Part shown: in pieces, positions 1 through 47,576 of the stretch
Layout of the letters: each line of letters begins with the position of its first letter
How positions within the stretch are numbered: position 1 is the first letter of the stretch
Assembly (NCBI GenBank): GCA_937991945.1
Contig: CALKLO010000067.1
Location: forward strand, 1-47,576
Source of the DNA: an uncultured Granulosicoccus sp.
GTDB lineage: Bacteria > Pseudomonadota > Gammaproteobacteria > Granulosicoccales > Granulosicoccaceae
Reading direction: 5' to 3'
Length of the DNA stretch: 47,576 bases
The notes under the pieces: generated by a model
The model's database searches: none
What the model saw: only the letters and a program-made list of their open reading frames with translations
Told to the model about the DNA's origin: nothing
Made by a program: the position numbers and the translations under genes

Positions 1-474
1 GGCGTAGCGGTTGTTGTCTTAGCACTCGTATTCGCTGTTATGTTTTATCTGATTAAAAATCGAATAGATCAACTGGCTGTCGAACGCGTCTATGTTGCGG
101 CATGCTGGCTATATGCAGGCTCATGGCTACTACGATTCACCCTAGAAGAAGACGCCGCGGGGGCAGCCGCGGGCGCAGCTGCGAGCGCAGCCGCGGATGC
201 AGGCTATATCGTATCTTTGGTCTTCATCACATTCTGTTCGTCGTTTTTTAGACTCGCTTTTAATAAACGATTTTTCGATGTCGCCAGAAAAACGGGGGCC
301 GTGAACTACCTATTAATTAAAAGCTACAGCTCCCAAGCCTACTTAGGGGTGTTCTACCTTTTAACCGGTTTAGCTATTTTCACCCTCCCCTTTAGTGATC
401 TGCAAATACTTCAATATGGCTACTTGCTCGCAGCTGTTTTGGCACTGGGCTACCTAAGGTACCAAGACCAGTAA
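1..474 (+). CDS. Membrane protein of unknown function, 5' end outside the window
   Basis: The frame is open from base 1, and the residues before the first in-window ATG (base 40) form a hydrophobic helix, so the true start lies upstream and this is a C-terminal part. I see about four hydrophobic segments: one at the edge, one around the first in-frame tryptophans, one after the alanine-rich stretch, and two close to the C terminus. Between the second and third lies an Ala/Gly-rich low-complexity run of about 18 residues encoded by GCAGCCGCG-like repeats (bases 151-205), probably a loop expansion. I do not recognise the family. amn follows 43 bases downstream with its own ribosome-binding site, so co-transcription is possible but not shown. 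Confidence 0.6.
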   Translation, partial: GVAVVVLALVFAVMFYLIKNRIDQLAVERVYVAACWLYAGSWLLRFTLEEDAAGAAAGAAASAAADAGYIVSLVFITFCSSFFRLAFNKRFFDVARKTGAVNYLLIKSYSSQAYLGVFYLLTGLAIFTLPFSDLQILQYGYLLAAVLALGYLRYQDQ

Positions 475-517
475 TGTCCGATGTGTTACCCTACGCCAGA
501 ATTCATTCGGAGATAAA

Positions 518-1996
518 ATGGGCGATACGTTTACCACCCCAACAAAACAAGAACCGAAACAGTTCACGTCTGCCGCCGATGCGGTGCAATGCTTGGTCGA
601 ACTCTACGACCGCAACACCCTCTTCTTAAGAGAGGCATTCTCCAAATATCTCGAAGGAGAACAGCCAGAACACAAAGTCCGTGTCTATTATCCGGAAATA
701 CGTTTTCGCAACACTACCTACGCTCGTGTCGACTCTAGACTGTCCTATGGTCATGTCGACCAACCGGGCCAATACACCACAACAATCACCCAACCAGCCC
801 TATTTCGTGGCTATCTGACTCATCAACTGAAGTTGCTGATTGATAACCATGATCAGCCTATCGAAATTGGGGAATCAGATGTCCCCATTCCTCTGCACTT
901 TGCGTTGGAATCAGGATCCTCGCTCGCAGTAAGGCGACCACAGAAAATAACTTCGGCTCTGCGCGATGCTTTCGACGTGCCAGACATTGCCCAAGTCAAC
1001 GACTACATCGTTAACGGTACACACGAAATTGAACCTGGCTTACCGATGCCGCTCGCCCCATTCCCTGCTCAGCGCATCGATTATTCACTCCATCGCTTAG
1101 TTCACTACACAGCAACCGCGCCAGAGCATTTTCAAAACTACGTTCTGTTTACCAACTACCAGTTTTATATCGATGAATTCTGTCGTATTGCGCGAGACAA
1201 GATGAGCGGTGGTGACGAACATTACGACTCTTTTGTTGAACCTGGCAACGTTATCACGATGAGTGGCGATAACGCTCCTAGTGCAGGCGCTGCGCCTCCC
1301 AGACAGCCTCAGATGCCGACGTACCATCTAAAAGCACGCAACGGCAGCGGTATTACTTTGGTTAATATCGGGGTGGGCCCCTCTAACGCAAAAACCATCA
1401 CGGACCACATCGCGGTTCTGAGACCCCACGCATGGTTGATGCTGGGTCACTGCGCAGGCTTACGCAATAGCCAAGAGCTAGGCGACTACGTCCTTGCGCA
1501 CGCCTACGTCAGAGAAGACAAAGTACTTGACGCCGATATACCTGTCTGGGTTCCCATCCCAGCTTTAGCGGAAGTACAACAAGCCTTAGAGAGTGCTGTT
1601 GCAGAAGTTACAGGGCTAGACGGTTACGAATTAAAGCGCGTCATGCGCACAGGCACCGTCGCCTCAATCGATAACAGAAACTGGGAATTACAAGATCAGC
1701 GCGAACCGGTTAGGCGCCTCTCGCAATCCAGAGCTATCGCATTGGATATGGAATCAGCAACGATCGCAGCCAACGGATTTCGCTTAAGAGTTCCTTACGG
1801 TACCCTGCTTTGCGTCTCTGACAAACCGTTGCAAGGAGAACTCAAACTACCTGGAATGGCATCTGAGTTTTATCAAAACCAAGTTGCCCAGCATTTAGAG
1901 ATAGGCATGTTGGCATTGAGCAAGTTAAGTGAAATGAAATCAGAGCGACTTCATTCCAGAAAGCTGCGCAGCTTCTTCGAAACTGCGTTTCAGTAA
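518..1996 (+). CDS. amn: AMP nucleosidase
   Basis: Hydrolyses AMP to adenine and ribose 5-phosphate in the cytoplasm, adjusting adenylate pools. At 492 residues it is close to the usual proteobacterial length (about 480-490). The N-terminal half matches the Amn-specific regulatory domain (YPEIRF, then a long loop region). The C-terminal half is the nucleoside-phosphorylase-like catalytic domain, with NIGVGPSNAKT, the LMLGHCAGLR segment and the acidic DMESATIAANG motif that contacts ribose in this family. The ATG start is preceded by a CGGAG ribosome-binding site seven bases away. The gene ends only three bases from the converging M14 peptidase gene, leaving no room for a separate terminator. 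Confidence 0.93.
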   Translation: MGDTFTTPTKQEPKQFTSAADAVQCLVELYDRNTLFLREAFSKYLEGEQPEHKVRVYYPEIRFRNTTYARVDSRLSYGHVDQPGQYTTTITQPALFRGYLTHQLKLLIDNHDQPIEIGESDVPIPLHFALESGSSLAVRRPQKITSALRDAFDVPDIAQVNDYIVNGTHEIEPGLPMPLAPFPAQRIDYSLHRLVHYTATAPEHFQNYVLFTNYQFYIDEFCRIARDKMSGGDEHYDSFVEPGNVITMSGDNAPSAGAAPPRQPQMPTYHLKARNGSGITLVNIGVGPSNAKTITDHIAVLRPHAWLMLGHCAGLRNSQELGDYVLAHAYVREDKVLDADIPVWVPIPALAEVQQALESAVAEVTGLDGYELKRVMRTGTVASIDNRNWELQDQREPVRRLSQSRAIALDMESATIAANGFRLRVPYGTLLCVSDKPLQGELKLPGMASEFYQNQVAQHLEIGMLALSKLSEMKSERLHSRKLRSFFETAFQ

Positions 1997-1999
1997 CAC

Positions 2000-3166
2000 T
2001 TACGGCAATAGACGATCAGATAAGGCAAGGTAAGCCATATCTACAAACGAGGCTCCCAGACGCATACTGCGTTCGGGAGACCACCCTGCCAATGCCCGTG
2101 GAGTGTCGGCAGTATCTTTAAATGGCATTTCCAATGTCATGGCCAAACACCCAAACGTATGCGCTAACTGGCTGCTACAGACCGACAAGTTCGCTTGCCC
2201 AGCGGGTGTTCGTGGATAGCCGTGCACCATCTGGAAATCTGGGTTTAGCGTTGACCATGTTCGCTTAAACGCAATCAACTGACTGTCTCGTTGCTCATTC
2301 CATGCAGGAATACCTTCAGTTCCCGCTATGAAGTTATAAGGTAGAGCTTCATCGCCGTGCACATCCAGCGCTAGGTCGATACCGGTTTCCGTCATCTTGT
2401 GTTTAGCAAGATACACCTCGGGGCTTCGCTCCAAACTGGGCGCCTCCCACTCACGATTCAGATTTACCCCCAGTGCGTTGGTGCGTAGATGCCCCAGATA
2501 GCTTCCATCTGGATTCATATTAGGTATGACGTGAATATCAGCCAACTGACGCAATGCACGACTGGTCGCGTCCTCCTCATCGAGTAAACGATCTAGCCAC
2601 CCTTCCATCCACCACTCGGCCATCGATTCACCTGGATGCTGCCTAGCGATGACCCATAATTGCTGCCTGGCTCGATTCACGGGGTCGTTGGATGACTCAG
2701 TGGATAGCGCGGACACTTTTAAGTAGTCAACAGTGCGTCCTTGATGGGTTAAACCTAAACTTTGATACTCAACGCCTGGCGCACAAGCAGCTGCGGCGAT
2801 GAGATCAGCATGTTGATCGAGAGTGTACGGTGCAAAGTAGGCAAACCACATAACGTCCGTATCAGTATCAATAGACCATGACAGTGTTTGGCCATCGTAC
2901 TTAGACGGTGTTCGGTACCAATGATGCCGGTCGTGAGATGTCACAACATCGTAGCCTTCCCAGCCTTTGGCATACGAGGACTGGGCTGCATTGATTATTT
3001 CAACGTCGCATTGCTTACCTGATAGTCCAGACACGCTGAAATAGAACCATTGGAAAAACTCAGACGATGCATCCTTTCGGATAGCAAGCTTAATGGGGCC
3101 GTTGGCACTGCCATCGATCACATCGATATTGCCACTGTCAAACTGGCTATTAATTTGGATAGTCAT
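2000..3166 (-). CDS. M14-family zinc carboxypeptidase (cytosolic carboxypeptidase-like)
   Basis: A predicted metallocarboxypeptidase. An N-terminal beta-sandwich domain (about 1-130) precedes the catalytic domain, as in the M14 subfamily related to cytosolic carboxypeptidases. Visible catalytic features, numbered from the upstream GTG, are the HPGE zinc motif (H179, E182), the substrate-binding NLNREW segment (around 237-242), the third zinc ligand in DVHGDE (H272) and the likely general base in TLEMP (E358). There is no signal peptide, so it should be cytoplasmic. A GTG at 3172 is also possible, but the ATG at 3166 gives the N terminus I recall for this family; neither has a clear ribosome-binding site. 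Substrate unknown. It lies just downstream of the fasciclin gene's terminator, so it probably has its own weak promoter or depends on read-through. Confidence 0.85.
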   Translation of the reverse strand: MTIQINSQFDSGNIDVIDGSANGPIKLAIRKDASSEFFQWFYFSVSGLSGKQCDVEIINAAQSSYAKGWEGYDVVTSHDRHHWYRTPSKYDGQTLSWSIDTDTDVMWFAYFAPYTLDQHADLIAAAACAPGVEYQSLGLTHQGRTVDYLKVSALSTESSNDPVNRARQQLWVIARQHPGESMAEWWMEGWLDRLLDEEDATSRALRQLADIHVIPNMNPDGSYLGHLRTNALGVNLNREWEAPSLERSPEVYLAKHKMTETGIDLALDVHGDEALPYNFIAGTEGIPAWNEQRDSQLIAFKRTWSTLNPDFQMVHGYPRTPAGQANLSVCSSQLAHTFGCLAMTLEMPFKDTADTPRALAGWSPERSMRLGASFVDMAYLALSDRLLP

Positions 3167-3194
3167 ATACACACTTTTTTGACGTTTACATAAA

Positions 3195-3236
3195 CAAAAA
3201 AAAAGCCGGACCCTCGTGAGAGGAATCCGGCTTTCT
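3195..3236 (-). terminator. Rho-independent terminator of the fasciclin gene
   Basis: Nine-base-pair GC-rich stem (AAAGCCGGA at 3202-3210 pairing with TCCGGCTTT at 3226-3234) followed, on the minus strand, by a run of T. It lies about 70 bases after the stop of the fasciclin lipoprotein gene and points the right way for it. Confidence 0.85.
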
Positions 3237-3304
3237 ATTTCAAAGAACTAGCGTCTAAACATCCAAAACACTGGGTGGTTTGGGCTAGGACCTTAAAGCT
3301 TCAA

Positions 3305-4381
3305 CTATGGAGCAAGTACACCAGCAACTGAATAGATCTGAGCGCCACCAGCACCAGTCGCAATTAGCTCAACTGCAAAACCGTTGACAGTAGTTGTACC
3401 AGCGCTTGTAACAACAGCGTATGTGCCGTTTGAAGAAGACCGGATAGTAGACAGACCAGCAAGTTGAGTCGGATCGTTAGCACCGTCAGAAACGATGTGG
3501 TTCTGTTGCTCAGCAGCAGTCAGGTCAGTTAATCCAGCAGCCGCTAGAACAGTGTCGCTAGGAACAAATACGGTCCATGCGCTAGTGTCTAGATTGCCAC
3601 CGAAATCACGGTTAATTGCGTTACGGAAAATATCAAAACCACCAGCAGCTGCAAGTGCTTCATCTACTGCGCCGGAAGTCTCGCCAGTACCAGTGCCTTC
3701 ACCCTCTGTCTCAGTTTCAGTCTCTGTTTCTGTCTCTTCGACTACAGGTGCCGCAGGTGGAAGCAAAATGCTACCCACTACGTGAACACGACCTTGAGTT
3801 TCAGCTTCATCAGCAGGTACAACGTCAACCGCGTCAATAGCAATGTCATTGACCGAAACACCGAAAGGCGCATCGCTAGCTGTAAAAGTCAAAACTTGCG
3901 TTGTGTCGCCATCAACAAGCAAAGTGCCTGCAGTTGCTGCGCCGTCGCCAGCGTCAGTGATTAGCTGGCTTACAGCTGTGCTAGAAACATCGCTTCCGAT
4001 GACGTGATACTGAAGAATTCGGATAAGTGCTGCACGATTTTCGTCTAGTAGTAGTTCAGTAGTCGTTAATGTGCTGTCATCGCCATCGTTATCGAGAGCG
4101 GTGAAAGCTGCATCAGTTGGCGCAAAGATAGTGAACGCACTAGCAGGATCGTCTAACGCATCTGCCAGTCCAGCTGTTGTGATTGCGGCTTCCAGTGTGG
4201 TGTGCGCATCAGAGTTGACGATTGTGTCGAAAGCTGTTCCACCTACACCCGGTGTTGCTGGGGTCGTTTCTGTTTCAGTTTCTGTTTCCGTCTCAGTGTC
4301 GACTGAATCGCTGTCCGATGAACAACCGGCCATGGCGATAGTTGCAGATATAAGACTAAGTGCAAAATACTTCTTGATCAT
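3305..4381 (-). CDS. Secreted fasciclin (FAS1) lipoprotein with Glu-Thr repeat linkers
   Basis: A 358-residue surface lipoprotein. The N terminus is a signal peptide ending in a lipobox (IAMAG followed by Cys), so it should be lipid-anchored. Two FAS1 domains follow: about 48-210, with FDTIV, the FTIFAPTDAAF motif and the YHVIG H-box; and about 240-358, with WTVFVPSDTV and NHIVSDG. FAS1 domains usually mediate adhesion or matrix contact. Each is preceded by a near-perfect run of Thr-Glu dipeptides (five or six units), which look like extended acidic spacers. The ATG start has an AGAGGAT ribosome-binding site. The second domain is shorter and lacks part of the first domain's middle section. 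The acidic, Thr-rich composition suits an exported marine protein. Partner unknown. Confidence 0.88.
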   Translation of the reverse strand: MIKKYFALSLISATIAMAGCSSDSDSVDTETETETETETTPATPGVGGTAFDTIVNSDAHTTLEAAITTAGLADALDDPASAFTIFAPTDAAFTALDNDGDDSTLTTTELLLDENRAALIRILQYHVIGSDVSSTAVSQLITDAGDGAATAGTLLVDGDTTQVLTFTASDAPFGVSVNDIAIDAVDVVPADEAETQGRVHVVGSILLPPAAPVVEETETETETETEGEGTGTGETSGAVDEALAAAGGFDIFRNAINRDFGGNLDTSAWTVFVPSDTVLAAAGLTDLTAAEQQNHIVSDGANDPTQLAGLSTIRSSSNGTYAVVTSAGTTTVNGFAVELIATGAGGAQIYSVAGVLAP

Positions 4382-5088
4382 GAGTGATCCTCTTTAATGA
4401 ATTGTTAACAGCTACACAAACCGTTCAGTGCAGAATCTTTTATTACCATTGGTGCTTCAACGAAACACCCGCCTTTCAAACACTACTGACAAGGTGCAAT
4501 CGCAATAGATAACACCAAACTCTTGACTTATCCTAAGAAGTAAAACTAAGACTCGCTGGCAAGTTAGTCATTACGATTACTTTCTATGTTAATGGCAACG
4601 CGACGTCGAATGTTACTCAATAGTGCGTTTATTTCAACGTTAGGGGTTAAGAATATAGTCTAGCTTGTGAACATAACGTGAATAACATCATTTATCTGCA
4701 TGAAATTGTTAACAATTAACGCAGAGTGATAAACCATTGCAATCGCGAAATGAGCTAAAGACTTACGCCTTTGGCTTCATACTAGAGCGTCCTCGATGAT
4801 ACTTTTCTGTACCGCGAAGTCCAACATTATTTTCAAGATCAGATGTTGTTCAACATGCTGGGCTCTTTATGAGCTGTTTTGGTCTGTAAGATTGGGGGGG
4901 ACGGCCTTTTGCAGCTCATCTGATAGAAGGGTGTCACGCGTATAGTCAGCGAAAAAAATGGCCATCCTTGGCCTTCTTCGGCTCCGTGCCTTAATACCAC
5001 TTGGAGGAGGAATAACGAAAGTCACCACACTTTCGATAACTGTAGTTTACGCAATAAATGTCCGTTTACATGTGAAGCAAAAACAACT
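4382..5088. other. 707-bp intergenic region with repeats but no convincing gene
   Basis: Separates the divergent fasciclin and tmcA genes. It holds two copies of the 11-mer AATTGTTAACA (4400-4410 and 4704-4714), the second within a perfect 14-bp palindrome (4704-4717). It also has an 8-bp inverted repeat ATGAGCTG/CAGCTCAT (4869-4876, 4912-4919) enclosing a G7 run, and a strong GGAGGAGG purine run (5003-5010) with no start codon at the right distance. A 7-bp hairpin follows (5016-5022 with 5029-5035). The tmcA start is about 80 bases further on. I see no open frame worth calling; an operator and a structured tmcA leader are possible. Confidence 0.5.
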
Positions 5089-7131
5089 ATGTCACGCCAT
5101 TCCGTCAGCAATCATGCCGAATTGAGCCGGATTATACGTTTTCCGTTCACAGCTGAAGGCAGCATTCAGCACCGAGCCTTAATCGTCATAGAGTTGGCGC
5201 CCTATGAATGGTTAAAACACTTTGCAATGAGCTCGGGCTGTTCGATGGTCGCCAGCGATTCAAGTGCAGACAGAGCAGATCAAATATCAGCCTATTTGGG
5301 TAGAGAGCACCCCTGCTTGATACACACGCTGAAAGAACCGATGGATGCGGGTCTGTTAGCGGCGGTCGCAGGCACGGTCACGAACCAAGGCATGCTAATT
5401 CTCGCAACCCCTTTACTGATTACAGAAAGCGGCAAAGCAGCGAACAATAAAGAATATCCTGAATCTCATCATACATCTGTGCAAAGTCATTTCAGCGCGC
5501 GTTTCAGCAGACTCATCGCAGAATTAGAGCAGCGCCACCCTACCCATGTCCGCTTGGTCAGTTACAAAGAGAGCGGTTTGTCGAACCCACCACTTTCCCC
5601 TCAGCTTGCGGCCCAAAAAATTGAAGCCCTCCCCCCGCTCGCGCCGCTACAGGAAAAGCACACCACAGCAAAACAAGAGCAAGATCTTCTGCTAAGACAA
5701 GCTTGTAATCACCTGACAGACAACTCGCCCGCCTGCGTAACCATTGTCGGTAAACGAGGACGCGGCAAAAGTTCCTTGTTGGCAAGAATAGCCAACTGGC
5801 TCAACCAGTCTCAACTCACCTACTGTGTCACAGCGCTGAACAAATCAGCCTTATCGTCGTTTCACCGGCAAACCGACCACTCGAGCGAAAAGTTATTCAA
5901 AATCGCTGCAGACACTCTGCAAACACCATGCGATTACGTGCTGGTGGATGAAGCTGCCAATTTGCCACTAGCTGTGCTCAGCAGTCTGATTGAGACGCAT
6001 AGCAACGTCATATTTTGCACAACAGTTGAAGGCTACGAAAACGCCGGCCGTGCTTTCCAACTGCGCTTTTCTGAGCAACTAACGTTGCATTTTAAGAACC
6101 CACTAATGCTTAGCCCGGAAATCCCTTGGAGATGGTTAAACAACGACCCCATTGAAGAACTCATGGATGCCCTGCTGCTTAATGCCTCGGTAACCGCACC
6201 CAATACCGACGATACAGACACCTCACCTCCGGCAGCTTTGCAACACGAAGACACCCTCATAGGAAAGCTCTCGCAACGGGCGTTGGTGGACGACGAATAC
6301 ACACTACAAGAGGTCTTTGCTCTGCTGCGTGAGACCCATTATCAAAATAGCGTGAAAGATCTTCAACATTTACTCGATGGACGCGAAATACAGTTATGGC
6401 TGCTTAGACATAAGCACACTAATCAGCTTTTAGCAGCCTGCTTACTCACGAACGAGGCAAGCATAGAAGGCTCAGTTCACCAAGCAATCGTCAACAAGCA
6501 ACGTCGACTGCCTCACCACCTTCTTTCGCAATTATTGGCACAAAGTGCAAACTCAACACGGGCACTGTCTTTCGACTTTGCTCGTGTAATCAGAATATCT
6601 GTCGCTCATAGCCATAGACGTTTAGGCTTAGGTTCAAGGCTCTTAAGATCTGTAGAGCACGCTCTACTCAATGCCAATGGCACCACGCCCGAAGTGCAGG
6701 CTATGGGTGCCAGTTTCGCCAAGGATCCAGCCAGCTTGGGCTTTTGGCACGCTAACGGATACACAGAGTTTCACGAAGGGTATCGAAAAAACCCAAGAAC
6801 AGGCCTACCCTCAGCAGCAGTTATAAAAACTCCCAATAACTGCATTGCAGAAACACTAGAGATTGCAGCGGCAATTCATGCTGACAACCTCAATAGCCGT
6901 TCTTGCATTCAGGGTTTACCAACGGCAACCGCCTATACCCGCTTAGTGCCCAACGACACAGAGTTGCTCGCCCAGTTCGTTAGTGGCCATAGGAGCTTGC
7001 ACGATACGTATGCCGCCTTATCTCGTTTATCAAGAAAACACGATTTATCGCTAACTTTAGATAACAACGTATCTAGAAAAGCATTCGAAATCGGACTGCG
7101 CAAAACAGTTAGCGCATTGATAATGAGCTAA
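5089..7131 (+). CDS. tmcA: tRNA(Met) cytidine acetyltransferase TmcA
   Basis: Makes N4-acetylcytidine at the wobble position of elongator tRNA-Met, using acetyl-CoA and ATP. At 680 residues it matches the family (about 670). Domain order is an N-terminal DUF1726-like domain (about 1-160), an RNA-helicase-like ATPase with Walker A GKRGRGKS (221-228) and Walker B VLVDEAANLPL, a GNAT acetyltransferase domain with the acetyl-CoA loop HRRLGLGSRLL, and a C-terminal tRNA-binding tail. The chosen ATG has only a weak purine-rich site; the strong GGAGGAGG lies about 80 bases upstream and cannot serve it. It converges with cfa, stop codons 11 bases apart. Confidence 0.93.
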   Translation: MSRHSVSNHAELSRIIRFPFTAEGSIQHRALIVIELAPYEWLKHFAMSSGCSMVASDSSADRADQISAYLGREHPCLIHTLKEPMDAGLLAAVAGTVTNQGMLILATPLLITESGKAANNKEYPESHHTSVQSHFSARFSRLIAELEQRHPTHVRLVSYKESGLSNPPLSPQLAAQKIEALPPLAPLQEKHTTAKQEQDLLLRQACNHLTDNSPACVTIVGKRGRGKSSLLARIANWLNQSQLTYCVTALNKSALSSFHRQTDHSSEKLFKIAADTLQTPCDYVLVDEAANLPLAVLSSLIETHSNVIFCTTVEGYENAGRAFQLRFSEQLTLHFKNPLMLSPEIPWRWLNNDPIEELMDALLLNASVTAPNTDDTDTSPPAALQHEDTLIGKLSQRALVDDEYTLQEVFALLRETHYQNSVKDLQHLLDGREIQLWLLRHKHTNQLLAACLLTNEASIEGSVHQAIVNKQRRLPHHLLSQLLAQSANSTRALSFDFARVIRISVAHSHRRLGLGSRLLRSVEHALLNANGTTPEVQAMGASFAKDPASLGFWHANGYTEFHEGYRKNPRTGLPSAAVIKTPNNCIAETLEIAAAIHADNLNSRSCIQGLPTATAYTRLVPNDTELLAQFVSGHRSLHDTYAALSRLSRKHDLSLTLDNNVSRKAFEIGLRKTVSALIMS

Positions 7132-7142
7132 CTGATCTTGAT

Positions 7143-8396
7143 TTATCGCTTACAGAGCAGCAGTTGCCCAACATCGGTTCTCTCATAACGGAAGCCTGTT
7201 TCACAGTAGTTTAGATAGTATCGCCACATCCGCATAAAGCGATCATCAAACCCCTGTGATTGAACCTCTCGGGCCACATGATCAAAACGTTCGCGCCAGC
7301 GCTCAAGCGTTAGTGCGTAGCTATGACCAAACCAATGTGTATCAACCAAGTCGAAGCCTGCATTATTAACAAGCTCCTTTAGATGCGTTTTACTCGGCAA
7401 CATTCCTCCTGGAAAAATGTAGCGCTGAATAAAGTCAGGGCTAGCTCGGTATTCATCAAACCGGTCTTCGGCAATGGTGATCACTTGCAACAAGGCGGTT
7501 CCGCCCTGCTCTAGTAAGTCATTTAGAGAGGCGAAGTAAGTTGACCAATACTGTTCACCCACTGCTTCAAACATCTCGATAGACACGATATGGTCGTAGT
7601 GACCTTTGACATGCCGATAGTCCTGATGCCTGAATTCAGTGCTCCCAACATCTCCCTCATTTGCGATGACTGAATTATGTTCTTGTGCATAGCTCAGCTG
7701 TTCGTGTGATAACGAGATTCCTTCAACGTGGCATCCGCGTTCGTCGGCTAGCTTCTTAGCCATCGCTCCCCAGCCACAACCAATTTCTAGCACTTTCGCA
7801 CCACGCTCCGGGTTTAATGCATTAACCGCTTTCATAAGCTTTGCATTTTGCGCGTCTTCTAGAGGCTCATCATGGGTGAAAAGGGCCGATGAATAACTCA
7901 TTGATGGGTCCAACCAAAGCTTATAAAAGTCATTGCCCAGATCGTAGTGAAACTCAATATTTCGCTGACTACCTTGCAATGAGTTCCGATTATTTCTGTG
8001 TCTGAATACGTTCATAATGCGAGCCAGACGCCCACCAGTGGTCATGGCTGCAACTGCGCCTTCATTATTCATGATGACTGTAAACAGGCCACGCAAGCTA
8101 TCGGTAGTCCAATCACCTCGCAAATAACTTTCGGCGAATCCGTTCTCACCTGAGTGAATCATCTGCTTTATTGGCTTAAAGTTTTTAAGCACAATATGCG
8201 CATTCTGCAACGGGTCTTGATGTCTTTGACCATGATGAGAGATATGCCCATCAGGCCAAGAAACACTCAGCTGCCCCACGGTTATGCCATCAAGCAAGTG
8301 ATCGAAACTACGACCAATAACACTGCCCAAACTCTGCTGTAAGCGATACGCCAACGGCAAAGACGGACCTACACGTTGATTTTCTAACTCTGACAT
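7143..8396 (-). CDS. cfa: Cyclopropane-fatty-acyl-phospholipid synthase
   Basis: Methylates cis double bonds of membrane phospholipid acyl chains from S-adenosylmethionine, at the inner membrane surface. The 417-residue protein carries the class I methyltransferase motif VLEIGCGWGAMAKKL near residue 200, the downstream IEMFEAVGEQYW segment and the C-terminal FIQRYIFPGG motif typical of Cfa. It is last in a leftward run of three genes (FAD oxidoreductase, DUF1365 protein, cfa), with 32 bases between it and the DUF1365 gene. In other proteobacteria this trio belongs to the RpoE-ChrR photo-oxidative stress regulon. I infer the same here from the divergent sigma and ChrR genes. Confidence 0.92.
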   Translation of the reverse strand: MSELENQRVGPSLPLAYRLQQSLGSVIGRSFDHLLDGITVGQLSVSWPDGHISHHGQRHQDPLQNAHIVLKNFKPIKQMIHSGENGFAESYLRGDWTTDSLRGLFTVIMNNEGAVAAMTTGGRLARIMNVFRHRNNRNSLQGSQRNIEFHYDLGNDFYKLWLDPSMSYSSALFTHDEPLEDAQNAKLMKAVNALNPERGAKVLEIGCGWGAMAKKLADERGCHVEGISLSHEQLSYAQEHNSVIANEGDVGSTEFRHQDYRHVKGHYDHIVSIEMFEAVGEQYWSTYFASLNDLLEQGGTALLQVITIAEDRFDEYRASPDFIQRYIFPGGMLPSKTHLKELVNNAGFDLVDTHWFGHSYALTLERWRERFDHVAREVQSQGFDDRFMRMWRYYLNYCETGFRYERTDVGQLLLCKR

Positions 8397-8428
8397 TGTT
8401 GTTTTTTTTGATAACGCGGCACGGTGGG

Positions 8429-9187
8429 TTAGCTAGAGCCCTTAGGCTGGTGCTTAAACCACGGTACACCTTTGATATAAAGACGGAGGGCTTCCCAATG
8501 AATGCCAGCTACAACTTTGGCGCTCTGAAAGGGGAACATAATAAACAATTTTAATAGGCGCGATGCACACAGGGTTTCTTGTTTCGCCGCATAACTGGCT
8601 GTGATCAAAACTCCTTGCTCATCACTGGCCTTGATGACGATAACCTGTCTCTCAGCTGGCACGTTAAGGCGAAATTGATACTGCATATTCATGTCAGCGA
8701 AGGGTGACACGAACAATTCCTTATCAGCACTCTGATTTATCCAGTCAGTTTGGTCTGATTCGTTAGTGACTGGCAGTACATACGCATGCCGTTCGCCGAA
8801 TGTATTGTGGACTTCATGGACAACCGCAAAGCAACGGCCTTGTTCATCCAAGCAATAAAACAAACTCAGGGGATTGAACACGAACCCTAACATTCTCGGA
8901 TAGCAGCTCAATAAAATACGCGATGGTTGTTGTTTAATCTCAGCTTCGCGAAGCTTCCTAGCGACATAGCCTGGCAAGCTCTCTTCTTGATGTTCCCCAA
9001 AGTCTTTATCGTGGAAGCCCAGAAGATTAAAACGATTATAAGAAAACAGCCACATCGATGAGGCTAGCGCCTTTAATTCAGATAGGTCGAGCAGTAACGT
9101 GAATACAGAGTATTTGAGTACATGCTCTTTAGGCCGACGTCTACGATGGTAGACCTGCCCCACGTATAAACTGCTCTTGAAATTCAC
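8429..9187 (-). CDS. DUF1365 family protein
   Basis: A 252-residue member of the DUF1365 family, recognised from YVGQVYHRRRRPKEH at the start, the NRFNLLGFHDKDFG segment and the FVFNPLSLFYCLDEQG motif. The biochemical role is unsettled; homologues almost always sit beside the FAD oxidoreductase and cfa-type methyltransferase seen here and are linked to fatty-acid modification under singlet-oxygen stress. The GTG start overlaps the previous gene's stop as GTGA, which implies translational coupling. Confidence 0.9.
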   Translation of the reverse strand: MNFKSSLYVGQVYHRRRRPKEHVLKYSVFTLLLDLSELKALASSMWLFSYNRFNLLGFHDKDFGEHQEESLPGYVARKLREAEIKQQPSRILLSCYPRMLGFVFNPLSLFYCLDEQGRCFAVVHEVHNTFGERHAYVLPVTNESDQTDWINQSADKELFVSPFADMNMQYQFRLNVPAERQVIVIKASDEQGVLITASYAAKQETLCASRLLKLFIMFPFQSAKVVAGIHWEALRLYIKGVPWFKHQPKGSS

Positions 9188-10569
9188 GCCGCAGCCTTGG
9201 AAGATTCGGACACTGATAGCGCTGGCACTACTATGCGACCAGAGGGATTATCTATCTGCCAAGGTCGCTGCACGCCACCTAATTGCTCGGCGACAGCCAA
9301 CCCCGCCTGCACAGCATCTTCATGGAATCCTGAGCCAAAATAGCTACCGCAAAACCACGTCCTATTTTTACCTTGTAGAGACCATAGTGACTGCTGAGCT
9401 TTCCACGTGTCGGCAGTAAACACAGGGTGTTGATAAACCTGGGTTCGCAAAATAGAGTCTGCAGGCGGAGGGGTCGACGGATTCAGCGTCACCATGTATT
9501 GAGTATCAGATTCGATGTTTTGCAACTTGTTCATCCAATAACTTAATGACACCTGTGAGTGATCATCGCCACTGTGCTCCACATAATTCCAACTACACCA
9601 CGCTCTACGCCGCTTTGGCATAACCGATGTATCAGTGTGCAAAATAGCCAGGTTGGATTCGTAGTCGAAGCACGACAACAACTCGCTTTCCTCGCGCGTG
9701 GGCGACTCGAGGCATTCCAGCGCCTGGTCAGCGTGTGACGCAATAACGACTTGGTCGGCAGTGATGGAATCGCCTGAGCGACTGCGAACCACGACATGAT
9801 CGGGATGTCGTTCGATACTGCTCACAGCAAAATTTACTCGAACAGATTCATCACCCAGTGCTTGTTTTACGGCATTTACGTACTGCTCACTACCACCACT
9901 TACTGTTCGCCATTGCGGGCGATCAGTGATTTTGAGCAAACCATGGTTATCACAGAACCGAATGAACGAGGCCGCGGGATAATCGAGCATTCGCGTCTTG
10001 GAGGTAGACCAGATAGCAGCGCCAAATGGCAGCAAATGATCTTGAATAAATTCTTTAGAGTATTTGTGCTCTTCGAGGTAGTCCCCTAACGACTGCTCTG
10101 ATTTTTCTGGAATGTTCTTGGGGGCTTCGCGATAGAAACGCAGTAAGTCTCTCACCATTTTCCAGAATCTTGGCTTTAGCGGCATGCTCCTTTGGGCTAG
10201 TAAGCCAAACGTTGGGCCGCCAGCGTACTCAAATTGACCTCGATCACGGGAGACAGCAAACGACATATCGCTGTCTTCAGTGGCAACGTTCATGGCTTTG
10301 AACCATTCAGTCAGGTTCGGGTAACTGGGTTCGTTATAAACGATAAAACCCGTGTCGATTTTCTGAGACTGGGCCCCAGACTCGGGTTCGGTACCGGATG
10401 CGGACCCGGATCCGGCTCCAGGCACGGTAGCAGTGTGAGCATGACCACCCAAACGGTCATCCTTTTCCAGTAATGTGACACGGTGCCGCTTTGCAAGAAG
10501 CCACGCAGCCGCCAGACCGGCAGCCCCGCTGCCGACAACAACTATGTGCATTCTGCTATCTTGAATCAT
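9184..10569 (-). CDS. FAD-dependent amine-oxidase-like oxidoreductase of the RpoE-ChrR regulon
   Basis: A 461-residue flavoprotein. The N-terminal dinucleotide-binding motif is VVVGSGAAGLAAAWLL, followed by LLEKDDRLGGHAHT, which binds the FAD adenine and ribose. The C-terminal FCGSYFGSGFHEDAVQAGL motif is the second FAD contact. It belongs to the NAD(P)-binding, COG2907-like group found with DUF1365 and cfa genes; the substrate is unknown, probably lipid-linked. A Gly/Ser/Glu-rich insert at about 51-70 looks like a loop expansion. An ATG six codons in (10551) is a plausible alternative start. It is first gene of the leftward stress operon and faces the sigma factor gene. Confidence 0.87.
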   Translation of the reverse strand: MIQDSRMHIVVVGSGAAGLAAAWLLAKRHRVTLLEKDDRLGGHAHTATVPGAGSGSASGTEPESGAQSQKIDTGFIVYNEPSYPNLTEWFKAMNVATEDSDMSFAVSRDRGQFEYAGGPTFGLLAQRSMPLKPRFWKMVRDLLRFYREAPKNIPEKSEQSLGDYLEEHKYSKEFIQDHLLPFGAAIWSTSKTRMLDYPAASFIRFCDNHGLLKITDRPQWRTVSGGSEQYVNAVKQALGDESVRVNFAVSSIERHPDHVVVRSRSGDSITADQVVIASHADQALECLESPTREESELLSCFDYESNLAILHTDTSVMPKRRRAWCSWNYVEHSGDDHSQVSLSYWMNKLQNIESDTQYMVTLNPSTPPPADSILRTQVYQHPVFTADTWKAQQSLWSLQGKNRTWFCGSYFGSGFHEDAVQAGLAVAEQLGGVQRPWQIDNPSGRIVVPALSVSESSKAAA

Positions 10570-10601
10570 GGCGAAGAGTCTACTCTATCGTGTTGAACAC
10601 A

Positions 10602-10664
10602 GTAAAATGCTACGCATACCGATTGCATAAAGATCAGATCCACGCGATTTTAAGTCGCGTAAGA
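10602..10664. promoter_or_regulatory. Candidate divergent ECF (RpoE/ChrR-type) promoters
   Basis: Plus strand: AGATCC (10636-10641), an 18-base spacer, then TAAGA (10660-10664), close to the TGATCC-N18-TAAGA pattern I recall for Rhodobacter RpoE. Minus strand: TGATCT (10636-10631), 18 bases, then TAGCA, pointing at the FAD oxidoreductase gene. The two -35 elements abut in the sequence AGATCAGATCC. This is pattern matching by eye; the plus-strand site would start transcription within a few bases of the sigma factor's first ATG. Confidence 0.5.
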
Positions 10665-10674
10665 ACACTTGAGC

Positions 10675-11292
10675 ATGAATACACCAGCAACTACACAGCC
10701 TAAACAGCGCACTGATGCCGCCGCAGCCCTACGTAAACGTATGGGTGACAACTTGGTAGCCATTGGTGAGCGCAAAGATGAAGTCGCCTTTGCCGACATC
10801 TACAGCTATTACGGTGGCCGCGTGAAATCTTTCCTCATGGGGAAAGGAATGAACGAGGAAATCGCCGAGGAGCTAACCCAAGAGATAATGATCACGGTCT
10901 GGCGACGCGCTGAAAGCTACGATCCGGCAAAAGCTGCAGCCAGCACGTGGCTCTTCACCATTGCAAGAAATCGTCGAATCGATTATCTGCGCGGCAATTC
11001 ACGCATCGAGGTTGAGCTAGATGACGAAATGCTCGACTTGGACAATACCGAGTCCGATTCCCAAGAAAAATTCGTGGATGACGAGCAAGCGGCTGTTCGA
11101 TTGAACAAAGCCTTGGAAAAATTACCTCACGAGCAGCGGCAAGTGATGCATCTGTCCTATTTCAGAGGACAGAGCCACGGAGCAATTGCAAAATGGTTAG
11201 ATTTGCCCATTGGTACCGTTAAATCAAGAATCCGATTAGCCATGCAGGCCGTAAGGGTTAGTCTACAAAGCGATGGCGGGAACCTGCCATGA
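10675..11292 (+). CDS. rpoE: ECF RNA polymerase sigma factor, RpoE (ECF11-like)
   Basis: Group 4 sigma factor of about 205 residues. Region 2 runs from FADIYSYYGGRVKSF to STWLFTIARNRRIDYLRG, and region 4 from LPHEQRQVMHLSYF to the recognition helix IGTVKSRIRLAM. The ChrR gene directly downstream (28 bases) marks it as the ChrR-controlled type that responds to singlet oxygen. Its presumed targets face it: FAD oxidoreductase, DUF1365 protein, cfa. The start is uncertain: TTG 10669, ATG 10675 and ATG 10741 are in frame, and none has a convincing ribosome-binding site. ATG 10741 would leave a normal leader after the predicted promoter and still keeps region 2 whole. Confidence 0.9.
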   Translation: MNTPATTQPKQRTDAAAALRKRMGDNLVAIGERKDEVAFADIYSYYGGRVKSFLMGKGMNEEIAEELTQEIMITVWRRAESYDPAKAAASTWLFTIARNRRIDYLRGNSRIEVELDDEMLDLDNTESDSQEKFVDDEQAAVRLNKALEKLPHEQRQVMHLSYFRGQSHGAIAKWLDLPIGTVKSRIRLAMQAVRVSLQSDGGNLP

Positions 11293-11320
11293 GCCAACAA
11301 AACAGTAAAGTGAGTATTGT

Positions 11321-11980
11321 ATGAGAGTGTCGCATCATTTAACCGATGAAACCCTCCAAGACTATTCGGTCGGAAGTTTAAGTGCACCAATGGAAACGCT
11401 GGTAGCGTGTCACCTAACCGTGTGCCAGCACTGTAGAGACAGAGCCGTGTTAGCCGATCAAATTGGTGGTGAGTTATTCGACAAGTTTGAGCCTGTCTCG
11501 CTGTCGCAGACATCTGAGCAACTGATCAAGCAAGCCGCCCTGTCGTCTCCCATACACGCTCCAAAGACTGAACAGTCCTCAACGCGAACCTTCAAAGATG
11601 TGCCGAAGCCACTTGCGCGCTTTTTGTCAGCCGAACTTGATGAGCTTGACTGGCGACGTATCGCACCCGGTATCAAACAAGTGAACCTGAGCGAGCAACA
11701 TAGAAGTTTAGGTGCGTTCAAACTGCTGCATCTAGCGCCTGGCGTGGTGTTAAGCGCCCACTCTCACAGTGATCGAGAGTTAACTTATGTGGTCAAAGGC
11801 TCGTACCAAGATGAGATCGGGAGATTTAAAGCCGGTGATATTGCGGATTTAGACGGTGAGGTAGCTCACCAGCCAGTGGTTGATACAGACGAGCCGTGCA
11901 TCGCTCTAATTGCATCCCACTCCCCCGTAAAATACAACGGGCTCTTCGGCAAAATTATGCAACCTTTTGTGGGCATCTAG
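11321..11980 (+). CDS. chrR: ChrR-type zinc anti-sigma factor
   Basis: Binds and inactivates the ECF sigma factor encoded just upstream, releasing it under photo-oxidative stress. The 219-residue protein has the N-terminal anti-sigma domain with the zinc ligands expected from Rhodobacter ChrR at identical positions: H6, H31, C35 and C38. A variable linker (about 75-110) leads to a C-terminal cupin domain with HSHSDRELTYVVKG and GDIADLDGEVAHQP, supplying the second metal site. It is almost certainly co-transcribed with the sigma gene. A 15-bp hairpin spans the stop codon. Confidence 0.93.
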   Translation: MRVSHHLTDETLQDYSVGSLSAPMETLVACHLTVCQHCRDRAVLADQIGGELFDKFEPVSLSQTSEQLIKQAALSSPIHAPKTEQSSTRTFKDVPKPLARFLSAELDELDWRRIAPGIKQVNLSEQHRSLGAFKLLHLAPGVVLSAHSHSDRELTYVVKGSYQDEIGRFKAGDIADLDGEVAHQPVVDTDEPCIALIASHSPVKYNGLFGKIMQPFVGI

Positions 11981-12001
11981 TACTTCGATGCCCACAAAAG
12001 G
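11963..12001. terminator. Perfect 15-bp hairpin spanning the chrR stop codon
   Basis: CCTTTTGTGGGCATC (11963-11977) pairs without mismatch with GATGCCCACAAAAGG (11987-12001). The loop begins with the chrR stop codon TAG. It lies between the convergent chrR and rfbB genes. There is no T run on either strand, and the T and A tracts are inside the stem, the reverse of a normal Rho-independent terminator. It may act as a two-way 3'-end barrier; the terminator label is tentative. Confidence 0.5.
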
Positions 12002-12016
12002 AAAACCAAAGCGACG

Positions 12017-13096
12017 TTAGGCGTCGCGATAGGTTCCATCGAGTACCGCTTGCCACCACGTCGGGTTTGCAAGATACCAATCTAGGGTTTTCTCGATACC
12101 CGTTTCGAAAGACACTGCAGGTTCGTACCCTAGTTCGTCACGGATACGCGTCGTGTCTATTGCATAACGAAAATCATGACCTGCTCTGTCAGTAACGTAA
12201 GTAATTAAAGAGTCGCAAGGCTTCTGGCCAGCTGCGGGACATTCAGGATAACTTTGCTGTAACGCATCGTCTTGAGCAAAGCGTTGATCCATGAGCTTGC
12301 AAATCAAGCTGACGATATCAATGTTGGTCCACTCGTTAACGCCACCAATGTTGTAAGTCTCGCCTACTCGCCCTTCATTGAGCACTTTTTCAATGCCGCG
12401 AGCGTGGTCTTCAACATATAACCAGTCTCTAATATTTTTACCATCACCGTAAATAGGTAGGGCTTTGCCATGCAGCAAATTAATGATAATTAGCGGAATG
12501 AGTTTTTCAGGAAAATGATACGGCCCGTAGTTATTTGAACAATTACTGGTGGTGACATTCAAACCATAAGTGTGATGGTATGAGCGCACTAAAAAATCAG
12601 ATGCAGCTTTACTGGCAGAGTATGGCGAGTTTGGCGCGTAAGCCGTCGTCTCCGTAAACGCAGGGTCTTCCATAGACAAGGTGCCATACACTTCGTCTGT
12701 AGAGACATGGTGAAATTTATGATTGTCCACTGCCATGCCTTCTGTTTGCCAAACCGCTCTAGCGGCTTTAAGCAAACTATGGGTGCCTAATATATTCGCT
12801 TCTATGAAAGCATCTGGCCCCTCTATCGACCTATCAACATGACTCTCCGCAGCAAAATGCACGATGGTGGTCAGTTTATGATCGCGCAGTAATTGCTTGA
12901 TCGTGTCTGTTTCATTGATATCGCAGGCCACTAAAGAGCAACGCTCGGACAACACGCCATCAAGGTTTGCACGATTTCCCGCGTAGGTCATGGCATCAAC
13001 GATGACAATGACATCTTCAGGGTAAGTGTCTAACCAGTATCGAACAAAGTTAGCGCCTATAAATCCGGCTGCGCCGGTGACTAGCATACGTCTCAC
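12017..13096 (-). CDS. rfbB: dTDP-glucose 4,6-dehydratase
   Basis: Second step of dTDP-L-rhamnose synthesis: converts dTDP-glucose to dTDP-4-keto-6-deoxyglucose with bound NAD. The 359-residue extended short-chain dehydrogenase has the NAD motif TGAAGFIGANF at the N terminus, the STDEVYG segment, the catalytic YSASK motif, and the NCSNNYGPYHFPEKLIPL and NIGGVNEWTN signatures of RmlB. The GTG start has a good GGAG site five bases upstream and overlaps the rfbD stop as GTGA. It is last gene of the rfbC-rfbD-rfbB operon; the first-step gene (rfbA/rmlA) is not here but at about 39-40 kb. Confidence 0.94.
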   Translation of the reverse strand: MRRMLVTGAAGFIGANFVRYWLDTYPEDVIVIVDAMTYAGNRANLDGVLSERCSLVACDINETDTIKQLLRDHKLTTIVHFAAESHVDRSIEGPDAFIEANILGTHSLLKAARAVWQTEGMAVDNHKFHHVSTDEVYGTLSMEDPAFTETTAYAPNSPYSASKAASDFLVRSYHHTYGLNVTTSNCSNNYGPYHFPEKLIPLIIINLLHGKALPIYGDGKNIRDWLYVEDHARGIEKVLNEGRVGETYNIGGVNEWTNIDIVSLICKLMDQRFAQDDALQQSYPECPAAGQKPCDSLITYVTDRAGHDFRYAIDTTRIRDELGYEPAVSFETGIEKTLDWYLANPTWWQAVLDGTYRDA

Positions 13097-13953
13097 GTGA
13101 GCTCCTTAAGCATGGTGCGTAGATCCTCTCGCCAATGTGCAGATTTAATGCCTAACTGCTGCCAGGTATGAGTAAGTTCTAGCACGCTGTAATGGGGTCT
13201 GCCAGCGGGCGTGGGATATTGCGCCGTCGTCAGAGGATTAATGGTAACCGGGGTATCGAGCAAACCTAACTTGTGGCCTTCCTCCGCAATGGCTACGGCA
13301 AAATCATACCAGCTGGCCACGCCGGCGCCTGTCCAATGCATGACACCCGTTGCACGTTGATCAGCTGCAGTCCATAAGGCGACTGCAAGTGAATTAGCCC
13401 AAGTTGGTGATCCTATTTGATCAGCTATAACGCCGACCTCACCACGCTCTTTCATGAGTCTCAACATCGTCTTTACAAAGTTTGCACCGTGCGCTGAATA
13501 GACCCAGGCAGTTCGGACGACTAAAGACGAGTCCGGCAATTTTTGCGCTAAGATTTGCTCACCAGCAAGCTTAGTTTTTCCGTACACACTAACGGGATCA
13601 ACTTCAGCATTGACAGCGAAAGGCGAACCATCGCCCGTACCAAAAACAAAATCAGTTGAGACATGTATGAGGTGCGCGTTGCTCTGCTTCGCAGCCATTG
13701 CAAGGTTGTCGACCGCTGAGGCATTCACCGCATAAGCTGCTTCCTCATCAGCTTCGGCTTTATCTACCGCTGTATAGGCTGCTGCGTTAATAATCACATC
13801 AGGGGATAACGCGCCTAATTCGTTATGCACACGCTCGGTATCCGTAATATCGAGCCTGTCGGGCAATGAGAGTAAATTAACCTGCGACGGTTTTGTTCGC
13901 AGCAGCTCCCAGTGCAACTGCCCACTCGGGCTACCCGTTACGAATACGTTCAT
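13093..13953 (-). CDS. rfbD: dTDP-4-dehydrorhamnose reductase
   Basis: Last step of dTDP-L-rhamnose synthesis: NAD(P)H reduction of the 4-keto group. The protein is about 286 residues, usual for RmlD. The N terminus (VFVTGSPSGQLHWEL) is the family's nucleotide-binding motif, slightly altered from the common GANGQLG. Further signatures are INAAAYTAVDKAE, STDFVF and the catalytic YGKTK motif. The ATG at 13953 overlaps the rfbC stop by one base (TGATG); an in-frame TTG lies one codon upstream. It overlaps rfbB by four bases. Confidence 0.93.
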   Translation of the reverse strand: MNVFVTGSPSGQLHWELLRTKPSQVNLLSLPDRLDITDTERVHNELGALSPDVIINAAAYTAVDKAEADEEAAYAVNASAVDNLAMAAKQSNAHLIHVSTDFVFGTGDGSPFAVNAEVDPVSVYGKTKLAGEQILAQKLPDSSLVVRTAWVYSAHGANFVKTMLRLMKERGEVGVIADQIGSPTWANSLAVALWTAADQRATGVMHWTGAGVASWYDFAVAIAEEGHKLGLLDTPVTINPLTTAQYPTPAGRPHYSVLELTHTWQQLGIKSAHWREDLRTMLKELT

Positions 13954-14501
13954 CAATCAAATGTATCGCACTGATTCAGCAACAGACCTGCTGCATCTTT
14001 CGCTGCTAGCTGCGGTGCTGCACCGTCAACGAGTGGCCATTCGATACCGACAGATTCATCATCCCACCTCAAACTACGCTCAAATTCAGGTGAGTAATAG
14101 TCCGTACATTTATATTGAAAATCTGCCGATTCGGAAACAACATAGAATCCATGCGCAAAACCTGCTGGCACCCAAAGTTGTCTTTTGTTGGATTCGGACA
14201 AAAGCACGCCGACCCATTGGCCAAATTGCTTTGAAGATTTTCGCATATCAACCGCAACGTCATAGACCTCACCACTGGTGACTCTGACTAATTTACCTTG
14301 CGGATTTTTGATTTGATAATGCAGCCCACGCAATACGCCCTGCGATGAGCGACTGTGATTGTCTTGAACAAAGCTTGTCGGTAAACCGTGCTGTTCAAAC
14401 ATTTGCTGATTCCAGGATTCCATGAAGAATCCTCGGTCATCACCGAATACTTTGGGTTCAATAATTTTTACTGAATCCAGCGCTGTGTCAATTATCTGCA
14501 T
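13953..14501 (-). CDS. rfbC: dTDP-4-dehydrorhamnose 3,5-epimerase
   Basis: Third step of the dTDP-rhamnose pathway: epimerises carbons 3 and 5 of the keto sugar. The 182-residue cupin-fold protein carries the signatures EPKVFGDDRGFFMESW, FVQDNHSRSSQGVLRGLHYQ (with the catalytic His) and WVPAGFAHGFYV. It is first gene of the tightly overlapping rfbC-D-B operon. No purine-rich ribosome-binding site is obvious before the ATG; the sequence there is CU-rich, so initiation may be weak or the leader structured. Confidence 0.93.
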   Translation of the reverse strand: MQIIDTALDSVKIIEPKVFGDDRGFFMESWNQQMFEQHGLPTSFVQDNHSRSSQGVLRGLHYQIKNPQGKLVRVTSGEVYDVAVDMRKSSKQFGQWVGVLLSESNKRQLWVPAGFAHGFYVVSESADFQYKCTDYYSPEFERSLRWDDESVGIEWPLVDGAAPQLAAKDAAGLLLNQCDTFD

Positions 14502-14548
14502 ACCGACAGGAGATTACCTAGGAGAAGCATTGTAACAAGCACGGGATG

Positions 14549-14576
14549 TTCCAGCCGAAGATCAATCCGGCTGGAA
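14549..14576. terminator. Hairpin downstream of the dehydrogenase gene
   Basis: TTCCAGCCG (14549-14557) pairs perfectly with CGGCTGGAA (14568-14576), 20 bases past the stop of the leftward dehydrogenase gene and before rfbC. There is no T tail, so the terminator role is uncertain. Confidence 0.4.
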
Positions 14577-14596
14577 GGTTAAATACACCGCCCGTG

Positions 14597-17053
14597 CTAT
14601 CTCATGCGTTCGCCACTAGGATCATAAGCTGCTCGCAATGACGCATCGGCGTCAAATATTCGCCCACCAACATCAATCTGCCATTGATGTGACGCAAGCC
14701 AATCTGCAGTCACTGACTCCTTACTTTTAACGTACCCCAAGCCGACAGAGGCGCCCAAGGTATGGCCGTAATTACCTGATGTTAAGTACCCCACGCAGTT
14801 ACCGTCCATAACGATAGGTTCGTGATGATAAAAAAGCGGCTCTGGATCTTTGAGGACAAATTGCACTAGACGCTTATTCAAGTGAGATTTACTGTCTTTT
14901 TGTCGAGCGATGGCATCGTGACCAATAAACGGAATTGATTTATCCATAGCGCAGACAAAACCTACGCCCGCCTCCAGTGGAGTGTCTTCATCGGCAACAT
15001 CATGCCCAAAGTGCAAAAACTTCTTCTCAATGCGGCAACTGTCTAACGCATGTAAACCGGCTAACTTAAGGCCATGGGCCTGCCCTGCCTGCCATAGACG
15101 CTCGAAGCTGGGCACTGCCATTTCAGTGGGTACACACAGTTCCCAACCTAGCTCACCGACAAAAGAGACGCGAGTGACTCGAATAGGCGCATACCCCAAC
15201 TCACCATTAACACTACGACCAAATGGAAAGGCTTCGTTAGATAAATCCAAATTCAGCAGCGGCTCTAGCATGGCGCGACTATTAGGCCCCATAACACCGA
15301 ATACGGCGTACTGATTAGTCACATCCGTCACCGTACAAAAATCATCCGCACCAATATGGCGTCTTAACCAATCGAGATCCTTGTGTGTGGTGGCAGCTCC
15401 ACTAATAACCATGAATTCATTTTCGGCCAGTCGCGTCACGGTCAAATCAGCCTCAATACCACCGCGCTCGTTTAACCAATGCGTATAAACAATTTTCTCA
15501 GCACTGACATCGATATCCGCGGTGCATATCTTTTGTAATACCGATACCGCATCGCGACCCTGTACCAAATATTTCGAGAAACTGGATTGATCAAATAAGG
15601 CAACGGTGTTTCTAGCCGCAGCATGCTCTTGTGCGGAGTACTCAAACCAATTCTGTCGACCAAAACTGTACTCATATTTCGGCTCAACACCCTCAGGTGC
15701 AAACCAATTCGGGCGCTCCCATCCGGCGACTTGCCCAAAGCACGCATTGTGCTCTTTCAGCGGTTGGTGAATAGGTGACAAACGAGCATTTCGACCCGTT
15801 TCAAATTGGCGAAATGGGTAATGTCTTTCATAGAGAAGGCCCAACGATTCTTCAGCCCGCTCGGCGGCAAAGGCCTGAGTCCCCATGAACGGGTACATAC
15901 GCCGGATATCATTACCCCAAAGATCCAGAGGCGAATAACCATGATGCATCCACTCGGCGCATACCTTGCCTATACCGCCAGAGCTTTGTATGCCTACTGA
16001 GTTCAACCCTGCTGCGACAAAGTATCCGCGAACCTCGGGAGACTCACCCACGTGAAACTGATCGTCAGGGGTAAACGACTCAGGACCGCAGAAAAAAGTT
16101 CTCCATCCGACATCCGCGAGCATCGGTACGCGAACCATGGCATCTTCGAGTACGGGCATTAACTGCTCTTCCATATGCCCAGGTAATTCGTCGAAACAAA
16201 AGTCAGTGGGTATGCCCTTTTGGCCCCACGCTAGCGCTTTTTTCTCGAAGGCACCAACCAGCAGAGCACCTGCATCTTCTTTAATGTACACGCACTTGTC
16301 GTGATCTCGTAGCACGGGTAAATCGGGTGTAACCAACTCGTGCTTTTCAGTGACTGCATAGTAGTGCTCGCAAGCATGCAACGGAATATTTACACCGCTT
16401 CGCTGACCAAACTCTCGAGCCCACATACCACCGCAGTTAACAACAAAATCAGTTTCGATGGTGCCTTGATCTGTAACAACGCCTTTTACCCGCTTATTCT
16501 CAATAAGGACATCGTCAACGCGAACACCTTCAATACATTTAGCACCACGCATTCGAGCGCCTTTAATAAAGGCCATTGTGATTTCAATAGGGTTGCCTTT
16601 ACCGTCGTGTTCGACAAACGTGCCGCCGAGCAAATCAGAGGTGTCCACCAACGGAAACAAAGCACCGATCTCTTCAGGCGTTACTGAGTCAACCCGTGTG
16701 ACATTAAAGGCGTTGTTCATCGCAGCTACTCGGCGCAACTCTTCCCAACGCGCCTCACTGTGAGCGATAGATAGACTTCCAACCTGCCGGAATCCTGTCG
16801 ATTGCCCTGTTTCCACTTCCAGATCGTGGAGCAGGCGCATGGAATATTCGGTTAAGCGAGCATGACTCTCGTTGGCGCGAACGGTACCTATGAGTCCTGC
16901 AGCATGCCACGTGGTCCCACAGGCGAATTGCTTTCGCTCTAAAAGCACGACATCTTGCCAGCCTAATTTGGCCAGATGGTAGGCGACACTTGCACCTGTC
17001 ACGCCGCCACCAATAATGACCGCACTTGCCTTTTTGGGAAGCGATTCAGACAC
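14597..17053 (-). CDS. Dimethylglycine/sarcosine dehydrogenase-like flavoprotein with GcvT domain
   Basis: About 818 residues, the size of the dimethylglycine and sarcosine dehydrogenase family, which removes N-methyl groups and passes the one-carbon unit to tetrahydrofolate. The N-terminal half is a DAO-type FAD domain (VIIGGGVTGASVAYHLA, then LLERKQFACGTTWHAAGL); the His in TWHAAG aligns with the residue that binds FAD covalently in this family. From about residue 430 on is an aminomethyltransferase (GcvT-like) folate domain, with GRDAVSVLQKICTADIDV, FGVMGPNSR and SFVGELGWELCVP. Which methylated glycine it uses cannot be read from sequence. I prefer the GTG at 17053 because GAGG sits nine bases before it; a TTG at 17068 is the alternative. 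It appears to be a single-gene unit. Confidence 0.86.
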   Translation of the reverse strand: MSESLPKKASAVIIGGGVTGASVAYHLAKLGWQDVVLLERKQFACGTTWHAAGLIGTVRANESHARLTEYSMRLLHDLEVETGQSTGFRQVGSLSIAHSEARWEELRRVAAMNNAFNVTRVDSVTPEEIGALFPLVDTSDLLGGTFVEHDGKGNPIEITMAFIKGARMRGAKCIEGVRVDDVLIENKRVKGVVTDQGTIETDFVVNCGGMWAREFGQRSGVNIPLHACEHYYAVTEKHELVTPDLPVLRDHDKCVYIKEDAGALLVGAFEKKALAWGQKGIPTDFCFDELPGHMEEQLMPVLEDAMVRVPMLADVGWRTFFCGPESFTPDDQFHVGESPEVRGYFVAAGLNSVGIQSSGGIGKVCAEWMHHGYSPLDLWGNDIRRMYPFMGTQAFAAERAEESLGLLYERHYPFRQFETGRNARLSPIHQPLKEHNACFGQVAGWERPNWFAPEGVEPKYEYSFGRQNWFEYSAQEHAAARNTVALFDQSSFSKYLVQGRDAVSVLQKICTADIDVSAEKIVYTHWLNERGGIEADLTVTRLAENEFMVISGAATTHKDLDWLRRHIGADDFCTVTDVTNQYAVFGVMGPNSRAMLEPLLNLDLSNEAFPFGRSVNGELGYAPIRVTRVSFVGELGWELCVPTEMAVPSFERLWQAGQAHGLKLAGLHALDSCRIEKKFLHFGHDVADEDTPLEAGVGFVCAMDKSIPFIGHDAIARQKDSKSHLNKRLVQFVLKDPEPLFYHHEPIVMDGNCVGYLTSGNYGHTLGASVGLGYVKSKESVTADWLASHQWQIDVGGRIFDADASLRAAYDPSGERMR

Positions 17054-17188
17054 CTGGAAATACCTCAAGTTGTATTAGGGAACTCTCGAGATACCAGCAA
17101 CACATTAACCAGCAAAGCTCGACCGACCGTCACTCTACCCTTTTGGTATGGAGCGCACCCGTCATAAGGCGAAGCATAGCTGTCCACT

Positions 17189-17737
17189 TTAGACGGTACG
17201 ATGGCCCATTGACTTCACTTTTGACCATATAGTGAGAAAGGTTTCAGTAAATACCGCCACGTCTTTTTGTATCCAAGCATCCAGAGCATCGGGAGTCATC
17301 CAGCGACCGTCGTCAATTTCCTCTTCTTGCAACGTGAGCTGCTGATCGGAACAAGCAGTATATATCTGCGCGAATTCAAATCCGTTGCGGCTTTCCGGCG
17401 CCATACAGTCCACATAAGACAGGTCAGCCGCTTTGATGGACACGCCGAGCTCCTCTTCGAGCTCACGCACCGCACAGTGGAGGTAGCTTTCACCACTATC
17501 AACATGGCCCGCGGCACTGGTATCCCAAAGCCCTGCGCTATTGTCTTTAAAAAGACTGCGTAGTTGAACAAAAACCTCACCCGCAGAATTAAAAAGGACC
17601 ACATGAGACGAGCGATGCATGAGGTTTTTCTCATGTATTTCGTTCCGTGTGGCCCTTCCGATGACAGTATCGGTGTCATCGACAATGTCCAGCCATTCTC
17701 TGGCTTCTAATGTTGGAGCTGTAGTCTTAGCCGGCAA
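17189..17737 (-). CDS. Nudix hydrolase (YfcD-like)
   Basis: A 182-residue Nudix hydrolase with a full Nudix box: G77, E83 and R91-E-L-E-E-E-L-G98, in the pattern Gx5Ex7REUxEExG. Family members cleave nucleoside-diphosphate-linked compounds. The N-terminal part (EWLDIVDDTDTVIGRATRNEIHEKNL) resembles YfcD and the isopentenyl-diphosphate-isomerase-like branch, but the substrate is unknown. The start seems to be TTG (17737), overlapping the end of the transposase-like gene by 11 bases, with an AGGA site inside that gene. The two are therefore probably translated from one message. No better start exists before the Met at residue 40. Confidence 0.85.
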   Translation of the reverse strand: MPAKTTAPTLEAREWLDIVDDTDTVIGRATRNEIHEKNLMHRSSHVVLFNSAGEVFVQLRSLFKDNSAGLWDTSAAGHVDSGESYLHCAVRELEEELGVSIKAADLSYVDCMAPESRNGFEFAQIYTACSDQQLTLQEEEIDDGRWMTPDALDAWIQKDVAVFTETFLTIWSKVKSMGHRTV

Positions 17738-18665
17738 GTACTTTTTTCCTAAGGGCTTTCATATGCTTTTGCAGAACAGCTTCTTCGACGAGTTTGTCGC
17801 GAAAATACCGTTGGTTCCTGCTCATTGTAGTCAAATCTCGATTAAAGCGATCAGCCATTGCCGTCAGCGTCGCAATATTGAGTTCCATGGCAAGGTAGGT
17901 GATGCTCTGTCGAATCTGACTTTCGCGCCGAGCACGACTGGGACTCTTAAGAGCGGCTTCTTTGACGTCCTCTTCTCTACAAACGCGTTTAACCAACTGG
18001 TTCAACGTCATTGGAATAGGAGCCGCCTTTACAGGTTTAAGTGCTTTCTTAATAAAGCGTTTGTCACCCAACACACGACCGCCCTCTGAGCCTCGCAATA
18101 AATCTGTACGCTCGGGCTCATCCTTACCCTCGTCTACAAATTTACCGAATGCGGTTCGTGAGCTCTTTGTGGTTTTTCCGAACGATGTCAGCACAGCCTC
18201 AGTGCTCAACCACGGTTGTTCCACACCGCTAAGATAAGCCTCATGACTTGTCCATTTCGCGGCACCGGCGCTCTTAGCAGCTTTTGATCTAACTGGATTA
18301 TTGTGGATAAACTTGACCAGATCGTTCAGATACTCATCTTGGTCAATCAGGATCGCTTTATAACGACCATGAAATAATGGACCTGTTTTCTTGTGCTGTT
18401 TATTGAAGTGTCGGGTGTAACGAAAAGATAGGTTTTGCATTACCTTGGAAAGAGGTGCATCACTGACCTTAACAGCCATTTGCACGTGATCTTTGGCCCA
18501 GCAGTACGCCAGTATTTTGTGACCGAAACGTTCAGCTCCCTCACCGACAAGCACTTCCCAAGTGCGCCGATCAGAAACACTTTTGAATATCAGCTGATTT
18601 TCGAGTCCTTTCAGGATGACGTGGTACACAGCACCTGAGAAATGAATCCGTGGTTTTCTAGCCAT
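17727..18665 (-). CDS. REP-associated transposase-like (RAYT/Y1_Tnp) protein, probably catalytically inactive
   Basis: A 312-residue protein with the Y1 transposase fold of REP-associated transposases: N-terminal MARKPRIHFSGAVYHVILKG, the GPLFHGRYKAILID segment and the HNNPVR motif. In active members the motif is HUH; here it reads H60-V-Q62. The catalytic tyrosine of the usual RYIELNPVRA segment is replaced by phenylalanine (F119 in VKFIHNNPVR). The C-terminal part (about 240-300) resembles the DnaA-type helix-turn-helix common in this group. No flanking REP palindromes, terminal repeats or target duplications were seen. I infer a domesticated DNA- or RNA-binding protein rather than a working transposon. 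It is co-oriented and overlapping with the Nudix gene. Confidence 0.8.
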   Translation of the reverse strand: MARKPRIHFSGAVYHVILKGLENQLIFKSVSDRRTWEVLVGEGAERFGHKILAYCWAKDHVQMAVKVSDAPLSKVMQNLSFRYTRHFNKQHKKTGPLFHGRYKAILIDQDEYLNDLVKFIHNNPVRSKAAKSAGAAKWTSHEAYLSGVEQPWLSTEAVLTSFGKTTKSSRTAFGKFVDEGKDEPERTDLLRGSEGGRVLGDKRFIKKALKPVKAAPIPMTLNQLVKRVCREEDVKEAALKSPSRARRESQIRQSITYLAMELNIATLTAMADRFNRDLTTMSRNQRYFRDKLVEEAVLQKHMKALRKKVLAG

Positions 18666-19029
18666 TTTGATTTCTTATTATTTTATTATTAGCAGTATTA
18701 GGACTGACTTATGCGAGTGAATCCTACGGGGATATAAATAAGCGATGTACACATTTTGCCCTAGATAGTGTAGTTTTTTTTGGTAATCTTTCAAATGAAT
18801 AGGAAGTTATAGATTTAAGCTATAACTAAAGTGGGTCCGCATAAACACTCTGACAATACTAGTCAATAATTGTTCGTACAGAAACAATTTAAAAATGACT
18901 AAATACGCCATCCGCCACAATACCCTAAACTTGCCCTTTGTTAACCAATACGCTGGCTGAAGATGTTACAAACGCCGGCTTTGAACACTTTATGACATTC
19001 ACAAGAATGTTTGCCGCCTGGAGAAGTTA
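18666..19029. other. AT-rich intergenic region upstream of dgt
   Basis: 364 bases between the divergent transposase-like gene and dgt. The left half is AT-rich. An 8-bp hairpin (AGTTATAG 18805-18812 with CTATAACT 18820-18827) and a small hairpin (ACATTC/GAATGT, 18995-19010) just before dgt are visible. No open frame, REP-like tandem palindrome or clear sigma-70 promoter was recognised. Confidence 0.4.
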
Positions 19030-20340
19030 GTGAGTGTCTGGCTAGAACGACGATCAGAGCTTGAGCGAAACCCGAGCCGAGGCTTCAATAGCACTGGCCA
19101 GGACAGCCAATTTCAACGTGATCGCGCACGAATAATCCACAGTGCCTCTTTTAGAAGCTTGCAATCTAAAACCCAGGTATTGGGGCTTGGTGAGAGTGAT
19201 TTTTATCGCACTCGCCTGACACACTCCTTAGAAGTAGCCCAAGTTGGGTCCGGCATTTGTGAATGGCTTCGCGACCAACAAACCAATGAGCCTCACGTGT
19301 CATTGATCCCCTCATTTAGCTTAATAGAAGCTATTTGCCTCGCGCACGATATTGGGCACTCCCCTTTCGGCCATGGTGGCGAAGTGGCGATGAACACCAT
19401 GATGCGAGATCACGGCGGTTTTGAGGCAAATGGGCAAACACTTCGCATATTGGCAAGACTGGGCGAATACTCGCCGTCGTGCGGCTTAGACTTAACACGA
19501 CGCACTATGCTGGGAACCATCAAGTATCCAGCCCTATACTCGGAAGTCTGTCACTACCTACCCGTTGAACCAGAAAACCCATTAAACATTGACCACTGGT
19601 CTCCCCCAAAATGCATTTACGATGCTGAAAGCGATGTACTAGATTGGTTGTTGGACCCCTTCTCTGAATCTGATCGCACCCGGTTTCTCTCTCTTGACCG
19701 ATCAAAACCAGGACACGCCCGCACCCGTTACAAAACACTGGATACCAGCATTATGGAGCTGGCTGACGATATCGCTTACGGTGTTCATGACCTCGAGGAT
19801 GCGCTAGCTCTCGGGTTAGTTAATAGAGATGCATGGCAGGCAGACGTTGTGTCGGTACTTGAGTCGCTGGATGCGAATCCTGTGAACGCAAAAATGGACG
19901 AGTTCAATCAACTATTGTTCAGTCCATCGGCCAAAGATCGAAAGCATGCTATCAGCCGCTTGGTGGGCTACCTCATAAGAAGCATCTATATCGAAGGGCA
20001 GGAAAATTTCGACGCTGACTTACTGCGCCTTCAAGTACGCATGGAAAGTATGGCTTACCGAATCTTGTTGTTGATAAAGGATTTCGTTATGCAACACGTC
20101 ATCTTGCGCCCCGAGCTACAAATGTTGCAATACAAAGGACAGCGAGTGGTTGTCACCTTATTTGAGATATTTGCAGCCAACCCCAAACGCCTACTGCCTG
20201 TTGCTGTGTATCAGGCATATGAAGAATGCGGCTACAGGGCTATTGCGGACTTCTTGGCGAGCATGACGGACGTATCTGCTGGCAAGCTGTATCACAAACT
20301 CTTGAGCCCTACTTCAGGCTCAATATTTGACCGTCCTTAA
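19030..20340 (+). CDS. dgt: Deoxyguanosinetriphosphate triphosphohydrolase-like protein
   Basis: An HD-domain dNTP triphosphohydrolase that releases deoxynucleoside and triphosphate, limiting dNTP pools. The metal-binding HD motifs are present: SLQSKTQVLG then RLTHSLEVAQVG, the AHDIGHSPFGHGGE motif, and the later LADDIAYGVHDLEDA. At 436 residues it belongs to the shorter dGTPase-like group rather than the roughly 500-residue E. coli type. The GTG start is supported by GGAG seven bases upstream. It converges with the large FAD/Fe-S gene; a 12-bp hairpin lies between. Confidence 0.9.
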   Translation: MSVWLERRSELERNPSRGFNSTGQDSQFQRDRARIIHSASFRSLQSKTQVLGLGESDFYRTRLTHSLEVAQVGSGICEWLRDQQTNEPHVSLIPSFSLIEAICLAHDIGHSPFGHGGEVAMNTMMRDHGGFEANGQTLRILARLGEYSPSCGLDLTRRTMLGTIKYPALYSEVCHYLPVEPENPLNIDHWSPPKCIYDAESDVLDWLLDPFSESDRTRFLSLDRSKPGHARTRYKTLDTSIMELADDIAYGVHDLEDALALGLVNRDAWQADVVSVLESLDANPVNAKMDEFNQLLFSPSAKDRKHAISRLVGYLIRSIYIEGQENFDADLLRLQVRMESMAYRILLLIKDFVMQHVILRPELQMLQYKGQRVVVTLFEIFAANPKRLLPVAVYQAYEECGYRAIADFLASMTDVSAGKLYHKLLSPTSGSIFDRP

Positions 20341-20355
20341 AAAGGGCTGAGCAAT

Positions 20356-20390
20356 GAATACGCATGTAGCTCAAGGGCACATGCGTATTC
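20356..20390. terminator. Perfect 12-bp hairpin between convergent dgt and the FAD/Fe-S gene
   Basis: GAATACGCATGT (20356-20367) pairs perfectly with ACATGCGTATTC (20379-20390) around an 11-base loop. It sits between the two 3' ends. No T tail is present on either strand, so it may be a shared 3'-end barrier rather than a classical terminator. Confidence 0.45.
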
Positions 20391-20397
20391 CCAGACA

Positions 20398-23300
20398 CTA
20401 GAGCAGTACTTGCTCAACGCCACCGTCGTTTGCACGATCGACGAATTCGTTAGCCCAATTTTCGCCGAACAACCCTTTGACGAGTTCAACGACAATGTAG
20501 TCTGTGTCCATGCCAGTCTCGTCTTTATAACGGCTGAGTCCCTGAACGCAAGCGGGACAAGATGTCATCATTTTCACGTTGTGAGACAAATCGCCCGGAG
20601 CCACTTCGTTTGCGACAAGGTTAGCTTGAAGCTCTTTGGCTTTGCGTTGTCGCACTTGCGTTGCAATATCAGGTCTGGATACAGCAAAGGTTCCAGACTC
20701 ACCGCAACAACGATCTGAAGCCGTTACGCTTTTACCCAACAACGCCTCAGTGACCTGCATAGGCTTATAGGTTTTCATTGGGCTATGACATGGGTCGTGA
20801 TAAACATAATGCTCACCACTGACACCGTCTAGGGAATATTCTTTCTCCATGAGGTATTCATGGATATCTAAAAGCCGACAACCCGGAAAAATCTTCTCAA
20901 ACTCATACTTGAGTAGTTGATCCATACAAGTCCCGCACGAAACAATAACGGTTTTTATATCCAGATAATTTAACGTGGTGGCAACCCGATGAAAAAGCAC
21001 TCTGTTTTCGGTGGTTATTTGCTTACCTTTGTCGACATCACCGCTAGAGGTTTGTGGATAACCGCAACACAAATAGCCCGGCGGCAAGACGGTTTTACTA
21101 CCCGAGTCGTACAACATAGCCAAGGTGGCTAAGCCAACCTGACTGAATAGTCTTTCCGAACCACAGCCTGGGAAATAAAATACCGCCTCGCTATCTTCGG
21201 TGACCTTGTTAGGGTTACGAATGATAGGCACATAATCTTTGTTTTCGATTCCCAGCAATGCACGAGTGGTTTTCGCAGGCAGCATAGACTTGCCCGGTAG
21301 TTTGCGATTCACAAAATGCACGACTTGCTCAACGACTGGAGTGCCACCGGTTGTATTCGGTGGCTCGCTCTTAGCGTTTATTACTTTCGGTATACGACTG
21401 ACCACCTCGTTGGCAGTACGCTGAGCTTTAAACCCCCATTCGATCATGCCTTTACGCATAATTTTAATGGTCGCAGGATCTTTAGCATTTAAAAACGCCA
21501 TGGACATTTTTGTCCCGACATTAAAATTCTTTTGTCCACGATCGCCTAAAATTTTACGCATCGTTATGGACACTTCACCAAAGTCGATATCGACCGGGCA
21601 CGGCGCAAGACACTTGTGGCACACGGTACAGTGATCGGCGATGTCATTCATTTCGTCAAAATGACGAATGGAGATGCCTCTGCGTGTTTGCTCCTCGTAC
21701 AGAAAAGCTTCAATGATTAGTCCCGTGCCCAGTACTTTGTTACGCGGAGAGTAAAGAAGATTGGCACCCGGAGCATGCGTGGCACACACGGGCTTGCACT
21801 TTCCACAACGCAGGCAATCCTTAATGCTGTCGTTGAGCACTCCCAGCTCGCTTTGCTCAAGAATTAATGCTTCTTGTTGAACGAGTCGAAGAGACGGTGT
21901 GTATGCATTGTCTAGACTTGAACCGGGCATCAATTTGTCTTTGTTGAAGTGCCCGTTTGGATCTACACGACCTTTATAGTCTGCAAAAGCCTGAATGACA
22001 TCGTCATCCATGTACTTTATTTTCGTTAAACCGATACCGTGCTCGCCCGAGATCACACCTCCTAACACTCGGGCTAACGCCATAACGCGCTCGACTATAC
22101 CCTCAGCTTGGTGAAGCATGATGTAGTCATTGGAGTTGACGGGAATATTCGTGTGAATATTGCCATCGCCAGCATGCATATGCAGAGCCGTAAATAAACG
22201 CTGCGGGCGCCACTTGGCATGTATCTCATCGATACGTTTAAGCAGGCGTACATAACGCTTGCCAGAAAAGCGTTCTTTTAATGGCCGCTCAACAGATGAT
22301 CTGTAGGAAATGACATCGTCACGCCGCAATAACGCTAGCACACACTCATCAGACTCTACCGGTGTGCGTGAATCACGCAATGCATCTAAAAACTCACCAT
22401 CGGAATGTTGTAACTGGTCATACAAACCACTCCAGCGCTGATACGTGGCATCTAACATCTGGACAGCAGCATCTAGACTGTCACGCACGATGGTGTTGGT
22501 CTCATCGCTATCTTCCAACGCAACAGCTGCAAGTGCCTGCCCCTCAGTACCACGCAACAATTGGCGCACATTCTCCAGCATCATCAATTTGTTGCTGAGC
22601 GCGTGCTCGATGTTGATTCTTTCAATGCCCTCGCTGTAATCGGCTAAACGAGACAGGGGAATCACGACATCTTCATTTATTTTGAAGGCATTGGTATGAG
22701 CCGCTATCGCAGCAGTACGAGAGCGAGCAGCCCAGAACTGTTTGCGGGCTTCAGCACTAACAGCAATAAAACCTTCTGCTCCTCGTTTATTCACGAGCTG
22801 CACAATACCCGATGCGACTCGTCCAACTAAATCGACATCGTCACTCACAATATCAGCGAGCAATAACATTTTAGGAAGCTCACCTCTAGCCGCTTTCGCA
22901 CTGTATTTAACGGCCTTTATGTAGCGATCATCTAAGTGCTCCAGACCTGCTAGCTCAATACCGTCAGTTCCATCTATATAGTCTTTAACTTCCGTAATGC
23001 CTAGCACCGCTTGACGTAAATCTCGACCGTAAAATTCCATACACACTGTGCGAATATTCGATGGCATACGGTGCAGGATAAAAACTGCAGAGCTTATTAA
23101 ACCATCACAGCCCTCTTTTTGAACACCTGGCAATCCACCTAGAAATTTATCGGTAACGTCCTTGCCCAAACCCTGCTTACGCAGCGAAGACCCCGCCACA
23201 TCGATGAGCCAAGGCTCACCCACGAGCGCTCCATCAGCAGCGTTGGTTCTCGTCACTCTAAAGCGTACGGAATCCTGCAAATGGATTTTGCCCAAATTAT

Positions 23301-24291
23301 GATTGAGCCGCTCAATATCCAACCAATGACCGTTGGGATCAACCATGCGCCATGACAAAAGATTATCTAGCGTGGTGCCCCATATAACAGCCTTCTTGCC
23401 GCCCGCATTCATGGCGATGTTTCCGCCAATCGTTGATGCATCCTGCGACGTAGGGTCGACAGCAAATGCCAAACCTTGGGCTGAGGCGTCTTCCGAGACT
23501 CGCCGCGTCACTACACCTGACTCGACTCTTATTGTATGTATTTGACGCTCAGGGTATTCATCGGATGCCGCAAGCGTTGTGTTCTCAACGGGCTCTCGTG
23601 CATCGAGTTTTTCAAGGTTGATGACAGCTGTTTTGGCGTGCAATGGTATTGCTCCGCCGGTGTACCCGGTGCCGCCACCTCTAGGAACAATCGTTAACCC
23701 TAACGCAATACACCGTTTGACTATCTCTGGCAGCTCACCCTCGTTATCAGGAGTTAGGACAACGAACGGTAATTCGACCCGCCAATCGGTGGCATCGGTA
23801 ACATGCGAGACTCGTGATAGCCCGTCGAACCGAATATTATCTGGGTGTGTTGCTCCGCGCATGGCCGCACGTACCTTTTTACGGTACGCCTGCATTTCGC
23901 TGAGCCGAGTTTGAAAACTTTGAATTGCGCCATTAGCTAGCGTAATCAGGGTGTCGACGCGCTCGTCACCCGTTTGCCTTTCGACAATTTGGCCAATCCG
24001 ATGTCGCAGAGCACCCACCAATGCGTCGCGTCGTCGCCGATTGGTCAACATATCCTCTTGGATGAACGGGTTGCGATCGATCACCCATATGTCGCCGAGC
24101 ACCTCGAACAACATACGAGCAGACTGCCCCGTCTTTCGATGGTCTCGTAGGCTTTGTATAAGCCTCCACCCGTCTTCACCCAGATAACGGAGCGTGATTT
24201 CACGATCCGAGAACGAAGTGTAGTTGTAAGGAATCTCCCGCAATTGTTTTGACGGCAGATCGAGTGGTGCGCTAACCAACGGTACATTCAT
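20398..24291 (-). CDS. FAD-linked oxidoreductase/Fe-S fusion (GlcD-GlcF-like, DUF3683 type)
   Basis: A 1297-residue fusion dehydrogenase. After an N-terminal DUF3683-like domain (about 1-150) comes an FAD-binding PCMH domain with PRGGGTGYTGGAIPL, then the FAD-oxidase C-terminal domain with ALHMHAGDGNIHTN. Next are two [4Fe-4S] motifs (CLRCGKCKPVC and CTVCHKCLAPCP) and two CCG domains (LCCGYPQTSSGD and RCCGESGTFAVSRP), as in GlcF and heterodisulfide reductase subunits. It most likely oxidises a D-2-hydroxy acid (lactate, glycolate or 2-hydroxyglutarate type) and passes electrons through the Fe-S clusters to quinone or another carrier. The substrate is not readable. No strong ribosome-binding site precedes the ATG. 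Confidence 0.87.
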   Translation of the reverse strand: MNVPLVSAPLDLPSKQLREIPYNYTSFSDREITLRYLGEDGWRLIQSLRDHRKTGQSARMLFEVLGDIWVIDRNPFIQEDMLTNRRRRDALVGALRHRIGQIVERQTGDERVDTLITLANGAIQSFQTRLSEMQAYRKKVRAAMRGATHPDNIRFDGLSRVSHVTDATDWRVELPFVVLTPDNEGELPEIVKRCIALGLTIVPRGGGTGYTGGAIPLHAKTAVINLEKLDAREPVENTTLAASDEYPERQIHTIRVESGVVTRRVSEDASAQGLAFAVDPTSQDASTIGGNIAMNAGGKKAVIWGTTLDNLLSWRMVDPNGHWLDIERLNHNLGKIHLQDSVRFRVTRTNAADGALVGEPWLIDVAGSSLRKQGLGKDVTDKFLGGLPGVQKEGCDGLISSAVFILHRMPSNIRTVCMEFYGRDLRQAVLGITEVKDYIDGTDGIELAGLEHLDDRYIKAVKYSAKAARGELPKMLLLADIVSDDVDLVGRVASGIVQLVNKRGAEGFIAVSAEARKQFWAARSRTAAIAAHTNAFKINEDVVIPLSRLADYSEGIERINIEHALSNKLMMLENVRQLLRGTEGQALAAVALEDSDETNTIVRDSLDAAVQMLDATYQRWSGLYDQLQHSDGEFLDALRDSRTPVESDECVLALLRRDDVISYRSSVERPLKERFSGKRYVRLLKRIDEIHAKWRPQRLFTALHMHAGDGNIHTNIPVNSNDYIMLHQAEGIVERVMALARVLGGVISGEHGIGLTKIKYMDDDVIQAFADYKGRVDPNGHFNKDKLMPGSSLDNAYTPSLRLVQQEALILEQSELGVLNDSIKDCLRCGKCKPVCATHAPGANLLYSPRNKVLGTGLIIEAFLYEEQTRRGISIRHFDEMNDIADHCTVCHKCLAPCPVDIDFGEVSITMRKILGDRGQKNFNVGTKMSMAFLNAKDPATIKIMRKGMIEWGFKAQRTANEVVSRIPKVINAKSEPPNTTGGTPVVEQVVHFVNRKLPGKSMLPAKTTRALLGIENKDYVPIIRNPNKVTEDSEAVFYFPGCGSERLFSQVGLATLAMLYDSGSKTVLPPGYLCCGYPQTSSGDVDKGKQITTENRVLFHRVATTLNYLDIKTVIVSCGTCMDQLLKYEFEKIFPGCRLLDIHEYLMEKEYSLDGVSGEHYVYHDPCHSPMKTYKPMQVTEALLGKSVTASDRCCGESGTFAVSRPDIATQVRQRKAKELQANLVANEVAPGDLSHNVKMMTSCPACVQGLSRYKDETGMDTDYIVVELVKGLFGENWANEFVDRANDGGVEQVLL

Positions 24292-24405
24292 GACGTTAAC
24301 AGTACACTTATTGACGTAATTGCATAAGGATAATCTAGAACATAGATCTTGGACACAGATTCATCCTTTGTACGAACGCATACGCCAATCGTATTCTCCA
24401 GACAC

Positions 24406-24433
24406 AAAAAAGCCCCGACATGCGGGGCTTTTT
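24406..24433 (-). terminator. Rho-independent terminator of rplM-rpsI
   Basis: GC-rich stem (AAGCCCCG with CGGGGCTT) flanked by A and T runs, so it works on the minus strand after rpsI (34 bases past the stop) and possibly on both strands. Confidence 0.9.
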
Positions 24434-24466
24434 CGAAACTGCTTGGCGAACTGCGTGCCAGTAGTT

Positions 24467-24859
24467 TTATCGCTTAGAGTACTGAGTAGCTTTACGAGCT
24501 TTACGCAGGCCTACTTTCTTACGCTCAACTTCACGTGCATCGCGAGTCAGGAAGCCTGCTCCGCGTAGTGAAGGACGAAGAGTTTCGTCGTACTTTAACA
24601 GTGCGCGTGAGATGCCCAAACGGATAGCACCCGCTTGACCACTACCACCACCGCCTTTAACAGTGATTTTGAAATCAAAGTTATTGAGTGTCTCAGTCCG
24701 CTCGAGCGGCTGACGGATAATCATGTGTGCAGTCTTTCGACCGAAGTACTCGTCTAGCGGCTTATCGTTAACAACGATTTGGCCACTGCCAGAGTTCATG
24801 AATACGCGAGCTGTAGACGACTTACGTCGGCCAGTGCCGTAATACTGTTGTGCTGCCAT
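24467..24859 (-). CDS. rpsI: 30S ribosomal protein S9
   Basis: 130 residues, full length for uS9. The N terminus ([18 protein letters not shown]), the [21 protein letters not shown] block and the basic C-terminal tail ending KATQYSKR are diagnostic; the tail reaches the ribosomal P site. The ATG overlaps the rplM stop by one base (TAATG), so S9 is translationally coupled to L13. A strong terminator follows. Confidence 0.98.
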
Positions 24860-25296
24860 TATTTGAGCTCCAGAAGCTGCGGCTGTTGCGCTTGATGCGT
24901 ATGGTTTGCGTCAGCAAATACGCGAAGCTTACCGTACATAGCACGACCCAAAGGATTCTTTGGAAGCATGCCTTTAACGGCCAACTCGATGATGCGCTCA
25001 GGATGTATCTTTTGCAGCTTCTCGAAATTGGTAGTCTTCAAGTTACCAATATAACCAGTGTGGTGTTGGTATAACTTGTTTTTTGCCTTGTTGCCAGTTA
25101 CGACAACTTTCGCTGCATTGATAACGACCATGTAGTCGCCGGTATCAACATGAGGGGTATAGATCGCTTTATGCTTGCCGCGCAAACGGAGGGCGCATTC
25201 AGTCGCTACGTTACCAAGCGTCTTGCCTTCAGCATCGATAACGAACCATTCACGTTTAACCTCTAAAGGTTTTGCGCTGAGGGTAGTCTTGTTCAC
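24859..25296 (-). CDS. rplM: 50S ribosomal protein L13
   Basis: 145 residues, near the usual 142 for uL13. Signatures include [34 protein letters not shown] and [15 protein letters not shown]. It is first gene of the rplM-rpsI operon. A leader of about 150 bases separates it from the candidate promoter at 25457-25483; in E. coli the leader of this operon is a site of feedback control by L13, which could apply here but is not visible at sequence level. Confidence 0.98.
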
Positions 25297-25456
25297 TATG
25301 GGGTATCTCGGTAGGGCATGTTCGGAACTAAGCCCGCCATTGTAAAGGAGGTTTTGCCGAAGCTCAACTCTCAGGCGAACATTTCGTCAATTGATTGGGT
25401 GTTGTGACCAATGTGACACACTTCTCTCTCATCGGCTACTTAGTACAGATCCGCGA

Positions 25457-25483
25457 ATTATACAACGAATTGGTAGCTTACAA
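25457..25483 (-). promoter_or_regulatory. Candidate sigma-70 promoter of rplM-rpsI
   Basis: On the minus strand, TATAAT (25462-25457) with TTGTAA (25483-25478) 15 bases upstream. The spacing is short, but the -10 is perfect. It abuts the T run of the preceding terminator and gives a leader of about 150 bases to rplM. Confidence 0.5.
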
Positions 25484-25514
25484 AAAAAAACAGCGCGATC
25501 CAATGAATCGCGCT
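25482..25514 (-). terminator. Orphan Rho-independent terminator upstream of rplM
   Basis: On the minus strand CAGCGCGAT (25514-25506) pairs perfectly with ATCGCGCTG (25499-25491), followed by nine T (25490-25482). It is a strong terminator with no recognised gene ending within about 390 bases; the nearest upstream gene on that strand is the OsmC-like gene ending at 25908. This implies a separate transcript such as a small RNA, or a very long 3' UTR. Confidence 0.85.
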
Positions 25515-25622
25515 GATTAACATCCTAAAGGATGGAGGAGGAGAAAACTACATTTACTGATTAGGAATATTGCAATCAGTAGGCCAACCCTCATCAAACC
25601 TCAAAAATAACCTCTGTAAATG
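25482..25622 (-). ncRNA. Candidate small RNA with exposed CUCCUCCUCC motif
   Basis: Reading the minus strand toward the orphan terminator, ACATTTAC (25622-25615) can close a domain with GTAAATGT. An inner hairpin (ACTGATT with AATCAGT, 25580-25556) lies inside it. Then comes an apparently unpaired CTCCTCCTCC (25543-25534), a small CATCC/GGATG hairpin, and the terminator stem with its U9 tail. A CU-rich anti-Shine-Dalgarno segment just before a terminator is the layout of several known bacterial sRNAs. The 5' end and promoter are not identified; the coordinates mark only the structured part. Confidence 0.4.
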
Positions 25623-25907
25623 TGCTCGAAAGGCGAAAAAGAATGCCCTCCCTATTAATAAGTCGAGCTATTGACCACCGCCACGCTCCAGATCACCCAG
25701 AGTTGTTCGGGTGGCATCGAATAAGTGCTCTCAGGCGATATAGTTCACATATTTAAAATCGGTGATACCCCCAGCTAACACATCGGCTAACTCACCAAAA
25801 TGCGCTTGCTGCGACGGGCTATCCGACACCTACTTAACCTTGTTTGATGCAGAGCCCCTCCTCTATTAAGCATCTGATACCTATAAGAAGGGGCAATTTA
25901 GGGCCGC
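25515..25907. other. Non-coding stretch between yhfA-like gene and orphan terminator
   Basis: Besides the candidate sRNA, the minus strand holds a 32-codon frame (GTG at 25829, TGA at 25731) whose translation looks protein-like. It is followed in the same frame by two further open stretches, interrupted by TGA (25733-25731) and TAG (25670-25668), reaching TAA at 25554. This could be a small ORF, a decayed gene or chance. No ORF long enough to call was found on the plus strand. Confidence 0.35.
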
Positions 25908-26324
25908 TTAAGCGTCAATAATTTCCCAGCTATACGTAATTTTTGCCGTTTTTTCTAACATTTTAGTGGCTGAGCAATACTTCTCCGCGGATAGGTTTAC
26001 AGCGCGCTCCACGTGCTTTACATTGAGCTCCTTACCCCAAACTTTGAAGTGGGCCTTAATTTCAGTAAACACATGAGGAATCTCTTCAGCGCGCTCTGCA
26101 TCAAGGCTGACTTCAACATCGATTACGTTCTGGCGGGACTTTTGCAACATCAGCACTACATCGAACGCAGTACAGCCACCGAGTCCTAATAAGACCATTT
26201 CCATCGGCCTGATGCCTAGATTACGGCCACCGTGTTCCGGTGAACCATCCAGCACGACTGAGTGACCACTACCGGACTCACCTACGAAGCTCATATGATC
26301 AAGCCATTTAACTCTCGCGTGCAA
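25908..26324 (-). CDS. yhfA: OsmC family protein, YhfA-like
   Basis: 138 residues, the size of E. coli YhfA (134), an OsmC-fold protein. The two family cysteines are present: C51 in LGGCTAFDVV and C117 in KYCSATKML. OsmC and Ohr proteins reduce organic hydroperoxides with such a pair; the YhfA branch is poorly characterised and its function is open. The start is TTG, backed by AGGAG nine bases upstream. It is divergent from crp, the conserved arrangement in gammaproteobacteria. Confidence 0.88.
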   Translation of the reverse strand: MHARVKWLDHMSFVGESGSGHSVVLDGSPEHGGRNLGIRPMEMVLLGLGGCTAFDVVLMLQKSRQNVIDVEVSLDAERAEEIPHVFTEIKAHFKVWGKELNVKHVERAVNLSAEKYCSATKMLEKTAKITYSWEIIDA

Positions 26325-26491
26325 CGTTACATTCTCCTATGTTCAAATTTGGACATGCTTAATGGCGCCTCTTCGATTGAAGAATTCGAAAGTCCCGCCG
26401 ATCAATGTTTGACGTTAGACAAAAACAGACTGGAAGGTCGGACTAGACCTATCCGGTTCTTGCGCAAACTTTGAGTACGGAGAAACATATA

Positions 26492-27130
26492 ATGCTGGCG
26501 CCTCGTATCGTACCGCCACCTGTTGAATGGTTGGATCTGTTTTTAAGAAGCAGCCACCGACGACAGTACCCGGCAAAAACGACCATCATTCACCACGGTG
26601 ATGTGCCTGAAACGTTGTACTACATTCTTGACGGCTCTGTCAGTGTAGTCATAGAAGATGATGACGGACGAGAAATTGTCCTAGCCTACTTAAGTGCAGG
26701 TGATTTCTTCGGCGAAATGGGCTTATTTGACGAAAACTCACAACGCAGTGCTTGGGTAGTTGCCCGTACTAAGTGTGAGCTTGCTGAAATGAATTACGAT
26801 CAATTTAGACGTCTTGCGGCAGATCAACCTGACCTGCTTTACGCTCTAACTACACAAATGGCTGCCAGACTGCGTAAAACCAGTATCAAAGTACGTGATT
26901 TGGCATTCCTTGATGTAACGGGACGCGTCGCTTCTACATTGCTTGATCTGGCGAAAATGCCCGATGCCATTACTCATCCTGACGGCATGCAAATCCGCAT
27001 TACTCGACAGGAAATTGCTCGCATCGTCGGTTGCTCTCGAGAAATGGTGGGGCGAGTGCTCAAAGAGCTAGAAGATCGCGGCCTTATCCATGCACGTGGC
27101 AAAACAATGGTGATTTACGGTACTCGCTAA
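26492..27130 (+). CDS. crp: cAMP receptor protein (Crp/Vfr)
   Basis: Global cAMP-dependent transcription regulator. With the ATG at 26492 it has 212 residues, usual for Crp (210). The cyclic-nucleotide pocket shows FFGEMGLFD (G74, E75) and QRSAWV (R85, S86), the residues that hold cAMP ribose-phosphate. The C-terminal helix-turn-helix (about 172-197) contains the recognition helix [14 protein letters not shown], almost that of E. coli Crp. GGAG nine bases upstream favours this ATG over an in-frame TTG at 26471. Neighbours match the Pseudomonas-type layout of trpGDC, crp/vfr and yhfA. Confidence 0.95.
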
Positions 27131-27142
27131 ATTGGCGAGTAC
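27120..27142. terminator. Hairpin enclosing the crp stop codon
   Basis: GTACTCGC (27120-27127) pairs perfectly with GCGAGTAC (27135-27142). The seven-base loop starts with the crp stop codon TAA. A second inverted repeat, GTGCGG/CCGCAC (27171-27176, 27198-27203), follows before the trpC stop. No T runs are present; the function as a 3'-end signal between convergent genes is presumed. Confidence 0.4.
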
Positions 27143-27218
27143 TAAATCTGCCAGACAAAGATACGGGGACGTGCGGTCCATCACCCGAGTGGTCGTGCCG
27201 CACCAATTCCCTCAGATC

Positions 27219-28019
27219 TTAAGAGAACATCTCTTTTAATGCGGTGCCTGGATCTTCGGCTCGCATAAACGCCTCCCCTACCAAGAATGCATGCACATCG
27301 GCTTGCCGCATGCGCATGACATCGGCTGAGTTGAGTATGCCGCTCTCTGTGACCACACAAGTACCTGCCGGAATCTGATCCAGCAAACCGAGCGTCGTGT
27401 CTAACGTCACATCAAACGTACGTAAATCTCGATTATTGATACCCAATAACATTGGCGATAGCGTAAGACTTCGTTGAAGCTCCGTCGCATCATGTACTTC
27501 AACGAGTACATCCATACCCAGCTCGACAGCTTGCTGATACAAACTCTGCAACTGATCATCATCCAATGCAGCAGCTATCAACAAAATGCAGTCAGCACCA
27601 ATAGCACGGGCTTCCGCAACCTGATAAGCATCAACAATAAAATCCTTTCTGATAACTGGCAAATGACAAGCAGCTCTTGCCGCTACAAGTGCAGCCTCAC
27701 TGCCTTGAAAGTAGTCTTTATCGGTCAACACAGATAAGCATGCTGCCCCACCGGCTTCATAACTTTTAGCAATAGCCGCAGGATCAAATGGATCGCGAAT
27801 AACGCCTTTGCTTGGAGAGGCTTTTTTTATCTCAGCGATAACTGCTGCATGGCCACTATCTAACGTGTTAACTACCGAGGCACAGAAACCACGAGTTGCA
27901 TCAGCATCAGCCGCCTGTTCAAGCAAGGTCTCGATAGACACCTTTGCACGACGCTCTGCTATTTCTTCGTACTTACGCTTAATAATACGTTTCAGAATGT
28001 CGGGTACATCAGCAGCCAT
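27219..28019 (-). CDS. trpC: Indole-3-glycerol phosphate synthase
   Basis: Converts carboxyphenylamino-deoxyribulose phosphate to indole-3-glycerol phosphate in tryptophan synthesis. It is a monofunctional 266-residue TIM barrel without the TrpF fusion found in enterobacteria. Diagnostic segments are [15 protein letters not shown], the catalytic-Lys region [27 protein letters not shown] and VTESGI. It is last gene of trpE-trpG-trpD-trpC, six bases after trpD, and converges with crp. Confidence 0.96.
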
Positions 28020-28025
28020 GAGCAG

Positions 28026-29051
28026 TTATCCTTTTGTAAAACTTTGAGAAACTTGGACGAGCTGAGCAAGTTTATCTTTTGCCGATCCGTTTTCAAGTGC
28101 TGTTTGAGCCATTACAACGCCATCCGATATCGTATCTGCAACGCCTGCGACACACAGTGCAGCCCCCGCATTTAACACAACGATATCGCGAGCGGCAGAA
28201 GGCTCATTGTTCAGCACAGATTTTATTTTGTCTAAGCTCTCAGCAGCGCCCTGCACGACTATGTCGCTTATTAACGACGTATTCAAACCGAATTGAGACG
28301 GTTCGATTTCGTATTCAGTTATCTCCCCATCGCGCAAATGAGCGACATGCGTTGGACCACTGACACTGATTTCATCCATCCCATCATGACCATGAACGAC
28401 GATGACATGCTTACTGCCAAGCTTTTTCAAAACCTCAGCGATAGGTCTAACCCACTCTTTTGCGTAGACACCTAACAGTTGGCTACGAGCACCTGCCGGA
28501 TTAGTTAAGGGCCCCAATAAATTAAAAATAGTGCGAACCGCCATTTCTCGGCGAGGGCCAATGGCATGTTTCATGGCGCTGTGATGGCGAGGCGCAAACA
28601 TAAAACCCAAATTCACTGACGTCACACAATGACCCACTTGCTCTGGTGTCAAATCGATATTAACGCCTGCTTCTTCTAACAAATCAGCAGCTCCCGATTT
28701 ACTAGATACCGAACGGTTGCCGTGCTTAGCCACTTTGGCACCTGCTGCTGCCGCAACAACTGCGCTGCAGGTCGATACATTGAACGTGCTAGTGGAATCA
28801 CCACCGGTGCCCACTATATCAATGGCATCGTCAAAACTTAAACTGACACCATCGGCTAAGCTGCGCATAACCGATGCAGCTGCTGCAACTTCATCAACAC
28901 TTTCGCCTTTCATGCGTAAGGCTATGAGGAAACCGCCAATTTGAGCCGGAGTTGCATCCCCTGTCATGACTTGCCGCATGACGTTCTCCATATCTTCGGG
29001 CAGAAGATCTTGGCGTAGTAGCAATTGCTCAAGAGCTTGCTGAATTTTCAT
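28026..29051 (-). CDS. trpD: Anthranilate phosphoribosyltransferase
   Basis: Transfers phosphoribosyl from PRPP to anthranilate. The 341 residues match the family. The PRPP-binding motif DIVGTGGDSTSTFNVST, the KHGNRSVSSKSGAADLLE block, the RREMAVRTIFNLLGPLTNPA segment and the HGHDGMDEIS motif are all intact. It is ten bases after trpG and six before trpC in one leftward operon. It is not fused to the glutamine amidotransferase, as it is in E. coli. Confidence 0.97.
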   Translation of the reverse strand: MKIQQALEQLLLRQDLLPEDMENVMRQVMTGDATPAQIGGFLIALRMKGESVDEVAAAASVMRSLADGVSLSFDDAIDIVGTGGDSTSTFNVSTCSAVVAAAAGAKVAKHGNRSVSSKSGAADLLEEAGVNIDLTPEQVGHCVTSVNLGFMFAPRHHSAMKHAIGPRREMAVRTIFNLLGPLTNPAGARSQLLGVYAKEWVRPIAEVLKKLGSKHVIVVHGHDGMDEISVSGPTHVAHLRDGEITEYEIEPSQFGLNTSLISDIVVQGAAESLDKIKSVLNNEPSAARDIVVLNAGAALCVAGVADTISDGVVMAQTALENGSAKDKLAQLVQVSQSFTKG

Positions 29052-29061
29052 ATCGTATACC

Positions 29062-29655
29062 TTAGCTCAGTAGCTTTGCACGTCTGAAGAAATTCGCTAG
29101 CATGGCATGGCCATGTTCACTACTCACAGACTCTGGGTGAAACTGCACGCCCTCAATTAATAGGTCTCGGTGAACGACCCCCATTATTTCAATCTGTTCG
29201 CCCTGTTCGTTTTGAGTCCATGCGGTGACTTCAAGCTCAGCAGGTAGTGTTTGCGCATCAATAACTAATGAATGATATCGCGTAGCTGTAAACGGATTAG
29301 GTAGCCCCTCAAAAACACCCGAATTATTGTGATAAACCTGCGATAGCTTGCCGTGCATGATTTCTTGGGCAAGCACGATACTACCGCCATAATAATGACC
29401 GATACTTTGATGCCCTAAACACACACCAATAATAGGCACCACGCCTTTAAATCTTTCAACAATTTCTAACGTGATACCCGCAGCCTCTGGGCGACCAGGA
29501 CCTGGTGAGAGCATGATGCAACGAGGCTTAAGTGCTTCGAGTTCATCGCACGTAATCGTGTCGTTTCGGTAAACGGACACCTCACATCCAAGCTCTGCTG
29601 AGTACTGCACTAAATTCCACGTGAAGGAATCATAGTTGTCAATGACAGCCAACAT
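29062..29655 (-). CDS. trpG: Anthranilate synthase component II (glutamine amidotransferase)
   Basis: Supplies ammonia from glutamine to TrpE. The 197-residue class I amidotransferase has the oxyanion loop [13 protein letters not shown], the nucleophile in [11 protein letters not shown], and the His-Glu pair in [14 protein letters not shown]. It begins two bases after the trpE stop codon, so the two subunits are coupled. A role shared with folate synthesis (PabA) is possible in organisms with one such gene, but it cannot be judged from one window. Confidence 0.95.
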
Positions 29656-29657
29656 AG

Positions 29658-31169
29658 CTATGCCTCCCCTAGTTCGTCAAACATCGCAGGCTTTTTATCT
29701 AGCCCAGCTTCGGCCATGGTGACAGCACGAAAAATAGCGCGAGCTTTGGCATGCGTTTCCTGCCATTCGCTTTCAGGGTCGGAGTCGTAAACAATTCCAG
29801 CGCCTGCCTGAACATTCAGTGTTCCATTTTTAATCACAGCGGTTCTTATCGCAATGGCTGTATCCATGTTGCCGTTCCAAGACAAATACCCGACAGCACC
29901 TGAATAGACACCGCGCTTTACCGGTTCAAGCTCTTGTATGATTTCCATGGCTCGCACTTTGGGTGCACCGGACAACGTGCCTGCTGGAAAAGTCGCCCTG
30001 AGCACGTCCATCGGGGACATCCCTTTCTTAAGCTTTCCAACAACATTGGAGACGATATGCATGACATGCGAATAACGCTCAATACTGAACTTGTCCGTCA
30101 CATTGACGGTGCCGGTTTCAGCGATACGTCCGATATCGTTTCTGCCCAAATCGATCAGCATAAGATGCTCAGCTAATTCTTTAGGATCCTTTAAAAGCGA
30201 TTCCTCGTGCGCTTTGTCAGTCGCTTCATCAGCGCCTCGTGGACGAGTTCCCGCCAATGGCCGAACAGTCACCTCGGAATCTTCCAATCGGACTAAAATC
30301 TCTGGGGATGCACCCACCACATGGTGATCGCCTAAGTCCAAATAAAACATATAGGGCGATGGGTTAAGCGTTCTGAGCGAGCGATACAGATCTAACGCTG
30401 GCGCTGCAAACGGTATAGATAACCTTTGCGACAAAACCACCTGCATACACTCTCCTTGAGTAATGTATTCGATGATTTTTTTGACAGCCGTTTTGTAGCC
30501 TTTTTCTGTAAACCCGCTTTCAAAGTCTGCCTCAGCCACTTTTGTCACCGTGTGGGAGGTTTTGCGTGCAGGTAAATCAGTGCGAATGGCATCGTGTAGT
30601 TGCGCGACTCGACGCAAGCCGTTTAGCCGTGCATCAGCCGTGCTCGGATCGACCAGTACAATAATTGTAAGCTTGCCACTAAGATTATCGAATACGACCA
30701 GCTCATCGGTCACCATCAACAAGATATCCGGGTTATCGATGGGATCTGGATGCGGATTGTCGCCCAAACGAGGCTCAATCAACCTAACCGTGTCGTAGCC
30801 GAAATAGCCCACTAAACCACCGGTGATAATCGGTAATCCGTCTATCTGCGGCACTTTAAATTGTGCCTGGTAGTCTTCTATCCAGCTCAGTGGGTCATCA
30901 ACCGATTCGCTCGGGCCCTCAACGCCATCTTGCTCAATGGATATCGTCTTGGCTCGAACACGAATGATCGTTTTTGCTGGTAAACCAATAATAGAGTACC
31001 TACCCCACTTCTCGCCTCCTTGCACAGATTCGAACAAAAATGTGTAGGGCTGATCGGCCACCTTTTTGAAGGTAGACAGAGGGTTGTCGAGGTCTGCAAT
31101 TAGCTCGCAGCTCACAGGGATACGGGTATACCCTTCCGCATGAAAGCGGTTGAAGTCTTCTGGGGTCAT
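29658..31169 (-). CDS. trpE: Anthranilate synthase component I
   Basis: Makes anthranilate from chorismate with ammonia from TrpG; the first committed step to tryptophan. Using the ATG at 31169 gives 503 residues beginning [14 protein letters not shown], the N terminus typical of pseudomonad-type TrpE. The open frame continues to a TTG at 31220, but that extension is not family-like. The regulatory tryptophan-site segment [16 protein letters not shown] and catalytic motifs [39 protein letters not shown] and [15 protein letters not shown] are intact. It is first gene of the operon. No leader peptide with tandem Trp codons was found. Confidence 0.96.
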
Positions 31170-31202
31170 AGGGAGTGTCAACTCACAACAAAATATAAAA
31201 CG

Positions 31203-31229
31203 TAAAAATAAGGGGTTCAAAGCGACCCC
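31203..31229 (-). promoter_or_regulatory. Possible attenuator-like hairpin in the trpE leader
   Basis: On the minus strand GGGGT (31229-31225) pairs with ACCCC (31216-31212), followed by a T-rich tail (31211-31203), 34 bases before the trpE ATG. The stem is only five base pairs and no Trp-rich leader peptide was seen, so this is a weak candidate. Confidence 0.25.
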
Positions 31230-31332
31230 GGCGCGGCGATTACATGCGGTCGATCAGCTTCGCCAGCGAGGTTCTATAGAGAGCTTATTGTGGTTGAGAT
31301 CATTCATCTGGTGTAAATAGTGCCCTTAGAGA

Positions 31333-31360
31333 TTGCCACGCGTCAAGCCTCTCGTATAAT
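31333..31360 (+). promoter_or_regulatory. Sigma-70 promoter of the fumarase gene
   Basis: TTGCCA (31333-31338), a 16-base spacer, then a perfect TATAAT (31355-31360). It gives a leader of about 50 bases before the fumarase ATG. Confidence 0.7.
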
Positions 31361-31416
31361 TGTTTTAGTATTCGTGACTTTATCACCCTCTTTTCACCCC
31401 ACAGTGAGTCCCATCA

Positions 31417-32949
31417 ATGAGTGTAATTCGCCAAGATGACCTGATTGACAGCGTATGCGATGCCCTGCAATTTATGTCCTATTTTCACCCCAAGGACTAT
31501 ATCGATGCGGTACACGAGGCCTGGAAACGCGAAGAGTCCACTCCGGCTAAAGACGCCATGGCGCAAATTTTGGTCAATTCCAGAATGTGCGCTGAAGGCA
31601 AACGCCCTCTTTGCCAAGACACTGGCATTGTCACGGTGTTTGTCAAAGTCGGTATGGATGTGCAATGGGACACCAAGCTCAACCTGACCGACATGATCAA
31701 CGAAGGCGTTCGTCGTGCCTACCTTGATCCGGATAACAAATTGCGAGCCTCTATCTTGGCTGACCCCGCTGGAGCTCGTAGAAACACCGGTGACAACACA
31801 CCGGCCGTCATCCACACCGAAATCGTCTCTGGTGACAAGGTCGAGTTCGAAATTGCAGCCAAAGGGGGCGGCTCAGAGAATAAATCCAAGCTAGTGATGC
31901 TCAACCCCAGCGACAGCATCCTAGACTGGGTCGTCAAGACCGTCCCCACTATGGGAGCTGGTTGGTGCCCTCCTGGCATGCTCGGATTAGGCATTGGTGG
32001 TACAGCTGAGAAAGCGGCAGTGCTAGCCAAACAATCACTCATGGGTCCTGTCGACATTCAGGCATTAAAAGATCGTGGGCCGGCAAATCGTATTGAAGAG
32101 CTGCGCCTTGAAATATTCGAAGCGGTCAACGCACTCGGTATCGGTGCCCAAGGCCTAGGCGGCCTGACTACCGTAGTCGATGTGAAAATACTTGATCACC
32201 CCACTCATGCAGCGTCTAAGCCTGTAGCCATGATTCCTAACTGTGCTGCAACGAGACACGCGCATTTTGTTCTAGATGGCAATGGCCCCTCTCTGCAAAG
32301 CCCTCCAAACATGGATGACTGGCCAGCAATAACCTGGGATGCCGGAACCGGCGCAAGGCGGGTTGATCTTGATACCGTGACACCTGAAGAAGCCGCTTCT
32401 TGGAAGCCAGGCGAAACACTCCTTCTCAATGGACGTATGTTGACCGGTAGAGATGCTGCGCATAAGAAAATTCAAAGCCTCTTGGAAGCCGGAGAACCAC
32501 TACCAGAGGGAGTTGATTTTCGCGGAAAGTTTATCTACTACGTGGGTCCGGTAGATCCAGTTAGGGACGAAGTAGTCGGGCCAGCAGGACCCACTACATC
32601 AACGCGTATGGATAAATTCACCGAAATGATGCTGGCAGACTATGGCCTATTGGGCATGATTGGTAAGGCTGAACGTGGCGAGTCTGGCATTGATGCAATC
32701 AAGAAGCACAAAGCGGTTTATCTCATGGCGGTAGGTGGCGCCGCTTATCTGGTTTCAAAAGCGATCCGCGAAGCACGTGTTGTTGCCTTCGAAGAGCTCG
32801 GCATGGAAGCAATCCATGAGTTTATCGTTGAAGATATGCCGGTCACAGTGGCTGTTGATTCAAGCGGTGAATCTGTTCATAAAACAGGCCCACTGCTGTG
32901 GAAAGGTAAACTTGAACGTGGCGAAGTAAAGCCCGTATATTTCAAGTGA
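31417..32949 (+). CDS. fumA: Fumarate hydratase, class I ([4Fe-4S])
   Basis: Interconverts fumarate and malate in the TCA cycle. The 510 residues and conserved blocks identify the iron-sulfur-dependent single-chain class I type: PLCQDTGIVTVFVKVG (first cluster Cys), GGSENKSKL, GLGIGGTAEKA, MIPNCAATRHAHF, and C-terminal YYVGPVDPVRDEVVGPAGPTTSTRMDKF. The symbol follows E. coli fumA/fumB, which sequence alone does not separate. It is preceded by a good sigma-70 promoter and divergent from trpE. No T-tailed terminator was seen before the small lipoprotein gene 62 bases downstream. Confidence 0.95.
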   Translation: MSVIRQDDLIDSVCDALQFMSYFHPKDYIDAVHEAWKREESTPAKDAMAQILVNSRMCAEGKRPLCQDTGIVTVFVKVGMDVQWDTKLNLTDMINEGVRRAYLDPDNKLRASILADPAGARRNTGDNTPAVIHTEIVSGDKVEFEIAAKGGGSENKSKLVMLNPSDSILDWVVKTVPTMGAGWCPPGMLGLGIGGTAEKAAVLAKQSLMGPVDIQALKDRGPANRIEELRLEIFEAVNALGIGAQGLGGLTTVVDVKILDHPTHAASKPVAMIPNCAATRHAHFVLDGNGPSLQSPPNMDDWPAITWDAGTGARRVDLDTVTPEEAASWKPGETLLLNGRMLTGRDAAHKKIQSLLEAGEPLPEGVDFRGKFIYYVGPVDPVRDEVVGPAGPTTSTRMDKFTEMMLADYGLLGMIGKAERGESGIDAIKKHKAVYLMAVGGAAYLVSKAIREARVVAFEELGMEAIHEFIVEDMPVTVAVDSSGESVHKTGPLLWKGKLERGEVKPVYFK

Positions 32950-33011
32950 TACCGTTTCTCTAATCACTAAAACTAATCGACACATCACTACACTTTGGAT
33001 CAAGTACCCCT

Positions 33012-33395
33012 ATGAGACAACTGACCTTATTATCGTTTTTATGCATTAACGCTACGCTGTTAACTCGTTTAAAAACACTACTAACTGTTACTGTCATCAC
33101 AGTTGTATTAAGTGCATGTGCAAGCTCTGGAAGCACCGGCAGTATCACTGCCGGCACAAGCGATGGTGCAAGTCGTATCAGTGCTTGTAAAGCAGGAGAC
33201 ACGCAAATTCGAAACAGAAACCAATGCCTACAAGATGATGCTGCGTGTTATCAGTTGAGCAACGAACAATGGTGCACCGGCGAACGTGGAAATTCATGCC
33301 CTGCGGGTTCAACGGCATTACCCGCTGGCGTAGAGTGCCCTGCGGGTAAACGCTGCTTTGATGTTGCTGAATCGTTACGTTGTACGATAAGTTGA
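33012..33395 (+). CDS. Small cysteine-rich lipoprotein, unknown function
   Basis: A 127-residue predicted lipoprotein that I cannot assign to a family. A basic, hydrophobic N terminus ends in the lipobox VVLSAC (Cys36). The first 17 residues before the second hydrophobic stretch are unusual, and the real start might be internal, though no ATG supports that. A Ser/Gly/Thr-rich linker follows, then eight cysteines (59, 72, 79, 88, 96, 109, 115, 124), an even number consistent with disulfides in the periplasm or on the surface. It lies between fumarase and a degenerate GspE-like gene; the shared orientation does not prove a link. Confidence 0.65.
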   Translation: MRQLTLLSFLCINATLLTRLKTLLTVTVITVVLSACASSGSTGSITAGTSDGASRISACKAGDTQIRNRNQCLQDDAACYQLSNEQWCTGERGNSCPAGSTALPAGVECPAGKRCFDVAESLRCTIS

Positions 33396-33418
33396 TCACA
33401 CTATAACCTGCGGAAAAG

Positions 33419-33443
33419 AGGTGCAGGTCGCTGATCTGCACCT
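33419..33443. terminator. 11-bp hairpin after the small lipoprotein gene
   Basis: AGGTGCAGGTC (33419-33429) pairs with GATCTGCACCT (33433-33443), with one mismatch (a G-U wobble on one strand), around a three-base loop, 24 bases after the stop codon. There is no T tail, so it is a possible weak terminator. Confidence 0.4.
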
Positions 33444-33517
33444 GTATTACACAAGCCCCTCTCAGCTAGGCAATGCGGCGCCGATAATAGTTTGACACTA
33501 AATGATTAGCCCATTGC

Positions 33518-34816
33518 ATGCCTCGCTCTTCCACAGCAACTGTTTCACTGCATCCAGATCATGCTTCAGAGCATCCGGTAGATCTGTGCCATGTATTTGA
33601 TTCATGCACGGAATCTGATCGACTATCATGGGACCTGCTTCGAGAAACCGTTGCAGAAGCTCAGCGCCAACATGCGCACGAAATTCATATAGAACCGGAC
33701 GAAGATTGCTGGCGGCTTCGTTACAGAAGCCCGTTCAACTTCACAGAAATTCGCCTTGAAACTGTCGCCCAATACCAAAGCTGCCTTACGTTATTAGAAA
33801 GCTATTTGTGGGACTCTACCCACAGTGATCTCCCGAAACGCGGATGGTTTGGATTCATTGTCCAGTCAACTGAACAATTGCTGCAGTTCGATGTCGTGCC
33901 CAGTGCTCGTGGTTACACGTACCTGATTACGTTTTTACAACCACTAAAAACACCGCCACCGCGTCTGGATGAATTAGCCATGACTCGGACACAACAAACG
34001 AAAATCCGCGAATTTCTTAGTCAACCCAGTGGCATGATGCTCATCGCTAGCGATGTCACTCATGCACGAGCAAGAACAGCCAGAGCCTTGGCTCAAGAGT
34101 TGGTTGCACCGGATAAAAAAATTATTTGTGTGGATAGCCCTGGGCATCCGTTATTACCCAGAACCACACAGCTTGCGATGGACACACCGCCCACGACCCA
34201 ACAGGTACAAAACTGGACTGCGATGTGCCGGCTGGGCTGTGATGCCATCATTGCTTGTCAGACACTTGACGACGGGCTAATACCTGAGCTATCTCGTATT
34301 GCCACAGAACACACGTTTGTGGTGCAAAGCGTCAGGGTAAAGACAGCCGCTGATGCTATCGCACGGCTAGTATCGTTAGGCGTGAGAAGTGAAGCTATCG
34401 CCAGGAGCTTATCGGCCGTGGTCGTGCTCAGACAGGCACAGTGCGTTTGTCAGTATTGCCGCGAAAACCAAATACCTAATGATGCTGGGACCGAGTGGTT
34501 AGCTGAATACAGCCCCATCAAACCGAACAACATTAACGATTGGCTCCGCCATCGTATGCGCGCATCGTTTAGCCACGGCTCAGGTTGCAATCGATGTAAT
34601 CATACCGGTATGGGTAAAGCGCTAGAGATTTACGACATTGTACCCATTGACGATGCCGTTAAAGATGCACTCTACGATTCGGATATACGTTATGCGTTGA
34701 CGTTACTCCAAGAGCAAACAACGTTGCCAAGCCAGTTATTAAAACTGGCTCAAGAAGGCATTATTACGTTAGCTGAGGCTATTCGACTGGCCCCCATTAA
34801 AAGCAGCAAGGCTTAA
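33518..34816 (+). CDS. GspE/PilB-family ATPase homologue lacking the P-loop
   Basis: A 432-residue relative of type II secretion/type IV pilus assembly ATPases. Matching parts are the N-terminal segment HAHEIHIEPDEDCWRLRYR, the region like the Walker B and His box (CDAIIACQTLDD, then SVRVKTAADAIARLVSLGV), SEAIARSLSAVVVLRQ and the zinc site C301-x2-C304 with C347-x2-C350 (HGSGCNRCNHTG). Where the Walker A GPTGSGKTTT should be, it reads SGMMLIASDVTHARART (161-177), without the Gly-Lys-Thr core. It should not hydrolyse ATP in the usual way, so it may be a structural or regulatory paralogue. No other pilus or secretion genes are in the window. An alternative reading is a gene in decay, but the frame is intact throughout. 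Confidence 0.75.
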   Translation: MPRSSTATVSLHPDHASEHPVDLCHVFDSCTESDRLSWDLLRETVAEAQRQHAHEIHIEPDEDCWRLRYRSPFNFTEIRLETVAQYQSCLTLLESYLWDSTHSDLPKRGWFGFIVQSTEQLLQFDVVPSARGYTYLITFLQPLKTPPPRLDELAMTRTQQTKIREFLSQPSGMMLIASDVTHARARTARALAQELVAPDKKIICVDSPGHPLLPRTTQLAMDTPPTTQQVQNWTAMCRLGCDAIIACQTLDDGLIPELSRIATEHTFVVQSVRVKTAADAIARLVSLGVRSEAIARSLSAVVVLRQAQCVCQYCRENQIPNDAGTEWLAEYSPIKPNNINDWLRHRMRASFSHGSGCNRCNHTGMGKALEIYDIVPIDDAVKDALYDSDIRYALTLLQEQTTLPSQLLKLAQEGIITLAEAIRLAPIKSSKA

Positions 34817-34837
34817 GGTTTCAATCCGTACGTAATA

Positions 34838-34862
34838 CGGCGTAGTGAATATCACCACGCCG
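34838..34862. terminator. Hairpin between convergent GspE-like gene and kpsS
   Basis: CGGCGTAGTG (34838-34847) pairs with CACCACGCCG (34853-34862) with one mismatch. It is located between the two 3' ends and lacks a T run. Confidence 0.4.
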
Positions 34863-34870
34863 CAGTCAGA

Positions 34871-36181
34871 TTAAGCCGCTTCCGCATCGTCCGATGCAGT
34901 GCCTGTGTTCAAACCAGCACCACCTTCAATCAGCGTCAACTTAGGTACACGCTTAACCTCAATTTTATCTCGGTGCCAAGTGTGCTCTGTACTCAAATTG
35001 TCAGACCAGACAATACCTGTAGCGCCATGATCACTGATTCTACGATATAGATTTCCATTCAACTGGTTACGTTGCACTAAATACGCTCTGAACGCTTGAA
35101 AAAGATCTTTATCGACACGCTCCTCACATCGCCAGAAATCATCTAGATCGCCTTGTTCCGTGAGCCCTGGAATATCATAAATAGCATCGCCCATAGTTTT
35201 AACTGGTGTTCCGTGGAACAGCGATGACATACCCACCGTGCTGTTGATTAGCACAGTTCCCTGGGCATGGCGAAGTAACGTAGGTAGATCCACATCATGA
35301 ACATAGAAAACGCGCCCTTGGAGACCTAGCTCTGCAACAAGATTCGCAAACAAACTGGAATAGTCGGTATAACCCCGATCCAAAGGATGATGTTTGAAAA
35401 CAATCGCCTTATTCAGTGGTGCATTTTCGCGAAACGAACTTAACACCTCACCAATGAAGTGTTCGATAGAATTAAAATCTGAATGCACAACCACCTGCAT
35501 ATCACAATGAACTTGCAATGGGCAGACGAAGTAATTTTTATCAAACTGCGGTATCAACTCAGCCAATACTTTGCGCTCACGTCGGGTGTACAACCATTTA
35601 CGCATGCCCGAGCGAATCCAACGAGAACCTTCCGACAACCAACCAAAAGGACGATGGTGTCGATAGTAAGGAAAACGCCCTGCCCTGGCGGCACTTGCCC
35701 AGTAGTAAATCATGGCGTACAACGCAGTCAGCTGAAACACGTTGCTGGGCTGTTGGTGCTCTGCAGGCAATTCCGGAGCAATGGCACTTATTTCAAGCTC
35801 ACCCTTCATCATAGTGGAATGACCGTTAACGCCATTCTCTTCTAAGGTAATAAAATTGGGGCGAATGTAGCCCTCTTCGAAGACGAATACTCGTATATTC
35901 AGGCGAGTGGCAACTTCCCTCGCTATGCGATGGTAAGAACGACAATCACCAAATAAATACAAACGTCCTATATTGCGATTAATCATCAATCGCTCAAGCC
36001 AGTGCTCCCAATCAGTCAGCTTACCGGTGTAATCAATGGCGCCAGAGCGCCTATAGAAAAATCGATCTCCACCATTGAAGTTTATCTTTGTGACTGCAAA
36101 ACCTCGTGCAGCAAGATCATCCCCAAATCGTGAGAAAAAAGGCCCTATCGGCCCTTGCAAGAGAAGAACGTTACGGCGCAT
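34871..36181 (-). CDS. kpsS: Capsular polysaccharide export protein KpsS (Kdo transferase)
   Basis: Cytoplasmic Kdo transferase that adds the first beta-Kdo to lysophosphatidylglycerol when making the lipid linker of ABC-exported capsules. From the ATG at 36181 it has 436 residues starting MRRNVLLLQGPIGPFFSR, the normal KpsS N terminus; an upstream in-frame start at 36244 lies deep inside kpsC and is unlikely. Signatures are NFNGGDRFFY, FVFEEGYIRPNFITLEENGVN, KHHPLDRGYTDY and INSTVGMSSLFHGTPVKTMG. It overlaps kpsC by 11 bases and ends the leftward polysaccharide operon. Confidence 0.92.
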   Translation of the reverse strand: MRRNVLLLQGPIGPFFSRFGDDLAARGFAVTKINFNGGDRFFYRRSGAIDYTGKLTDWEHWLERLMINRNIGRLYLFGDCRSYHRIAREVATRLNIRVFVFEEGYIRPNFITLEENGVNGHSTMMKGELEISAIAPELPAEHQQPSNVFQLTALYAMIYYWASAARAGRFPYYRHHRPFGWLSEGSRWIRSGMRKWLYTRRERKVLAELIPQFDKNYFVCPLQVHCDMQVVVHSDFNSIEHFIGEVLSSFRENAPLNKAIVFKHHPLDRGYTDYSSLFANLVAELGLQGRVFYVHDVDLPTLLRHAQGTVLINSTVGMSSLFHGTPVKTMGDAIYDIPGLTEQGDLDDFWRCEERVDKDLFQAFRAYLVQRNQLNGNLYRRISDHGATGIVWSDNLSTEHTWHRDKIEVKRVPKLTLIEGGAGLNTGTASDDAEAA

Positions 36182-38315
36182 ATCTAAGCCCCTTAACGAT
36201 GTTAACAACCTTGCTGACTTGTCTACCTGACCAGCTATTTTCATTATTATTCAAGGTCTGCTCCTTCTGCCGCTGAATGGCTCTAACCATTTGTTCAGCG
36301 GACACAAATTCACCGGAAGCTATATCCACATAACGCGGATACTTAACCAGTGCAAGGTAGACGAGTTCGTCCAAAGTTCTCTGGCGACATCGTCGTTCAG
36401 TTTTTGCGTGATCTTCTGTTAAACCCCAACCAGAATAAAATGGGGAGCCGTACGTCATAACGCGCTTTTCACGCATAAGAGCTTCAAAACCGGATAACGA
36501 TGTCATCGTGTGTAGTTCATCGCAAGCATCAATACACGTAATGATTGAAGATGCTGTGTCTACAACATCTGCACACGACTGTTCAGTAAAGGGGTCTACT
36601 CGACCGTTACGATTTCCAGCTTGCACATCAGGATGTGGTCTATACACAATCCATGCGTCGGGTCGGGCTTTACGGACTGCGCGTAGCAACTCAGCATTAG
36701 TAGTGATGTCAGCACAACCGCGCTTAATAGATTCATCGTCCTCTACCTGTCCTGTTACTAAGACACACAATTTATCGGCAGAGCCTTTTATTTTTTGATC
36801 ATTCGCTGCAACATCATATTTAGAGACTCGCGCATCGATAACCATTTGTCGCAGCTGGCGGCCACGCTCTAATTCCAAGTCGCTGCAGTTGTATTCACAC
36901 AACAATGTTTCAAGATCGCTTGTGGCGCTAGGGTCAAAGTAGAGCCCTTTGCCATCCACCACCAATGAACCGGGAGCTGTAAAGTTTGAACCCAACCCAG
37001 CAGATCGTATAAAGCCATCTTCTAAACGCCATACAGGCAATGTAGGTAGGTTATTACTATCGGGGTATCGTCTGAAGCCCCATGTCACTAGGGTGTTGTT
37101 GTCCGTCGCATCGTTGTCCTCGCCAAAGCTCACAGAACCATCAGGCGAGCGCAAAAACTGTTGTACATACCGACGCTTCCATGGCGTAATTCCTACACAG
37201 TGAAAATCATGTGCATTACGCCGAAAGTTTTCTTTTTGCAAGCACACATGAGCCAGCGTTTCATGTAGCTGCCACGTCAGCCCACTCATTGGTGAACAAT
37301 AACGAGCCAGTTTTACATGACTCGCATGGAATATCTCATTGATGTTTCGGAGTCGTACACGACGACGTAGTCGCTGCCGTTCGTCTGCTAGTCCCCAACC
37401 TGCATAAAAGGGTAAACCGAACACAATGACCGGTGTTTCACATAGTAATGCCTCATATCCCAATTGAGAGGTGCCTACGTATACACGCGCAGCTAGTTTC
37501 ACCCAGGGAAATGGGTTATCGAAACCTGCGACCACTGTTATGCCTAATGAAGCAGCATAGTCAGCTAAGTAGCCCTTGCGCCTTCCGGCAACTACATCAG
37601 GATGAGTTCTAACAATAATAGGTAAAGTCGGATTCTCATCAATGGCTGAATCTAGCATTCGAATAAATGCCGCTTCATCCATCGCACCGTAGCGCACAGA
37701 GGCATCATCACGAGTCTGATCAACCACAAGAACAAAAGCATCTTGTTCTAATTCTGTGGGTTCACCCTGTTCGTCATCGACATTAGGTAGCGAAGGTATT
37801 CGAGTCGCGCAATAGTTGTATTTACAAATATTGTTTTCAACCAATATTTCACGACAAGCAGCGGCATACTCCAATGCTTTAGCGTCGCATTGCAATGCGT
37901 ATTCTTCATCACTCAGATTAAGATACGTTTCTATAGCAGACGGTTTAGTCGAGTCGTAATAGACACCTTGATCGTCTAGCAGTATGGAGTAACAGCTACG
38001 CGAATGCGCACGTTCAGAAGCAGTACGTATCCAGCCGTCTTCCAAATACCAAACTGGTAGTGCTCGTTTTGTTGCGTATTCAACGGCAACAGCTGCGGTC
38101 TCTTTTCGGCCCCATGCAAGCACGACATCAGCAGGTAATGCCTGCCTACGTGCTTCACGCGGAGAGAGTACTTTTTTAATGCCCAGCAGTTGAGCTAGGT
38201 TTTTTATTCGTAAAATACCGGGAGATAAAGCTACGGCGACTTCAGCATTGGATACAGAACTCGCTAACGACTCAGAGTCTGATACGACACGTTGAATCGA
38301 GAGCGATGAACTCAC
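36171..38315 (-). CDS. kpsC: Capsular polysaccharide export protein KpsC (Kdo transferase)
   Basis: Extends the poly-Kdo linker on which group 2/3-type capsules are built. It is about 714 residues from the GTG at 38315, which overlaps the preceding stop as GTGA. The protein is an internal duplication: both halves contain a WGxx...LEDGxIR block (WYLEDGWIRTAS; WRLEDGFIRSAG) and a matching YEALLCETPVIVFGLPFYAGWGL / FEALMREKRVMTYGSPFYSGWGL block. The two halves correspond to the two Kdo transferase modules of KpsC. kpsS follows with an overlap. The transporter genes (kpsM, T, E, D) are not in this window. Confidence 0.92.
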   Translation of the reverse strand: MSSSLSIQRVVSDSESLASSVSNAEVAVALSPGILRIKNLAQLLGIKKVLSPREARRQALPADVVLAWGRKETAAVAVEYATKRALPVWYLEDGWIRTASERAHSRSCYSILLDDQGVYYDSTKPSAIETYLNLSDEEYALQCDAKALEYAAACREILVENNICKYNYCATRIPSLPNVDDEQGEPTELEQDAFVLVVDQTRDDASVRYGAMDEAAFIRMLDSAIDENPTLPIIVRTHPDVVAGRRKGYLADYAASLGITVVAGFDNPFPWVKLAARVYVGTSQLGYEALLCETPVIVFGLPFYAGWGLADERQRLRRRVRLRNINEIFHASHVKLARYCSPMSGLTWQLHETLAHVCLQKENFRRNAHDFHCVGITPWKRRYVQQFLRSPDGSVSFGEDNDATDNNTLVTWGFRRYPDSNNLPTLPVWRLEDGFIRSAGLGSNFTAPGSLVVDGKGLYFDPSATSDLETLLCEYNCSDLELERGRQLRQMVIDARVSKYDVAANDQKIKGSADKLCVLVTGQVEDDESIKRGCADITTNAELLRAVRKARPDAWIVYRPHPDVQAGNRNGRVDPFTEQSCADVVDTASSIITCIDACDELHTMTSLSGFEALMREKRVMTYGSPFYSGWGLTEDHAKTERRCRQRTLDELVYLALVKYPRYVDIASGEFVSAEQMVRAIQRQKEQTLNNNENSWSGRQVSKVVNIVKGLRYAP

Positions 38316-39085
38316 AGCACCACCATCCACATCATGATGCCAGTCAGCACCAAGCCGAGTACCACGTTTTTGCCTAGCTGGATCCACTCATCGCCACTTT
38401 TAACGTGATTTTCACGAGCAACATCGGGCAATACAGATTTAGGACCATCCTTGAACTGTTCGCGAATTTTCTCTAGGCGGTCTAAAGGAACTCCTGCAGC
38501 GTCGGCATAAGCAACAAAGGTATTGATAGCTTGTACGCCACGATCACCAGGATTGAGTCGCATCAATTGCGTCAGGTGATTCAATGCCTGCATGTGAACA
38601 CCCTGCTGACTAGCGACATGGCGTACATGACGCAGATCTTTCTCTAGCGCCACAATTTCTTCAAGATGCTGTTCTAGCTCTTCTCGCTCGATGGCTTGAG
38701 GACCATGCGCTTTAACGGACGCTTCAACAGCTGTCGTCACCATCTTGGCTTGCTCTACGAGTTTTTCATGCACACCCATCTCAATCAGGGCGTTGAGCAT
38801 GTGAAACTGTACGCCGTGCGCTAGAAGCTCCTCACGTATTTCATGGACCTCAGCCATCAGTGCGTAGATTTCATCAACGCTTCGCTTGATTAAGTTATTA
38901 GGAGATCCAGCTGAGGACACAGCACTATCGTCAGCAGCTGAATCGATAACAGGCTCAACGACACCTGCGTTAATCGGCGTAACCGTCGCAGCCCCTGCTC
39001 CCGTAGCAAGCGCTTTAGCTTGCTCGGGTTTCTCCAAGGCTTCAACGTCACCTGCGACATCAATGGGTTTGGCTTGAGCGGACAC
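38312..39085 (-). CDS. Tail-anchored coiled-coil protein in the capsule operon, unknown function
   Basis: 257 residues; not recognised. The first 65 or so residues are Ala/Val-rich and probably disordered. The middle (about 66-165) is heptad-like and highly charged (IYALMAEVHEIREELLAH; REELEQHLEEIVALEKDLRH), predicted as coiled coil. The C terminus ends in one membrane helix (VVLGLVLTGIMMWMVVL) with no residues beyond, giving a tail-anchored topology with the bulk in the cytoplasm. The start is GTG (39085). Its stop overlaps the kpsC start by four bases, so the two are made together. Position suggests a scaffold or regulator for KpsC/KpsS at the membrane, which is inference only. Confidence 0.75.
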   Translation of the reverse strand: MSAQAKPIDVAGDVEALEKPEQAKALATGAGAATVTPINAGVVEPVIDSAADDSAVSSAGSPNNLIKRSVDEIYALMAEVHEIREELLAHGVQFHMLNALIEMGVHEKLVEQAKMVTTAVEASVKAHGPQAIEREELEQHLEEIVALEKDLRHVRHVASQQGVHMQALNHLTQLMRLNPGDRGVQAINTFVAYADAAGVPLDRLEKIREQFKDGPKSVLPDVARENHVKSGDEWIQLGKNVVLGLVLTGIMMWMVVL

Positions 39086-39099
39086 TAAAATATCTCGAC

Positions 39100-40002
39100 C
39101 TAGCTTGCCTGACGGAATGGCACGACATTGTCGTGTGATTCATGAACCAACCCACTGAGGTATTGGCCATATTTGTTTTTCAACAACGGCGTTGCTAAAC
39201 GCAGCAAAGCTTCGTCGTTAATCCAACCATTGCGCCAGGAGACTTCTTCAGGACACGCTATTTTCAGCCCCTGACGTCTCTCCAACGTTTCGACAAACTG
39301 ACCGGCCTCAAGCAAGGAATCACCGGTACCTGTATCCAACCAAGCATATCCACGCGACATACGCTGGACATGCAAATCGCCTCGTTGTAGGTAGACCTTA
39401 TTCACATCGGTGATTTCAAGTTCGCCACGCGCCGACGGCTTGATTTCACGAGCGATGTCAACGACATCGTTATCGTAGAAATACAAACCTGTTACCGCGA
39501 AATGGGATTCTGGTTTTTCTGGTTTCTCTTCAATGTTCAACGCTCGACCGTCTGCATCAAATGACACAACGCCGTAGCGTTCAGGGTCACTCACGCGATA
39601 GGCGAAGACACTAGCCCCGGATTCTCTATCTGAAGCAGACTTCAGCAATCCCGCTAAATCGTGTCCGTAGAAAATGTTATCACCGAGGATCAGCGCGACA
39701 TCGTCATCACCAATGAATTCCTCGCCTAGCAGGAATGATTGGGCGAGACCATCTGGCGACGGCTGTACGGTGTAGCTAATATCCATGCCCCACTGGCTTC
39801 CGTCACCCAACAGCTGTTGGAAGAGCGGGACATCGCGAGGGGTTGAGATGATTAACACCTCATTGATTCCCGCGAGCATCAGTGTGCTCAGCGGATAGTA
39901 GATCATAGGTTTGTCATAGACCGGCAGCATTTGCTTGGACACGGCCTGCGTCATCGGGTGTAGACGGGTTCCTGAACCACCCGCTAAAACAATACCTTTC
40001 AT
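39100..40002 (-). CDS. rfbA: Glucose-1-phosphate thymidylyltransferase
   Basis: First step to dTDP-L-rhamnose: glucose 1-phosphate plus dTTP gives dTDP-glucose. From the ATG at 40002 it has 300 residues with the proper N terminus [18 protein letters not shown], then [36 protein letters not shown] and GYAWLDTGT. The open frame extends 25 codons upstream, but that part is not family-like. AGGAA precedes the ATG. It complements rfbC-D-B at 12-14.5 kb; here it lies in the capsule locus after a terminator-like hairpin. Confidence 0.95.
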
Positions 40003-40140
40003 ATCATGCGAATTCCTGTCGGCTATACCCTGCTCTACGCAAGAAGCACGCCCACAGAACTTCATTTCTATCGCCAAGCCAAGCCCTTAGGCCTTACAGT
40101 GCCATTTAACGACGTTATTTTGCTACCGCATAACGGAAAA

Positions 40141-40168
40141 CGGCCCAAACCCCTAAGGGTTTGAGCCG
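40141..40168 (-). terminator. Terminator-like hairpin between the decarboxylase gene and rfbA
   Basis: CGGCCCAAACCC (40141-40152) pairs with GGGTTTGAGCCG (40157-40168) with one mismatch and a four-base loop. On the minus strand it is followed by TTTT. It is placed 30 bases after the decarboxylase stop and could end or reduce transcription into rfbA. Confidence 0.65.
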
Positions 40169-40198
40169 CCGACTACGAGAGGCAATTAGGCCTTTCGT

Positions 40199-41209
40199 TT
40201 AACTAGATTTAGAAAATGCGTGGACTTTGCTGTCACCTGTGTCGAGAAGACCAGAGAAATAAGCAATTGTCTTTTCAAGACCCTGCTCCAGCTTCACCTG
40301 AGGCTCCCAATCCAGCTCTTTCTTAGCAAGAGAGATATCTGGACGACGCTGAGTTGGATCATCGCTAGGTAGGTCCTTGAACACGAGCTCAGAGGACGAA
40401 TTAGTCATTGCGATGACTTTTTCAGCCAACTGAAGAATCGTGAATTCATCAGGGTTACCGATGTTGACTGGGCCAGTGAAAGAATCATCAGTACCCATGA
40501 TTCGAACAAACGCTTCAATGAGGTCTAGGCAGTAGCAAAAAGATCGAGTCTGGTCGCCTGCACCATAAATAGTGATAGGTTCGCCAGTCAGTGCCTGCAT
40601 GATGAAGTTTGATACAACGCGGCCATCACTAGGATGCATGCGCGGACCATAAGTGTTAAAGATACGGCCAACCTTGATACGCAGGTCGTGTTGACGGTGG
40701 TAATCAAAAAACAACGTTTCAGCACAACGCTTGCCTTCGTCATAGCACGAGCGGAAGCCGATTGGGTTTACATGGCCCCAGTAGTCTTCACGCTGCGGGT
40801 GCTGGTGAGGATCGCCGTAAACTTCACTAGTAGAGGCCTGAAAGATTTTAGCGCCTGTACGTTTGGCAAGGCCCAACATGTTGATTGCACCGTGAACACT
40901 GGTCTTAGTGGTTTGCACCGGATCGTGTTGGTAGTGAATAGGAGAAGCTGGGCAAGCTAGGTTATATATTTCATCAATTTCGATGTAGACAGGGAATGTC
41001 ACGTCGTGCCGCATCAATTCGAAACGTGGGTTATCGATTAAATGCAGAATATTTTGTTTGTTACCCGTGAAATAGTTGTCCATGCAGACCACTTCATGGC
41101 CCTCAGACAACAGACGTTCACACAGGTGAGAGCCTAGGAATCCCGCACCTCCGGTTACTAGAATTCTTTTACTTGATAGGTTGCGCATACCAGACTGAAT
41201 GTTATTCAT
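40199..41209 (-). CDS. UDP-glucuronate decarboxylase (UDP-xylose synthase-like)
   Basis: Converts UDP-glucuronate to UDP-xylose. The extended short-chain dehydrogenase shows the NAD motif [31 protein letters not shown], the family-specific [33 protein letters not shown] and the catalytic Y-x3-K in [11 protein letters not shown]; these fit UDP-xylose synthase better than dTDP-glucose dehydratase or GalE. ATGs at 41209 and 41188 are both possible and neither has a strong ribosome-binding site; the frame runs up to 41332, but that part is not family-like. UDP-xylose suggests xylose, or a derived sugar, in the surface polymer. Confidence 0.9.
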
Positions 41210-41508
41210 AACGACAGTTGTAGTTCCATTGAGCTGAGTTAATAAGCTGATCGCAATCATTTGCAATCGAGCAAGTACTGAGGGACGGTGATGAGTTGTT
41301 GATGAAACGACGACTTTGCGTCGTGTACACACGAATTACCCGACTAGATTGTGCCAGATTTTAGGCGATTGCGACAGCTATCACATCATGTGTTGCGATA
41401 GTTAACGCAGCGCTTGTACCGGCCTTGCCGTCCCCACAAGTTGTTATATGAGTTTATTAGCGTCCGTGAACACGAAAACTTAAGATCCACCGTCTGCACG
41501 TGGAGTTG
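41210..41508. other. Upstream region of the decarboxylase gene
   Basis: About 300 bases between the GT61 fusion gene and the decarboxylase. It contains a short dyad around CTATC/GATAG (41370-41400) and no convincing gene. The likely promoter of the decarboxylase-to-kpsS run lies here, but I could not pick a clear -35/-10 pair. Confidence 0.3.
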
Positions 41509-43626
41509 CTAAAACTTAGCTAACACCGCTTTGACAGCATCTACAGACACATCAAAGCTGAGCGCGGCTGTCTGGTGCTGCGTATCAGCGAAGCTTTGCG
41601 CCACTCTGGCGTTGACTAAGCGGGGATAGTCTTTGTCTGGCTCTTCCAAAATCGCGTGGTAGTGATGACCGCAATTTGCGGCAAGTCCCCAATAGTAGGG
41701 AAACACGTGACGGCTGAACATCTCCACTATATGCACACCAGGTCGGCAGAACACCATATTGGTTAATGCCCCTCCGTGCGGTGACATGACGACATCAGCA
41801 CGAGATAACAAGGCTGCTTGCTGAGCAACGCTTAAACCTTCCATGGCCATAATGGTAAAACCTGCCTCTTTCAGCAGTGGCAAAATGGCGTGTTCGTTGG
41901 AAATTCCACGCCGAACGCCTTCTGGACGTGAAATATATAGCTTTATACGTGGCTCTTCAGAGGGAGCTGGCGGATACATATGCTTCATCCATTGCGGAGT
42001 AAAGCGATGCATCTTTAAGTTGATACCGCAGTTTAGATCAACATGCATCAAATGATCGCAGCGCCAATTAGGCCGTTTAGCTGTTTCAACGATTCTAGAT
42101 TTATCTATTCCAAATCGTGCCAGCGTTTCCACCTGCCAAGAACCCGTAATCTCTCTGACTAAAAAATGATCAATTGAATCGATGCTAATGCCACTACGCT
42201 CGAGCATGCCCAATTTAGGCATTATTTCTAGCATCCAATGATAATAACAATGAGCCCCTGCCGAAGTCGCGAACATCAAGGAGGTCCCTTTCAGCCGTTT
42301 GCCACGCCGCCAGCGACCTGCAGGCTTTTGATTACTCGCAATTTCGTGCCTAAGAATTTCATTCCCAGCACCATCGTGAACCCACCACGAGGGTCCGGTG
42401 AAATACACCTGTGCAGCGGGTATTTCGTGCAGCTCAACTTCATTGCTAGACATATAAGCCTCAGCATTCGGCTGCTCAGGGCAGTCTTGCACCATCAACG
42501 GTAAATCTAGGGCATACCGCTCTGCGTGAAATAATGTGCTTTTTTTCGCACCATTATTGACCGGATCAGACACGGTAGTGTCCAATGGTAAGGCCTCATC
42601 TGCGACTGCATGCGTCGATAGGCATTGAAGTGTCTGAGTTTCGAGCTTGCGTATATCCACTTGCGTCACTGGCTCTTCAAATAAAGCCAACTCATTACAT
42701 TGGGTAATGACCACATCCGGTTGAACACGCTCTACATAGTCGTAATCGATTCCTGCAGCCCATACAAAATGCACCTCTGAGAATGACTCAGCTAACATGC
42801 CCGTCAACAAGGTTCGGCTATCAGCAGAATGTTGATCGCCAAATATTATAAGTGTGCGATTGGGTGTGCTCTCGTGATGATTCTCAAAGACCACATGTGC
42901 GCCCTCACCTAGTTGAGGATCCGCTAATTCTGCACAACCCGGTGTCAATGTTGATTCGCGCAACCGAACAACTTCATTCGCGTACCGTAGCTTGGAGCGA
43001 AGCCAATACCGATACAGCCGAACCTGCTGAGGCTTATTCGGCAGCTGACCACCATCAAGATCCATTGGCTGGGAGGTTTCACTAAATGGATACCCTAGCA
43101 ACTGGTTATTAATATCCACGCCTAACGACGAGCACAGCATTTGGCATGTCATATAGGCTGACCACGGCGTCCAGCGCGTATCAGATTTCCAGAACAACGG
43201 ATAGCTATCTTTTTGCCGCTCAAGATAGGCTGTCGGATCAATCAAACAGCTTAGCGTGGGCTTGTATTTTTGGGTCAGCGTTTTTAGCGGACTCACTCGG
43301 CGTTGGCTGGCATACTCAGCGCCATGCTCATCAAGATAGTCACCGAGGAGGGTGACCTTATCTGGAACGAACACATGAAAATATCGAATATTTTTCGAAG
43401 AGAAATGAGCTTGCCGACTCGCTAGCTCGTGTTGCCAAGCCTCTACAAATCCGATGTCAGCCTTATTCGCTGGGTGTAAAAGCGTCGCCGCATGCCGAGA
43501 AAACAACCAACCGTCCCGCCCGGACAACACACTAGAGGTGTTATTCGTAAGATTATCTAAGACACAGTCTGCCGACACGGCTTCAGCAACGGGGTCGTCT
43601 GGCATCTCGGCAAGACCTGCACACAT
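41509..43626 (-). CDS. Two-domain protein: AlgX/AlgJ-like SGNH domain plus GT61 (DUF563) glycosyltransferase
   Basis: 705 residues. The N-terminal domain (about 30-310) has the AlgX/AlgJ layout: GRDGWLFSRH at 36, FVPDK at about 86 and SYPLFWKSDTRWTPW at 141-155. Active relatives have Asp-Thr-His in the last motif; here it is D149-T-R151. The usual GDSFS nucleophile region reads GDQHS (263-267). O-acetyltransferase activity is therefore doubtful. The C-terminal domain (about 390-700) is a GT61-type transferase, with YYHWMLEIMPKLGML, LYISRPEGVRRGI and DVVMSPHGGALTNMVFCRPG. The ATG overlaps the previous gene's stop by one base (TAATG). The C terminus is closely similar to the truncated gene at 47166. 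Confidence 0.8.
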   Translation of the reverse strand: MCAGLAEMPDDPVAEAVSADCVLDNLTNNTSSVLSGRDGWLFSRHAATLLHPANKADIGFVEAWQHELASRQAHFSSKNIRYFHVFVPDKVTLLGDYLDEHGAEYASQRRVSPLKTLTQKYKPTLSCLIDPTAYLERQKDSYPLFWKSDTRWTPWSAYMTCQMLCSSLGVDINNQLLGYPFSETSQPMDLDGGQLPNKPQQVRLYRYWLRSKLRYANEVVRLRESTLTPGCAELADPQLGEGAHVVFENHHESTPNRTLIIFGDQHSADSRTLLTGMLAESFSEVHFVWAAGIDYDYVERVQPDVVITQCNELALFEEPVTQVDIRKLETQTLQCLSTHAVADEALPLDTTVSDPVNNGAKKSTLFHAERYALDLPLMVQDCPEQPNAEAYMSSNEVELHEIPAAQVYFTGPSWWVHDGAGNEILRHEIASNQKPAGRWRRGKRLKGTSLMFATSAGAHCYYHWMLEIMPKLGMLERSGISIDSIDHFLVREITGSWQVETLARFGIDKSRIVETAKRPNWRCDHLMHVDLNCGINLKMHRFTPQWMKHMYPPAPSEEPRIKLYISRPEGVRRGISNEHAILPLLKEAGFTIMAMEGLSVAQQAALLSRADVVMSPHGGALTNMVFCRPGVHIVEMFSRHVFPYYWGLAANCGHHYHAILEEPDKDYPRLVNARVAQSFADTQHQTAALSFDVSVDAVKAVLAKF

Positions 43627-46600
43627 TAGGCTGCCTGCACGCTCGCTGCGGGTAGTTTAAATTGAACACGAAGCGCAGCTTCATATTCAGATTGGTTTTC
43701 GCGCACATCTGAGTCATCCGAAACACTAAGCGCTTTAGCATGCATTGCTAGGATTTCATCAAGGTGATGCTGAAGATCCAACGCATGCGTGACACTCGAA
43801 GCATGTCGTCTGTGAATATTCAGCGAATCAGCAACAAAGGCTATCGAGCAATCGGGGTTATCCAAGCACGCTAAATATAGCCGCCAATCGCCAACTAACG
43901 AATACTGCATCACTTCACGACCAACCGCCTGAAGCGTATCGTCCAAATGCTGCCTGTCCCAAACAACAGAACTGACATTGAGAATGACATTACGCACCGC
44001 CAAAGCCTGTTTAACAAAATCCTGACCATCCATTAAGAAGGACTTGTTAAACAAATCAGCGTGTACTTGCTGGTAGTAATAATCGTAGCTGTTAGCTAGA
44101 TGCGTATCACGTCCATCAATTTGAGCAGAATCGGTAAAGCTTAAGCAGGTGTTATTTTTAAACGCAGCAACCGATACCGATAAAAACTGCGGCTCAGCCA
44201 AATCATCAGCCTCTGCTATCCAGACGTGAGTGCCACGACACATCGATAGTCCGAGTGACCATTGCTTGAATACGTTTCCGCTATTCGAACTATTCGCCTC
44301 TAAGCGGATATTACGGCCTGCTATCTTTGCACTCTGCTTAATCACCTCCAAGCTGTTATCGGGTGATTTATCATCTAGTACAATGATTTCGAAAACTGGC
44401 ATATCCTGATTAAACACCGTAGCTAATCGCTCTGGCAAATAAGCTTCGTAGTTGTAATTAGGCACAACCACGGATACTTTTTTAAGCTCAGGCTTTAGTA
44501 GCTGTAACAATTCGAAACAGTAGTCGTCCAACTGACAATTATTTTCTACAAAAGAGATTCTGGCATTACGACGCTGCTCAGTGTCGTTATCCAACGCTTT
44601 GCTCAGCGCCGCCTCTAGAACTTTTTGATTGCCTCGTTCGATAGCGAAACCATGCTCCTGCATGACCGCATCGAATCCTGTCGCATCTTTATACAATACA
44701 ACCGGCACACCCACATTCATCGCTTCTAGCACAACCGTTGGATAGGGATCCTCTCGCGATGTTAAAAACAACACATCGGCGGCAGAATAGTAGTCGGACA
44801 TCTCAGTTGTAAATCCGATTAAATGGATGCGATTCGCGAATTCTGTGTGTTGTAAATCTGATTGCACCCACCGCTGCATATCGACAGAGATGGCACCTGC
44901 CCATACGAAATGTACATCGGATCGTGTTTTCATCCACTGCTGAGCAGATTGTAGAAACAGATCAAAGCCTTTGCGTAAATCAGCGTATCCAACATTTAAT
45001 ACAATTTTGTCATTGGCACCGATGCCAAGTTGTGCTCTTATGCGATGACGCGCAGATTCATCATACTCAATAGTCAGGTAGGTGCCTTGAGGTTTAATGT
45101 GATGCTCACCGCTTTGGCGGCGTGCAAATCCTTTAAACCCACGACGAACAATTTCCGACGGGAATACCACATGATCAGCATTTTCATCAATAATCTGAAC
45201 GTTATTCTGTAGCGAGTATTCCTCAATGAGCATAGGCATTTCGTGAATCAAGGACACAACCTGTAAACCCGCTTCTTTAAGCACTGGAACAAGATCGCCC
45301 GTGACGCAGGTATTGCACACTGCCATCTCGAACCCACCGTTTTCTAACAAACGCTGCAATCCATCTGGGCCTATTTCAGATAGCACATAGGAATCAGCTA
45401 CCTCTTTATAGCTTTTGAGCATGACACCACCTTCCTTAATAAGAACGGTGACATTCATACCAAACTGCTTACGATAGAGCGTCGCTAGAGAGAGCAGCAA
45501 CATCTGTGCTCCATGCTTATGTCCATCATGGCCTACGAGTAAAATATTTTTCGCACTGGGCGCACTAGTCACTGACGACATTAAACTCGATGTCGATTGA
45601 TTTATAAGTCCGCTTAAACCATGAACAGCACGTTGAGTCGCATTCAAATAGGCATGTCCATAATGTACATCCGGTTCGAGGTACGCACTCTCCGCCCACT
45701 CGTTCCACGCGTTAACAAAAACAATAGGCTCTTCGTTGAAAGGGTTTTGTCGAGCATGATCAATGACACCATTCAACCAGTACTCATAGCGTTCTGGTGT
45801 AGAACCATGCAGCACCATGCCCCGCCCTTCACGTCGTCCATCGTTATCCCAATGAGGGGATACCGTTTTAATGAGTGGAAAGTCTGCTACTTTTTCGTTC
45901 AAAGATTCGTTAATGACACCTTCATAGCTTCGTACATGGCCAGCAAAATCCGGATCGAACAACGTTAATTCCTGATTCATATCAGGTACGTTGATGGCGA
46001 CTTTGTGAGGAGGAAATTCTACCGCGCCATCAAGTCCATATTCGCGTGGGTCGGTGTTGCCAAATCCTTGTACCATGAGTATCCACGGTGTGACACCTAA
46101 CGCCTCCGTCCACAGGTCACGCCATCGTTGCAACGTCTCTTTTGCATTCGGTAGAAGACCGGGTCGGTACAAAATAAATAGTGGGCGACCTGCCACTGTC
46201 ATATACCGATCATTCGCCATGTAGCGAGATGTATCTGCAATAAACGCAGCTTCGTCAGACTCAAGATAGTCTTGCTGGATCAACACCTCGCTTTCGTGCC
46301 CATCCCATGTGCGAGTCCAATTCTCATTAGCCCACATGATGCAGAAATCTTGCTCTATTTGTTCATCGTTAGCAAATTTATCCAACGGCATATCCATCAA
46401 TCGTTTGCCGTTAAACCAATAGTAATAAAAGCAGAAGGCCTCAATACCAAACTTGGTTGCCATTTCAGATTGTGCACGAATGGTATCGATAGAATTTAAG
46501 TCATAGAAACCTAGATCACGAGGTATTCGTGGTTGATAGTGACCGTCAAATCGTGGAGCACCACGCGAAACATTACGCCACTCCGAAAAGCCATCGCCCC

Positions 46601-47051
46601 ACCAGCTATCGTTCTCAGCAAACGGGTGGAATTGCGGTAAGTAGAAAGCAACTGACTTTACGCGCTGAGTTAATTGGCGAGAATCTATGCCACTCGGCTT
46701 TTCAAAGCCTGGACCAGGATTAGCAAAATGCTTAATCGTGTTCAACACAGTGACAGAGTCAACAGGCGCTACTTGCATACAGGCATCATTGGCTGCCCGT
46801 ACAGCTCGGGTTGCGGACGCAGTTGCGGACGCAGTCGCAGCCTCATTGGCTGATGGTTGCGAAAGGCTTTGTGATCTGACAGGCAAAGAACTCGATCCAA
46901 ACGCGCTTTTAACAAACTGCACGGATCGACGTCGATATCGTGCACCTACCTTGGCCAAATGACGCCCTTGCGGCGTTTCATTTTTCCACGCACGCACTTT
47001 CTTTCGCACTATTTTGAAGGGTCTCAATACAGCTTGACGCATTGATCTCAT
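43626..47051 (-). CDS. Three-domain glycosyltransferase: WbsX-like, GT4 and GT2
   Basis: 1141 residues with three successive carbohydrate-active domains. Residues about 109-455 are a WbsX/glycoside-hydrolase-99-like domain (VAFYLPQFHPFAENDSWWG, FYYYWFNG, WANENWTRTWDG, VNAWNEWAE). About 497-850 is a GT-B glycosyltransferase family 4 domain (VGHDGHKHGAQ, NVGYADLRKGFDLFL, SREDPYPTVVLEAMNVGVPVV). About 859-1141 is a GT-A glycosyltransferase family 2 domain (VVVPNYNYEAYLPERL, VLDDKSPDNS, AEADDLAEP). An Ala/Thr-rich stretch near residues 68-85 comes from GCGGACGCAGT repeats. There is no signal peptide or membrane helix, so it is cytoplasmic. It probably builds several linkages of the surface polymer, followed by the coupled GT61 gene. 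Confidence 0.87.
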   Translation of the reverse strand: MRSMRQAVLRPFKIVRKKVRAWKNETPQGRHLAKVGARYRRRSVQFVKSAFGSSSLPVRSQSLSQPSANEAATASATASATRAVRAANDACMQVAPVDSVTVLNTIKHFANPGPGFEKPSGIDSRQLTQRVKSVAFYLPQFHPFAENDSWWGDGFSEWRNVSRGAPRFDGHYQPRIPRDLGFYDLNSIDTIRAQSEMATKFGIEAFCFYYYWFNGKRLMDMPLDKFANDEQIEQDFCIMWANENWTRTWDGHESEVLIQQDYLESDEAAFIADTSRYMANDRYMTVAGRPLFILYRPGLLPNAKETLQRWRDLWTEALGVTPWILMVQGFGNTDPREYGLDGAVEFPPHKVAINVPDMNQELTLFDPDFAGHVRSYEGVINESLNEKVADFPLIKTVSPHWDNDGRREGRGMVLHGSTPERYEYWLNGVIDHARQNPFNEEPIVFVNAWNEWAESAYLEPDVHYGHAYLNATQRAVHGLSGLINQSTSSLMSSVTSAPSAKNILLVGHDGHKHGAQMLLLSLATLYRKQFGMNVTVLIKEGGVMLKSYKEVADSYVLSEIGPDGLQRLLENGGFEMAVCNTCVTGDLVPVLKEAGLQVVSLIHEMPMLIEEYSLQNNVQIIDENADHVVFPSEIVRRGFKGFARRQSGEHHIKPQGTYLTIEYDESARHRIRAQLGIGANDKIVLNVGYADLRKGFDLFLQSAQQWMKTRSDVHFVWAGAISVDMQRWVQSDLQHTEFANRIHLIGFTTEMSDYYSAADVLFLTSREDPYPTVVLEAMNVGVPVVLYKDATGFDAVMQEHGFAIERGNQKVLEAALSKALDNDTEQRRNARISFVENNCQLDDYCFELLQLLKPELKKVSVVVPNYNYEAYLPERLATVFNQDMPVFEIIVLDDKSPDNSLEVIKQSAKIAGRNIRLEANSSNSGNVFKQWSLGLSMCRGTHVWIAEADDLAEPQFLSVSVAAFKNNTCLSFTDSAQIDGRDTHLANSYDYYYQQVHADLFNKSFLMDGQDFVKQALAVRNVILNVSSVVWDRQHLDDTLQAVGREVMQYSLVGDWRLYLACLDNPDCSIAFVADSLNIHRRHASSVTHALDLQHHLDEILAMHAKALSVSDDSDVRENQSEYEAALRVQFKLPAASVQAA

Positions 47052-47165
47052 GAATCAGGTCACTAGGTGATCACATGTCCGAAAGGTATCGATACATGCT
47101 TGTTTTCGTTATGCAGACTCTTGCAAAAACACGGCCAGTGAACATACTGCTTGAAGCAATAAGCC

Positions 47166-47576
47166 TTATCTTGGCGCAGGTAATGTCTGCAACATTCTTT
47201 CAACGGCACCCAGATCGACACTGAACGACTCATTTTGAGTTCGCCATTGCTCATCAGGGTCCGCGTTTGCTTGCGCAATTCTATGATTGACCAGTCGGGG
47301 GAAATCCGCCTCAGGGTTTTCAATGATCGCGTGATAACGGTGCCCGCAGAGCTCTGACAAGCCATAGTAGTACGGGTAAACATGCCGGCTCATCAGCTCA
47401 ATGACAGGAATTCCAGGTTTGCAAAAAACCATATTGGTCAGTGCGCCTCCGTGAGGCGCCATAAGCGCATCAGCCCGGCTAAGCAATGCTGCCTGCTCAG
47501 ATACGCTCATACCTTCCATGACCACCATGGTGAATCCAGCAGCTTCAATCAGAGGCTTAATCTGATCCTCATTCAT
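47166..47576 (-). CDS. GT61 (DUF563) glycosyltransferase, C-terminal part; 5' end outside the window
   Basis: 136 residues reaching the right edge. They match the C-terminal end of the GT61 domain of the gene at 41509-43626 nearly residue for residue in the core (EAAGFTMVVMEGMSV, QAALLSRADALMAPHGGALTNMVFC, FPRLVNHRIAQ). The Met at the very edge is probably internal, because the first part of the domain is missing. It is the first visible gene of the leftward polysaccharide locus, 114 bases before the three-domain transferase. Confidence 0.8.
   Translation of the reverse strand: MNEDQIKPLIEAAGFTMVVMEGMSVSEQAALLSRADALMAPHGGALTNMVFCKPGIPVIELMSRHVYPYYYGLSELCGHRYHAIIENPEADFPRLVNHRIAQANADPDEQWRTQNESFSVDLGAVERMLQTLPAPR

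Follow-up and report, generated by a model that had tools for sequence, protein, structure and literature searches.

A putative sigma-54-driven small RNA with an anti-Shine-Dalgarno stretch upstream of rplM in Granulosicoccus, apparently related to the RF02278 RNAs

What does the intrinsic terminator on the minus strand ahead of rplM terminate in an uncultured Granulosicoccus? In the window, by which we mean the whole stretch of 47,576 nucleotides that was analysed, the minus strand carries a yhfA/osmC gene (26324-25908), a gap of 611 nt, rplM with a GTG start at 25296, and then an rpsI-like gene; the names yhfA/osmC, rplM and rpsI are those that we presume from resemblance. An earlier note had placed in this gap a small RNA whose anti-Shine-Dalgarno stretch would be exposed. 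The terminator that it described is present (25515-25491, 11 counted pairs, 7 of them GC, followed by nine T), and no recognised gene ends there, the yhfA/osmC stop at 25908 lying 426 nt ahead of the end of the T run. We consider it very probable that the interval 25586-25482 on the minus strand, inside the yhfA/osmC-rplM gap, is a stand-alone gene for a sigma-54-driven, trans-acting small RNA that blocks ribosome-binding sites and is a divergent homologue of RF02278. The features are as follows.

25908 to 26324, minus strand: yhfA/OsmC-family gene, upstream neighbour (open reading frame, relatives)
25572 to 25586, minus strand: sigma-54 promoter core TGGC-N7-TTGC (-24/-12), seen at 26 of 26 genus loci
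25482 to 25560, minus strand: predicted small RNA transcript, about 79 nt (promoter geometry, as we infer it, fold and R1 match)
25534 to 25547, minus strand: putative anti-Shine-Dalgarno stretch UUUUCUCCUCCUCC (conserved UUUUCUCCUCC)
25521 to 25534, minus strand: predicted hairpin 1, CAUCC-UUUA-GGAUG (fold; helix 1 of alignment A2)
25491 to 25515, minus strand: predicted hairpin 2, the intrinsic terminator stem (terminator scan, fold; helix 2 of alignment A2)
25482 to 25490, minus strand: U9 tail (sequence)
25483 to 25547, minus strand: double-hairpin core in common with RF02278-like RNAs (model R2)
25339 to 25367, minus strand: rplM promoter TTGAGC-17-TACAAT, conserved and distinct from the small RNA (promoter scan, relatives)
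24859 to 25296, minus strand: rplM, downstream neighbour, GTG start (open reading frame, relatives)

With the +1 position set 12 nt past the C of TTGC and the 3' end at the T run, the RNA 25560-25482 is predicted to fold with -22.7 kcal/mol (z -4.58, matched by 0 of 200 shuffles) into two hairpins that leave the CU stretch unpaired. The single-stranded stretch of the earlier note is thereby retained, CTCCTCCTCC at 25543-25534 being unpaired in this fold except for its last base. A small RNA is also retained, although at about 80 nt it is shorter than the proposed 100-250 nt. The nested stems that had been drawn upstream of the CU stretch (25546-25622) have no such support (z +0.41, 128 of 200 shuffles folding as well); the second supported stem lies 3' of the CU stretch, at 25534-25521. 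The upper stem of that reading overlaps the sigma-54 site (25586-25572), and since 25546-25622 is mostly upstream of or inside this site, it is probably not transcribed.

The simplest objection is that an ordinary terminator happens to stand next to a chance CU stretch and that there is no functional RNA. A pattern scan of the region yields 2 terminator-like sites against 1.9 expected, which is not significant by itself and would suit such a coincidence, but conservation and covariation across 26 species speak against it, and we give this reading practically no credence. Our genus sample comprises 27 Granulosicoccus-type genomes, the window's own included. rplM is located in 26 of them (in G019 it is divided between two contigs), and the small RNA locus is present in all 26; G010, 63% complete and with neither an rplM match nor an R1 match, was left out of the locus counts. 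Twenty-one of the 26 predicted transcripts contain UUUUCUCCUCC exactly, three (G024, G018 and G008) have UUUUCUCCUAC in its place, and G003 and G017 have a degenerate anti-Shine-Dalgarno stretch and an extended 5' part. Trimmed after the terminator, the predicted RNAs of these two measure 102-104 nt, and those of the other 24 species 73-80 nt. G003 and G017 were excluded from alignment A1 and from the covariance model R1, but were included when promoters, covariation and seeds were counted. R1, built from 24 sequences with the window sequence among them, matches the window at 25560-25483 with 71.7 bits and gives one strong match per genome, at the small RNA locus, in 26 of the 27 genus genomes; the single additional match, in G002, is weak (E 0.04).

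Across the 26 aligned sequences, 12 of the 15 predicted pairs show double changes, and 91.3% of the paired cells in alignment A2 can pair, compared with 82.1% after shuffling and 33-47% after sliding, values that are biased in the structure's favour because this alignment was fitted to the structure. The excess of further pair types is less clear, as 19 of 500 shuffles reach an equally high number. Helix 2 is far better supported (double changes at 9 of 10 pairs, 96.2% of cells paired) than helix 1 (3 of 5 pairs, 81.5%), and RNAalifold alone predicted helix 2 only. Loop lengths differ between relatives by amounts that are not multiples of three, which is evidence against a coding role. Thus the CU motif and the stems, whose persistence beside rplM in relatives the earlier note had proposed as its check, are both conserved, the former exactly in 21 of 26 species and the latter with covariation.

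The -24/-12 consensus of sigma-54 promoters is TGGC-N7-TTGC. Exactly this sequence occurs once at each of the 26 genus loci, 194-407 nt ahead of rplM, compared with 0.35 of 26 loci in shuffles of the same 420 nt. Its eight core bases are invariant and the spacer and flanks vary, as is expected of a selected -24/-12 element. A -24/-12 promoter with correct spacing, which marks a sigma-54-dependent small RNA gene, is found at 26 of 26 loci; a compilation of such promoters is cited in the part of PMC10117139 used here. Counted from the C of TTGC, the CU motif has its U stretch starting after 18-25 nt in 24 of the 26 loci and after 47 nt in G003, the value of 2 for G017 not being meaningful since another T run was picked there. 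The DNA-binding domain of RpoN (PF04552) was detected in 25 of the 27 genus genomes, including all 16 of the good ones.

This promoter site bears on whether the RNA is instead cut from, or is simply the end of, the yhfA/osmC mRNA, as a 3' UTR-derived or read-through product. The two share a strand, the RNA lying about 350 nt past the yhfA stop; the terminator scan shows no other minus-strand terminator between them; and in Bordetella, S17S is processed from a longer transcript, as part of PMC11722255 describes. Against such an origin stand the RNA's own promoter site, with its -24/-12 core invariant in 26 of 26 species, and the poor conservation of the DNA upstream of the sigma-54 site. We regard derivation from yhfA as improbable, and an independent RNA with an exposed anti-Shine-Dalgarno stretch appears well supported: judged from the sequences, the candidate looks real. 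What holds of the earlier proposal is thus an independent RNA, in favour of which we now count a promoter site of its own, covarying stems, a terminator and an R1 match in 26 of 27 genus genomes; the upper nested stems, by their fold against shuffles, and the coupling to rplM transcription are unsupported. Both the sigma-54 site and the relation to RF02278 were absent from that proposal.

No pattern stands out clearly from shuffles as an activator site in a spaced-trimer search covering as much as 220 nt ahead of the promoter at the 26 loci. The best spaced trimer, TGA-N6-TCA, occurs at 10 of 26 loci with about 2 expected, many patterns having been tried. CRP-like palindromes (TGTGA-N6-TCACA with 0-1 mismatch) are found upstream of the sigma-54 site at 5 of 26 loci (G016, G005, G004, G021 and G019), 0.25 being expected, and their positions are inconsistent between loci. 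A recurring GGTGAGCCAGTTCAAA (2 mismatches) was rejected as a regulatory site after the C-termini were compared, as it reads as yhfA coding sequence (GEPVQ). Separately, a gene for a Crp/Fnr-type regulator lies at 26471-27130 on the plus strand of the window, divergent from yhfA, presumably the same arrangement as beside E. coli crp.

The position ahead of rplM also raises a cis-acting function, in which a leader or attenuator would link the RNA to the expression of ribosomal proteins. Consistent with this, rplM lies just downstream in 68 of the 101 evaluable loci outside the genus. However, 33 of these 101 loci are not beside rplM, and the RNA pairs with the start region of rplM no more strongly than with shuffles (mean z +0.47, 26 species). 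Moreover, the terminator precedes a conserved rplM promoter, TTGAGN-17-TACAAT or TAGAAT, in 24 of the 26 genus species, and so the RNA is not in the mRNA made from that promoter. The terminator and this separate promoter likewise argue against a transcriptional coupling of the RNA to rplM. The promoter that had been placed at the end of the T run, a 9-of-12 match in the window species, is not conserved: after the terminator of its relatives at most 8 of 12 letters agree, apart from G016 and G005, in which the conserved rplM promoter falls within the stretch scanned. We therefore regard a cis role as very unlikely: rplM is a neighbour and not a favoured pairing target.

To which known RNA is it related? 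The Rfam search of the window gave no match to any family at the gathering threshold. Below that threshold, RF02278 scores best at the locus, aligning over its full length (1-64) with 29.1 of the 50 bits that gathering requires, and the window RNA has the same double-hairpin layout with a CU-rich 5' stretch. Of the 57 genomes searched only G008, a genus member, passes that threshold, reaching 52.6 bits at the same osmC-rplM locus. At E<=0.1 RF02278 finds matches in 33 of 57 relatives, and these weak matches prove little because 5 of 14 control genomes match as well. Further RF02278 matches within the genus, at places away from rplM (G020, G009, G022, G014, G024 and G010), have no sigma-54 site and appear to be different RNAs or chance. 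Another conserved, terminated RNA-like element, unrelated to the small RNA, was seen at about 470-565 on the match strand of four loci (L182, L183, L184 and L185, from G020, G009, G022 and G014); it has TTGGAAGTAGTTCTCCAATTTGGTGCAAGGCAACTT in three of them and a variant in the fourth, followed by a strong terminator.

The sister genera supply the intermediates. Across the family, R1 detects the RNA in 42 of 48 genomes, namely 26 of the 27 genus members and 16 of the 21 others (g4 13/14, g5 1/1, g6 2/2, g2 0/3, g3 0/1). In all 14 loci fetched from the sister genera g4 and g5 the RNA is flanked by osmC and rplM, and the tandem pairs of g6 (G031 and G034) occupy the same interval; the g4, g5 and g6 copies carry a UUUCCUCCUCCAUC(CU)CCU core resembling RF02278. 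A wider covariance model, R2, which has the window sequence in its training set, matches the window at 25483-25547 with 57.4 bits (E 2.1e-12). A second, weak R2 match in the window, at 4951-5013 on the minus strand (18.1 bits, E 0.017), is possibly due to chance.

An anti-Shine-Dalgarno RNA unrelated to RF02278 could have arrived at two hairpins by chance. The subthreshold score in the window, the short core of simple composition and the control matches at E<=0.1 are all compatible with convergence, but the sister-genus copies have an RF02278-like core at the same osmC-rplM position, G008 exceeds the RF02278 cut-off, and at E<=0.001 RF02278 is found in 77 of 276 class genomes (2 above the cut-off) and in 0 of 14 controls. 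Convergence thus has a slim chance of being right. The chain from the genus through the sister genera to RF02278 implies that the window RNA is a divergent homologue despite failing the Rfam cut-off, the sister-genus copies at the corresponding osmC-rplM locus serving as intermediates in an apparent common descent; the betaproteobacterial RNAs are connected to it by sequence and structure alone.

At E<=1e-4, R2 finds the RNA in 105 of 276 Gammaproteobacteria genomes. The class census took one best R2 match per genome, with the genus genomes G000 and G017 left out, and comprises 103 loci, two of them on contigs too short for rplM adjacency to be judged. In the 68 adjacent loci, rplM follows on the same strand at a distance of 82-683 nt. 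Twenty-eight of the 103 census genomes were in the R2 training set, having been chosen by RF02278 score and not by position, and without them 45 of 73 loci are adjacent. In the RF02278-to-rplM comparison, among the matches listed, at least 40 genomes have the two adjacent, at least 17 have rplM elsewhere and 20 are undecided. Among 80 rplM loci retrieved by title, R2 at E<=4e-8 lies upstream of rplM in 11, five of which are Granulosicoccaceae; the other six, of which at least L040, L063 and L034 are not independent of the census (G173, G045 and G122), include Tepidiphilus olei, two Thiotrichaceae MAGs and a Lucinoma symbiont. Some genomes (G268, G287, G302, G195, G031 and G034) hold two to five double-hairpin copies, partly in tandem.

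The promoter differs between the genus and its relatives. A strict TGGC-N7-TTGC within 120 nt upstream occurs at 26 of 26 genus loci and at 1 of 103 outside loci; the sister-genus loci have none (0/14), and a slightly looser pattern finds none at the six titled loci outside Granulosicoccaceae. Outside the genus, TTGAC is present 30-120 nt upstream in 81 of 102 loci (8.8 expected) and a sigma-70 score of at least 10 of 12 letters in 59 of 102 (3.8 expected), one locus with less than 100 nt upstream having been dropped from the 103, whereas at the genus loci sigma-70 scores are as in shuffles. The sister genera show a weak sigma-70 signal, the highest score being 9, in 10 of 14 loci (about 4.5 expected at 9 or more), and several of their loci have TATAAT just upstream. 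Taken together, the sigma-54 site in 26 of 26 genus loci and 1 of 103 outside, with sigma-70-like signals enriched outside, suggest that the usual sigma-70-like promoter was probably swapped for a sigma-54 one in Granulosicoccus, the direction of the switch being read from this distribution. The single outside locus with a sigma-54 site, in G108 (L334 / L176), is an rplM-linked copy with the site 69 nt before the core, and may possibly reflect an independent promoter change.

Perfect complements of the 11-mer seed, GGAGGAGAAAA, number 57 in 25 of the 27 genus genomes, 21 of them being the small RNA gene itself; the 36 others show no clear excess over the 31 of a reversed control in the 27 genomes. 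Fifty of the 57 matches were inspected as loci (L259-L308), the remaining seven being six in the small RNA gene and G011:C4. A start codon and a frame of at least 40 aa stand at a suitable distance in 6 of these 50, one of which (L278) is the small RNA gene, and no target common to several species was seen among the 50. Two stretches containing an exact seed complement do recur, GTACTACAGGAGGAGAAAAACCATACTAAAC in L271, L303 and L306 (G020, G009 and G022) and GGAGGAGAAAAGCTTGCGCGA in L300 (G000) and L301 (G016). Pairing with the yhfA start region is only slightly better than with shuffles (mean z -0.92, 20 species), as an ordinary Shine-Dalgarno sequence would give; start-region pairing thus singles out neither rplM (26 species) nor yhfA (20 species).

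Conservation, covariation, promoter consensus, synteny and promoter contrast are observed in the sequences; for the window RNA we infer transcription, its start site, a part for Hfq, targets, an activator and a signal as follows. An enhancer-binding activator and sigma-54 RNA polymerase would transcribe an RNA of about 79 nt consisting of a short 5' segment, the unpaired UUUUCUCCUCCUCC, a small hairpin, the terminator hairpin and U9. The RNA would most likely act in trans, probably with Hfq, with whose binding the U9 tail and the U-rich stretch are at most compatible. Its CU stretch would pair with the Shine-Dalgarno regions of several mRNAs and lower their translation while the sigma-54 signal is on. 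By analogy with ncS27 and S17, a trans-acting translational repressor is the most likely role.

A wider scenario is tentative, and we hold it to be rather doubtful: the RF02278-like RNAs could be the betaproteobacterial part of an old gammaproteobacterial small RNA with a home ahead of rplM, and the exchange of sigma-70 for sigma-54 in Granulosicoccus could have made a growth-linked translational brake part of a sigma-54 circuit, possibly as feedback in which, like S17 in Bordetella, it silences genes for transporters and sigma-54 activators. The Rfam name of RF02278 refers to Betaproteobacteria, and the function of the family is only partly understood. A conserved position ahead of rplM in many Gammaproteobacteria offers a syntenic handle for finding the RNA in species amenable to experiment. 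A switch of sigma factor throughout a genus, at a small RNA that is otherwise conserved, would be a natural experiment on the signal of the brake and the effect of rewiring, and would clearly exemplify promoter turnover. Judged by titles and the starts of abstracts, none of the open-access papers listed under this subject (rplM-upstream small RNA, sigma-54 anti-Shine-Dalgarno small RNA, double-hairpin RNA or Granulosicoccus small RNA) describes this locus. The original report of toxic RNAs is said to be Kimelman 2012.

Several known small RNAs resemble the window RNA in part. The genes of CrcZ, NrsZ, GlmY and Qrr are transcribed by sigma-54 polymerase and would be alike in this respect, although the window has no gathering-level match to any Rfam family. 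Two further RNAs are likened by description. NfeR1 (alpha-r14) of Sinorhizobium has a comparable unpaired anti-Shine-Dalgarno motif, CCUCCUCCC, silences in trans and is linked to nitrogen control, but has three hairpins and an NtrC-repressed sigma-70 promoter (part of PMC10746234). CJnc230 / FlmE of Campylobacter is an RpoN-dependent small RNA with a putative anti-Shine-Dalgarno motif, but this motif is CCUU, and the RNA is co-transcribed with flgE and processed (part of PMC11187230).

The closest likeness is to RF02278 itself, which the parts consulted of open-access works on Burkholderia, Herbaspirillum and Bordetella name. The Burkholderia RNAs ncS03, ncS05, ncS27 and ncS62 share the CU-rich unpaired stretch, the small hairpin and the terminator hairpin. 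In the relevant parts of PMC4603805 and PMC5688073, Burkholderia double-hairpin RNAs are 57-92 nt long, with a CU stretch complementary to ribosome-binding sites, and members of the family inhibit growth when cloned in E. coli. For ncS27, part of PMC5688073 reports a CU-rich region predicted to cover ribosome-binding sites, and an overexpression that slowed planktonic growth without significant effect on biofilms. Unlike these RNAs, the window RNA is below the Rfam cut-off, lies beside rplM and has a sigma-54 site, and there is one strong copy per genus genome instead of three to five per Burkholderia genome (part of PMC5688073). S17 of Bordetella pertussis has, like the window RNA, an RF02278-related core and a CU-rich Site 1; according to part of PMC11722255, it is Hfq-dependent and predicted to cover ribosome-binding sites, with one target confirmed by reporter; the short form directly represses a sigma-54 activator gene in a reporter assay, and S17S is not similarly toxic to E. 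coli in exponential growth. The same part derives S17L from a sigma-A promoter and S17S by processing of S17L, whereas the window RNA is predicted to start at a sigma-54 promoter.
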